Both the position numbers and the translations under genes were made by a program. 41,946 nucleotides of DNA from a virus, in IMG/VR virus record IMGVR_UViG_3300048589_001579, positions 1 through 41,946 of that record. One strand, written 5' to 3'. This document shows, in pieces, positions 1 to 41,946 of this stretch; position 1 is the stretch's first letter, and every line of letters begins with the position of its first letter. The notes below the pieces were generated by a model. It was not told the origin of the DNA, made no database searches, and saw nothing but the letters and a program-made list of their open reading frames with translations.

Positions 1-43
1 TCATAACCCGAAGGTCGAAGGTTCAAATCCTTCCCCCGCAACC
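1..43 (+). tRNA. 3' half of an initiator tRNA-Met (CAT) gene, attachment site
   Basis: The first bases match the 3' half of a bacterial initiator tRNA. CAT anticodon at 2-4, anticodon stem CCCGA at 7-11, variable loop AGGTC at 12-16, T stem GAAGG/CCTTC at 17-21 and 29-33 around a TTCAAAT loop, and acceptor strand CCCCGCA at 34-40 followed by discriminator A and CC. The third CCA base is C here, so identity with the host tRNA probably ends near 43. The 5' half lies outside the window. Its position beside an integrase gene marks it as one prophage end (attL or attR core). Confidence 0.85.
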
Positions 44-1629
44 CGACCCAGAGACACGCCGCCGACCGCCATCAGCACGCGGTCGGCGGCGGACTCGATC
101 TCAGCGTAGACCGCCTCGCCTTCCGGCTTGAGGCGAACCTCCCCCAGCAGTTCCCGCAGGATCGACCGGGCCCGCCCGGTGTCTCGTGTCAGCGCGCCCT
201 GCAGGTCAAGCGCCACTTCGCGCAGCCGAGGCCGGAGGTCTCGACATACGTCGGACCGCTCAAGTCGTCCCACGGGCCCGTTTAGGCCGGCCAGTGTCGA
301 TTCGGCCTTTCGCAGCCGTTCGGTGATCGCCGGCGAGATCCCAACGGTGGCGATGGCGTCGGTGAGCCTGCCGATCTCGCGCTCGAGCTCGTCGCGTCTG
401 GCATGGAGCTGCCGGCGTCCGGCATCGGCCTCGCTCCGGCGCGCGGCTAGGCGCGCGCGGACCTCGCGCTCGAGCTGGGCGATCGCGGCCGGGGCGAGCA
501 GCTCGTCGCGAACGTGCGCGACCAGGCGCCGGTCGGTGATCGCGCGGTGCGCGGTGACGCCACCGCAGACCGACGCGCCCCGATCCTTCCGGGCCGCGCA
601 GCCGTAGTCGCGCGCGTTGATCGCGACGACCGCACCGCCGCAGCAGCCGCACCGGAGTATGCCGCCGAAGAGTGTCGTCGGGCTCCCACCGCGGCCGCGC
701 CGGCCGCCGGTGTGCCTGGGGGCGTCCATGCGGGCCCGCACGGCCTGCCACGTCTCGTCGCCGAGGATGCGCAGCTCGGGGCGCTCGACGACGCGCCATT
801 CCTCGCGTGGCCGCACGAAGCGCTGCCGCTTCCGGGTGTCGGGGTCCTTGATCCACTGCGATCGGTTCCAGACGAACCGCCCGACGTAGAGCGCGTTGTT
901 GAGCACGCCGGCGCCCTTCGCCGGGGATCCGTAGAGCGCGGACACGCACCAGGTCCCGCCGCGCGGACCGCGCACGCCGCGCGCGTTGAGGTCCGCCGCG
1001 ATCCGCTGGCAGGACCAGCCCTCGGCGTAGCGCAGGAAGATGCCGCGCACGACCTCGGCCTGTTCCGGCACGACCTCGAGCCGGTAGCCCTCGGCCTCGC
1101 CGCGCGCGGTCAGGCCGACCGGGACCGAGCGGTAGCCGTAGGACAGGCCGCCGGCGTGGAAGCCGCGCGCGACCTGGCCGTCGAGGCCGCGGTGGACCTT
1201 GTCGCGCAGGTCGTCAAGGTAGACCTCGTTCAGCAGCCCGCGCATCCCGCGCAGGAGCTTCCGGCCCTTGCCGCTCGCGGTGTCGTAGCCGTCGGAGACG
1301 CCGACGATGCGGATGCCGCGGTGTTCGAGCCGCCGGACGATCTCCTCCTGCTCGACCTGGTCGCGCGCGAGCCGGTCGAGTCCCTCGAGGATAAGAACGT
1401 CGAAGCGGCCGGCGAGCGCATCGGCGAGTAGCGCCTTGCCTCCCGGCCGGTCCGCGACGCGCGATGCGCCGCTCACCGCCTGATCGGCGTGGACGGCGAC
1501 GACGGAGAGCTGTAGGTCAGCCGCGCGGACGCGGCAGATGCGCGCCTGGTCCTCGATCGAGCTCTCGGACTGGCGCTCGGTGCTGAATCGGGCGTAGAGG
1601 GCGGCGCGTGGCATCGGGATGGGGATCAT
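1..1629 (-). CDS. int: Large serine recombinase (phage integrase)
   Basis: Site-specific recombinase that would integrate and excise the phage through a covalent phosphoserine link. The N-terminal resolvase domain has YARFS with the likely nucleophile Ser16, followed by a Recombinase domain (around NNALYVGRFVWN), a zinc ribbon with CGCC and later Cys residues, and a C-terminal charged coiled coil. Its 542 residues fit the large serine integrase class. I chose ATG 1627-1629 because GAGG lies six bases upstream; a TTG at 1651-1653 is in frame but has no better support. The last 13 codons and the stop lie inside the tRNA, giving the C-terminus AGEGFEPSTFGL. A serine integrase at a tRNA gene is uncommon, since most tRNA-targeting integrases are tyrosine enzymes. 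Confidence 0.95.
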   Translation of the reverse strand: MIPIPMPRAALYARFSTERQSESSIEDQARICRVRAADLQLSVVAVHADQAVSGASRVADRPGGKALLADALAGRFDVLILEGLDRLARDQVEQEEIVRRLEHRGIRIVGVSDGYDTASGKGRKLLRGMRGLLNEVYLDDLRDKVHRGLDGQVARGFHAGGLSYGYRSVPVGLTARGEAEGYRLEVVPEQAEVVRGIFLRYAEGWSCQRIAADLNARGVRGPRGGTWCVSALYGSPAKGAGVLNNALYVGRFVWNRSQWIKDPDTRKRQRFVRPREEWRVVERPELRILGDETWQAVRARMDAPRHTGGRRGRGGSPTTLFGGILRCGCCGGAVVAINARDYGCAARKDRGASVCGGVTAHRAITDRRLVAHVRDELLAPAAIAQLEREVRARLAARRSEADAGRRQLHARRDELEREIGRLTDAIATVGISPAITERLRKAESTLAGLNGPVGRLERSDVCRDLRPRLREVALDLQGALTRDTGRARSILRELLGEVRLKPEGEAVYAEIESAADRVLMAVGGVSLGRVAGEGFEPSTFGL

Positions 1630-1720
1630 TCGCCGCCTCGCCGCTCGCGTCAACCCGTCCGGCGACGAGCTCGTCGACGATCATGTCCGCGAGGTAGGCG
1701 AGGAGGGGGGTGAGGTTCAC
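1517..1720 (-). CDS. Small unknown ORF coupled to the integrase
   Basis: A 67-codon frame starting at GTG 1718-1720, overlapping the stop of the upstream nuclease gene as GTGA, the same junction used throughout this operon. The first 30 or so residues (MNLTPLLAYLADMIVDELVA) look like an amphipathic helix and resemble natural protein. The rest overlaps the integrase in another frame and is arginine/proline rich, as expected of shadow sequence. Short ORFs of this kind often sit just before phage integrase genes. No function can be assigned, and the gene may be real only in its first half. Confidence 0.45.
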   Translation of the reverse strand: MNLTPLLAYLADMIVDELVAGRVDASGEAANDPHPDATRRPLRPIQHRAPVRELDRGPGAHLPRPRG

Positions 1721-2304
1721 GTCGTCATTCCCGGCTGGGACGGGTGCCTGTTGAATGGCGGCGCAAAATTGGCGATGTAGATCCGCTCGATTGCTACGAG
1801 TAGCTCCTCTGGGGCGTCAAGCGCTGCCCACAGGTTGAACGGGATAAGCTCGCCGGGGCTGACACGTTTCATCGCGTGAGCGCGAAGCCGGAATTGCACT
1901 TCGCGCGACTGTCCAACGTACAGGAGCTCGTCGTCTCGAAACAGGAAGTAGATGCCCGGGCCGTCCATGCCAGAGCCAGGCGTCCACTGGTGGCGGAGGG
2001 GAAGGATCTCGGCAAGCGTGAACATGTAGGGATCGATCGTTGCGCCCGTTCCCGATGCGCCAAGTCCTTCCTCGCTCGCGCGAGCTTCCTTCCGGCGATC
2101 CGCAGGTTCGCCTTCGCCGGCGCTGGTCGCGAGTCGGGCTTCAGTGGTTCGCCCTAGAGCGCCGACCAGACCGGCGCGCGCGACGACCGGATGCCCGGCC
2201 CCGTTGACGTAGTGCCTGATCCCGCGCGAGCGGAGCCAGCGCACCTGCGCGCCCGGGCGGCGGTAGCCGGTCAGGGTGGCGAGGTCGGTGGGGGTCAGGA
2301 ACAT
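1717..2304 (-). CDS. DUF4224 / GIY-YIG nuclease fusion protein
   Basis: The 195-residue product joins two domains. Residues 2-45 match DUF4224, small DNA-binding-like proteins usually coded next to phage integrases: FLTPTDLATLTGYRRP, then RWLRSRGI. Residues about 112-187 form a GIY-YIG nuclease core: GIY at 117-119, YVG at 129-131, Arg139/141, His143, catalytic-type Glu173 and Asn185, so the usual active-site positions are present. A low-complexity linker rich in Gly, Ala, Glu and Arg joins them. I chose ATG 2302-2304 because the DUF4224 motif begins there; the frame is open further upstream but runs through the preceding gene. It may cut or nick DNA near the attachment site or act against other phages. 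Function is inferred from domains only. Confidence 0.8.
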   Translation of the reverse strand: MFLTPTDLATLTGYRRPGAQVRWLRSRGIRHYVNGAGHPVVARAGLVGALGRTTEARLATSAGEGEPADRRKEARASEEGLGASGTGATIDPYMFTLAEILPLRHQWTPGSGMDGPGIYFLFRDDELLYVGQSREVQFRLRAHAMKRVSPGELIPFNLWAALDAPEELLVAIERIYIANFAPPFNRHPSQPGMTT

Positions 2305-2320
2305 GGCCAGGGCAGCGCGG

Positions 2321-2677
2321 TCATGCGGCGGGCGGCTCGGACGCGTCGCGATCCGTTTCGGCGAGGATGGCGCGGGCGCGGTTCTGCGCCCACTCACGGA
2401 ACTGGTCGCGCATATCAGCGTCCCACTCGCTCGGCTTCGCATCACGGATGATGCGCAGCTCATTTCGTAGCCGCTCCGTGTACACCCGCGCGTCATTCGC
2501 CTGCTCGATCAGCACGGCCCGCACGGTGGCGATCAGCAGCGCGCGAAGGTTGTCAGGTAATTCCTCCCACGGTCGCGGCACGGCGCGCGTGGCGTAGCCG
2601 AACATCGGCGCCAGCTCCTCGCAAGCGTTGTGGAGGCGTCGCGCGGTTTCCTCTAGCGACCACGGCAGGCTGCTCAT
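2321..2677 (-). CDS. Conserved-looking phage protein, unknown function
   Basis: 118 residues, soluble and helical, with an N-terminal segment containing APMFGYATRAVP and WEELPDNLRALL, a pattern reminiscent of small proteins in early phage operons. The C-terminal half (around AQNRARAILAETD) is charged. No catalytic motif or membrane segment is visible. Its ATG (2675-2677) overlaps the stop of the upstream gene as ATGA, indicating translational coupling in the leftward operon. Function unknown. Confidence 0.75.
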   Translation of the reverse strand: MSSLPWSLEETARRLHNACEELAPMFGYATRAVPRPWEELPDNLRALLIATVRAVLIEQANDARVYTERLRNELRIIRDAKPSEWDADMRDQFREWAQNRARAILAETDRDASEPPAA

Positions 2678-2979
2678 GCTGCGCCCCCTGTCTGCTCGTC
2701 GGCCGCAGCGCGCTCAGCCGCTCGATCCATGCGCTCGATCTCCGCGACGAGCAACGCGGCGGCGCGGACGAGGTTGCGGCGACGGTCCTTCGGTTTCCAC
2801 CAATCCGCCGCAAAAGGCCAAGGGTCGGGGACCGAATCGTATGCGTCCGCGAGGATGTAACAGGCTGCCGCGATCGGCAGCTCTTCGAATTCGAGCGCGT
2901 CGTCCTGTTCGGTTGTCCATCCTTCGACGTCTATCTGCCGCGCACGCTCGGTCATCACGGCTATCATTGCGATGCTCAC
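2674..2979 (-). CDS. Conserved-looking phage protein, unknown function
   Basis: 101 residues. The core (RQIDVEGWTTEQDD, then AACYILADAY, WPFAADWWKPKDRRRNLVRA and AAEIERMDRA style segments) is a recognisable architecture among small proteins of temperate phages, with no known activity. The start is GTG 2977-2979, overlapping the upstream stop as GTGA; in-frame ATGs at codons 5 and 9 are alternatives. The C-terminus ERAAADEQTGGAA is nearly the same as in the next two genes upstream, pointing to a shared repeated 3' end. Confidence 0.8.
   Translation of the reverse strand: MSIAMIAVMTERARQIDVEGWTTEQDDALEFEELPIAAACYILADAYDSVPDPWPFAADWWKPKDRRRNLVRAAALLVAEIERMDRAAERAAADEQTGGAA
2681..2715. repeat. 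Repeated gene 3' end, copy 1
   Basis: One of three related 35-37 bp segments encoding the last residues of three tandem small genes. It reads gcgccccctgtctgctcgtc followed by ggccgcagcgcgctc on the plus strand. This copy is the most diverged and lies at the 3' end of the gene at 2674-2979. Confidence 0.75.
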
Positions 2980-3194
2980 TCTGCACCCCCCTTCTGCTCG
3001 TCGGACGCGGCGCGCTCATCATCAAGGGCCTCGATGAGCGCTAGCACACTGCCCTCGCACCACCTGTATGCCGCAAGCTCCTTTCGTGACGGGTTTTCCG
3101 GGCGGAACCGGCATCGGAATAGCGCTGAATCGAGTACCAAACGCGCCGCCGCGACCTTGTCCGGCGCGGCCAGTACGCGGTCGCGGAGCGTCAC
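2976..3194 (-). CDS. Small unknown phage protein
   Basis: 72 residues starting at GTG 3192-3194, which overlaps the upstream stop as GTGA; the frame is open further upstream but that part is arginine-rich shadow sequence. The product begins MTLRDRVLAAPDK and contains RPENPSRKELAAYRW and a helical segment ending in DDERAASDEQKGGAE. No known domain. The C-terminus repeats that of both neighbours. Part of the coupled leftward operon. Confidence 0.7.
   Translation of the reverse strand: MTLRDRVLAAPDKVAAARLVLDSALFRCRFRPENPSRKELAAYRWCEGSVLALIEALDDERAASDEQKGGAE
2981..3017. repeat. Repeated gene 3' end, copy 2
   Basis: Second copy, at the 3' end of the gene at 2976-3194: ctgcaccccccttctgctcg followed by tcggacgcggcgcgctc. 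It differs from copy 3 at only a few positions over 37 bp, far more alike than the gene bodies. Confidence 0.8.
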
Positions 3195-3412
3195 TCTGTT
3201 CCCCCTTTCTGCTCTCCGGACGCGGCGCGCTCGATGGCGTCGGCAACGCGCAACGCAGCTTGCTCGCAAACAGGCTCCGCGAACTTTGACGCGAACTCCA
3301 ACGCGATATGCGCCGCCCGCAGCATCCCGGCGCAATAGATGGTGCGGTCGCGGCTGTCTGGCAGGATCGCGGTTACCTCGCCGATCGCTTTGTTGATTTC
3401 GTCGTCAGTCAT
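3191..3412 (-). CDS. Small unknown phage protein
   Basis: 73 residues, MTDDEINKAIGEVTAILPDS at the start, mainly helical, ending IERAASGEQKGGTE. The ATG at 3410-3412 is preceded by AGGAG seven bases upstream, a strong ribosome-binding site, and overlaps the upstream gene by 8 bases. No recognised domain. Its last 13 residues match the neighbouring gene's end almost exactly. Confidence 0.75.
   Translation of the reverse strand: MTDDEINKAIGEVTAILPDSRDRTIYCAGMLRAAHIALEFASKFAEPVCEQAALRVADAIERAASGEQKGGTE
3196..3232. repeat. Repeated gene 3' end, copy 3
   Basis: Third copy, at the 3' end of the gene at 3191-3412: ctgttccccctttctgctct followed by ccggacgcggcgcgctc. Confidence 0.8.
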
Positions 3413-3686
3413 CGCAGTCTCCTGTCAGCACCGCCTCGGCCGTGAGTAGCAGCGCGATCACGCGGACGGAGCGGTGTGTCTCGTCAAGCGTCCAGAAGTA
3501 GAGACTGAGCGGACAACCGTACATTGCGACGTAGAAAGAATCAAAAGCGCCATCGTGGGCATCATCAGCGGCAAAAATCGCATCGCACGCTCCATCCCAA
3601 TAGACATTCCACTCATCCCCCTCCGCGACGATCCTCGCCGCCTCTCGCAGCACGCGGGCGACACAGCGGCGCTCGGCGGGGGTCAC
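3405..3686 (-). CDS. Unknown phage protein
   Basis: 93 residues starting at GTG 3684-3686, overlapping the upstream stop as GTGA. Acidic overall with many aromatic residues in the middle (NVYWDGACDAIFA, SFYVAMYGCPLSLYFW) and a helical N-terminus beginning MTPAERRCVARVLREAARIV. No membrane segment or known domain is clear. Local base composition around 3520-3600 is noticeably less GC-rich than the flanks, which could mean recent acquisition. Confidence 0.65.
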   Translation of the reverse strand: MTPAERRCVARVLREAARIVAEGDEWNVYWDGACDAIFAADDAHDGAFDSFYVAMYGCPLSLYFWTLDETHRSVRVIALLLTAEAVLTGDCDD

Positions 3687-3841
3687 GACGCCACCGCCGC
3701 GATCCAGAGGCGCACGATAACGGGAGCGCAGAACAGGACGCCGACGATAAGACCTAGCCTCGGGCGGTCAAATTCAGCGCACGCCATCGCGGCCAGAGCG
3801 CCGACAAGCATAAGCACGATGGATGCGTCGTCGCCAGTCAT
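3683..3841 (-). CDS. Small two-helix membrane protein
   Basis: 52 residues starting at ATG 3839-3841. Two hydrophobic segments, about 8-22 (VLMLVGALAAMACA) and 29-50 (LGLIVGVLFCAPVIVRLWIA), separated by the charged turn EFDRPR, predict a hairpin in the inner membrane. The stop overlaps the next gene's GTG start. Holins can look like this, but it sits in the early operon away from the endolysin, so an accessory role is equally possible. Confidence 0.65.
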   Translation of the reverse strand: MTGDDASIVLMLVGALAAMACAEFDRPRLGLIVGVLFCAPVIVRLWIAAVAS

Positions 3842-3861
3842 GTCGTCCTCGCAGTTGGGTG

Positions 3862-4338
3862 CTACTTCGGATTCACGTACCCGCACACCTCGTTCAGGTG
3901 CACGTAGCCGATCACGTCCAGGCTGTGGTCGCGATAGCCGGGGTTCTTGCTGGCCCGCACGAGCTTCATGCCGGCCATCATCAGGTTCACGACGGCCGGC
4001 CCGATCCGCGCGCCCGGCCTGAGCACGTCGACCAGGAGCGCCGACCACACGAGCGCGATCGCCTCGCTGTTGCGCTCGGGCGCCCCGTGCGTCTGCTGCC
4101 GCGCCCCGGCGACGATCTCGCGCGCCTCGTCGAGAATCGACGACGGCTCGACCTTCGCGTGCAGGATGCGCACGAAGCCGGCGAGCTGCTTCGCCTGCTC
4201 CGGGTTCAGGTGCAGCGCGGTCCGGTGCTCGCCCTCGGTCATGATGATCGCGGCGCCGCCATCGTCGAATGCGTGCAACGTGACGCCGGACCCGCCGACG
4301 AAGAACGGCGAGCGGATGTCCGCGGGCTCGGCGCTCAC
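3862..4338 (-). CDS. DUF6378-like phage protein
   Basis: 158 residues. The C-terminal half (about 68-150) fits the DUF6378 pattern of small phage proteins: ILDEAREIVAGARQQTHGAP, then VNLMMAGMKLVRASKNPGYR and DVIGYVHL. The N-terminal 60 residues form a separate predominantly beta region (VTLHAFDDGGAAIIMTEGEH followed by HLNPEQAKQLAGFVR). Molecular role unknown. ATG 4336-4338 overlaps the upstream stop as ATGA. Confidence 0.75.
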   Translation of the reverse strand: MSAEPADIRSPFFVGGSGVTLHAFDDGGAAIIMTEGEHRTALHLNPEQAKQLAGFVRILHAKVEPSSILDEAREIVAGARQQTHGAPERNSEAIALVWSALLVDVLRPGARIGPAVVNLMMAGMKLVRASKNPGYRDHSLDVIGYVHLNEVCGYVNPK

Positions 4339-4637
4339 GCCGCCTCCTGCTTGAGCGCGGCTTCCGCGCGGCGCGAAATCTCGTCGTACTCGTCGTCATC
4401 TATGCCGTGCGTCATCTGCTCGCGGTCGGCGGCGAGTAGGTCGCGGAGCGCCGCCTCCAGCTCGGCGATGCGGGCGAGGGCGCGCTCGTAGCTTGTATGC
4501 CAGTTGATCGCGGCGGGACGAGGAAGCGGCGGTGCGGGGCACGGTCCGCTGAAGCCGTGAAACTTGAACATCGTCTCGCCCTCGGGCATCGGTTCGCCGC
4601 ACAGTTCACATCGCGGCAGGTTGCTCTCGTCGGTCAT
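4335..4637 (-). CDS. Small zinc-finger-like phage protein
   Basis: 100 residues from ATG 4635-4637. The N-terminus has a zinc-binding type cluster (CELCGEPMPEGE, then a later Cys in FSGPCP), followed by proline-rich sequence and a C-terminal helix about 45-75 (YERALARIAELEAALRDLLA) likely to form a coiled coil. It may bind nucleic acid or protein, but no family is recognised. Both ends show ATGA overlaps with neighbours. Confidence 0.65.
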   Translation of the reverse strand: MTDESNLPRCELCGEPMPEGETMFKFHGFSGPCPAPPLPRPAAINWHTSYERALARIAELEAALRDLLAADREQMTHGIDDDEYDEISRRAEAALKQEAA

Positions 4638-4894
4638 GTGGTCTGCCCCAGTCTGTGCCGTGCATAGGTCGTTCTCAAATCGCTCTCGGTGCCTGACGCC
4701 ATGACGCGCAGCAGCTCGTCGCGCTCCTCCGGTGTTGCCTTCTTCAGCAGCGTGCAGTCGGCCAGCGACGCCTCGCCCTCCGGCCATCCGCACCAGGCCA
4801 AGCGGTCGCCGCGCACGTAGGCCACAAGCCAATCTTCGTTGCTTGGGGCGTGGCGCACATGGTCTGCCGTATCAATGTCGCTTATGGCAGTCAC
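4634..4894 (-). CDS. Small unknown phage protein
   Basis: 86 residues from GTG 4892-4894, which overlaps the upstream stop as GTGA. Contains WLVAYVRGDRLAWCGWPEGE and a charged helix KKATPEERDELLRVMASG. Soluble, slightly acidic, no motif recognised. The frame is open far upstream, but that part is arginine/glycine-rich shadow sequence. Confidence 0.65.
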   Translation of the reverse strand: MTAISDIDTADHVRHAPSNEDWLVAYVRGDRLAWCGWPEGEASLADCTLLKKATPEERDELLRVMASGTESDLRTTYARHRLGQTT

Positions 4895-5409
4895 GCCGCC
4901 TCCTTCACGTCGATCAACGTCGCCCAGCGCTTGAACAGCAGCGCCAGCCGCGCGGTGTCCGATGCGGAGAGCCGCACCGTCTTCGCCTCGTCCCGGCCGT
5001 CGGTCACGGTCAGCTCTCCGTTCTCGCTGATCCCGTAGATGAACCGCCCAGCGGCCTTCGTCGGGCGGTCGGTCGCGACCTCCCCGGGCCGGGCGGTGCG
5101 GACTGGCGGCGACACCGCCGCCTTCCGCTTGGCCCGCACTTTCGCCATCCGCGCCTTCGCCTGCTCGCGCTTGCCGGGATCGGCGGCGGGCTCCTGCGCC
5201 TCGTGCCGCCGCACCTTCGCCGGCGCGATCACGTCGGGCGACAGCCGCCATCCGCCGCGGCCCGAGTGACACTGGCCAGCCGCCTTGAGACCGACGAGCT
5301 CCTGGTGGACCGCCGAGCGCTCGAAGCCGGTGGCCTCGACGAGCTCGTCGATGGTGAGCACGTCGGCGTCGCCGAGGTGCCCGAGGATGATGCTGGCTCG
5401 ATCGGACAT
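4891..5409 (-). CDS. Putative winged-helix DNA-binding phage protein
   Basis: 172 residues. Residues about 5-55 resemble a winged helix-turn-helix (LTIDELVEATGFERSAVHQE, then a wing-like GRGGWRLS). A lysine/arginine-rich linker follows (REQAKARMAKVRAKRKAA), then a C-terminal beta/helix unit about 120-168 (FIYGISENGELTVTDGRDEA, then SASDTARLALLFKRW). It may regulate transcription or replication in the early phase. ATG 5407-5409 lies two bases after the upstream stop. Confidence 0.65.
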   Translation of the reverse strand: MSDRASIILGHLGDADVLTIDELVEATGFERSAVHQELVGLKAAGQCHSGRGGWRLSPDVIAPAKVRRHEAQEPAADPGKREQAKARMAKVRAKRKAAVSPPVRTARPGEVATDRPTKAAGRFIYGISENGELTVTDGRDEAKTVRLSASDTARLALLFKRWATLIDVKEAA

Positions 5410-5411
5410 GG

Positions 5412-5519
5412 TCAGTTGTAGTCGTGGCGGTCGCGGACGATCTTGACGATCACGGCCGCGATGTAGAGGAGGAACGGCGAGGCGACCGCCGCGATGAGGA
5501 CGAGCCAGAGGGTGTTCAC
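5412..5519 (-). CDS. 35-residue single-pass membrane protein
   Basis: GTG start 5517-5519 with GGAGGG about seven bases upstream. The product is one long hydrophobic helix (TLWLVLIAAVASPFLLYIAA) followed by a basic tail KIVRDRHDYN, predicting an N-out or N-in single-span inner membrane peptide. The start overlaps the stop of the preceding frame as GTGA. Function unknown. Confidence 0.6.
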   Translation of the reverse strand: MNTLWLVLIAAVASPFLLYIAAVIVKIVRDRHDYN

Positions 5520-5699
5520 GTCCCCGCCCTCCGTTGCCGCCCCGCGATCGGCCGCACCTTGGCGTCGCGCTCGGCCTCGCGCACCTTCGCGGACTCCTGG
5601 GCCTCGCGCAGCCGGGCCTTCATCCGCCGCGCGAACGCGCCCGGGTCGGCGTGCGTGGCGACGCCGTGATAGCGCCACTTCGGATCCAGGACTGCTCAT
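5516..5699 (-). pseudogene. Small phage gene with an apparent start-proximal frameshift
   Basis: The frame ending TGA at 5516-5518 encodes natural-looking protein (DPKWRYHGVATHADPGAFAR, then MKARLREAQESAKVREAERD), like short basic phage proteins, and its stop overlaps the next gene's GTG. It has no in-frame ATG, GTG or TTG at its beginning. The ATG at 5697-5699, in the ATGA overlap typical of this operon, is out of frame by one base. Removing one C from the CC at about 5689-5692 would give MSSLDPKWRYHG. Alternatives are CTG initiation at 5687-5689, TGA readthrough from the upstream gene, or a sequencing indel. Confidence 0.6.
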
Positions 5700-6082
5700 C
5701 GCGGCACCTGGCTGTCCGCGCCGAGCTGGTAGTACGGCATCACGAAGAGCGCGCCACCGACGCGGATCAGGACCGTGCCCGCCAGCGCGCCAGTCGGCGG
5801 GCCGCGCATCGTCACGGCATAGTCGATCGTCGCCCCGCCGGAGAGCTCCACGGTCCCGTCGTCGGCGATCGCGAAGGCCTCCGCGCCGCTCGCGGTGATC
5901 CACTGCACGCGGTCGGCGCGGATCACGAGACCGGCGCGACTGCCGAGGTTGGGCGAGGTCCCGATGCCGCTGCCGGGGTCCTGCGCGAACGCGGGTGTGC
6001 CGATGAGGAACAGCAGCGTGCCGATGAGAAGGCCGGCGACCAGGTAGCCGGCGCCGCGGACGATCTTCTGAACGACGTGCAT
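5696..6082 (-). CDS. Exported small phage protein
   Basis: 128 residues from ATG 6080-6082, chosen because AAGGAG lies six bases upstream; an ATG at 6095-6097 overlapping the upstream stop is an alternative. Residues 1-33 form a Sec-type signal peptide: basic start, hydrophobic core LVAGLLIGTLLFLIG, cleavage-like AFA before QD. The mature part is glycine-rich beta sequence (GRAGLV-type, TMRGPPTGALAGTVL). It probably acts in the periplasm or at the envelope. A role in superinfection exclusion is only a guess. Confidence 0.7.
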   Translation of the reverse strand: MHVVQKIVRGAGYLVAGLLIGTLLFLIGTPAFAQDPGSGIGTSPNLGSRAGLVIRADRVQWITASGAEAFAIADDGTVELSGGATIDYAVTMRGPPTGALAGTVLIRVGGALFVMPYYQLGADSQVPR

Positions 6083-6093
6083 GGCGATCTCCT

Positions 6094-6285
6094 TCATTTG
6101 ATCGGGGTGAGTTCGTTGAAGCGGTAGGTGAGGCGGACGCGCGGGTCGTGCGCTACAACGTAGAGACACGCCTGCGTCGCGACGCTGAACGCGATGCTCT
6201 CGATCACGCCGGGCGTCCCGGCGGCGAGCACCTTCTTGATGATGGCGAGCGCGTCGTTGTGCGACGGCGGCAGGGGATCGTTCAT
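6094..6285 (-). CDS. Small unknown phage protein
   Basis: 63 residues from ATG 6283-6285, overlapping the upstream stop as ATGA. Begins MNDPLPPSHNDALAIIKKVL and ends with beta-rich RVRLTYRFNELTPIK. No motif recognised. The codons upstream of this ATG in the same frame look like shadow sequence. Confidence 0.6.
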   Translation of the reverse strand: MNDPLPPSHNDALAIIKKVLAAGTPGVIESIAFSVATQACLYVVAHDPRVRLTYRFNELTPIK

Positions 6286-6491
6286 GACGTGGATCTCTTG
6301 AAGTGAAGGCACCAACCGCGCCGGGCGATCGCGGCGCGGTGCTTGCCGCACGCCAGCCGGAGCTCGAGCGGCCGCCCGCGCATGGCGACTTCGCGGCGGT
6401 GCGCGCAGTTGTCGCAGCTCTCGTCGGCCTTCATCGCCCAGGGGAGGATGTGATAGCCGGCGGTCTTCAGGCGGGAGAGGGCAGGGGTCAT
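6282..6491 (-). CDS. Small cysteine-rich (zinc-ribbon-like) phage protein
   Basis: 69 residues from ATG 6489-6491, with AGGAG five bases upstream. Four cysteines, CDNC in the middle, then one in LACGKH and one in RGWCLHF, suggest a small zinc-binding fold. Rich in basic residues. This is the most upstream gene of this stretch before the opposing plus-strand cassette at 6585. Function unknown. Confidence 0.65.
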   Translation of the reverse strand: MTPALSRLKTAGYHILPWAMKADESCDNCAHRREVAMRGRPLELRLACGKHRAAIARRGWCLHFKRSTS

Positions 6492-6584
6492 GCGGTCTCC
6501 TGGCGCGAGTGGTGGTGCGAGAGAGCCGGCCAGTGATAGAGTCGCGATGTCTCGTCGCGGCTCGTACACCGTCCGGCTCTCCGC

Positions 6585-6902
6585 ATGGACTTCCTCACGC
6601 TTGTCGCAATCCCTGCGCTCGGCGTGTGGATGATGGAGAAAATCATGGACGAACTGCTTCGGCGCTGGCAGCGGCGCCGCCCCTTGGATGCACAGCGCTG
6701 GCGTCGCATCAAGCGGCAGTTCCACTTCTGGTCGGCCGCCGCGCTCAGCGGTTGGTTCGTGCTCGTCGGCGTGCTCCTCGCCGACGGCGCGTGGGCGGAC
6801 GGTGTCGTGACGACCGGCGAAGCCGCGCTGCTCGCGACGTTCGTCGCGGGCGCGGCGATCATGGCGATCGTCGCGCGCATCCGCCGCAGACGATTGCAGT
6901 GA
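6585..6902 (+). CDS. Three-helix membrane protein in a reversed cassette (moron)
   Basis: 105 residues with three hydrophobic segments, about 4-20 (LTLVAIPALGVWMMEKI), 48-66 (FWSAAALSGWFVLVGVLL) and 80-97 (ALLATFVAGAAIMAIVA), and a very basic stretch between the first two (RRWQRRRPLD). It is coded on the plus strand between two minus-strand genes, with a 93-base gap before it and two bases after it. No clear Shine-Dalgarno or promoter was found upstream. Such reversed single genes in a prophage early operon are typical of lysogenic-conversion or exclusion genes. Confidence 0.6.
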   Translation: MDFLTLVAIPALGVWMMEKIMDELLRRWQRRRPLDAQRWRRIKRQFHFWSAAALSGWFVLVGVLLADGAWADGVVTTGEAALLATFVAGAAIMAIVARIRRRRLQ

Positions 6903-6903
6903 G

Positions 6904-7317
6904 TCACGCCGCCTCCCACTGGTGCGTCTGAAGCAGCACGCCGCTGGGGATGTGGACGAGCAGCAGCACGCGAGCGCCGGTCGCCGGCTGGTGCAGCCGC
7001 AGCGACTCGTGGCGATTCTGGAAGCGCGAGATGCGGTACGGGTCGGGCCGCCACCCGAGCTCGTCGAGCGTGGCGACGATCACGCCCTGGTCGCGTTCCG
7101 ACTGTTCGACCGAGCAGTTGACGCCGATCGACGGCTCGTGGCCGCCCGGCCGGGAGTGGTCGGCGAAGACGCGCAGGCCGCGCTTCTCCAGCATGTGCGC
7201 GAGCAGCTCGCGCGTGGAGTGATGGATCTCGAAGCGGTCCTGCGCCGCGCGCTCGGTGGCGCGCTCGCGGGCGCGGTCGGCGGCGTGCCGGCCGGCGATG
7301 CTGGTGAGGTGTGGCAT
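6904..7317 (-). CDS. Unknown phage protein
   Basis: 137 residues from ATG 7315-7317 with AAGGAG six bases upstream. The N-terminal 50 residues are helical and highly charged (ADRARERATERAAQDRFEIH); the C-terminal half has regularly spaced beta segments (RPDPYRISRFQNRHES, then RVLLLVHIPSGVLLQTHQ). No catalytic motif identified. The gene starts opposite the plus-strand cassette at 7407, so the 189 bases between them probably hold promoters in both directions. Confidence 0.65.
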   Translation of the reverse strand: MPHLTSIAGRHAADRARERATERAAQDRFEIHHSTRELLAHMLEKRGLRVFADHSRPGGHEPSIGVNCSVEQSERDQGVIVATLDELGWRPDPYRISRFQNRHESLRLHQPATGARVLLLVHIPSGVLLQTHQWEAA

Positions 7318-7327
7318 GGGGCGCTCC

Positions 7328-7358
7328 TTGAATGGGTGGCGGCTCGCGGGCGTAGAAT
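7328..7358 (+). promoter_or_regulatory. Candidate sigma70-type promoter for the 7407-7998 cassette
   Basis: TTGAAT at 7328-7333 and TAGAAT at 7353-7358, separated by 19 bases. The -10 matches TATAAT at five of six positions; the -35 is weaker and the spacing slightly long. It points at the two plus-strand genes, which face against the surrounding operon and need their own promoter. Confidence 0.35.
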
Positions 7359-7406
7359 CGGAGCGGAGACCAATCCGACCGCGACTCCCACGCGAGGAGA
7401 CCGCCG

Positions 7407-7523
7407 ATGAAAAGAAAGTCGCAGGCACCTCGACGGCCGATGCCGCTACCGCCGGCTCAACCATCTCCAGCGCCTGCTCCGAAACAGAAGAGAGGAGTGC
7501 GACTCGATGAGGAACATCGGTGA
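7407..7523 (+). CDS. Small basic, proline-rich ORF
   Basis: 38 codons from ATG 7407-7409 with AGGAG eight bases upstream. The product is basic at both ends with a proline-rich middle (MPLPPAQPSPAPAPKQ). It overlaps the start of the next gene by 17 bases, suggesting coupling. Proline-rich leader-like peptides can be translationally regulatory. No family recognised; it could be only a leader. Confidence 0.45.
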   Translation: MKRKSQAPRRPMPLPPAQPSPAPAPKQKRGVRLDEEHR

Positions 7524-7998
7524 CTACGCGAGCGAGCCGCGGCGCTACCAGCGCATGCTCGATTTGCGGTTCGGGGTCCGGTACAACCTTCTGCATGAGC
7601 GGCTCTACGGCCGCATGGGCAGCGTTCTCGCGTTCGTGCAGGGTTTCGCGGGGGCCGGCGCGTTTGCCGGCTTCGTCGCCGACAGGCCGGCAGTGGCGGG
7701 GATCGGCGGCCTGATCGCCGCCGCCGCCGCTGTCATCGATTCCACACTCTCCCCGCGTGTCCGCGCCGCGCGTTTTGGCGCGCAGCGCGAACGCTATTCC
7801 GAGATCGAGGCGATCGCGGATGCGCTGGGTCTCGACGACCTCGATCGTCGGCTCGCCATCACGCAGGCTCGGGTTCAGGAGGGGGAGATCGACGCCTTGC
7901 GGACGCCGGCACAAAACGACACGCTCATCGAGAACGGTCGTGACGACGCGGTTCTCGCGACGACGCGGCTGGAGAGCCTGCTGGCCGCGCTGACGTAG
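7507..7998 (+). CDS. Two-helix membrane protein, SLATT-like
   Basis: 163 residues. A basic N-terminal helix (RYNLLHERLYGRMG) is followed by two transmembrane helices at about 39-57 and 62-80, then a long charged cytoplasmic helix (RAARFGAQRERYSEIEAIAD). This order, N-terminal amphipathic helix, two spans and a helical tail, resembles SLATT-type membrane proteins, several of which are pore-forming effectors in phage-defence systems. The resemblance is architectural only. A GAGGAG-like site lies upstream (agaggagtgcgactcg). With the 38-codon ORF it forms a plus-strand cassette facing the operon. Confidence 0.6.
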   Translation: MRNIGDYASEPRRYQRMLDLRFGVRYNLLHERLYGRMGSVLAFVQGFAGAGAFAGFVADRPAVAGIGGLIAAAAAVIDSTLSPRVRAARFGAQRERYSEIEAIADALGLDDLDRRLAITQARVQEGEIDALRTPAQNDTLIENGRDDAVLATTRLESLLAALT

Positions 7999-8003
7999 AC
8001 GGT

Positions 8004-8402
8004 TCACGCCGCGGCCTCGTCCGTGCCTGGCGCCGCCCGATAGGGGGCGGCGCGAGCGATGTCGGCTGCGTTCCGATAGAGCTTGTCGGCGGTGCCGTCG
8101 AGGTCCAAGGCGGCGAACATCTGCGCCTTCTCGTTGCGGGGCGCCGTGAACGAGCAATCCGGATCGCCGTCCAGCGCGACCCTGACCGCCAGGGCGTAGA
8201 TGTCGTTGGCCGCGCCGCCGGCCGCACAGGCCACGGCCTGGTGCGCATCGAGCGCGCGCTCGCGCTCCGACGCATCGGCAGCAAGATGCATCGCGACGCC
8301 GTCGCGTGCGACACCTTCGATCAGCCTGAGGTAATCGACGACCGCGACGAGCAGCGCCCAGGCGGGCGGCGCGCGGTCCGTCGAAACAGCGGGATGCTGC
8401 AT
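8004..8402 (-). CDS. First gene of the leftward early operon, unknown function
   Basis: 132 residues, mostly helical, with no recognised domain: WALLVAVVDYLRLIEGVARD near the N-terminus and FAALDLDGTADKLYRNA later. ATG 8400-8402 has GGAGGGG about five bases upstream. It follows the operator-bearing promoter at 8440-8468, so it should be the first gene expressed leftward after CI is lost. It is separated from the rest of the operon by the inserted plus-strand cassette. Confidence 0.65.
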   Translation of the reverse strand: MQHPAVSTDRAPPAWALLVAVVDYLRLIEGVARDGVAMHLAADASERERALDAHQAVACAAGGAANDIYALAVRVALDGDPDCSFTAPRNEKAQMFAALDLDGTADKLYRNAADIARAAPYRAAPGTDEAAA

Positions 8403-8439
8403 GGTCCCCTCCGTGCCGCGACGTGCGGCGATGGAGGGG

Positions 8440-8468
8440 ACGATAAGGCCGGCCTAACTAAATGTCAA
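8440..8468 (-). promoter_or_regulatory. Leftward early promoter (PL-like)
   Basis: Read on the minus strand: TTGACA at 8468-8463 (perfect -35), 17-base spacer, TATCGT at 8445-8440 (-10, four of six matches). Start is expected near 8433, leaving about 31 bases of leader with GGAGGGG before the ATG at 8402. Operators lie in the spacer and just upstream of the -35. Confidence 0.75.
8444..8457. promoter_or_regulatory. Operator OL, promoter-spacer site
   Basis: TAAGGCCGGCCTAA, one mismatch from the palindromic consensus TTAGGCNNGCCTAA, placed inside the spacer of the leftward promoter where bound repressor would block RNA polymerase. Confidence 0.75.
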
Positions 8469-8481
8469 TAGGCCAGCCTAA
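8468..8481. promoter_or_regulatory. Operator OL, upstream site
   Basis: ATAGGCCAGCCTAA, one mismatch from the consensus. It touches the first base of the leftward -35 and is centred 24 bp from the spacer operator, suggesting cooperative binding. Confidence 0.75.
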
Positions 8482-8510
8482 TCACTTCGCGACCAGGATG
8501 TCGTGGGGGG

Positions 8511-8840
8511 TCACTTGTTGAGTGGAATCAACCCGGTGATCTTCCCTTCGTAGGTCACGGGGCAGCCAATGTCTGACAAGACGAGCGCATTGAAGGAGTT
8601 GCGGGCCCGATATCGGATCAGCACGTTGAACCCTGCCCCAAATGGCCTGCTCGTGACCTCGACCAGTTCGAACGACGCGGGGTTGTGCAGGCCGCCCTTG
8701 AGCTGGTCGAGGCAAATGGTTTCGGCGTGCTGCTGAGGGGTTTGGCTCGGCCTGCCAGCCGGTGCGCGGTCCATGTAATGCCACACGCCTGCGGCGCCGA
8801 GCGCGAAGGTGGCCAACAGACCCAGAGCCTTCCAGCGCAT
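8511..8840 (-). CDS. Membrane-anchored protein co-transcribed with the repressor (candidate exclusion protein)
   Basis: 109 residues. An N-terminal signal anchor (ALGLLATFALGAAGVW) precedes a small extracytoplasmic domain containing CLDQLKGGLHNPASF, NVLIRYRARNSFNALV and a second Cys (Cys43 and Cys93, possibly disulphide-bonded). The NSF.ALV...C pattern resembles a family of small exported proteins found widely in bacteria and phages. Its ATG (8838-8840) directly follows the TAA stop of the repressor gene, so both are almost certainly one lysogeny transcript. This is the position of lambda rexAB, which suggests superinfection exclusion; that role is inference. Confidence 0.7.
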   Translation of the reverse strand: MRWKALGLLATFALGAAGVWHYMDRAPAGRPSQTPQQHAETICLDQLKGGLHNPASFELVEVTSRPFGAGFNVLIRYRARNSFNALVLSDIGCPVTYEGKITGLIPLNK

Positions 8841-9245
8841 TTAGGACCCCGACTCTGGTGGGTCGCGTTTGAATGGATCGTTTTTGCTGGTGCCTGGCTG
8901 TGCCCGGATCAGAGCCCTAATGACGTCGACGATCCTCGTCTTGTTGTCCTCGGTGAGGTCCTCGATCATGCTGACCAAGGTCTCGTCCCGAAGTCGCCGC
9001 TCTATCTCGCTTTTTCGCATGGGATCCCCTTTCCCTGTGAGGAGGAACTCGAGATTCGCGCCGATCCTGAGATACCCGCGTATTGATTTCTCTCGTAGGG
9101 TGGTCGTCTTGCCGCTTTCTATGTCGTGCAGCGAGGGCGGCTTGATGCCGAGCAGGCGCGCGAATTCTGCGGCTTGTCGTTCGTCGCCGTAACCGGCCGC
9201 CTCTCGGATACGCAAGGCCCGTTCCGCAAGTGTTGATATAGGCAT
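8841..9245 (-). CDS. cI: CI-like prophage repressor, short form without peptidase domain
   Basis: 134 residues. The N-terminal half is an HTH_XRE/lambda-repressor-type domain: RQAAEFARLLGIKPPSLHDI then SGKTTTLREKSIRGYLRIGA. The short C-terminal part (SEIERRLRDETLVSMIEDL, TRIVDVIRALIRAQ) is probably a helical oligomerisation segment. There is no S24/LexA-like autoprotease domain, so it would not be cleaved by RecA in the usual way. I chose ATG 9243-9245, which lies inside an operator; a TTG at 9261-9263 is an alternative. It should bind the TTAGGCNNGCCTAA operators at both early promoters. Confidence 0.85.
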   Translation of the reverse strand: MPISTLAERALRIREAAGYGDERQAAEFARLLGIKPPSLHDIESGKTTTLREKSIRGYLRIGANLEFLLTGKGDPMRKSEIERRLRDETLVSMIEDLTEDNKTRIVDVIRALIRAQPGTSKNDPFKRDPPESGS

Positions 9246-9251
9246 GCCTAA
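9238..9251. promoter_or_regulatory. Operator OR, site over the cI start codon
   Basis: ATAGGCATGCCTAA, one mismatch from TTAGGCNNGCCTAA, overlapping the cI start codon at 9243-9245. Binding here would repress cI itself (negative autoregulation) or allow Cro to shut off cI. Confidence 0.7.
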
Positions 9252-9269
9252 AGGATGCCGCAATGTCCG

Positions 9270-9283
9270 TTAGGCACGCCGCT
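9270..9283. promoter_or_regulatory. Operator OR, middle site (weaker)
   Basis: TTAGGCACGCCGCT: the left half matches perfectly, the right half has three mismatches. It touches the first base of the rightward -35, exactly as the upstream OL site does for the leftward promoter. Confidence 0.6.
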
Positions 9284-9311
9284 TGACATGCGATTAGACG
9301 CGCCTAATAAT
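9283..9311 (+). promoter_or_regulatory. Rightward early promoter (PR-like)
   Basis: TTGACA at 9283-9288, 17-base spacer, AATAAT at 9306-9311 (five of six). The expected start at about 9318 coincides with the GTG of the Cro-like gene, so the transcript may be leaderless. Confidence 0.8.
9294..9307. promoter_or_regulatory. Operator OR, promoter-spacer site
   Basis: TTAGACGCGCCTAA, one mismatch, inside the spacer of the rightward promoter and 24 bp centre to centre from the middle site. Confidence 0.75.
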
Positions 9312-9317
9312 TGGGGC

Positions 9318-9515
9318 GTGACTCCCAAACAGGTAATCGAGCATTTCGGCGGCATCAGCGAGACCGCGCGCGCGCTGGGCGTAAAACCGCCGAGCGTCAG
9401 CGAGTGGAAACGCCGTGGGGTCGTGCCGCCAATTAGGCAATTTCAGATCCACCTTCTCACGGATGGTGTTCTTCAGGCTGGCACCGCTCCTGGGCTCGGC
9501 GCCGAACGCAAGTAG
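9318..9515 (+). CDS. cro: Cro-like DNA-binding regulator
   Basis: 65 residues from GTG 9318-9320. Contains a Cro/YdaS-type helix-turn-helix: HFGGISETARALGVKPPSVS, EWKRRGVVPP and IRQFQIHLLTDG. It is divergent from cI with three operators between them, the classic cI/cro arrangement, and probably binds the same operators to stop cI expression after induction. No Shine-Dalgarno precedes the GTG at a usable distance (GGGG ends two bases away), consistent with leaderless translation. Residues after about 55 look disordered. Confidence 0.85.
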   Translation: MTPKQVIEHFGGISETARALGVKPPSVSEWKRRGVVPPIRQFQIHLLTDGVLQAGTAPGLGAERK

Positions 9516-9520
9516 GCCGC

Positions 9521-9814
9521 GTGAAACTGAAGATCACCCTCGCCGTCGCCCTCGACGGAATCACGGTCAGCGCTTCTCTGGAATCGCCTGCTGGACCCGA
9601 TGGCATTCCTCCTCCAGAGACAAGAATCGGATGCGCAACCTCGGCAGACGAGTACGCCACCGCGGCGGCATTTGCTCGTCGACTTCAGGAAGGTGTGCCC
9701 GGGCTGCTTCGAGTGCTCGAAGCAGCGGTCTCAGATCGGTATCAGGCATACGAGAACTCCGTTCGGGTGAAAGTCATGACCGGCGACGCGCCCGCGCGCG
9801 AGGTGGCCGCGTGA
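9521..9814 (+). CDS. Early gene after cro, unknown function
   Basis: 97 residues from GTG 9521-9523 with AGTAGG five bases upstream, six bases after cro. An N-terminal beta hairpin (MKLKITLAVALDGITVSASL) and a helical middle (ATAAAFARRLQEGVPGLLRV) are followed by a second strand (NSVRVKVMTG). It shares the PR transcript. No family recognised. Confidence 0.6.
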   Translation: MKLKITLAVALDGITVSASLESPAGPDGIPPPETRIGCATSADEYATAAAFARRLQEGVPGLLRVLEAAVSDRYQAYENSVRVKVMTGDAPAREVAA

Positions 9815-9902
9815 AGCGTCGCATCACTGCTTCGGCAGGCCGTCGCGCATCGCCCGTCCGGCAGCTTCCGCCAGATCTGCGAGAAGCCTTCCTGTCGTGG
9901 GT

Positions 9903-10142
9903 TCACCGGAAGCGAACCTGGATTGCGCCAGACCCGCAAGGCGGCTTCGCGGGGATGGTCTCGATGAGAGCGAACTTCATTTCGCGACAGCGTGGGCAAG
10001 ACTCTCCGATCGCCGGGGCGGGCCTCGCCTCGATGGCGGCAACGCGCTCCTTGAGCCGTTCGACCTCGTCTGCGGTCGCCAGGGCGCGCTTGTACGCTGG
10101 AATGCGTTCGAGCGCCTTCATGACGTCCTCGATCATTCCCAT
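9903..10142 (-). CDS. Antisense early gene: helical protein with a single Cys pair
   Basis: 79 residues from ATG 10140-10142 (alternative ATG 10134-10136), with GGAGGGG just upstream. Starts MGMIEDVMKALERIPAYKRA, continues with a coiled-coil-like helix (ADEVERLKERVAAIEA) and then CPRC in SCPRCREMKFALIET. This matches the layout of small phage/bacterial proteins that end in a zinc ribbon with two Cys pairs; here the frame stops before a second pair, so it may be a shortened member. Transcribed against cro and the replication genes. Function unknown. Confidence 0.6.
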   Translation of the reverse strand: MGMIEDVMKALERIPAYKRALATADEVERLKERVAAIEARPAPAIGESCPRCREMKFALIETIPAKPPCGSGAIQVRFR

Positions 10143-10275
10143 GGCAGCCCCTCCCGTCTGGATCCTGGTTGTGGGACCGAGATTCTTGCATGGCTGGGGC
10201 TGCCTCCCGTCTGACCGCGCCGCGGCGGCACCGCGGACAGGCGACCGGGCCGATGACGACCGGCCGCCTGCTTCC

Positions 10276-10314
10276 GGGCGGCGCCGACTCCTCCCGGCGC
10301 CGCCCCTTCTTTTT
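10276..10314 (+). terminator. Strong intrinsic terminator between early and replication genes
   Basis: A perfect 11-bp stem, GGGCGGCGCCG at 10276-10286 pairing with CGGCGCCGCCC at 10295-10305, with an 8-base loop, followed by TTCTTTTT at 10307-10314. It should stop transcripts from PR before the CII-like and replication genes, unless antitermination occurs. The 10143-10376 interval also holds the leader of the next operon and nothing else recognisable. Confidence 0.85.
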
Positions 10315-10327
10315 CTCACGGCCGGTA

Positions 10328-10356
10328 CCGGAAACAACAGGAAACTCTGTTTCCGG
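10328..10356. repeat. Inverted repeat upstream of the CII-like gene
   Basis: CCGGAAAC at 10328-10335 and GTTTCCGG at 10349-10356 form a perfect 8-bp dyad with a 13-base centre that repeats GGAAAC once more. It lies 20 bases before the ATG at 10377, between the terminator and the gene. It could be an operator or a leader hairpin. Confidence 0.5.
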
Positions 10357-10376
10357 ACGTCTCCGGGAGGGCTGAC

Positions 10377-10775
10377 ATGACACGAGCCCAGCAGATGTCG
10401 ATCGACTTCACCCCGGGGCTGCTCGAGCAGTTCCCGCGCTTCATGGATTGCGTGCGTGCCTCGGTGTACCAGTGCCGCCGGCAATTCAAGGGCATCGCCG
10501 CCGATCTCGACCTCTCGGTCTCCGAGCTGTCGCGGCAGCTCGCGGACAATCCGAACGACCCGCGCGTGTTCCCGCTGGACCGGCTGCCCGAGCTCGTGCT
10601 CGCCACCGGCAACACGCTGCCGATCCAGTGGCTCGCGCTCAGTTTCATGAACGACCCGGAGGCCGAGCAGCGGCGCGCCCTGCGCGAGCTCGCCCAGCTC
10701 GCGCCCCTGGTGAACGCGCTGGCCGAAAGGGCAGGCCTGGTCGAGCTGGTGAAGCCGGGGAAGGCGGCTGCGTGA
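10377..10775 (+). CDS. CII-like phage regulatory protein (Phage_CP76 type)
   Basis: 132 residues. The segment VYQCRRQFKGIAADLDLSVS followed by ELSRQLADNPNDPRVFPLDR fits the phage regulatory protein CII family with its helix-turn-helix; the tail is helical and Ala/Leu rich. Such proteins act as transcription activators or replication regulators in lysis-lysogeny control. GGGAGG about six bases before the ATG is a good ribosome-binding site. First gene after the terminator at 10276-10314. Confidence 0.75.
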   Translation: MTRAQQMSIDFTPGLLEQFPRFMDCVRASVYQCRRQFKGIAADLDLSVSELSRQLADNPNDPRVFPLDRLPELVLATGNTLPIQWLALSFMNDPEAEQRRALRELAQLAPLVNALAERAGLVELVKPGKAAA

Positions 10776-10987
10776 CCAAGTCCTGTGCCGACGCCGCCCG
10801 CGTGGCGGGGCTCTCGACCGTCGACGTCGAGCGCGAGGTCAGGATCGACGCGCTGCGTGCGCGGTGGGTCGGTGGTCGCACGGCCTACGCGCGCCGGATG
10901 GCGCTCAAGGAGATGCGGCGCGAGATCGCGGCACGGTCGGCGGCCGCGCGCGAGATCCTCGGGGCCGGCGAATGGGCGGGCCGCTGA
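10772..10987 (+). CDS. Small basic protein of the replication operon, unknown
   Basis: 71 residues from GTG 10772-10774, overlapping the stop of the CII-like gene as GTGA. Helical and arginine-rich (RIDALRARWVGGRTAYARRM, then EMRREIAARSAAAREI), which suggests nucleic-acid or partner-protein binding. Its stop is two bases before the primase ATG. No family recognised. Confidence 0.6.
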   Translation: MTKSCADAARVAGLSTVDVEREVRIDALRARWVGGRTAYARRMALKEMRREIAARSAAAREILGAGEWAGR

Positions 10988-10989
10988 GC

Positions 10990-11946
10990 ATGGCGAGAAC
11001 GCTCGACGCGGTGATAGGCCAGATGACGAGCGCCGGCATGCCGGAGCCCGATGGCATGCTGCAGCTCAACACGCACCGCGTCGTGCGCTACGGGCCGAAG
11101 AAGCGGGCCTGGTATCGGGTGTGGGAGATGTCCGGACGATCCGGCCGTCCGTACTTCGTCGGCGCGTTCGGCATGCACGGGCGGATCGACTCGACGCGGA
11201 TCGCGTTCGACGAGGCCGACACCGACCCGGCGGAGCTCGCACGCATGCGCGAGGCCGCGGCGGCCGCGCAGAGGCGCGAGGAAGCGCGGCGAAAGATGCG
11301 CGCCGAGCGCGCGCGGCTCACCGCCGGCGAGGCGTGGGCCCGGGCGACGGTCCCCGACCATCCGGTCGGCTACCTGGCGCGCAAGCGGGTGCACGTCGAA
11401 TCGGTGAAGGCCGAGCCGGACGACGTGATCCTGGTGCCGATGATCCGGTATGACTTCGACCGAGCGCTGGCGCTGGTCGGGGTGCAGCGGATCTGGACCG
11501 ACGGGACGAAGCGGTTCACCGCAGGCGCCGCGAAGGCCGGATCGTGCGTGCGACTGGGCGAGCGGCCGGCCGACGGCGAGGTGATACTGCTCTGCGAGGG
11601 TCTCGCGACCGGTCTGTCGATCCGGGCCGCGATCGGGCGGGTGCGCACGGTGTTCGTGGCGTTCGACGCCGGGAACCTCGTCGACGTTGCGGGCGTCCTG
11701 CGCTCGATCTTCCCCGCCAGCCCCCTGGGGGTCTGCATCGACGACGACTACCTGACGCCGGGTAATCCGGGATATCGCTTCGGGCTGCGCGCCGCAAAGA
11801 AGGTGCGCAATGCGCAGATTCTCGCCCCGCGGTTCGCCGCGCGCGTCGACAAGCTCACCGACTTCAACGACCTGCACCTGGCGGAGGGCCTCGGCGAGGC
11901 GGGTCGCCAGTTGCGGCCGTTCGTCCAGTTCCTGGAGCGCATGTGA
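10990..11946 (+). CDS. TOPRIM-domain primase
   Basis: 318 residues from ATG 10990-10992. An N-terminal beta region (RVVRYGPKKRAWYRVWE) and charged helices lead to a TOPRIM-like domain: QRIWTDGTKRFTAGAAK, EVILLCEGLATGLSIRAA with the conserved Glu, then FVAFDAGNLVDVA and CIDDDY acidic motif, and LTDFNDLHLAEGL near the end. This matches the phage/plasmid Toprim_3-type primases that prime DNA replication together with the adjacent helicase. No CHC2 zinc finger is visible. Confidence 0.85.
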   Translation: MARTLDAVIGQMTSAGMPEPDGMLQLNTHRVVRYGPKKRAWYRVWEMSGRSGRPYFVGAFGMHGRIDSTRIAFDEADTDPAELARMREAAAAAQRREEARRKMRAERARLTAGEAWARATVPDHPVGYLARKRVHVESVKAEPDDVILVPMIRYDFDRALALVGVQRIWTDGTKRFTAGAAKAGSCVRLGERPADGEVILLCEGLATGLSIRAAIGRVRTVFVAFDAGNLVDVAGVLRSIFPASPLGVCIDDDYLTPGNPGYRFGLRAAKKVRNAQILAPRFAARVDKLTDFNDLHLAEGLGEAGRQLRPFVQFLERM

Positions 11947-13343
11947 CCGAGCCGGCTGAAGGTGGCGCGCGCGTGGTGCCCTTGAGGCAGGATGCGTCGG
12001 GCGCGGCTCCTCCCCCTCCCGGGGGTGAAGGGGCATCGAAGGGCAAGGGAAAGAAGCGACAGCTTCCGCCGAGCTTCTTCGATCACCTGCGCACGCTGAC
12101 CGACCAGTTCGCCCTGATCCACGGCACCGACACCGCATGGGATGGCGTGCACCGGATCGTGATCAAGGTGGCGCACATGCGCCTGACCTATGGCAACGAC
12201 GCGGTGAAGGCGTGGCTGGGATCGGCCGATCGGAAGATGGTCACCAAGGAGCAGGTGGTCTTCGATCCTACGATGACGGTCGACCCGAAGACTCACGTCA
12301 ACCTGTTCGGCGGGATGGAGCGAACGCCGAAAGCGGGCGACTGCGCGTTCCTGCTCGACCTGCTCGCGCACCTCGCCGGCGGCGATCCGAAGATCGTCCA
12401 GTGGATCCTGCGATGGATCGCGCTGCCGCTGCAGCGGCCGGGGACGAAGATGGCGACCGCGATCATCATGCATGGCGCCGAGGGGACCGGGAAGAACCTC
12501 TTCTGGGGCGCGGTGCAGTCGATCTATGGGCGCTACGGCGTGATGATCGGCCAGGCGCAGATCGAGTCGGAGTTCAATGGCTGGCTCTCGGCGAAGCTCT
12601 TCGTCACCGGCAACGAGGTGCTCGGCCGGAAGGAGAAGTGGGAACTCAAGGGCGCGCTGAAGCACCTCGTCACCGAGGACTTCATCTACATCAACGAGAA
12701 GATGATGCCGGAGCGCGTGGAGCGGAATCACGCGAATCTGGTCTTCCTCTCGAACGAGCTGCAGCCGCTTGTGCTGGGGCAGGGCGATCGGCGCTACATG
12801 GTCGTCGAGACCTGGCATCAGCATCCGGAGGGCGACGCATTCTATGCGCGCGTCCGCAATTGGCTGAACGACGGCGGGGTGGAAGCCTTCTACGCCCACC
12901 TGCTGGCGCTGCCCCTGGGCGAGTTCGGGCCGCACACGAAGCCGCTGGATACGACGGCAAAGCGGGAGCTGGTCGAGCTCGGCAAGGACGAACCGGAGCG
13001 GTTCCTGGAGGAGTGGAAGGCCGGCGGCGCGGATCTGCCCTACGGGGTGGCGACCGCGGGAGACCTGTACATCGCCTTTCGACGATGGTGCATGCGCAAC
13101 GGTGAGCGGCACATCCCGACGATGCAGCGTTTCGGGCGGGTGGCGAAGCTCCGGTTCGCCTCGAGGGTGATGAAGTTCTCGCTCTCGCGCGGCATGGCGA
13201 CGGACGACAAGCAATGGACGGTCTACTGGGATGGCGAGGCTGTTCCGGATTCGTGCGAGGACCTCGACGCCTGGGTGCGGCGCGGGGCGCAGAAGTTCAG
13301 GGATGCCGCGTTCGATCCGTCGAGGGGAGATGAAGAGCGCTGA
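11943..13343 (+). CDS. SF3-like replicative helicase (DUF5906 type)
   Basis: 466 residues from GTG 11943-11945, overlapping the primase stop as GTGA. A low-complexity N-terminus (PPPPGGEGASKGKGKKR) precedes a helicase domain with Walker A GAEGTGKN at about 178-185, a central LFVTGNEVLGRKEKWELKGA segment, and NHANLVFLSNELQPLVL followed by DRRYMVVE, as in phage primase-helicase proteins of the DUF5906/D5 class. It should unwind DNA at the origin, which is probably the iteron island directly downstream. Confidence 0.88.
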   Translation: MTEPAEGGARVVPLRQDASGAAPPPPGGEGASKGKGKKRQLPPSFFDHLRTLTDQFALIHGTDTAWDGVHRIVIKVAHMRLTYGNDAVKAWLGSADRKMVTKEQVVFDPTMTVDPKTHVNLFGGMERTPKAGDCAFLLDLLAHLAGGDPKIVQWILRWIALPLQRPGTKMATAIIMHGAEGTGKNLFWGAVQSIYGRYGVMIGQAQIESEFNGWLSAKLFVTGNEVLGRKEKWELKGALKHLVTEDFIYINEKMMPERVERNHANLVFLSNELQPLVLGQGDRRYMVVETWHQHPEGDAFYARVRNWLNDGGVEAFYAHLLALPLGEFGPHTKPLDTTAKRELVELGKDEPERFLEEWKAGGADLPYGVATAGDLYIAFRRWCMRNGERHIPTMQRFGRVAKLRFASRVMKFSLSRGMATDDKQWTVYWDGEAVPDSCEDLDAWVRRGAQKFRDAAFDPSRGDEER

Positions 13344-13357
13344 GATGTGGCCGGCAG

Positions 13358-13598
13358 GTTGAACGATTTCAATATCGTTCAATCGTTCAACTTGCAAGGC
13401 ATTGAGCGGGAAGGGTTTGTTAACGATTTAACGATTGAACGACTCACGCGCGCGTACGGAGAATATTTCTTGGGCGCGTGGTGTTTAGCTCTTTGTAGGG
13501 GAAATATCGTTCAATCATTCAATCGTTCAACTAACAAAGGATTGTGCAGGAGAATCAGTGGGTTGAAGGTTGAACGATTGGTTGAACGATTGAACGAT
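13358..13598. repeat. AT-rich iteron island, candidate replication origin
   Basis: The 273 bases between the helicase and the next gene are far more AT-rich than their surroundings and hold eight exact copies of the octamer TGAACGAT or its complement (13360-13367, 13374-13381, 13382-13389, 13506-13513, 13522-13529, 13571-13578, 13583-13590, 13591-13598), plus near copies such as TTAACGAT at 13420-13427 and 13428-13435. Many are phased at exactly 8 bp, and opposite orientations create dyads. Directly after primase and helicase genes this is the expected place for an origin. A repeated regulatory or mobile intergenic element is the alternative. Confidence 0.75.
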
Positions 13599-13616
13599 AT
13601 TCATGAGGCGTGATCC

Positions 13617-14432
13617 ATGCTGACCTTCAGCGTGAAGTCGGACATCGAGGCAGGGGTGCGCAACCTGAACGCGAAGGTGCTGAGCCAGATCCCGTTCGCT
13701 ACAGCCAAGGCCCTGACGAAGACGGCGCAGGCCGTGCGCGAGGCCGAGCGGCGCGAGATGGCGTCGGTGTTCGACCGGCCGACGCCGTGGACGCTCAACA
13801 GCCTGTTCGTGAAGCCGGCGAACAAGGTCACGCTGTCGGCCGAGGTGGCGTTCAAGGGGGCCGCGGCGAAGGGGACGCCGTACGACCGGGCACTCGCTCA
13901 CCACATTCGTGGTGGCACGCGCGAGTGGAAGCGGATGGAGCTCGCGCTCAAGCGCCTGGGGGTGCTGCCGTCGACCTGGGCGGCGGTGCCGGGCGAGGCG
14001 GCCAAGCTCGACGGTTACGGCAACATGAGCCGCGGTCAGGTCGTCCAGATCCTGTCCTACCTGCAGGCCTTCGGGGAGCAGGGCTACAAGGCGAACATGA
14101 CGGCGAAGGGGCGCGCGCGCCTGGCCCGTCGTGGACGTACCGAGGGCGGCTTCGCGCGGATCGGTGGAGTCGAGTACTTCGTGTCGAGGGGGCCGGGAAA
14201 CTGGTTCGGTGGCCGCTCGTGGAAGAACGGACGGGGACAGCACCTGGCGCCCGGCGTCTGGCAGAAGAGCGGGATTCATGGCGTGAAGGTCCGGCCGGTG
14301 CTGATGTTCGTCAGCACGCCGTCCTACCGGGTCCGGCTCGCGTTCTACGATGTCGGGTCGCGCGTCGCGAGCACGACGTTCCCGATCGAGTTCCAAAAGT
14401 CCATCGCCGAGGCGATGGCGAGCGCGCGATGA
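13617..14432 (+). CDS. Putative virion morphogenesis protein
   Basis: 271 residues. The N-terminal half (NAKVLSQIPFATAKALTKTA, EMASVFDRPTPWTLNSLFVK) and the middle (HHIRGGTREWKRMELALKRL, then GYGNMSRGQVVQILSYLQ) match a type of phage protein commonly found beside small terminase genes, often left unnamed or called minor tail/head protein. Basic and soluble. GAGG lies upstream in tcatgaggcgtgatcc. It opens the late region after the origin. The structural role is inferred from position. Confidence 0.6.
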   Translation: MLTFSVKSDIEAGVRNLNAKVLSQIPFATAKALTKTAQAVREAERREMASVFDRPTPWTLNSLFVKPANKVTLSAEVAFKGAAAKGTPYDRALAHHIRGGTREWKRMELALKRLGVLPSTWAAVPGEAAKLDGYGNMSRGQVVQILSYLQAFGEQGYKANMTAKGRARLARRGRTEGGFARIGGVEYFVSRGPGNWFGGRSWKNGRGQHLAPGVWQKSGIHGVKVRPVLMFVSTPSYRVRLAFYDVGSRVASTTFPIEFQKSIAEAMASAR

Positions 14433-14524
14433 AATCGCCAAGGTACTCCGCAGCTATACCCCGGAAGGGTAATGCGAAGCCCGATCGGTCTCTAGTCGTG
14501 AGCGGCTTCTAAGGGGGTCATCCG

Positions 14525-15028
14525 GTGCCGACGCAGCAGGCCATTGCCGAACATCTCGATCTCGACCAGTCCGCGGTATCGCGCTGGATGGCCGAGCTCA
14601 AGCTCGAGTGGTCCACGCTCTCGATGGATGAGATCCGCATCGCCTACATCCGCCGCATTCGTGAGCAGGCCGCCGGCCGCGCCACGTCGGGCGACCTCGA
14701 CCTGGCCACCGAACGGGCCCGCCTGGCACGGGAGCAGGCCGACCGCGTCGCGATGCTCAACGCCCGGCAGCGGCGGGAGCTGGCGCCGGTGGCGGTGATC
14801 GAGACGGTGCTCGCCCGGGTGGGCCGGCAGATCGCCGGGATCCTCGAGGCGCTGCCGGTGCAGCTTCGCCGGCGCGCGGTGAACCTCACCACGGAGGACA
14901 TCGAGTATTTGCAAGAAGAGATCGACAAGGCCCGCAACGTCGCGACGCGCATCGAAATCGACCTGGACGAACTGAATGGACCTGCTGGAGATCCGGAGAG
15001 CGATTCGCTCCGGGCTGAGGCCGCTTGA
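14525..15028 (+). CDS. terS: Terminase small subunit (Nu1/DUF1441-like)
   Basis: 167 residues from GTG 14525-14527 with AAGGGGG about eight bases upstream. An N-terminal helix-turn-helix (TQQAIAEHLDLDQSAVSRWM) would recognise the packaging site, followed by a long helical region (TSGDLDLATERARLAREQAD) and a C-terminal segment (EDIEYLQEEIDKARNVATRI) for contact with the large subunit. The arrangement fits DUF1441/Nu1-type small terminases, suggesting cos-type packaging. It overlaps the large-subunit gene by 53 bases. Confidence 0.85.
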   Translation: MPTQQAIAEHLDLDQSAVSRWMAELKLEWSTLSMDEIRIAYIRRIREQAAGRATSGDLDLATERARLAREQADRVAMLNARQRRELAPVAVIETVLARVGRQIAGILEALPVQLRRRAVNLTTEDIEYLQEEIDKARNVATRIEIDLDELNGPAGDPESDSLRAEAA

Positions 15029-16997
15029 GGCTGTCGCCCCGCTGCGTCTGTCGCAGTGGGCCGAGCAGCATTTCTACCTGTCGGCGGAGTCGTCCTACGT
15101 CGAGCAGCGGTGGATCGCCTATCCCTACCAGCGGGCGATCATGGATTGCATCTCGAACGACGACGTCGAGGAGGTTGTGTTCCGGAAGAGCGCGCGCGTC
15201 GGCTACACGAAGATGGCGCTTGCCGCGATCGCCTACTTCGTCGAGCACAAGCGCCGCAACCAGGCGGTGTGGCAGCCGACCGACGAGGACTCGGACGAGT
15301 TCGTGAAGACCGAGCTCGAGCCGATGCTGCGCGACGTGCCTGCGATGCAGCTCGTCTTCCCGTCCTTCATGCACAAGCACAAGCACAACACGCTGCGGCA
15401 GAAGATCTTCCTCGGCGCGATGCTGCACATGAGAGGCGGGAAGGCGGCGAAGAACTACCGGCGACTGTCGGTCTCGGTCGCCTACCTCGACGAGATCGAC
15501 GGCTTCGACCTCGACGTCGAGGGTGAAGGGGATCCAGTGGCGCTCGCGCGCAAGCGCATCGAGGGTGCCACTTACCCGAAGCTCGTGCTCGGGAGCACGC
15601 CCAAGATCAAGGGTTTCTCGCTCGTCGAGGCGCGCGAGGCGCAGGCCGAGCTCCGCTTCCGCTACCTGGTCCCGTGTCCGCACTGCGCGACGCCGCAGCC
15701 GCTGCGATGGGGCGGGGCCGACAAGCCGTTCGGCTTCAAGTGGACCGCCGGTGACGCGGAATCGGTCGCGCACCTGTGCGAAACGTGCCAGGCGATGTTC
15801 TCGCAGGCGGACTACCTGGCGGTCTGGGACCAGGGGCGCCACGTCGCCCAGGACGGGACGTGGATCGACCAGGACGGGCGCTTCCGAACCGCCGACGGCG
15901 CCCTGCGCACTCCGCCGCGGTCGGTCGCGTTCCACGTCTGGACCGCGTACAGCCCGCAGGTGAGCTGGCCCGAGCTCGTGCGCGAATTCCTAGCGGCGAA
16001 CGCCAAGGCGGCCTCTGGTGACAAGGCCGGCCTCAAGGCGTTCGTGAACACGACGCTGGGTGAGGCGTGGGAGGAAGAGGTCGAGCGCGCCGACCAGCAC
16101 GAGCTCAAGCGGCGCGCCGAAGGCTACGCGCTGCGCGTCGTGCCACGCGGCGGGCTCGTCCTGGTGGCCGGCGTCGACGTGCAGGACGACCGTTTCGAGA
16201 TCGTGGTTTGGGCGCTGGGTCGAGGCGAAGAGATGTGGCCGATCGACTACGCGGTCCTGTCGGCCAATCCCGCCGACGATCGCGACTGGGAGAAGCTCGA
16301 CGCGTACCTGCTCACGCGCTTCCCGTGTGCAACCGGGGGGCGATTGGGTATCGAGGCGGTGGCGGTCGACACCGGCGGGCATTTCACCCACCAGGCCTAC
16401 AACTTCGCCCGGTTGCGTCCGTCCCGGCGGATCTTCGCGGTCAAAGGCGAGACGAGGCAGGGCATGCCAGTCAAGGGGCGTTCGAGTTTCCAGGACGTGA
16501 ACTGGCGTGGCAAGGTCATCAAGTCGGGGGTGAAGCTGTGGCACGTCGGCACCGATACGGCGAAGGACCTGCTGCACGGACGCCTCAAGGTGTCGGTGCC
16601 CGGACCCGGCTACGTGCACTTCGCGAAGGCCCTGCCGGACGAGTTTTTCGATCAGATCACTGCCGAGGCGCGGATGCTCCAGAAGACCTCGCAGGGCGAG
16701 CGCTATCGCTGGGTGGCCACGCGCAGCCGCAACGAGGTCCTCGACTGCACCGTCTACGCGATCTTCGCGGCGCACATGCTCGACCTGCACCGGTACACCG
16801 ACCGGATGTGGCAGAAGCTCGAGTCCGCGGTTGCGCCGCCGACCGCGGACATGTTCGATCGGGCAAACGTCCCGGAGGGCGGGGAGTCCGTCGAGCCCGC
16901 GCCGGAGGCCGCGCGGGCGCCCAGGCGCACCGCCGTCGCGGCGCCGGCCGCCCCGGCCGGGGGCTTCGCGAGCCGCGAGTGGATGGATCGACTGTGA
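14976..16997 (+). CDS. terL: Terminase large subunit (GpA family)
   Basis: 673 residues, the usual size for lambda GpA relatives. The ATPase part has a Walker A-like RKSARVGYTK at about 70-79 and Walker B VAYLDEID at about 168-175. A zinc-ribbon-like region (CPHCATPQPLRWGG, later CETCQ) and the C-terminal nuclease region (VDVQDDRFEIVVWALG, AVDTGGHFTHQAY, then RNEVLDC) follow. It packages DNA into proheads and cuts at the packaging site. The C-terminal 50 residues are Pro/Ala rich. Confidence 0.95.
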   Translation: MDLLEIRRAIRSGLRPLEAVAPLRLSQWAEQHFYLSAESSYVEQRWIAYPYQRAIMDCISNDDVEEVVFRKSARVGYTKMALAAIAYFVEHKRRNQAVWQPTDEDSDEFVKTELEPMLRDVPAMQLVFPSFMHKHKHNTLRQKIFLGAMLHMRGGKAAKNYRRLSVSVAYLDEIDGFDLDVEGEGDPVALARKRIEGATYPKLVLGSTPKIKGFSLVEAREAQAELRFRYLVPCPHCATPQPLRWGGADKPFGFKWTAGDAESVAHLCETCQAMFSQADYLAVWDQGRHVAQDGTWIDQDGRFRTADGALRTPPRSVAFHVWTAYSPQVSWPELVREFLAANAKAASGDKAGLKAFVNTTLGEAWEEEVERADQHELKRRAEGYALRVVPRGGLVLVAGVDVQDDRFEIVVWALGRGEEMWPIDYAVLSANPADDRDWEKLDAYLLTRFPCATGGRLGIEAVAVDTGGHFTHQAYNFARLRPSRRIFAVKGETRQGMPVKGRSSFQDVNWRGKVIKSGVKLWHVGTDTAKDLLHGRLKVSVPGPGYVHFAKALPDEFFDQITAEARMLQKTSQGERYRWVATRSRNEVLDCTVYAIFAAHMLDLHRYTDRMWQKLESAVAPPTADMFDRANVPEGGESVEPAPEAARAPRRTAVAAPAAPAGGFASREWMDRL

Positions 16998-17341
16998 CGA
17001 GGCGCGACGATCCGGGCCTCACCGAGGACGCAGCGATCGCGCTGCAGTACGAGATCACGAAGATCGTGCGCGAAGAGATCGGGATGAACGAGCATTTCGC
17101 CTCCCAGATCGCCGAGGCGCTGATGCGCGGGCTGCGCCGCACGCTCGGGGGGCAGGAGATCTACATCCCGTCGCAGGACCTCCGCAGGCGCGATCAGGCG
17201 ATCCGCGATGAGTTCAACGGGCGCAACCGGGACGAGCTCTGTCGCCGCTACGGGATCGGCCGCACCCGGCTCTACGAGATCGTCTCTCGCGGCAAAGAAA
17301 TTCCGCTTTTTCCGGAAGAAACCGGACTCCCGAAAGGCTAG
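16994..17341 (+). CDS. Mor-family transcription activator
   Basis: 115 residues from GTG 16994-16996, overlapping the terminase stop as GTGA. It carries the family signature GGQEIYIP at 52-59 and then RDQAIRDEFNGRNRDEL with helix-turn-helix CRRYGIGRTRLYEIVSR, as in Mu Mor/C activators of middle and late transcription. No other Mu-like transposition genes are present. Placed between terminase and head genes, it could activate late promoters or be a borrowed regulator. Its last codons lie in the 28-bp sequence that recurs at 25125. Confidence 0.85.
   Translation: MTRRDDPGLTEDAAIALQYEITKIVREEIGMNEHFASQIAEALMRGLRRTLGGQEIYIPSQDLRRRDQAIRDEFNGRNRDELCRRYGIGRTRLYEIVSRGKEIPLFPEETGLPKG
17300..17327. 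repeat. Long direct repeat, copy 1 (3' end of the Mor-like gene)
   Basis: ATTCCGCTTTTTCCGGAAGA continues as AA and then CCGGAC. The first 22 bases are identical to 25125-25146, and 27 of 28 match overall. Here it encodes the residues EIPLFPEETG. Confidence 0.85.
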
Positions 17342-17350
17342 AGTCAACGC

Positions 17351-17578
17351 ATGAGCACCGCCACCGACATGCTCGCGAACTACCTGGCCGCCGAGCAGGC
17401 CATCCTGGACGGGAAAGAGGCGCGGGTAGGGGACCGCCTTCTCAGGCTCGAAGACCTCGCGGAGGTGCGCAAGGGCCGCCTCGAGTGGGAGCAGCGCGTG
17501 GCGGCGGAGAACGCCGTGGCGGCGGACGCACCGCGCATCGGCGGGATCGCATTCTCACACGCGAGGCTCGACCGGTGA
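17351..17578 (+). CDS. gpW-like head-tail joining protein
   Basis: 75 residues. The central pattern NYLAAEQAILDGKEARVGDR and LEDLAEVRKGRLEWEQRVAA matches the lambda gpW group, small proteins that plug the portal and help join head and tail. It lies between the terminase/Mor genes and the portal, as expected. Its stop overlaps the portal GTG as GTGA. Confidence 0.85.
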   Translation: MSTATDMLANYLAAEQAILDGKEARVGDRLLRLEDLAEVRKGRLEWEQRVAAENAVAADAPRIGGIAFSHARLDR

Positions 17579-19416
17579 ACGCGCTCGACCTGCTCGTCGC
17601 GTGGGTCGCGCCGCAGGCCGGCCTGCGCCGCAGGCATGCCCGCGAGGTTCTCGCGTCGTACGAGGCGGCCAAGCCGTCGCGACTGCGCAAGTTCCGGCGC
17701 GACACCCAGTCGCCGAACCAGCTCGTCGAGGCCGCCGCGCTTCCGCTGCGCGCCCAGGGGCGCTACCTGCAGCGCAACCACGACGTCGCGCGCGGCATCC
17801 TGCGCACGCTGGTCAACAACATCGTGGGCCCGGTCGGCATCGGCATCGAGCCGCAGCCGCGCCGCGCCGACGGGTCGGTGCACGAGGTGTATGCGAGCGC
17901 CCTGCGCGCCGCCTGGCGCGACTGGCAGCGCAATCCCGAGGTGACGCATTGCCATCACTGGGCGCGCGCCCAGCGACTCGCGGTCGGTGCGTGGATGCGC
18001 GACGGCGAGGCGTTCGCGCAGTACCTGATCGGCTCGGTCCCCTTCCTTGACCACGGCACCCGCGTCCCGCTGTCCCTCGAGCTGTTCGAGGCGGACATGG
18101 TGCCGATCGACTACGAGGGCGAGCGCATCCGCCAGGGCGTCGAGCGCAACGCCTGGGGCCGGCCGGTCGCCTACTTCGTCTACAAGGCGCACCCGCTCGA
18201 CACGATGGCGCTGGTGCGCGCCTCCGACCTGAAGCGCATCCCGGCGGAGCGGATGCTCCACCTGGCCGCGCTCGACCGGCTTGGGCAGATCCGGGGCGTG
18301 TCCGAGTTCGCGAGCGTGATCACGCGGCTCGAGGACATCAAGGACTACGAGGAGAGCGAGCGCATCGCCGCGAAGATCGCCGCGGCGCTCACCGCGTTCG
18401 TGCGGAAGGGGTCGCCGGACATGTTCGATCCCGCCACCGTCGAGCGCGATGCGGACGGCAAGGCGTTGCCGCGCGAGATCTCACTCGCGCCCGGCACGAT
18501 CATCGATGGCCTCGCCGTGGGCGAGGAGATCGGGATGGTCGACAGCAAGCGGCCAAACCCGAACGTGGTCACCTTCCGCCAGGGGCAGCTTCGCGCGGTC
18601 GCCGCCGGCGTCGGTGCCAGCTACTCGTCGATCAGCCGGGACTACAACGGGACCTACAGCGCCCAGCGTCAGGAGCTGGTCGAGCAGTGGGTGCACTACG
18701 CCACATTGACCGACGAGTTCGTCGGGCAGTTCATCCAGCCGGTCTGGGAGACGTTCGTCGCCACCGCACACCTGTCGGGCGTCGTGCGTCGCCCGGGGGA
18801 CGTGGCCGAGGACGTTGCCGACGACGCGCTCTACGTGGGCCAGTCCATGCCCTGGATCGACCCGCTCAAGGAGGCGCTCGGCTGGGAGTCGCTGGTCAAG
18901 GCCGGGTTCGCGAGCGAGGTCGAGGTCATCCGGCGGCGCGGCGGGAATCCGTACGATGTGCTCGCGCAGTTGGCCGAATTCCGCCGGCGCGCGGCCGAGC
19001 TCGGCCTCACGCTCAGCAGCAACGCGGCGAGCGCGGCACCGGCCGCCTCGCCGGAGCCCGCCGAGGACGATGACGCGGGGGACGACGACGAGGATGCGTC
19101 CGATCGTGCGGCACGCGACTACGAGGGGCGCGCGCTGGCGTCCCTGGCCGAGGGGATGGCCGCGATCGCCGCGCGCGAGACACCGGCGCCCACCGTCAAC
19201 GTCGCGGGGCCGGTGATCAACATGCCCGAGCAGGCGCCTCCGGTGGTGAACGTCGCCGGCACGACCGTGAACGTTCCCGAGCAGGCGCCGCCGGTCGTCA
19301 ACGTCGAGGCGGCGCCGGCGCAGGTCGTGATGCAGCATCCGAAGCGCGCGGTGCAGACCTTCGAGCGCGATCCGGACACGCTCGAGCTCACGCGCGGCAT
19401 CACCGACTACGAGTAG
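17575..19416 (+). CDS. Portal protein (lambda portal family)
   Basis: 613 residues from GTG 17575-17577. The body matches lambda-type portals: RRDTQSPNQLVEAAALPLRA, ARGILRTLVNNIVGPVG, LELFEADMVPIDYEGERIRQ and SSISRDYNGTYSAQRQELVE. It forms the ring through which DNA is packaged. The C-terminal 110 residues are an acidic and proline-rich extension with repeated short strands (VNVAGPVINMPEQAPPVVNV, repeated again), probably disordered or an external attachment point. Confidence 0.93.
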   Translation: MNALDLLVAWVAPQAGLRRRHAREVLASYEAAKPSRLRKFRRDTQSPNQLVEAAALPLRAQGRYLQRNHDVARGILRTLVNNIVGPVGIGIEPQPRRADGSVHEVYASALRAAWRDWQRNPEVTHCHHWARAQRLAVGAWMRDGEAFAQYLIGSVPFLDHGTRVPLSLELFEADMVPIDYEGERIRQGVERNAWGRPVAYFVYKAHPLDTMALVRASDLKRIPAERMLHLAALDRLGQIRGVSEFASVITRLEDIKDYEESERIAAKIAAALTAFVRKGSPDMFDPATVERDADGKALPREISLAPGTIIDGLAVGEEIGMVDSKRPNPNVVTFRQGQLRAVAAGVGASYSSISRDYNGTYSAQRQELVEQWVHYATLTDEFVGQFIQPVWETFVATAHLSGVVRRPGDVAEDVADDALYVGQSMPWIDPLKEALGWESLVKAGFASEVEVIRRRGGNPYDVLAQLAEFRRRAAELGLTLSSNAASAAPAASPEPAEDDDAGDDDEDASDRAARDYEGRALASLAEGMAAIAARETPAPTVNVAGPVINMPEQAPPVVNVAGTTVNVPEQAPPVVNVEAAPAQVVMQHPKRAVQTFERDPDTLELTRGITDYE

Positions 19417-19452
19417 GCGAGTCGCGTCGCCGACCAGGTGGCCGGCGCCACC
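19416..19452. other. Two hairpins after the portal gene
   Basis: GGCGA/TCGCC at 19416-19420 and 19427-19431, then GGTGGC/GCCACC at 19437-19442 and 19447-19452 around a CGGC loop. No T run follows, so they are not classic intrinsic terminators. They mark the left edge of the large virion-protein block. The rest of the 92-base gap shows nothing else clear. Confidence 0.45.
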
Positions 19453-19508
19453 CTCACAACGCCCGGACCACGATCATGCGTGTAACTCTCGACTGACGCT
19501 CGTCCACT

Positions 19509-22124
19509 ATGGCCACGATCAGCACGAGCCAGACGTTCGACTCGGCCGCGCGCACGGCCGGGGAGGCGTTCACGATCAACTCGGGCGCCGTCTTCACCAT
19601 CGACTCGGATACCCGGGACGGAAAGAACGCCGCGGCATCGCGCGCCGGCTCGATGAGCAGCTTCACGATGACCGCCGCGTCGGGCGGCGAGGTTGTGATC
19701 GACGGCACCGGCGTGTGGCTCATCGCCTACGACGGCCGCATCGGCACGCCGAACGTGCCGGCGCTGGGCACGATCATCGCCGGCGTCACGTCGGGCGCGA
19801 CCGGCGAGCTGATGAACTGCACGTCGGCCATCAACGCGACGCCCACCGCCGCCGGCGCCGCGATGCCGGCGACCGGCTACTTCAAGCTGAAGGGCGTCTC
19901 CGGGACGTTCCAGGACAACGAGACGCTCGAGATCCAGGGCTCGACCGACCTGTGCCTGGCCAACGGGGTCGGCCAGCGCGGCTGGATCGAGGTCGTCATG
20001 GACGACGCGGCGACCTGGACGATCGGTCGCGCACAGAAGCTGACCATCAACGGCGACTGGTACGTCTCCCCGACGACCGGCTCCGGGTCGGCCCATCAAC
20101 AGGTCCAGTTCCCCAACTACGGGGGCGCGAACTTCTTCCTTCCGGGCGTGTGGGTCGACGAGGCCGCGAACGGTACCTGGGAGTTCTGGCCGGCGTGCAT
20201 CACCGGCACGGGAACGTTCTGGTCGGCGTCGCACATGGGCACCGACGAGCGCAGCAAGTTCTGCGAGTGCCTCGGCGGCGGCATCATTCGATTCGGCGGC
20301 AACGGCACGACGGCCTGGGGGAAGATCCCCACCAGCGGGGCGCTGTTCCGTGTGCCCAACGTCTTCCTGAAGTCGGCCGCCACAGCCTCGCGCGCGTCCG
20401 ATTCAGTGCCCAACGGCACGCTGGCGACGCGCCCCGACTTCACGATGACGAACGCCGGGCAGCTCGACGTCGACGGCGCCATCGGGCACTGGTACATCAA
20501 CTCCGGTCAGGCCTACTCGGTCAAGCTGCACAACCTGGCGCTGTTCGATTCACTGACGATCACCGAGACGGCCTCGGCGCTCGACCTGAACGGTGTGGGC
20601 ATGGGCAACTACATCATCGCCCGGGACTCCGCCAGCGTCACACTCACCTCCAACTTCGCCGGCGGCACGATCCAGAATTGCAAGTTCGGCCGCACCGGCA
20701 CCATCGCCTCGGCGGACTACGGCACAAACGTCCAGTTCTGCAACGACCTGACCTTCACCGGCTGCTTCTTCGCGAACCGGACCTTCCGCACCAACGCGGG
20801 CGCTCACCCGTTCTATGCCGCGTACTGCGACGGGCTGACGTTCAACGACTGCGTCGTCGTCGGTGGCTCGATCTACCTGCTGGCGTGCACAGACACGACG
20901 CTCAACGACACGCTGTACGCGGACAGCCACCACACCACGTCGAGTTCGACGACCCCGCCTGTTGGCGTGATCCAGCTCATCAACGGCACGCTGGACACGC
21001 TGATCGACGGGTTCGGCTGGTACACCTCGGTCGCCAACGTGCACCCGGACACGGCGGTCCTGTACCTGTCGGCGGCCTACGGGGTGAAGGTGCGCAACAT
21101 CGGCACCTACGCCTCGCCGCTCTCGGCCGGGTCGAGTAACGCTATGCTGTATTTCTGCAACGACGCGGGCAACTCTCAGCGGCTGCAATTTCAGCGCATC
21201 TTCTTCAACCTGATCGCGACCACCTTCTACAACGCGGTCAATTCGACGAAGGGCGTGCTGCTGGAAAACTGCGAGGGCAACACGTCGGCCTACAAAGCGC
21301 TCGTCTCGGCCGCGCTCGACCAGATCGTCAAGAACTGCGGGCTCCTCAGCATCGCGCCGGGGTCCACGGCGTCGATCTACGGCTCGGCGTTCTACCACCA
21401 CTTCACCAGCTCGACCGCGGGCCGGCTCGGGCTGAAATTCTCCGAGCCCACGGCGGCCTATGCGCCGTGGGTGACAACCAGCTTCACGACCAGCTCGACC
21501 GGGACGTCGGGCTTCAACTCGTCGCAGGGTCTGGCGCTCATCAACTCGGGCGACTACGCCATCTTCGAGTGGCCTCACGCGATCGCCGGCATCGACAGCT
21601 TCCAGAACTCCGCGCCGACCGTCACCACCAGCACGAACATGACAGTCGAGTACCAGATCGACACCGGCGCCGGCTACGGGGGCACGTGGAAGACGTTCAA
21701 CGCCACCAACCTATCCGGCGAGACGGTGGACGAGACCGCCGGCTTCAACTTCAAGATCAAGGTCTCGGCCAACGCCACCAACGCGGCGAACATCCTGACC
21801 GAGGTCTATTGCCTGACCAGCAGCAACACGACGGCGCAGGCTATCCAGTACCCGCTCGATTTGGCCACGGTCGAACTCACGAACCTGGTCTCCGGCTCCG
21901 ACATCGTGATCCTGTCCGCCGGCACCGAGACGGTCATCGAGAGCACCGACGCCACGGGCGCGACGAGCTTCAGCACGTCGATCGACGCGGCCACCTACTC
22001 GTCGATCGACGTCTGCATCTACCAGGCCGGCTACATCCCCTACATCCTGCGCAATCTGACACTCACGGCAGCCGGGCTGTCGCTGCCGATGAACCAGGTG
22101 GCGGACCCGAGCTACCTCACGTAA
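19509..22124 (+). CDS. Large virion protein with beta-helix-like repeats
   Basis: 871 residues, rich in Gly, Ser, Thr and Asn and poor in charge. The middle shows short strand-turn repeats typical of a right-handed beta-helix (NDLTFTGCFFANRTFRTN, CDGLTFNDCVVVGGSIYLL, TLIDGFGWYTSVANV), as in phage spikes and decorations. The C-terminal third looks like beta domains and ends VADPSYLT. It sits in the head module between portal and protease, which is unusual for a tail spike; a head fibre or large decoration protein is more likely. No Shine-Dalgarno is evident before ATG 19509. Confidence 0.65.
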   Translation: MATISTSQTFDSAARTAGEAFTINSGAVFTIDSDTRDGKNAAASRAGSMSSFTMTAASGGEVVIDGTGVWLIAYDGRIGTPNVPALGTIIAGVTSGATGELMNCTSAINATPTAAGAAMPATGYFKLKGVSGTFQDNETLEIQGSTDLCLANGVGQRGWIEVVMDDAATWTIGRAQKLTINGDWYVSPTTGSGSAHQQVQFPNYGGANFFLPGVWVDEAANGTWEFWPACITGTGTFWSASHMGTDERSKFCECLGGGIIRFGGNGTTAWGKIPTSGALFRVPNVFLKSAATASRASDSVPNGTLATRPDFTMTNAGQLDVDGAIGHWYINSGQAYSVKLHNLALFDSLTITETASALDLNGVGMGNYIIARDSASVTLTSNFAGGTIQNCKFGRTGTIASADYGTNVQFCNDLTFTGCFFANRTFRTNAGAHPFYAAYCDGLTFNDCVVVGGSIYLLACTDTTLNDTLYADSHHTTSSSTTPPVGVIQLINGTLDTLIDGFGWYTSVANVHPDTAVLYLSAAYGVKVRNIGTYASPLSAGSSNAMLYFCNDAGNSQRLQFQRIFFNLIATTFYNAVNSTKGVLLENCEGNTSAYKALVSAALDQIVKNCGLLSIAPGSTASIYGSAFYHHFTSSTAGRLGLKFSEPTAAYAPWVTTSFTTSSTGTSGFNSSQGLALINSGDYAIFEWPHAIAGIDSFQNSAPTVTTSTNMTVEYQIDTGAGYGGTWKTFNATNLSGETVDETAGFNFKIKVSANATNAANILTEVYCLTSSNTTAQAIQYPLDLATVELTNLVSGSDIVILSAGTETVIESTDATGATSFSTSIDAATYSSIDVCIYQAGYIPYILRNLTLTAAGLSLPMNQVADPSYLT

Positions 22125-22136
22125 GGAACACCGACC

Positions 22137-23768
22137 ATGATGATCACCGATCCTGACCTGCTGGCGGTCGGCACCGAGATCACGCTCGACACCGGCGCGC
22201 GCACCTTCACCTTGGTCGAGGCGGGTGACCTGGTCGCCAAGGACGGCGTGGACGCGAACGCGCTGTGGTCGTTCTTCGTGGATATCTGGGCGACGGCGAC
22301 CTACCAGCCGTATCCGTTCCCGATGAACAAGATCGACAACCGCTCCGGCCAGTACATCTTCGGCCGCGACCCGGGCGGCAACTACAACGGCTGGAAGCCG
22401 GCGACCGACGCGACGCGGCAAATGATCCGGAACGGTGGCTGGCGCGAGTATTCCGGCGCCGGGGTGCTCAACCGCGAATATTTCTGCGCGGTGCTGCAGG
22501 GCTCGGCGCCCGCGGCGTGCCAGGCGTACTACCTGCGCAAGACCGTCGCGTCGGGCGGCACACCGATCGACTACACGTTCGACGACTTGCCGAACGAGGC
22601 CGTCCAGGTCTACGGGGACGCGAGCAACGGCAACTTCGACGACCGCGCCTTCTTCAAGTCGTTCGTCCGCGAGTACCAGTACACCTACGACGACGCGAGC
22701 CTGACGGACATCAGCGAGACCGCGACCGGGCCCTACAAGCTGCCGTTCGGCATGTCGTCCTCGCTCGATCTCAAGGTCACTGCGAACGATGCGACGGTGG
22801 CGGCCAATTCGCCCTACACGAAGATCGGCGTCAAGTATTTTTCCGGCGCGTTCACGAAGGCCGTCGAGTCCGGCACCGGCCGCAACTTCGGCATCGTCGT
22901 CGACGCGGGCACGCACTCGGGCATCGACGGCAGTATGAGCGCGGGGCTCAGCACGCTGACCAGCGCCGCGGCGGGCATCACCGGGGCCGACTTCGCCGGC
23001 GGCACGCTCAAGGTGCACGAGGGCACGAACAAGGGCACCTACACGATCAGCGGCACGCCGACCGGCAGTGTCGTGACGATCACCACCACCTTCGCCGCGA
23101 CGGAATCGAGCAGCAGCTTCACTCTCTACCCGGCCGCCGCGCTCGGCGCCTCGCTGGCCGAGATCTACACCAAGATCCAGTACCTGCTGCGCCAGAACAG
23201 CGACATCGATGGCACCGGCGGCACGGTGACCGGGAAGACGGCCGACCTGCTGCTCAACTTCGTCGGCGACTCGCTCAAGTGCGGCCTCTACGCGCCGACC
23301 AACCCGAACGGCGGCGGCACCGGCGTGATCGTCGAGGGCATCGCCGACGCCGACCTGAACAGTATCGTCTTCTACGACAACACCGCGGCGAGCCGCGAGT
23401 ACCCCTACGCCTCGGCCGGCACCTTCAGCTTCAATGCGCCCCTCACGTCCGGCGGGACGGGGTACTACAAGCTCTACTACACCACGACGCCCGGCGGCGA
23501 CGACTTCGGCGAGGGCACGGCCATCGTCGTGAACGACAAGGACGGCAACCCGATTCAGGGCACCATCTCGGGCGCCTCGATCAGCTTCTCGTTCGACTAC
23601 ACCAACAACACGCAGGGCGGCTACTCCGGCAGCACGAATCGCGACGTGACGCTCGTCTGGGGCAACCCGAACAGCGCGAAGCCGGGCATCTCGACGGGGA
23701 CGATCACCCAGTCGAAGGCGATCACGATCGCCGCTGTGGCCGAAGTCGACCCGAGCTACGTCGCCTGA
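22137..23768 (+). CDS. Virion structural protein
   Basis: 543 residues from ATG 22137-22139, with AAGGA upstream. The N-terminal 180 residues (LWSFFVDIWATATYQPYPFP, then TRQMIRNGGWREYSGAGVLN, EAVQVYGDASNGNFDDRAFF) are a pattern I associate with structural proteins in several tailed phages. The rest is beta-rich with probable immunoglobulin-like or capping domains. It ends EVDPSYVA, echoing the VADPSYLT end of the previous gene. Probably assembled on the head. Confidence 0.65.
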   Translation: MMITDPDLLAVGTEITLDTGARTFTLVEAGDLVAKDGVDANALWSFFVDIWATATYQPYPFPMNKIDNRSGQYIFGRDPGGNYNGWKPATDATRQMIRNGGWREYSGAGVLNREYFCAVLQGSAPAACQAYYLRKTVASGGTPIDYTFDDLPNEAVQVYGDASNGNFDDRAFFKSFVREYQYTYDDASLTDISETATGPYKLPFGMSSSLDLKVTANDATVAANSPYTKIGVKYFSGAFTKAVESGTGRNFGIVVDAGTHSGIDGSMSAGLSTLTSAAAGITGADFAGGTLKVHEGTNKGTYTISGTPTGSVVTITTTFAATESSSSFTLYPAAALGASLAEIYTKIQYLLRQNSDIDGTGGTVTGKTADLLLNFVGDSLKCGLYAPTNPNGGGTGVIVEGIADADLNSIVFYDNTAASREYPYASAGTFSFNAPLTSGGTGYYKLYYTTTPGGDDFGEGTAIVVNDKDGNPIQGTISGASISFSFDYTNNTQGGYSGSTNRDVTLVWGNPNSAKPGISTGTITQSKAITIAAVAEVDPSYVA

Positions 23769-23774
23769 CCTGTC

Positions 23775-24305
23775 ATGGAAACGTGGAAACAAGTTGCCGG
23801 GTTTGAAGGCCGGTACGAGGTTTCTTCGTTGGGGAGTGTTCGGTCGTTGCTGACTCACGACAGCCGAGGGCAACGGCGAACACCTGGCGTACTGGCCGCG
23901 TGCGCTGAAATGAGGCGCGGGCGGGTGAGTAGACTGCGCGTCACCCTCATGGGAGAGGCTAACGTCAGGCACCACAAGAAGGTCCACGAACTTGTCGCGA
24001 TGGCATTTTTAGGCGCTCGACCCGCCGACGCGGTGGTGCGGCATTTGGATGGCGACGCCAAGAACAACGCGGTATGGAACTTGGCCTACGGGAGCCACAA
24101 GGACAACATGAAAGACGCCGTGCGGCACGGCACAACCACGCGAGGAGAGGCGAACCACAAAGCCATAGTGACTGCTGAGGTTGTCAAATCACTTCGCCAG
24201 ATGGAGTGGAGGCGCGGCGAACAAGTGGCGGCGGCGAAGACCATCGGCATATCCGCGGCGACGCTCAACTGCATCCTGAAGCGGAGGACGTGGGCGTGGC
24301 TATAG
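23775..24305 (+). CDS. HNH homing endonuclease with NUMOD4 domain
   Basis: 176 residues. N-terminal NUMOD4 (WKQVAGFEGRYEVSSLGSVR), then an HNH nuclease core: VHELVAMAFLG with His71, RHLDGDAKNNAVWNLAYG with the later Asn and His, and SHKDNMKDAVRHG. The C-terminal part is a helix-turn-helix (EQVAAAKTIGISAATLNCIL) that likely reads the target. It lies between two structural genes, six bases after one and overlapping the next, as expected of a freestanding homing gene. Its GC content is lower than its neighbours. Confidence 0.9.
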   Translation: METWKQVAGFEGRYEVSSLGSVRSLLTHDSRGQRRTPGVLAACAEMRRGRVSRLRVTLMGEANVRHHKKVHELVAMAFLGARPADAVVRHLDGDAKNNAVWNLAYGSHKDNMKDAVRHGTTTRGEANHKAIVTAEVVKSLRQMEWRRGEQVAAAKTIGISAATLNCILKRRTWAWL

Positions 24306-24814
24306 CGTTCGACGGGGAAACGCGAAGAATCGTTTTGGACTCGGCGGGCGTCACTGCGGCTGAAATTTGGTCTAGGTACGTCGACTGGCACGAGGCCAAC
24401 CCGCAGTGGCCGCTCGCGTTCAGGCAGGTCGGCGGGGATGATCTGGGCGGTGGGCTGTCGATCCCCCCGTACTACTTCCTCCTCTCCGGGTGGCGCGTCC
24501 GGCCGATGGAGTCGAGCCACAACCTGACCATCATCGGCAACCTGTTCGTCGAGGGCGGTGGCGTGCCGGTGGTGGGCACGCTCGGCACCTACCAGGTGAA
24601 CGTCAACTACACCGTCCCCGTGCAGGCGCAGGGCATCGCGACGGGCGGTAGCGGTCTCTCCGCCGAGCAGGCCACGATGCTCGAGGAGCTCCACCGGCTC
24701 GCGGGCCTGGCCGCCGGTGTTCCCCTGGTCGTGAGCGCGACCGATCGTGTTGCCGGCGACATCGAGCAGTCGATCGAGGAGGCGGCCGGCGTCGTCACGG
24801 TGACGCGGCAGTGA
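24296..24814 (+). CDS. Virion structural protein
   Basis: 172 residues from GTG 24296-24298, overlapping the HNH gene by 10 bases. The pattern VTAAEIWSRYVDWHEANPQW, then PPYYFLLSGWRVRPMESSHN and LTIIGNLFVEGGG, is recurrent in structural proteins that accompany proteins like the 543-residue one upstream. The C-terminal part has LSAEQATMLEELHRLAGLAA. Likely a connector or decoration component. The homing gene's position before it suggests the original gene junction was here. Confidence 0.65.
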   Translation: MAIAFDGETRRIVLDSAGVTAAEIWSRYVDWHEANPQWPLAFRQVGGDDLGGGLSIPPYYFLLSGWRVRPMESSHNLTIIGNLFVEGGGVPVVGTLGTYQVNVNYTVPVQAQGIATGGSGLSAEQATMLEELHRLAGLAAGVPLVVSATDRVAGDIEQSIEEAAGVVTVTRQ

Positions 24815-25116
24815 CCATCTCGGCGCGCTCGATCGCCGTCGAGGGGGTCGGGTTCGGGGCCCGGGCGGTCGCGCTCGCGGGGTTCGTGCTCGAGTCGGCG
24901 CCGGCGGCCGTCGTCGTCGCCGACACCTACGGGGCCCCGGCGCACCGGGTTCGCCGCGGGCCGCCGCGGCGGTGGGACTGGGAGCGGGAGGAGGAAATCC
25001 TGCCGCCGCCGGTGCCGCTGCCGGACGATCCGCTCGAGGTCCCGGCGGTCCGCCGCACCCGCCGCGGCCGCCGCGCTCGCACGGCCGAAGAGCTCCTGGT
25101 CGCGCGTTCGCGCTGA
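24811..25116 (+). CDS. Small protein of the head block, unknown
   Basis: 101 residues from GTG 24811-24813 (GTGA overlap). An N-terminal hydrophobic segment (SIAVEGVGFGARAVALAGFV) is followed by a proline-rich and then very basic tail (RRTRRGRRARTAEE). It may be a small virion or scaffolding-related component. No family recognised. Confidence 0.5.
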   Translation: MTISARSIAVEGVGFGARAVALAGFVLESAPAAVVVADTYGAPAHRVRRGPPRRWDWEREEEILPPPVPLPDDPLEVPAVRRTRRGRRARTAEELLVARSR

Positions 25117-25124
25117 CCGAAAAT

Positions 25125-25152
25125 ATTCCGCTTTTTCCGGAAGAAAGCGGAC
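25125..25152. repeat. Long direct repeat, copy 2 (upstream of protease/capsid gene)
   Basis: Same sequence as 17300-17327 with one change. Here it is noncoding, in the gap between 25116 and 25207, and the changed base completes a palindrome: TCCGCTTT at 25127-25134 pairs with AAAGCGGA at 25144-25151 around a centre containing TTCCGGAA. It could be a regulator-binding site or hairpin for the capsid gene. Confidence 0.8.
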
Positions 25153-25206
25153 GCGGAAATCGGCATCCTTGGACGTGGAGCAGTGCACACGTCTGCAGGA
25201 GGGTCG

Positions 25207-27237
25207 ATGAAGCGCGAGTGCAAGTGGTACAGCATCCGGCCGATGGCCGCCGCCTCGCGGCGCTCGGCCGAGGTGTTCATCTACGGTGACATCGGCGAGA
25301 GCTGGTTCGGCGACACGGTCGCCGCGAAGGACTTCGTCCGGGAGATCGCCGCGCTCGACGTCGAGGCGCTGACGGTGCGCATCAACAGCTTCGGCGGCTC
25401 GGTGACGGACGGCATCGCGATCTACAACGCGCTGAAACGCCACGCCGCCGAGGTGACCGTCTCGATCGACGGGATGGCCGCGTCGATCGCGAGCCTGATC
25501 GCGATGGCGGGCGACCGGGTCGAGATGGCCGCGAACGCGCTCCTGATGGTGCATGCGCCCTGGTCGGTCGCGGTGGGCAACTCCACCGACCTGCGCGATC
25601 ACGCCGACCTGCTCGACACCTTCGCCGACGCGATGGCGACGTCGTACGCGGCGAAGACCGGCCGGCCGGTGGCCGAGATGCGCGATCTGCTGACCGACGG
25701 CCAGGACCACTGGTACGGCGCGGACGATGCGCTCGAGGCGAAGTTCGTCGACGAGGTGGTCGACGCCCTGCCGATCGCCGCCTCGCTCCGGTTCGACGCA
25801 TCCCGATTCCGTTCGCTCCCCGCGCAACTGAGCGGTGGAGCCCTCGCGGCGGCCGCCGCGTTTCCCCAGAAGGAGAAGCTGATGGACAAGCAGCAAGGCA
25901 CGACCACGGCGGCGGCCGAACAACCGGCACGCCCGGCGACCGTCTCCGAAGACGACATCCGCGCCCAGGCCCTGGCGGCCGACACGCGCCGTCGCGTCGA
26001 CATCCGCGCGGCGTTCGCGCCGTTCGCCGCGCACGCCGGCGTGTCCGGCCTGCGCGAGATCTGCGAAAACGACGTCTCGATCACGCCGGACGTCGCCGCG
26101 GCGAAGCTCCTCGAGCACCTGGGCCGCAACGCGAGCCCGGTGATGGGCGCGGACATCGTGATGGGCGACGCGCCGCGCGACAAGTTCCGCGCCGGCGCCA
26201 CCACCGCGATCCTGGCGCGGGCGGGCCTGGGCTCGTTCGAGCGCAGCAACGAGTTCAACGGCTACACGCTCTACGAGCTCGCGCGCGCGTCGCTCGAGCG
26301 CTGCGGCGTGAAGACGGCCGGCCGCGGCAAGATGGAAGTGGTCGCGGCCGCGTTCACGCACTCCGGCAGCGACTTCCCGAACCTGCTCGCGAACATCGCC
26401 GAGAAGGCGATGCTCAAGGGCTACGAGGAGGCCGAGGAGACGTTCCAGTCCTGGACCTCCAAGGGCAACCTGCCCGACTTCAAGCAGGCGAAGCGCGTCG
26501 ACCTCAACACGTTCCCGGCGCTCGACCAGGTGCCGGACGGCGGCGAGTACAAGTACGCGACGATCGGCGAGCGCGGCGAGACGATCCAGCTCGCCACGTA
26601 CGGCAAGATGTTCAGCATCACGCGCCAGGCGATCATCAACGACGACCTCGACGCGTTCTCGAAGATCCCGCGGCGCATGGGCCGCTCGGCGGTGCGCACG
26701 GTCGGCAACCTGGTCTACGCGGTCCTGACCGGGAACCCGACGATGGCGGACGGCGTCGCGTTGTTCCACGCGACGCACGCGAACCTGCCCACCGGCGCCG
26801 TGATCAGCACCACGAGCGTCGACGCGATGCGCGTCGCGATGGGCAAGCAGACGGACGGCGTCGCCGCGGCGCTCAACATCCGCCTGTCGCGCCTGATCGT
26901 CCCGATCGCGCTCGAGGGGACGGCGAAGGTCGTCGCGACGTCCGAGTTCGAAGTCGGCGCGAGCACGAAGAACAACACGGTGCCGAACAGCGTGCGGGGC
27001 ACGTTCCAGGTGGTCTCGGACGCGCGCCTCGACGTCGCCTCCGCGGCCGTCTGGTACGGCGCCGGCGATCCGGCGATGCACGACACGGTCGAGGTCGCCT
27101 ACCTCGATGGCGTCGAGACGCCGACCCTCGAGCAGCAGTCGGGCTGGACGGTCGACGGCGTGGAATTCAAGGTCCGGCTCGACGCCGGCGTCAAGGCGCT
27201 CGACCACCGCGCGCTGGCCAAGAACGTGGGCGCGTGA
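25207..27237 (+). CDS. Fused ClpP-type prohead protease and major capsid protein
   Basis: 676 residues from ATG 25207-25209, with GGAGG four to five bases upstream. Residues about 22-190 are a ClpP-like serine protease: INSFGGSVTDGIAIYNAL, catalytic Ser93 in DGMAASIASLIAMAG and His116 in LLMVHAPW. A charged Ala-rich linker follows, then a capsid domain from about 260 with the features of ClpP-linked HK97/gpT-type capsids, including GVALFHATHANLPTGA and SGWTVDGVEFKVRLDAGV. The protease should mature the prohead, cutting itself from the capsid subunit. An internal start at 25882 could supply free capsid protein. Confidence 0.92.
   Translation: MKRECKWYSIRPMAAASRRSAEVFIYGDIGESWFGDTVAAKDFVREIAALDVEALTVRINSFGGSVTDGIAIYNALKRHAAEVTVSIDGMAASIASLIAMAGDRVEMAANALLMVHAPWSVAVGNSTDLRDHADLLDTFADAMATSYAAKTGRPVAEMRDLLTDGQDHWYGADDALEAKFVDEVVDALPIAASLRFDASRFRSLPAQLSGGALAAAAAFPQKEKLMDKQQGTTTAAAEQPARPATVSEDDIRAQALAADTRRRVDIRAAFAPFAAHAGVSGLREICENDVSITPDVAAAKLLEHLGRNASPVMGADIVMGDAPRDKFRAGATTAILARAGLGSFERSNEFNGYTLYELARASLERCGVKTAGRGKMEVVAAAFTHSGSDFPNLLANIAEKAMLKGYEEAEETFQSWTSKGNLPDFKQAKRVDLNTFPALDQVPDGGEYKYATIGERGETIQLATYGKMFSITRQAIINDDLDAFSKIPRRMGRSAVRTVGNLVYAVLTGNPTMADGVALFHATHANLPTGAVISTTSVDAMRVAMGKQTDGVAAALNIRLSRLIVPIALEGTAKVVATSEFEVGASTKNNTVPNSVRGTFQVVSDARLDVASAAVWYGAGDPAMHDTVEVAYLDGVETPTLEQQSGWTVDGVEFKVRLDAGVKALDHRALAKNVGA
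25870..25884 (+). promoter_or_regulatory. Internal ribosome-binding site and start for the capsid part
   Basis: AAGGAG at 25870-25875, six-base spacer, ATG at 25882-25884, in frame with the fusion (codon 226), just after the protease domain. It would give a 451-residue product starting MDKQQGTTTAAAEQ, comparable to nested Nu3 inside lambda gene C. Confidence 0.6.
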
Positions 27238-27269
27238 TCGCCGACTGAGACCATCAAGGAGCATCTGCC

Positions 27270-27596
27270 ATGACCACGAATTTCATCCAGCCGGGCGAAG
27301 TCATCGACCACACCCCGGGATCCGCTGTGAGCTCGGGCGACGTCGTCGTGATGGGCGTGCGCGTCGGGATCGCGCTCGCCGACATCGAGGCGGGGGCGGT
27401 CGGCGCCGTGCAGGTCAGCGGCGTCTTCGAGCTGCCGAAGCTGTCGACCGACGTGATCGCGCAAGGGGCCCTGGTCTACTGGGATACCACCCCGGGCGAG
27501 ATCACGGTCGTGGTCGGCAGCAACGTCGTCGCCGGGTACGCGGTCGCCGCGGCCGGCAACGGCGTGACGACCTGCAAGGTCAAGCTCAACGCCTGA
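27270..27596 (+). CDS. DUF2190-type capsid decoration protein
   Basis: 108 residues, beta-rich: EVIDHTPGSAVSSGDVVVMG, then IALADIEAGAVGAVQVSGVF and ALVYWDTTPGEITVVV. This fits the DUF2190 group, small capsid cement proteins coded just after the major capsid gene. AAGGAG lies eight bases before the ATG. Likely binds capsomers on the outside of the head. Confidence 0.85.
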   Translation: MTTNFIQPGEVIDHTPGSAVSSGDVVVMGVRVGIALADIEAGAVGAVQVSGVFELPKLSTDVIAQGALVYWDTTPGEITVVVGSNVVAGYAVAAAGNGVTTCKVKLNA

Positions 27597-27598
27597 CC

Positions 27599-27895
27599 GT
27601 GCCGGCACCGTTCGCCGCGCTCGAGGCACGGGTCAATGCGGTGGCGCTCGCGAAGCTCGCGAACGTCACCGCGACCTGGAACGGCACGACCGCGGTGGAC
27701 GGCATCTTCGATGACGCCTACGTGTCCCCGCTCGACGTGACCGCCGCCGCCGCGCCGCGCTTCGTCTGCCTCGAGAGCGCCGTTCCGGGCGTGGCCTTCG
27801 CGCAGACGCTGCTCGTCTCGGCGACGGCGTATCGCATCGTAGGCATCCGTCCGGATGGCCGCGGCATCGTCGAGCTCAAGCTCGAGCGTTCCTGA
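27599..27895 (+). CDS. Head-tail joining protein (gpFII-like)
   Basis: 98 residues from GTG 27599-27601. Compact beta protein: ATWNGTTAVDGIFDDAYVSP then TAYRIVGIRPDGRGIVELKL. The layout and position between the decoration protein and the tail terminator fit the lambda gpFII head-completion group. It likely closes the portal complex and contacts the tail. Confidence 0.75.
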   Translation: MPAPFAALEARVNAVALAKLANVTATWNGTTAVDGIFDDAYVSPLDVTAAAAPRFVCLESAVPGVAFAQTLLVSATAYRIVGIRPDGRGIVELKLERS

Positions 27896-28344
27896 TGGCC
27901 GACCATCTTCGCAAGCGCATCCGCGCGGCGGTCACGACAGCCCTGACCGGGCTCGCCACGACCGGATCGCGGGTGTACGCGTCGCGCGTCTACCCGCTCA
28001 ACGCGAACGAGCTGCCGGCGCTGCGGATCTACGCCGACGAGGAGTCGGCAACGATCACCTCGCTCGCCGGGGCCTCGTCGATCCTCGAGCGGCGCCTGGC
28101 GGTTCGCGTCGAGGCCTGCGTCGAGGCGGTCACCGGATTCGACGACACGGCGGACCAGATCGCGAAGGAAGTCGAGATCGCGCTCACCGCCGACTATGCG
28201 CTCGGCGGTCTCGTCAAGTGGATCTTCCTGTCGCGCATCGACCAGCAGCTCTCGGGCGAAGGTGACCGGCCAGTCGCCGTCCAGACCCTGACGTTCGAGG
28301 CCATGTACTACGCCACGGCCAATGCGCCGGATCAACCCCGTTAA
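27895..28344 (+). CDS. Putative tail terminator (gpU-like)
   Basis: 149 residues. LRKRIRAAVTTALTGLATTG and ASRVYPLNANELPALRIY at the start, then a beta-sheet region (LERRLAVRVEACVEAV) and DQIAKEVEIALTADYA. This pattern is typical of small tail-terminator proteins that cap the tail tube before it joins the head. It precedes the tail tube gene, as in lambda U-V. Assigned by pattern and position. Confidence 0.65.
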   Translation: MADHLRKRIRAAVTTALTGLATTGSRVYASRVYPLNANELPALRIYADEESATITSLAGASSILERRLAVRVEACVEAVTGFDDTADQIAKEVEIALTADYALGGLVKWIFLSRIDQQLSGEGDRPVAVQTLTFEAMYYATANAPDQPR

Positions 28345-28355
28345 GGAGCCGCACC

Positions 28356-29567
28356 ATGACCCTCGCCACCGGCGTCGCCAAGCAGGTCCGCTACAAAGTC
28401 GAGTCGGTGTTCGGCACCGCCCCGGCCGCGTCCGGCGCACAACTCCTGCGGCGTGTGTCGTCGACCCTCGCGCTCAAGAAGGAGACCTATCAGTCCGCCG
28501 AGATCCGCTCGGACTATCAGGTCGCCGACATGCGGCACGGGATGCGCCGGGTCGAGGGGTCGCTCGAGGGGGAGCTCTCGCCGGGCACCTACAAGGACTT
28601 CCTCGCCGCCGCGCTCCGGCGCGACTGGACGGCCGTCTCCGCGATGACGTCGCTGTCGATCACGGTGGCGGGATCCGGGCCGACCTACACGCTCACCGAC
28701 GGAGCGAACAACTTCCTCACCGACGGCGTCAAGGTCGGCATGATCGTGCGCCTCACCGCGGGCGCCTTCAACGCGGCGAACCTCAACAAGAACCTGCTCG
28801 TGACCGCCGTCACGGCGACCATCGTCACGGTGCGGCCCCTCAACGGCGATGCGCTCTTGGCGGAGGGCCCGATCGCCTCTGCGACGCTGTCGGCGCCCGG
28901 CAAGGTCAACTACGTCCCGGCGACGGGGCACACGAACGACAGCTTCTCGATCGAGCACTGGCACTCGGACATTTCGCGTTCGCACCTGTTCCGCGGGTGC
29001 AAGGTCAACGACGTCGGATTCCAGTACCAGCCGGGCCAGATGGCGAAGCTGTCGCTGAGCTTCATCGGGCAGGACGTCACGCGTGCCGGCGCCGAGTATT
29101 TCACGACGCCGGGCGCGGAGACCACGACCGGCGTGATGTCGCCGGTGTCGGGGCTGGTCTACGTCAACGGCGCGGTCGCCGGATCGCTGACCGGGCTGAG
29201 CTTCGGGATCAAGGGCGGCCTCGAAGCGGCCCAGGTGATCGGCTCGAACGTGATGCCGGACGTCTTCGCCGGGCGCGTGATGGTCGACGGCCAGTTCTCG
29301 GCCTACTTCGAAGACGGCGCGCTCCACGACCTGTTCGACAACGAGAGCGAGATCGCGATCCTCTACGCGCTCACGACGGGTACGGCGGATGCGGCCGACT
29401 TCGTGTCGTTCGCGATGACGCGCATCAAGCTCGGCGGCGCCGACGACGGCGACGGCGAGAAGGGCCTTCCGCTGACGCTGCCGTTCACGGCGCTTCTCAA
29501 CACCGCCGGGGGTGCCAGCCTGGCGAACGAGGCCACGACCCTCTGGATGCAGGATTCGCAGGCCTGA
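28356..29567 (+). CDS. Major tail tube protein
   Basis: 403 residues. The start (VAKQVRYKVESVFGTAPAAS, RRVSSTLALKKETYQSAEIR, SDYQVADMRHGMRRVEGSLE) matches the Phage_tube_2 type tail tube. Additional beta domains in the C-terminal half (TPGAETTTGVMSPVSG, SLTGLSFGIKGGLEAAQV) are common in such long tube proteins. It forms the stacked rings of the flexible tail. GGAGC is upstream of the ATG. Confidence 0.85.
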   Translation: MTLATGVAKQVRYKVESVFGTAPAASGAQLLRRVSSTLALKKETYQSAEIRSDYQVADMRHGMRRVEGSLEGELSPGTYKDFLAAALRRDWTAVSAMTSLSITVAGSGPTYTLTDGANNFLTDGVKVGMIVRLTAGAFNAANLNKNLLVTAVTATIVTVRPLNGDALLAEGPIASATLSAPGKVNYVPATGHTNDSFSIEHWHSDISRSHLFRGCKVNDVGFQYQPGQMAKLSLSFIGQDVTRAGAEYFTTPGAETTTGVMSPVSGLVYVNGAVAGSLTGLSFGIKGGLEAAQVIGSNVMPDVFAGRVMVDGQFSAYFEDGALHDLFDNESEIAILYALTTGTADAADFVSFAMTRIKLGGADDGDGEKGLPLTLPFTALLNTAGGASLANEATTLWMQDSQA

Positions 29568-29590
29568 CCGCCTGCAGCACGGCCCGCCGG

Positions 29591-29628
29591 CCCGCGGTCC
29601 AACGGTCCTCGCAGACCTGGACCGCGGG
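29591..29628. other. Hairpin between tail tube and tail chaperone genes
   Basis: Perfect 10-bp inverted repeat, CCCGCGGTCC at 29591-29600 and GGACCGCGGG at 29619-29628, with an 18-base loop in a 95-base gap. No T run follows. It may lower read-through or protect the 3' end of the abundant tube mRNA relative to the downstream genes. Confidence 0.55.
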
Positions 29629-29662
29629 TGCGGGCGGGATCTCAGACGAAAGCGAGGACCCG

Positions 29663-30100
29663 ATGGATGCGCAGCAAATGGCCCCGGCAGGGGGGTTCGA
29701 CGGCACCGCGTTCGACCCGATCGCGGCGTCCGAGCAGGGCCACACGATCGAGCTCGTCAACCCGGCCACCGGCAAGCCGTTCGGCGCCACGGTGACGATC
29801 GTCGGCGAGGACGCCGAGCGGATGCAGGACTGGCAGCGCCGCTTCTACGACCGCGTGCAGCGCGAGGAGCGGCTGTCGAAGAAGTCCGGCCGGCCGGTCG
29901 AGCGCTCCTACGACGACCTGCAGGAGCAGCTCGTGCAGAAGGCGGTGGCGCACACGACCGCCTGGTCCGGCTTCTTCGCGGGCGGCCAGGAGGTTCCGTT
30001 CTCGCCCGCGGCGGCCGAGGGCGTTTACCGGCGGCAGCGCTGGCTGCGCGACCTCATCCTCGAAGAGGCGCGCGTCCTGGGAAACTTCGTGCGGCGCTGA
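29663..30100 (+). CDS. Tail assembly chaperone, gpG-like
   Basis: 145 residues from ATG 29663-29665 with GAGG about seven bases upstream. It starts MDAQQMAPAGGFDGTAFDPI and has a helical core (ERMQDWQRRFYDRVQREERL, then SYDDLQEQLVQKAVAHTTAW). As in lambda G, it lies between tail tube and tape measure genes. Near its end the slippery GGGAAAC (30079-30085) can move ribosomes by -1 into the next frame to make a longer G-T product that guides tape measure assembly. Confidence 0.8.
   Translation: MDAQQMAPAGGFDGTAFDPIAASEQGHTIELVNPATGKPFGATVTIVGEDAERMQDWQRRFYDRVQREERLSKKSGRPVERSYDDLQEQLVQKAVAHTTAWSGFFAGGQEVPFSPAAAEGVYRRQRWLRDLILEEARVLGNFVRR
30079..30085 (+). promoter_or_regulatory. Programmed -1 frameshift site GGGAAAC
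   Basis: The heptamer fits X XXY YYZ when read G GGA AAC in the gpG frame. It lies five codons before the gpG stop, and the downstream sequence can form a GGCG/CGCC hairpin. Confidence 0.8.
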
Positions 30101-30489
30101 TCGACGAACTCGCCGCCTTCGCCGAGCACCACTTCCGTCTCAACTTCCCGCGATCCGACGGCCAAAGTGAGCGCGCGCACCTGGAGGAGCTGTGGCGGGT
30201 AACGGGAAAAGCTCCGGCGGCGCTCGTCGATACGCCGGACATGCCGTGCGGCGGGGAGGTGGTGTGGCGCTGGTTCGTCGATCTCGCCGCTGCGCGTCGG
30301 CAGTCAGGCATGGGCACGTCGCCGCTCGTCTGGGCCGACGTCGGGGCGTACTTCCGGCTATGGCGCACCGTGCCGCGTCCGTGGGAGCTGCAGGCGCTTC
30401 GTGCACTCGACGGCGTCTACCTGCGTGTCGCCGGCGAGATCGCGGAGCAGCGCCGGCGCGCCGGGAAGAGGGCGGGCGAGCAGGCTTGA
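30085..30489 (+). CDS. T extension of the tail chaperone, made by -1 frameshift
   Basis: The -1 frame after the GGGAAAC slippery site runs from CTT at 30085 to the stop at 30489, adding 134 residues to give a G-T fusion of about 275 residues. The extension (LRAALIDELAAFAEHHFRLN, later WRWFVDLAAARRQSGM and VGAYFRLWRTVPRPWELQ) has the composition of tail chaperone T regions. It has no own start signal. A run of G residues precedes the following tape measure gene. Confidence 0.8.
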   Translation, partial: LRAALIDELAAFAEHHFRLNFPRSDGQSERAHLEELWRVTGKAPAALVDTPDMPCGGEVVWRWFVDLAAARRQSGMGTSPLVWADVGAYFRLWRTVPRPWELQALRALDGVYLRVAGEIAEQRRRAGKRAGEQA

Positions 30490-30531
30490 CTGTGCGCGCG
30501 TCGACGATGGCGGGCGCGGGAGGGGGGTGCT

Positions 30532-33500
30532 GTGGGCTTTGACGTCGGCACGAAGTTCGTCGTCGCCGCGGGGATGACCGGCGAGGCGGCTGTCCTCGCC
30601 GGAGCGAACAGCATCTCGGCGGCATTCGGCGCCCTGGGCGGGCAGCTCGCGAAGTTCGGCCTCTCGGTTGCCGGCCTCTACAAGCTCATCGACCTCGCGG
30701 TCGACACGGTCCGGGCAGCCTCGGCGCTCGACGATCTGTCGGACGCGACCGGGTCGACGGTCGAAAATCTGTCGCGGCTCGCCAACCAGGCCAAGATCGC
30801 CGGAGCGCCGTTCGAGACGCTCGAGTCGCTGATGCTCCGGCTGTCGGCCGGCATGGCGGGGACCGACGAGCAGAGCGAACGCGTGCAGCGCGCGATGGCG
30901 GCTCTGGGGGTGTCGGCGCGCGATCCGGCCCAGGCGCTCAACGAGATCGCGGTCAAGTTGTCCGAGTTCGGCGACGGGATCGAGAAGGCGGCGATCGCGC
31001 GCGAGTTGTTCGGGAGGAGCGGGCCGGCCTTCCTCGCGACTCTCAAGGACATCGCCGAGGCGCAGGACGTCGTGGCCACGGTCACCCGGCAGCAGGCCGC
31101 CGATGCCGAGCGACTGGAGAAGGAGTGGCGACGCCTGGGCATCGAGGGGCAGGCGCTGGCGAATACGCTCCTGTCGACGATCGTGCCGGCGCTGGCGACG
31201 CAGATCGAAGGCTTCCGGCTTGCAAGAAATGCTGGCCTGTCGTGGTGGCAGGCGGCGGACTTCGGCACCGTCAGCGCGGAGGGACTTCCGGGCCGAATCG
31301 GCATCGTCACGCGGAAGATGGCGGAGTACGAAGCGCAGATCGACGGGATGCGGGTGAAAGCCAAGGACGACCCGATCTTCGGGATCTATGCCCAAGAGCA
31401 GATCGATCGCACGGCCGGAAAGATAGCTGAAGCTTCAAAGCAGTTGAGTGTGCTGATCGCCTTGAGAGACAAGGCGATCATGCGCAACGTCGAGGCGATG
31501 GGCGACACCGGCGACCAGACGGATCGCCTGCTCGCCGGGCTCAACCGGCGTGCCGGGGATGCGCGGCTGGCCGAGATCGTCGGCCAGTTGGGCGGCGGCG
31601 GGAAGGCGAAGGCGACCGTCGACGAGTTCATCCGGATGCTCGACCAGGTCAAGCGGTCGGCGGCGGAGGTGGATGCGGAGCTCACGAGCGCGTTCAGCGG
31701 GGAGCAGATCGTCGCGGCCGAGAAGGAGCTCGCGAAGCTCATGGCGTCGGACGACTGGAAGAAGCTCTCCGAGGGCCAGCAGATCACACTGATGGTCGAG
31801 TACGACTCGGTCATCGAGGGACAGAAGGAGCTCGTGCGCATCAAGAAGGCGACCGAGGACGTCAACAAGGCGACCTTGGAGCTGGCGGCCACCAAGGCCA
31901 AGGCGGCGGCAATCAACCAGCGCGAGATCGACGACCTCATCAAGCAAAACGAGTCGCTCGAAGGCCGCCTGGCGCAGCTCAAGCGCGAGGGCGAGGAGAT
32001 CGGCCTCACGAACGACCAGCTCCGCGCCCTCACGATCTCCAGGATCGACGACGAGATCCGGCAGAAGGAGCAGACGCTCGCAACCTACGAGAACATCGAG
32101 GGGATGGAGACGCAGGCGGCGCTGATGCGCTCCCAGATCGCCCTGCTCAACCAGATCCGCGACCAGACGGCGTCGAACCAGACCGCTCAGGGCATCGCCG
32201 ACCAGGCGAAGAAGGCGTCCGACGAGTGGGCGCGCGCCGCTCAGTCGATCGAGCAGTCGCTGACCGATGCGCTGCTGCGCGGATTCGAGAGCGGCGCCGA
32301 CTTCGCCGCGAACCTGCGCGACACGCTGGTCAACATGTTCAAGACGCTGGTGCTGCGGCCGATCATCCAGGCAGTGCTCGCGCCGGTGGCCGGCGGGCTC
32401 GGGAGCCTGCTGCCCGGCTCGGCCGGCGCGTCTCCGCTGGGTGGTGGTGGTGGTGGTGGGCTCGACCTCTTGAGCACGCTCTTCTCGGGCGCCGGCTCAC
32501 TCTTCGGCGGCGGCACGCTCTTTGGCGGCTCGCTCGCCGGCGGCGGCATCTTCTCCTCGGGCCTGGGCGCGACGTTCGCGACCTCGGCGCTCGGCGAAGG
32601 CCTCGGCCTCACGGTCGCGATGGGCGCTGGCGAGGGCATGGCGCTCACCGCGCTTGGTTCGATGCTCGGCACCGCCATCCCGGTGATCGGGGCGGTCCTG
32701 GCGATCGCCGCGCTGGCCGGCGCGTTCGACAAGGACCCGTCGCAGGTGCAGGGCCGCTTCGGCATCCGCCCGGGCGAGAGCGGCTTCGAGGACAACGCCT
32801 TCACGAAGAGCCCGTTCGGGAACCTGGGCTTCCTCGACGATGGGACCAAGTACTTCTCCGGCGAGGCCGCCCAGGTCTTCAACACGCTCGTCGGCGACAC
32901 GCTCGCCGCGTTCTCGTCGCGGATGGACACGTCGCAGATCGAGAGCCTCGCCGACAAGCTGCAGGGGATGGACTTCGGCAGCTTCGAGGGCGAGTACACG
33001 ACGCAGGAGTTCATCGAGAAATACGGCGGCCAGATCCTGCAGCAGGTGATCAGCACCGCGTTCGGCGAGCTCGACCCGGCGCTGCAGGCGGTCTTCGACG
33101 GATTCAAGGGGACGGCCGACGAGGCCGCCGAGTTCGCGAACGTGCTGCTCGCCGTGCACGATCTGACGAAGACGATCCCGACCGACCTGCGCGAGACGTT
33201 GATCGCGGCGCTCGACGGCACCGCCGAGACGAGCGAGCAGGTGATCGCCTTCGCCGGCGCCTACCTCACGCTGCAGGAGGTGATGAACCGCGACCCGCTC
33301 GAGGACGCGCTCACCGCCATCGCGGACGCGAGCGACTCGGCCTACGTCTCGCTGATGCAGCAGGCCGACGCCTTCGAGGAGCTGATCGAAGCCTACGACG
33401 GGTCGGCCGCCGCGTCCGAGGAGATCGCCCAGGCGACGGTCGACTACTACAACGCGCTGGTGAACGTGATCGCCGGCATCCGGCAGCTCCGCGCGTCGAT

Positions 33501-33963
33501 CGGCGAGATGTTCGATCGGACGATCGAGGAGATGATGCTCGAGACGATGTCCGACGACGGCAAGAAGGACTACTTCGCGAACCAGATCGATCTCCTCGCC
33601 GCGCAGCTCGAGACCGCGACCGACCCTGCCGAGATCGAGAGGCTCACCAGCCAGATCAACGAGTACATCCGCGCGTCGTTCGGGCTGCTGACACCCGACG
33701 AGCAGGTGCGGATGCTCGACCAGTACACCGCCTACGCCCGCGAGATCGCCGCGCTCGCCGATGAGCGCCTGGCGGCGGCGGAAGAGGCCGCGCAGGCACG
33801 CGCCGACGCGCTGCTCACCCAGTTGCGCTCGGTGCTCGAGACGGCGGCCAACGACATGAGGTCGGCCGGCGCCGACATGAAGCTCGCTGCGACGACGCTG
33901 CTCGCGGCTGCCCGGACCCCGATCACGGTTGTCCTCGAGACCGACGACGTGGTGGACCGCTGA
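30532..33963 (+). CDS. Tail tape measure protein
   Basis: 1143 residues from GTG 30532-30534 with GGAGGGG upstream. Long helical stretches (ADAERLEKEWRRLGIEGQAL, DEWARAAQSIEQSLTDALLR) are followed by a hydrophobic central region (about 640-730: GGGGGGGLDLL to VIGAVLAIAALAGAF) and further helices to the end. The largest gene of the window, as expected for the protein that sets tail length. A GGT trinucleotide run at 32441-32458 encodes the Gly tract. Confidence 0.92.
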   Translation: MGFDVGTKFVVAAGMTGEAAVLAGANSISAAFGALGGQLAKFGLSVAGLYKLIDLAVDTVRAASALDDLSDATGSTVENLSRLANQAKIAGAPFETLESLMLRLSAGMAGTDEQSERVQRAMAALGVSARDPAQALNEIAVKLSEFGDGIEKAAIARELFGRSGPAFLATLKDIAEAQDVVATVTRQQAADAERLEKEWRRLGIEGQALANTLLSTIVPALATQIEGFRLARNAGLSWWQAADFGTVSAEGLPGRIGIVTRKMAEYEAQIDGMRVKAKDDPIFGIYAQEQIDRTAGKIAEASKQLSVLIALRDKAIMRNVEAMGDTGDQTDRLLAGLNRRAGDARLAEIVGQLGGGGKAKATVDEFIRMLDQVKRSAAEVDAELTSAFSGEQIVAAEKELAKLMASDDWKKLSEGQQITLMVEYDSVIEGQKELVRIKKATEDVNKATLELAATKAKAAAINQREIDDLIKQNESLEGRLAQLKREGEEIGLTNDQLRALTISRIDDEIRQKEQTLATYENIEGMETQAALMRSQIALLNQIRDQTASNQTAQGIADQAKKASDEWARAAQSIEQSLTDALLRGFESGADFAANLRDTLVNMFKTLVLRPIIQAVLAPVAGGLGSLLPGSAGASPLGGGGGGGLDLLSTLFSGAGSLFGGGTLFGGSLAGGGIFSSGLGATFATSALGEGLGLTVAMGAGEGMALTALGSMLGTAIPVIGAVLAIAALAGAFDKDPSQVQGRFGIRPGESGFEDNAFTKSPFGNLGFLDDGTKYFSGEAAQVFNTLVGDTLAAFSSRMDTSQIESLADKLQGMDFGSFEGEYTTQEFIEKYGGQILQQVISTAFGELDPALQAVFDGFKGTADEAAEFANVLLAVHDLTKTIPTDLRETLIAALDGTAETSEQVIAFAGAYLTLQEVMNRDPLEDALTAIADASDSAYVSLMQQADAFEELIEAYDGSAAASEEIAQATVDYYNALVNVIAGIRQLRASIGEMFDRTIEEMMLETMSDDGKKDYFANQIDLLAAQLETATDPAEIERLTSQINEYIRASFGLLTPDEQVRMLDQYTAYAREIAALADERLAAAEEAAQARADALLTQLRSVLETAANDMRSAGADMKLAATTLLAAARTPITVVLETDDVVDR

Positions 33964-34487
33964 TGCGCGCGCTCTCGACCCCGACGTCGGACGCCGCGGT
34001 CGCGCTCGTCACGCAGCCGGGGGTCCTGGTCGAGATTGGATTCGCTACGCCGCTTCGGCTCTCCTCGCGCGGCGACGTGGCCGCGCTCGGCAACGACTGG
34101 ACCGCCTGGGACGTAGTGGTCTCGGGGTTGTCGTTCGACCCGGCGAAGCCGGCCAACGGCGGGTCGATCATCCTTGGGGACCATGACCAGTCGATCTCGG
34201 CGCTCGTGCTGGGGGAGGGGGTGGCCGGTCGCGAGGTGCGGGTGTGGCGCTACTTCGCGGAGGCGACCGACAGCGATGATCCGGTAATGGTGTTCGCCGG
34301 GCTCGCCGGTAGCGCGTCGGGCGGAGCGGTGCGCGCCGTGACGATCGGACTGGTCGCGCGCGAGAACACGACGCTCTACTCGCCGCGCCGGTACATGACA
34401 CCCGAAGTTGGCTTCACGGCGCTGCCGCCTGCCGGGAAGAAGCTCACGTTCAACGGCACGATCTACGAGCTCAAGGGCGAGCGCTGA
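33963..34487 (+). CDS. Tail tip protein, unknown subtype
   Basis: 174 residues. Beta-rich with VLVEIGFATPLRLSSRGDVA, VSGLSFDPAKPANGGSI and AVRAVTIGLVARENTTLYSP. The pattern of short repeated strands and the position after the tape measure suggest a baseplate/tip component (lambda M/L region or DUF2163-like). Its ATG overlaps the tape measure stop as TGATG. Confidence 0.65.
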   Translation: MRALSTPTSDAAVALVTQPGVLVEIGFATPLRLSSRGDVAALGNDWTAWDVVVSGLSFDPAKPANGGSIILGDHDQSISALVLGEGVAGREVRVWRYFAEATDSDDPVMVFAGLAGSASGGAVRAVTIGLVARENTTLYSPRRYMTPEVGFTALPPAGKKLTFNGTIYELKGER

Positions 34488-34810
34488 TGCCCTACCCGTC
34501 CTTCGATCAGCACGTTGGCTCCGACGCCGAGATCGTCACGGACCGGGTCGTGACGCGCGACGCGGGCGGCACGGCGCGCGCGTCGTCGTACTACGACGCA
34601 GCGAAGCGGAAGTTCACGGTTCGTCACAAGCTGTCGACCGCCGATGTTGCGACGCTCGAGGCCTACTACGCGGCGAACCTTGTCGCCTCGTTCGACTTCA
34701 CGTGGGCGCTCAATGGCACGACGTACACCTGCATCTTCGGGCGCGGAGGCGTGCGCGTCACCCCGGGCGCGGTCTATCACGACGTCACCGTCGAGCTGGA
34801 GCAGGTCTGA
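34487..34810 (+). CDS. Minor tail protein (gpM-like position)
   Basis: 107 residues, MPYPSFDQHVGSDAEIVTDR at the start, then RKFTVRHKLSTADVATLEAY and FDFTWALNGTTYTCIFG. Small beta protein likely at the tail tip. Both junctions are one-base TGATG overlaps, so the tip genes are tightly coupled. Assignment rests on size and position. Confidence 0.6.
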   Translation: MPYPSFDQHVGSDAEIVTDRVVTRDAGGTARASSYYDAAKRKFTVRHKLSTADVATLEAYYAANLVASFDFTWALNGTTYTCIFGRGGVRVTPGAVYHDVTVELEQV

Positions 34811-37293
34811 TGACGGGGGGCCGCTACTTCGGCAGCGAGCCGCGGATGCGGGCGCCCGACGCCGGCACCGTGCCGCTGTTCCCGCGAACGACGTCGCCGC
34901 GGAGCCCAACGCTCACGATTCCGACCTTCCCGGACACGCGCGAGTGGGTCTCGCTGACCCGATACACGTACTACGACGTCGGCTCGGACATGGCGGCGCG
35001 ACGCCGAGGGAAGTCGAACGCGGCGTCCCAGGCGCAGGTCGGTGGTCCCGGCACCATCATCCCGATCCACTACGGCATGCGCCGGGTCGGCGCTCGCATC
35101 GGCGCGGTCACGACTTACGGGGGCGCGCTCGTCCTCCTGTGCGTTTGGGGCGAGGGCGAAATCGACGCGGTCGAGCAGGTCTACATCAACGACGAAGCGG
35201 CCGCCGGCAGCGTGCAGGTCACGCACTATCTTGGCGCCGCCTCGCAGGCCGCCGACCCGACGCTCGTCGCGGCATTCGCGGCCGCCGGACTCGTCTACGC
35301 CGACACGCTGCCAAACATCGCCTACTCGGTGATCCGCGTCGGCCCGCGCTCGAACACCGGCTTCCCGGAGGTGTCCGCTCGCCTTCGTGGTCGGAAGGTG
35401 GCGGCGACGTCCGGCGGGACGCCGGCCTATTCGACGGTGCCGGCGTACATCATCGCCGATCTGATCGAGAACGAGCGCTACGGGCTCAACGCCTCGGTCA
35501 ACTGGTCTGACGTGGCGGCGCTCGCGGCCCGGAACACCGAGACAGTCGGCGGCGAGCAGCGGCACGTGCTGTCTGTATCGATCGACCAACGCGCCACCGC
35601 TGAGCAGTGGCTGGTGACGCTCGCAGACTACGCCGGTTGCATCCCGATCAAGGAGGGTGACACTTACCGCCTGATCCCGGACGCGCCTGCGGCGTCGGTC
35701 GCGACGCTAAACAAGGGCGACGTCGTCGAGGGCAGCCTTCGCTGGGAGGCGCGCGCCCCGGCCGAGGCCCCTACGGTGATCGAGGTCGGCTACACGGACA
35801 CGAGTTCGACGCCCTGGCGCGACGACTCGGCCTTCGTCTATGCGCCCGGCTCGGTCGAGCGCCGTGTGTCGAAAGTGTCTCGGCCGGGGATCCAGCGTTA
35901 TTCCGAGGCATATCGCTACGGTGTGGCGCTGCTCAACGGCTTCCAGACCGCCGACCTCAAGGTGAGGTTCGACGCGTTCGACGAGGCCATCGAGTTCCTG
36001 CCCGGGGATGTGATAACGCTCAACGCTCCTCCGTTCACCAGCAAGGATTTCCGCGTCGTGACGATCGCGCCGAGTACGCCGCAGCTCTGGACGATCACGG
36101 CACTCGAGTACGACGCGGCGAAGTGGAGCGACAGCGTTGTGGCCGGTCCGACGACGCTCGACACCGGGCTGCCAAGCCCGTTCGAGGTGACGATGCCGGC
36201 CGGGCTCTCTCTGGTCGAGGACGTGTTCCAGATCCAGACGGGTCGGTTCGGCTCCCGCCTCCAAGTGTCGTGGACCGGCCCGACGCGCGCGACCTACCTG
36301 TTTCTGGTGGGGTTCACGCTCACAGTGAGCGATGGCACGAACGTCTCGACTTTCGAGCTGCCCTACGACGCCACCGAGTTCGTGACGCCGGCCCTGCCGG
36401 AGAATCAGCTCTACACGGTGACGCTGCGGGCACGCTCGGAGTTCGCCGAGAGCGATGCGGCGCTGACGACGATCATCAACAACGGCAAGCTCGCCCTGCC
36501 GTCCGACGTGCCGTCGATCGCCGCCTACTCGGTCAACGGCGAGACGCGCGCCTCCTGGACGGCCGCTTCGGACCTCGACCTCACGAGCTACGAGCTGCGG
36601 TACAGCGGCCAGAGCGGCACCTGGGAGGCCGCCACCGCGTTCGCGTTCGTGGCGGCCCCGGAGACGCGGTTCACGACGACGATGATCCCGTCCGGCGCGC
36701 GGCGGGTGTGGATCAAGGCGCACGATTCGGTGCGCACCGACCTCTATCCGAATGGCCAGGAGAGCGCGAACGCGGCCTACGTCGACCTGACCGTCGTCGA
36801 CAGCACGACCAGCGTCTCGGTCGAGTACGAGCTCGAGGCCGGGACGCTGACGAACATGGTCGCGCACGTCCCCACTGGCTGGATCACGGCGGTCTCGTCC
36901 GACACCTGGGACGCGCTCTTCGCGTCCGCGATGTCGACCTACACGAACGCGCTCGCCACCTACCACGCGAGCGCGACGTCGTCGATCGTCTCGGCGTCCG
37001 TGGACGGCGACGTGTCGGAGCTGTGCACCGTCACCGCCGACCCTGACTACACCGACCTCTCCGGGACCGGCCAGGTCTACATCGAGCACAAGGTCCTCGT
37101 CGGCGACTCGTGGACGCGGGTCAACGCAGCGGTCGCGACGGTCACGGCGCGCTACTTCCGCGTCGGTGTCGAGTGGACCACGACCGAGACCGGCATCGTG
37201 TCCGACCTGGGCGTGCTGCGGAAGACGGTCGACGGCACCGCGAACTTCATCCAGCACACGGTGCTCAACGACGCGGTGTCGTGGATGCTGTGA
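34810..37293 (+). CDS. Tail tip host-specificity protein (gpJ-like)
   Basis: 827 residues from ATG 34810-34812. Early region TLTIPTFPDTREWVSLTRYT and GTIIPIHYGMRRVGARIGAV, then LIENERYGLNASVNWSDVAA and TLADYAGCIPIKEGDTYRLI, as in lambda J-type central tail fibre proteins (Phage-tail_3 region). The C-terminal part has fibronectin-like beta domains (TSYELRYSGQSGTWEAATAF) and a divergent end, consistent with receptor contact. Small L/K/I genes usual before J in lambda are not recognisable. Confidence 0.85.
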   Translation: MTGGRYFGSEPRMRAPDAGTVPLFPRTTSPRSPTLTIPTFPDTREWVSLTRYTYYDVGSDMAARRRGKSNAASQAQVGGPGTIIPIHYGMRRVGARIGAVTTYGGALVLLCVWGEGEIDAVEQVYINDEAAAGSVQVTHYLGAASQAADPTLVAAFAAAGLVYADTLPNIAYSVIRVGPRSNTGFPEVSARLRGRKVAATSGGTPAYSTVPAYIIADLIENERYGLNASVNWSDVAALAARNTETVGGEQRHVLSVSIDQRATAEQWLVTLADYAGCIPIKEGDTYRLIPDAPAASVATLNKGDVVEGSLRWEARAPAEAPTVIEVGYTDTSSTPWRDDSAFVYAPGSVERRVSKVSRPGIQRYSEAYRYGVALLNGFQTADLKVRFDAFDEAIEFLPGDVITLNAPPFTSKDFRVVTIAPSTPQLWTITALEYDAAKWSDSVVAGPTTLDTGLPSPFEVTMPAGLSLVEDVFQIQTGRFGSRLQVSWTGPTRATYLFLVGFTLTVSDGTNVSTFELPYDATEFVTPALPENQLYTVTLRARSEFAESDAALTTIINNGKLALPSDVPSIAAYSVNGETRASWTAASDLDLTSYELRYSGQSGTWEAATAFAFVAAPETRFTTTMIPSGARRVWIKAHDSVRTDLYPNGQESANAAYVDLTVVDSTTSVSVEYELEAGTLTNMVAHVPTGWITAVSSDTWDALFASAMSTYTNALATYHASATSSIVSASVDGDVSELCTVTADPDYTDLSGTGQVYIEHKVLVGDSWTRVNAAVATVTARYFRVGVEWTTTETGIVSDLGVLRKTVDGTANFIQHTVLNDAVSWML

Positions 37294-37300
37294 GGAAAAG

Positions 37301-37654
37301 ATGCCGCTGAACACCAGCACGCCCGAGTGCCTCTACTACGGTCTCCTATCCAGCAGCGAGGCCGATCTTGCCACGGTGGGCGCGGCGGAGCTGTGGATCG
37401 CCACGCAGATCGAGGTGACCAATACGGACTCGTCGGAGCGGACGTTCACGCTCAAGTCCGTCCCTGACGGCGACACGACGGGCGACCAGCACCTCATCGG
37501 GTTCGGGAAGGCGATGACCATCGGTGCGACCCCGAAGGTCTACCGCGCGACCGGGCGCTGGGTGTTGCCCGCGAGCGGCAAGCTTCGCGGGTTCGCCAGC
37601 GCTGCCAGCGTCGTGGTCGTGCGCATCGACGGCATCAAGGTGACGACGACATGA
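37301..37654 (+). CDS. Small virion protein after gpJ, unknown
   Basis: 117 residues from ATG 37301-37303 with AGGAA upstream. Beta-rich: LYYGLLSSSEADLATVG, IATQIEVTNTDSSERTFTLK and ATGRWVLPASGKLRGFASA. It may be a fibre-associated or tip attachment protein. No family recognised. Confidence 0.55.
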   Translation: MPLNTSTPECLYYGLLSSSEADLATVGAAELWIATQIEVTNTDSSERTFTLKSVPDGDTTGDQHLIGFGKAMTIGATPKVYRATGRWVLPASGKLRGFASAASVVVVRIDGIKVTTT

Positions 37655-38427
37655 GCGGCTTCGAGGGCTTCGCACAACTGCCGGAGGAGAGTTCCGGTGG
37701 CTTTCCGGAGGCTGTCTACGACACCGCAGGCTCGGGCATCCATGCCTGGTCCGACGGCGCAGTCGGCGCATTCGTCACGATCATCGGCGCGGGCGGCGGC
37801 GCGGCGGGCGGCGGCGTATCCACCAGTTCGGCTAAAGGTGGCGCGTCGGCGGGCATGGTGCTCAAAGTGTATTTCCCGCGCAACGGCGCGACGACGACAG
37901 CGTATGTTGTCGGCGCGAAGGGTACGGGCGGCTCCAATGCTGCCGGGGTGGCGGGCGGTCAGTCATCGTTCGGCGAAATGGTGGCCTTGGGTGGCAACGC
38001 CAGCACGACCGGCGGCAGCGGCGCACCTGGACCGACCTTCCCGACGCTCACCGGCCCCGCCGGGGGCGCGAGCGCAGCGACAGGAGGTGACGGTGCTCCC
38101 GGCGTCGAGATCAGCACGCACGCCTCCTCCGGCGCGGCGGGCGGGGGCGGCGGCACGGCGAACAGCGGTGGCAAAGGAGGCACGAGCCCGACCGGAGTGC
38201 CGTCCCCGACTCCGGCGACCGGCGACGGCACCTACGGCGGCGGAGGCAGTGGTGGGTGCGGCTACAACGGACCGGGCGGCGTTGGCGGCAACGGGCCGAA
38301 CGGCGCGGGCAATGCGCCTCCGGCGGGTACATGGGGCGCGGGCGGTGGCGGGACGGGCGAGCGCTCGACCGGCACACTGGTCGGCGGCGACGGCAGCGAC
38401 GGCGCGGTGATCGTGCGCGAAGTCTGA
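37651..38427 (+). CDS. Glycine-rich tail adhesin
   Basis: 258 residues. After 50 ordinary residues (HAWSDGAVGAFVTIIGAGGG) comes a long region of glycine-rich loops (GGNASTTGGSGAPGPTFPTL, TYGGGGSGGCGYNGPG) and it closes with GDGSDGAVIVREV. Such glycine-rich sandwich domains with a conserved hydrophobic end occur in phage tail tip adhesins that bind surface receptors. Confidence 0.75.
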   Translation: MSGFEGFAQLPEESSGGFPEAVYDTAGSGIHAWSDGAVGAFVTIIGAGGGAAGGGVSTSSAKGGASAGMVLKVYFPRNGATTTAYVVGAKGTGGSNAAGVAGGQSSFGEMVALGGNASTTGGSGAPGPTFPTLTGPAGGASAATGGDGAPGVEISTHASSGAAGGGGGTANSGGKGGTSPTGVPSPTPATGDGTYGGGGSGGCGYNGPGGVGGNGPNGAGNAPPAGTWGAGGGGTGERSTGTLVGGDGSDGAVIVREV

Positions 38428-38439
38428 CGAGGAACGACG

Positions 38440-39315
38440 ATGGCCTACAACCCATTCCAGGCAGCGAAGCCGGCCGGCTCCGACACCGGCCCGACCGTCG
38501 TGTCGGACGCGAACCGGAACGACAAGGCCCTGCGCGACGCGACGATCGCGCTGATGTTCGACGACTTCGAGTTCTCGATCAGCGCCGGGACCGGGACGAC
38601 CAGGCGGCCGCAGTACATGTACTGGAAGAACGGCACCGGCGGCAGCGCGCCGTGGATCCGCGCGACGATCACCTGGGGGACGACGAGCGGCGAGAAATAC
38701 AACCCGACCGGCATCGTGTGGGACTACTCGGCCGACGGCGGCGGCGCCTGGGACACGATCGCCACGCAGGCGCTCACGTTCGACAGCAACGGCGACCTGA
38801 CCGCGATCAGCGGAGGCAGCACGGCGCTCGCGATGCTGTCCGGGCTGCTCGGGCACGTCCACCGGATGCGCGACGACTACGACACGCACGCGGCGGCGAC
38901 CGGGGCTTCGGTGCATGGGCTCGGCACGATGTCGACGCAGGCTGCGAGCGCCGTCGCGATCACCGGCGGCGCGATCAAGGCGAAGGTGCAGCAAGGGGTC
39001 GAGAAAGCCTACGGCAACCAGTCGGGCGCGTTCAACATCGACCTGACCGAGGGGCACTTCTTCACGTTCACGGTCACGAACGCCGCGGCCGTCGCCACGT
39101 TCACGAACAAGCCCGCGTCCGGCACCTACCATCCGATCCACCTGCGGATCGTCAATGGCGGCATCGCGGGCGCGACGCTGTTCAGCGGCGAGACGGGACC
39201 GGGCGGGACAGCGCTCTCGCTCTCGTCCTCGGGGACCGACGACGTGTTCGGCTACATGTACGACGGCGCGACGTTCGAGATCACCGGCACCGCGAAGGCG
39301 AAGGCCGCGCTGTGA
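38440..39315 (+). CDS. Tail fibre-like protein
   Basis: 291 residues from ATG 38440-38442 with GAGGA upstream. SDANRNDKALRDATIALMFD and the fibre-type motif HGLGTMSTQAASAVAITGGA, followed by HFFTFTVTNAAAVATFTN and a C-terminal beta region. These motifs are common in side tail fibre or tip fibre shafts. Probably works with the two glycine-rich proteins flanking it. Confidence 0.7.
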   Translation: MAYNPFQAAKPAGSDTGPTVVSDANRNDKALRDATIALMFDDFEFSISAGTGTTRRPQYMYWKNGTGGSAPWIRATITWGTTSGEKYNPTGIVWDYSADGGGAWDTIATQALTFDSNGDLTAISGGSTALAMLSGLLGHVHRMRDDYDTHAAATGASVHGLGTMSTQAASAVAITGGAIKAKVQQGVEKAYGNQSGAFNIDLTEGHFFTFTVTNAAAVATFTNKPASGTYHPIHLRIVNGGIAGATLFSGETGPGGTALSLSSSGTDDVFGYMYDGATFEITGTAKAKAAL

Positions 39316-40100
39316 TCCCGAACCCCGCAGCTCTCGGCTCCGGTGGTGGCGGGACGTGGACGCTCACGATCTCGGCCAACGCGGCGAACGTCAACCTCAA
39401 GACCGAGCTGGAGGCGCTCTACGGCTCGATGTCGAGCGCGGTCGTCGCGGTCGTGACGATCAACAGCGGCGTCGAGATTTCGTGCGCCACCGGGTCCGGG
39501 TACCCGGCGATGGAGACCGGCACGAGCTGGCCCTCCGGCTCGACGCTGAAGATCGTCAACTACGGGAAGATCAGAGGCGCTGGCGGCGATGGCGCGGGTC
39601 CGGGTATTTCAGGTTGGCACGGTGGCGACGCACTCTCGCTCGGGATCAGCGTCACCATCGACAACACGAGCGTCGGCAACATCTTCGGGGGCGGTGGCGG
39701 TGGCGGGCAAGGTGGTCAGATCACGTCCCACTCTGGCGAAGTCGGCGGTGGCGGTGGCGGTGGTGGACAGGGTGACAATGGTGGCGGTGGTGGAGCCCAC
39801 GCGACGGCAGGCATCACTTACCCCGGCGAAAACGGGTACGCAGGAGCCGAAACCTACTACGGGGAGGGCGGCAATGGCGGCGTCAACAGCTCGGGAAGCT
39901 ACATCGGTGGCAAGGGCGGATACGGTGGCGGATGGGGCACCGCCGGGACCAGCGGCTACTCCGCGACGGTCGGAGGCGTGCCCGGCGGTGGCGGGGCGAC
40001 AGTCGGTGGCGCGGCAGGCAAAGCTATCGACAAGAACGGCAAGACCGTGACGTGGATCGCCGGGAACAACGCGACGCAGGTGAAGGGGGCCGTCTCGTGA
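39312..40100 (+). CDS. Second glycine-rich tail adhesin
   Basis: 262 residues from GTG 39312-39314 (GTGA overlap). N-terminal beta region WTLTISANAANVNLKTEL, then a long glycine tract (NIFGGGGGGGQGGQ, GGGGGGGGQGDNGGGGG) and an end GKAIDKNGKTVTWIAG typical of phage glycine-rich adhesins. Different from the first adhesin outside the Gly regions. It may give a second receptor specificity. Confidence 0.75.
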   Translation: MIPNPAALGSGGGGTWTLTISANAANVNLKTELEALYGSMSSAVVAVVTINSGVEISCATGSGYPAMETGTSWPSGSTLKIVNYGKIRGAGGDGAGPGISGWHGGDALSLGISVTIDNTSVGNIFGGGGGGGQGGQITSHSGEVGGGGGGGGQGDNGGGGGAHATAGITYPGENGYAGAETYYGEGGNGGVNSSGSYIGGKGGYGGGWGTAGTSGYSATVGGVPGGGGATVGGAAGKAIDKNGKTVTWIAGNNATQVKGAVS

Positions 40101-40432
40101 ACGAGGAAATGGCCTGGGACGGCGTCGACCGCCGCATGGCGCGCGGCGACCGGTGGCACGTCGGCAAGGAGGTGCCGCTCGCACTGCTTGTGGCGGTCAT
40201 GATCCAGACCGGCGGCGGGATCTGGTGGCTCGCCCAACTTAGCGCGAAGATCGACTCCGCGATCGTCACGCTGTCCGAATTCCGGGTCGAGCGCTACACG
40301 CGCGAGGACGCGCGCCGCGACCGCGAGCTCGTCATCACGCTCCTCGAGCAGCACAAGCAGCGCGCCGCCGAGATCGAGCGCCGCACCGCCGTGATCGAGT
40401 CGGCGATCGAGACCTTGAAGCGGGCACGCTGA
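40097..40432 (+). CDS. Membrane-anchored coiled-coil protein of the lysis cassette
   Basis: 111 residues from GTG 40097-40099. A short charged N-terminus (DGVDRRMARGDRWHVGKEV) is followed by one transmembrane helix at about 28-48 (PLALLVAVMIQTGGGIWWLA) and a long coiled coil (TREDARRDRELVITLLEQHK, AAEIERRTAVIESAIETL). It could act as an inner-membrane spanin or holin partner; the fused endolysin follows immediately (TGATG). The exact role is not decided by sequence. Confidence 0.6.
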   Translation: MNEEMAWDGVDRRMARGDRWHVGKEVPLALLVAVMIQTGGGIWWLAQLSAKIDSAIVTLSEFRVERYTREDARRDRELVITLLEQHKQRAAEIERRTAVIESAIETLKRAR

Positions 40433-41580
40433 TGCGCATCACGCGCCGCGAAGCCGAAGACGCGCTCGCCCTGGCGAACGTCCAGGCGTTCCTGCGCGTC
40501 GTGCGGCAGGGGGAATCGTCGCAGGGCGACGAGGCGTACCGGATGCGGTGGCCGGGCCTCGGGAAGCCCACGGCGTACTTCGACGACTTCGCGCAGCACC
40601 CGCGGATGTTCGAGCCGACGACGGGCGGGCGCGTGTCGAGCGCGGCAGGCGCGTACCAGATCACCGCGACGACCTACGACGACTTCGCGCCGGGCCTCGG
40701 GATCGGCGACTTCACACCGCCGGCGCAGGACGCGATCGCGGTCGCCATCATCGCCAGCGAGGGCGCGCTTGCGCCGCTGCTCGCCGGGAGGTTCGACGAG
40801 GCTGTGATCCTGTGCCGCGGCAGGTGGACGAGCCTGCCGGGTGCCGAGGAAAACAATCCACGATGGACGCTCGCGAAGGCGCGCGCGTTGTACGCGAGCT
40901 ATGGCGGCACCTTCGCCGCGTCCGACACTCAACCCGCGGCCCCGATCGAGGACCGCAGCACGCGCCACCAGGAGACCGCCATGCCGCTCCCGATCCTCGC
41001 CCTGATCTCGACCTTCGGGCCGCTGATCGCTCAAATGATCCCGCAGGTCGCGAAGCTCTTCGCGAAGCCGGACAGCCCGACCGCGACGCGCAACGTCGAG
41101 GCGATCCAGCTCGTGTTCGACACGATCCAGAAGGCGACCGCCGCGCCGAACCTGCAGGCGGCCGTCGAGGCGATGGCCAGCGATCCGTCGGCGAAGGCCG
41201 CGGCCCAGCAGGCGGTCGTCACCGAGCCGGCGATCATGGCGGTCCTCGAGATCGGCGCCGACGGCATCAAGGCGGCGCGCGAGATGAACCTCGCGATCGC
41301 GCAGTCCGACAAGCCGCTCTACAAGAACCCGGCGATCGTGATCGCGTTCGTGATGCTGCCGCTCGTCTACATCGTCACGCTGTCGGTGCTGCTCGCCGGC
41401 GACGGCGGCTACTGGGGCGGCTTCTGGGGGCCGGGCTTCATGCCCGAGACCAGGAGCGCGACCGTCAACCTGATCCTCGGGATGGTGCTGGGCGGGATCA
41501 TGGGCTTCTTCTTCGGCACCACGTTCGGCAGCGGCCGCAAGACCGACCTGCTCGCCGGGCACACCGACACCAAACCCTGA
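40432..41580 (+). CDS. GH104 endolysin fused to a holin-like membrane domain
   Basis: 382 residues. Residues 1-160 match the lambda R lytic transglycosylase family GH104: catalytic-type Glu28 in VRQGESSQGDEAY, HPRMFEPTTGG, SSAAGAYQITATTYDDF, WTSLPGAEENNPRWTLAKAR and ASYGGTF. After a Pro/Thr/Arg linker, residues about 184-382 form a membrane domain: amphipathic PLPILALISTFGPLIAQMIP, helical middle, then two transmembrane spans around AIVIAFVMLPLVYIVTLSVL and NLILGMVLGGIMGFFFG. Normally these would be separate genes. A strong internal site at 40970-40983 could express the membrane part alone. Confidence 0.85.
   Translation: MRITRREAEDALALANVQAFLRVVRQGESSQGDEAYRMRWPGLGKPTAYFDDFAQHPRMFEPTTGGRVSSAAGAYQITATTYDDFAPGLGIGDFTPPAQDAIAVAIIASEGALAPLLAGRFDEAVILCRGRWTSLPGAEENNPRWTLAKARALYASYGGTFAASDTQPAAPIEDRSTRHQETAMPLPILALISTFGPLIAQMIPQVAKLFAKPDSPTATRNVEAIQLVFDTIQKATAAPNLQAAVEAMASDPSAKAAAQQAVVTEPAIMAVLEIGADGIKAAREMNLAIAQSDKPLYKNPAIVIAFVMLPLVYIVTLSVLLAGDGGYWGGFWGPGFMPETRSATVNLILGMVLGGIMGFFFGTTFGSGRKTDLLAGHTDTKP
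40970..40983 (+). promoter_or_regulatory. Internal ribosome-binding site and start for the holin-like part
   Basis: AGGAG at 40970-40974, six bases, ATG at 40981-40983, codon 184 of the fusion. This spacing and strength look like a genuine gene start and would give a 199-residue membrane protein. Confidence 0.65.
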
Positions 41581-41592
41581 CAGGAGATCAAC

Positions 41593-41946
41593 ATGGGCAG
41601 CGGATACACGGGCAAGAAGGTGCAGCACGGCACGGGCGCGGTGGAGCGCTACACCGGGCCGTCGATCAACATCAGCAGCCTGCCGCTCGACCTGCAATAC
41701 GCGGTGTGCCGGTACGCGGCGAAGTTCACCTACGGCCGCGACGCGGTCCGCGGCGTCTTCGGCAACGCGGTGAAGACCGGGCCCGCGGAGACGGTCGGCA
41801 GCGTCAATTCGATGATCAACCTGGGCGGGATGGTCGGCGCTCGCCCCGAGGAGGCCGCAGCGTTCGAGGCCGAGCACCCCGAGTGGGCGGCGACGGTCAA
41901 GGCCTACGTCGACTGGGCGCGCGGCCGCACGCCGGCAAGGCGCTGA
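41593..41946 (+). CDS. Last gene of the window, unknown
   Basis: 117 residues from ATG 41593-41595 with GGAG eight bases upstream. SSLPLDLQYAVCRYAAKFTY, GRDAVRGVFGNAVKTGPAE and PEEAAAFEAEHPEWAATVKA suggest a soluble helical protein; the N-terminus has GSGYTGKKVQHGTG. No family recognised. It follows the lysis genes by 12 bases, so it is probably co-transcribed. The window ends at its stop codon, and no attachment site or tRNA repeat follows. Confidence 0.65.
   Translation: MGSGYTGKKVQHGTGAVERYTGPSINISSLPLDLQYAVCRYAAKFTYGRDAVRGVFGNAVKTGPAETVGSVNSMINLGGMVGARPEEAAAFEAEHPEWAATVKAYVDWARGRTPARR

Follow-up and report, generated by a model that had tools for sequence, protein, structure and literature searches.

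A single gene in the viral DNA analyzed here (IMG/VR record IMGVR_UViG_3300048589_001579, 41,946 nucleotides, hereafter ‘the window’) is probably a dual-start lysis module, from which a membrane-tethered endolysin and a free holin-like protein would both be translated. The presence of the two products in cells, their topology, the holin activity, and the role of the module in lysis timing are all predicted from sequence. Holin and endolysin normally have a gene each, which allows the enzyme to remain cytoplasmic up to the moment when the holin opens the membrane; a family that conserves their joining, while retaining a separate start for the membrane part, implies another way of holding and releasing the enzyme. 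Descriptions of endolysins with internal starts come mainly from phages of Gram-positive hosts; the family presented here is found in betaproteobacterial prophages and environmental viruses, and its predicted short product is a membrane protein.

The gene lies on the plus strand at 40432–41580 and runs from ATG to TGA as one open frame encoding 382 amino acids, with no stop between its enzyme and membrane parts. The original prediction that a GH104 endolysin passes into a membrane domain without a stop was borne out, and so was the internal initiation signal proposed at 40970–40983: AGGAG occupies 40970–40974 and an in-frame ATG 40981–40983, with a spacing of 6 nt. A second IMG/VR record (L002), which may come from a related sample, is 100% identical to the window over 4149 bp, junction included. 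The features discussed below are, in window coordinates:

40097–40432, plus strand: upstream gene of 111 aa with a GTG start, one transmembrane (TM) segment near the N-terminus, and then a charged helical tail (sequence, ORF list).
40432–41580, plus strand: fused lysis gene, whose full-length product of 382 aa is a predicted membrane-tethered endolysin (open frame; conserved in 36 clusters at 60% identity).
40459–40920, plus strand: GH104/lambda R lysozyme (lytic transglycosylase) domain, aa 10–163 (1am7, PHROG 90, invariant Glu28; AF2 pLDDT ~85–98 over the domain).
40921–40980, plus strand: linker of 20 aa, aa 164–183 (AF2 confidence low at 176–186).
40970–40974, plus strand: internal Shine–Dalgarno (SD) sequence AGGAG, within the Q-E codons of the coding frame (sequence; kept across the family while the amino acids vary).
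40981–41580, plus strand: predicted free product from the internal ATG, a 199-aa holin-like membrane protein (junction start codon in the family; PHROG 1544 homology, E 8.8e-9).
40993–41061, plus strand: N-terminal hydrophobic/amphipathic helix of the membrane domain, aa 188–210 (AF2 helix; nearly no charge in the first 16 residues).
41335–41391, plus strand: TM segment 2, aa 302–320 (hydropathy; AF2 helix 300–321).
41458–41514, plus strand: TM segment 3, aa 343–361, followed by a basic tail (hydropathy; charge pattern over 34 clusters).

The joining of the two parts characterizes a whole family. When the membrane domain alone served as the key, so that the scan was unbiased towards fusion, 42 loci with 39 distinct ORFs were recovered, 38 of them fused in frame to a muralytic domain. 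Clustered at 60% identity, the fused family comprises 36 groups, all but one in frame, with linkers of 4–64 aa rich in Pro, Ala, Thr, and Glu; an alignment of the enzyme part also found many single ORFs in virus contigs carrying both enzyme and membrane domain. The exception is L300 (L300:2400–3500), where a GH19 frame is offset by one base and overlaps the ATG of the membrane domain, which may reflect a natural split or an assembly error. Fused copies are present in the bacterial genomes of Acidovorax sp. sif1233, Acidovorax sp. Leaf160, and Azohydromonas lata. The window itself is known from environmental assemblies only, a circumstance that could point to a sequencing or assembly error, or to a stop codon lost once in this virus; the identical second record and the in-frame fusions in many independent contigs, those isolate genomes included, rule out an error and leave this explanation with practically no probability. 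The fused gene looks like a widespread one-gene lysis module, conserved in dozens of related viruses, rather than a chance stop loss.

The family was detected only with alignments as queries. Used as the sole query, the window protein missed it: a search of genome contigs found nothing, GenBank phages gave no match to the C-terminal domain, and there was no match in 50 terminase relatives. Similarly, tblastn with four query domains against 50,697 GenBank phage records returned no family member, suggesting that isolated phages have hardly sampled the module; the membrane domain was absent from plasmids searched with one query, and a class-level genome sample yielded no further members. In a Burkholderiales sample, strong matches occurred in 3/399 genomes (~1%), each within a long open frame and only one of them new, making the module rare per genome. 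Matches on Bradyrhizobium and Rhizobium plasmids were rejected as family members, being only GH104 domains within larger proteins.

Taken singly, the internal SD of the window gene (−7.4 kcal/mol) is unremarkable, since 3/18 other in-frame ATG/GTG codons are preceded by one as strong; its significance comes only from comparison across the family. All 58 family members that were scored have a start codon at the junction (55 ATG, two GTG, and one called TTG, in L128, which has an ATG a few codons upstream). An SD core, counted at −16 to −5 relative to the start, precedes the junction codon in 34 of the 36 clusters (at 60% identity) versus 71 of 549 other in-frame ATG/GTG codons. Against a null in which the upstream residues were recoded with synonymous codons, the mean SD energy at the junction was −7.62 kcal/mol observed versus −5.97 expected (z −4.3, 36 clusters); at control sites (other in-frame starts and random positions), the observed value was −3.3 versus −3.6, i.e., weaker than the null by ~0.3. 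Nor is the internal SD weaker than the best candidate SD of the first start (−7.4 versus −6.1, in 21 genes). It is weak in L136, L288, and L302, and L301 has none; two further members, L213 and L285, lack a start at the usual place, yet possess a start with SD upstream within the linker. These codon-level comparisons show that selection acts on the internal SD across the family. The claim that one frame gives two products is thus well supported on comparative grounds, start and SD being conserved over 36 divergent clusters and favored at synonymous sites.

Were only the full-length fusion made, the internal Met and SD would be a remnant of a formerly separate gene, or would follow from conservation of the linker end (K/Q-E-x-x-M) at the protein level. 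The encoded amino acids by themselves would indeed account for the SD strength of most genes viewed singly, and the standalone relatives described below have a separate, often overlapping start. We nevertheless regard this reading as unlikely: across clusters, the SD exceeds the synonymous null while control sites fall below theirs, SD-like cores persist although the residues encoding them differ (QE, KE, RS, ER, EA, EG, PE), L213 and L285 keep both start and SD elsewhere in the linker, and a remnant should have decayed over such divergence.

The N-terminal part of the 382-aa protein matches lambda lysozyme R (1am7) with an E-value of 1.5e-13, and its best PHROG match is PHROG 90, ‘endolysin’ (E 4.6e-25); PHROG 17230 (tail fibre/lysozyme) is matched as well. 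Glu28 (codon 40513–40515), which we take to correspond to lambda R Glu19, is invariant in 34 aligned fused proteins. By homology over the catalytic domain and the conserved Glu, this part is a lambda R-like GH104 lysozyme.

Other members carry different enzymes. Four unrelated types are joined to the membrane domain: GH104 in most cases, GH24 (PF00959, E 1e-42), GH19 (PF00182, E 2.5e-4, below the family cut-off), and, in L098, an SLT/baseplate-hub-like enzyme (PF01464, E 1e-3, also below cut-off; PHROG 196, E 3e-46). The Pfam scan covered one GH24 and one GH19 member, and the other enzyme labels were assigned by sequence reading. On the best tree of the membrane domain, the enzyme label changes 12 times, with at least four changes forced by well-supported branches (midpoint root, bootstrap incompletely settled); for instance, L157 (GH104) pairs with L305 (GH24) with a support of 100/99. 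By these labels and branches, unrelated enzymes are shown to have been exchanged repeatedly at the junction. Without selection, the frame would be kept in about one-third of exchanges, and it is nearly always open, which argues for selection on the joined product.

The membrane domain (residues 184–382) contains two clear hydrophobic segments by hydropathy (302–320 and 343–361) and a weaker one (182–200) just after the internal start. The first 16 residues of its initial helix hold no charged residue in 23 of 36 clusters and one in 12 of 36. Over 34 clusters, basic residues lie before TM2 and in the tail, and the loop is slightly acidic, a pattern that suggests a membrane hairpin with both ends inside (N-in/C-in). 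The domain matches the PHROG 1544 profile (E 8.8e-9) over residues 11–188 of 199, as do 27 of 42 family members. Among the curated holin families of Pfam and NCBIfam, none is matched at cut-off by the window protein or its C-terminal domain; a structure search with the AF2 model of the membrane domain (pLDDT 81.5) gave no significant fold match, only weak ones to VHML ORF20 and a GTA 3TM holin (prob 0.10), and an isolated weak match to PHROG 1299, ‘holin’, concerned one family member. Holin-like traits are nevertheless present, in that the domain is a small membrane protein with TM segments whose standalone homologues adjoin endolysin genes. The free 199-aa product is related to PHROG 1544 and most likely of the holin type. 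It could alternatively be an antiholin or anchor, given the missing curated holin or fold match and the small one-TM gene upstream in many cassettes.

Relatives in which the two parts are separate genes, as called for in the original prediction, exist as distant homologues: PHROG 1544 proteins, annotated as of unknown function, are encoded by standalone genes and align with the membrane domain with an hhalign probability of 98% (E 7e-14). They share its amphipathic start, helical middle, two TMs, and GSxxGSxRKT-like tail; unlike the window domain, which is fused in frame, they are separate genes that often overlap or abut an endolysin gene. Endolysin genes of several types, recognized by sequence and motif reading, neighbor them: the standalone gene lies downstream of the endolysin in L100, L101, L107, L112, L117, and L119, and upstream in L091, L092, L093, and L118. 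Since these distant relatives mostly adjoin endolysin genes, the membrane part belongs with lysis. The standalone proteins make up a clade of their own, separate from that of the fused ones (support 98/94). An origin by loss of a single ancestral stop, as first proposed, finds no support if meant as a recent or local event, because the fusion is common to a whole clade separate from the standalone one and unrelated enzymes have been swapped with the frame open. The likeliest history, read from the tree with its root unproven, is one ancient joining of neighboring, often overlapping genes, in which the downstream ribosome-binding site was retained, followed by enzyme swaps.

The same neighbors bear on whether the gene belongs to the lysis cassette at all. 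A role as virion or tail lysozyme, with the hydrophobic segments serving as anchor, would fit the PHROG 17230 match, the resemblance of the L098 enzyme to baseplate-hub domains, and the position of the fused gene after tail genes. It is very improbable given that the best match is an endolysin family, that the GH24 and GH19 partners are typical endolysins, and that standalone homologues of the membrane domain flank endolysin genes.

In the dual-start reading, ribosomes starting at 40432 would make the 382-aa protein, a GH104 endolysin followed by a flexible linker and anchored in the inner membrane by its C-terminal hairpin, while those starting at the internal AGGAG–ATG (40981) would make the 199-aa membrane protein alone. 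With an N-in/C-in hairpin, the enzyme would stay on the cytoplasmic side; the tethered form would be held at the membrane and, once mixed oligomers open that membrane, reach peptidoglycan. In the free product, the first helix begins with almost no charge and could cross the membrane, whereas a folded enzyme of 183 residues on that helix probably blocks the crossing. The long form may delay triggering, as lambda S107 restrains S105, with the short form acting as effector. A broader version, which we put forward tentatively and hold to fall short of probable, is a plug-in lysis gene whose membrane module with embedded ribosome-binding site accepts unrelated endolysins, the long form serving as enzyme reservoir and antiholin, the short form as holin, and the ratio of starts setting the timing. 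With such a module, the dependence of lysis time on the proportion of long and short product could be tested directly.

The 111-aa gene just upstream (40097–40432) could shift these roles. Its stop overlaps the start of the fused gene (TGATG), its product weakly matches PHROG 19911 (annotated as function unknown), and it is a candidate pinholin, XhlA-like protein, or spanin-type accessory. Were it the pinholin, the fused protein would be a LysAP-type, membrane-anchored endolysin, and the C-terminal part made alone would serve as anchor, antiholin, or regulator. In phage AP1 of Acidovorax, the gene order is the same: the gene for HolAP, a 111-aa one-TM protein, immediately precedes that for LysAP, an endolysin that requires its one C-terminal TM for lysis (PMC8879335); small one-TM genes also precede the fused gene in many relatives examined, and the C-terminal domain has no holin family match. 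However, BLAST of HolAP and LysAP against the window genes gave no meaningful match, the upstream TM genes are not the same in all relatives, with none present or detected in several, and the standalone homologues of the membrane domain resemble holins in being small membrane proteins paired with endolysins. We consider this arrangement possible, though somewhat doubtful. Another possible lysis component is a protein of 161 aa that combines an N-terminal TM with a large, periplasmic-looking domain (L098:1907–2392); it recurs in L284 and L243, encoded upstream of the fused gene either directly or at a short distance.

Several other features of the window were recorded. Directly after the lysis gene, a 117-aa gene (41593–41943) has AGGAG shortly before its ATG and no Pfam or PHROG match. 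At the left end, the minus strand of 1–2496 encodes a serine recombinase and an excisionase-like ORF, which indicates a temperate phage. The L002 record stops at the stop codon of the fused gene and the window ends, 1 and 41946, coincide with stop codons; thus, both look like proviruses trimmed at gene ends, and the window record lacks the true attachment site and whatever followed 41946. An HNH/NUMOD-type homing endonuclease gene lies among the tail genes (23775–24305), and the head–tail region (19509–23768) includes two long genes (871 and 543 aa) with no PHROG match.

In the open literature, outside which most subscription papers fall, we found no description of an N-terminal endolysin joined to a holin-like module at the C-terminus that has an internal start of its own; its elements have separate parallels, the nearest published ones being LysAP, the TpeE fusion, and the two-polypeptide endolysins with internal starts. 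In phage lambda, two starts in one frame yield the membrane proteins S105 and S107, whose N-termini differ by two residues. The dual start is alike, but in the window the extension is a whole enzyme, not two residues, and the systems are likened by their starts rather than by sequence. Lambda R is soluble and encoded apart from the holin gene; the window enzyme shares its domain (1am7) and catalytic Glu but is joined to a membrane domain. LysAP (GH24-like, PMC8879335) is likewise anchored by a C-terminal membrane segment and preceded by a small one-TM gene, but it has a single TM and a separate holin, no PHROG 1544 domain was seen in it, and its junction has no internal SD-start. The TpeE-family fusion of Clostridium sporogenes (PMC9527704) also unites a holin-type protein and an endolysin in one polypeptide, but in the opposite order, holin first, with a small TpeE-type holin and no internal start described. 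Comparable in its use of starts is the arrangement of the endolysins CTP1L and phi2638A from phages of Gram-positive bacteria, where one gene has two in-frame starts and a shared stop (PMC9430671); the authors of that work thought internal starts unlikely in endolysins from phages of Gram-negative bacteria. Their short product is a cell-wall-binding domain, whereas that of the window gene would be a membrane protein.
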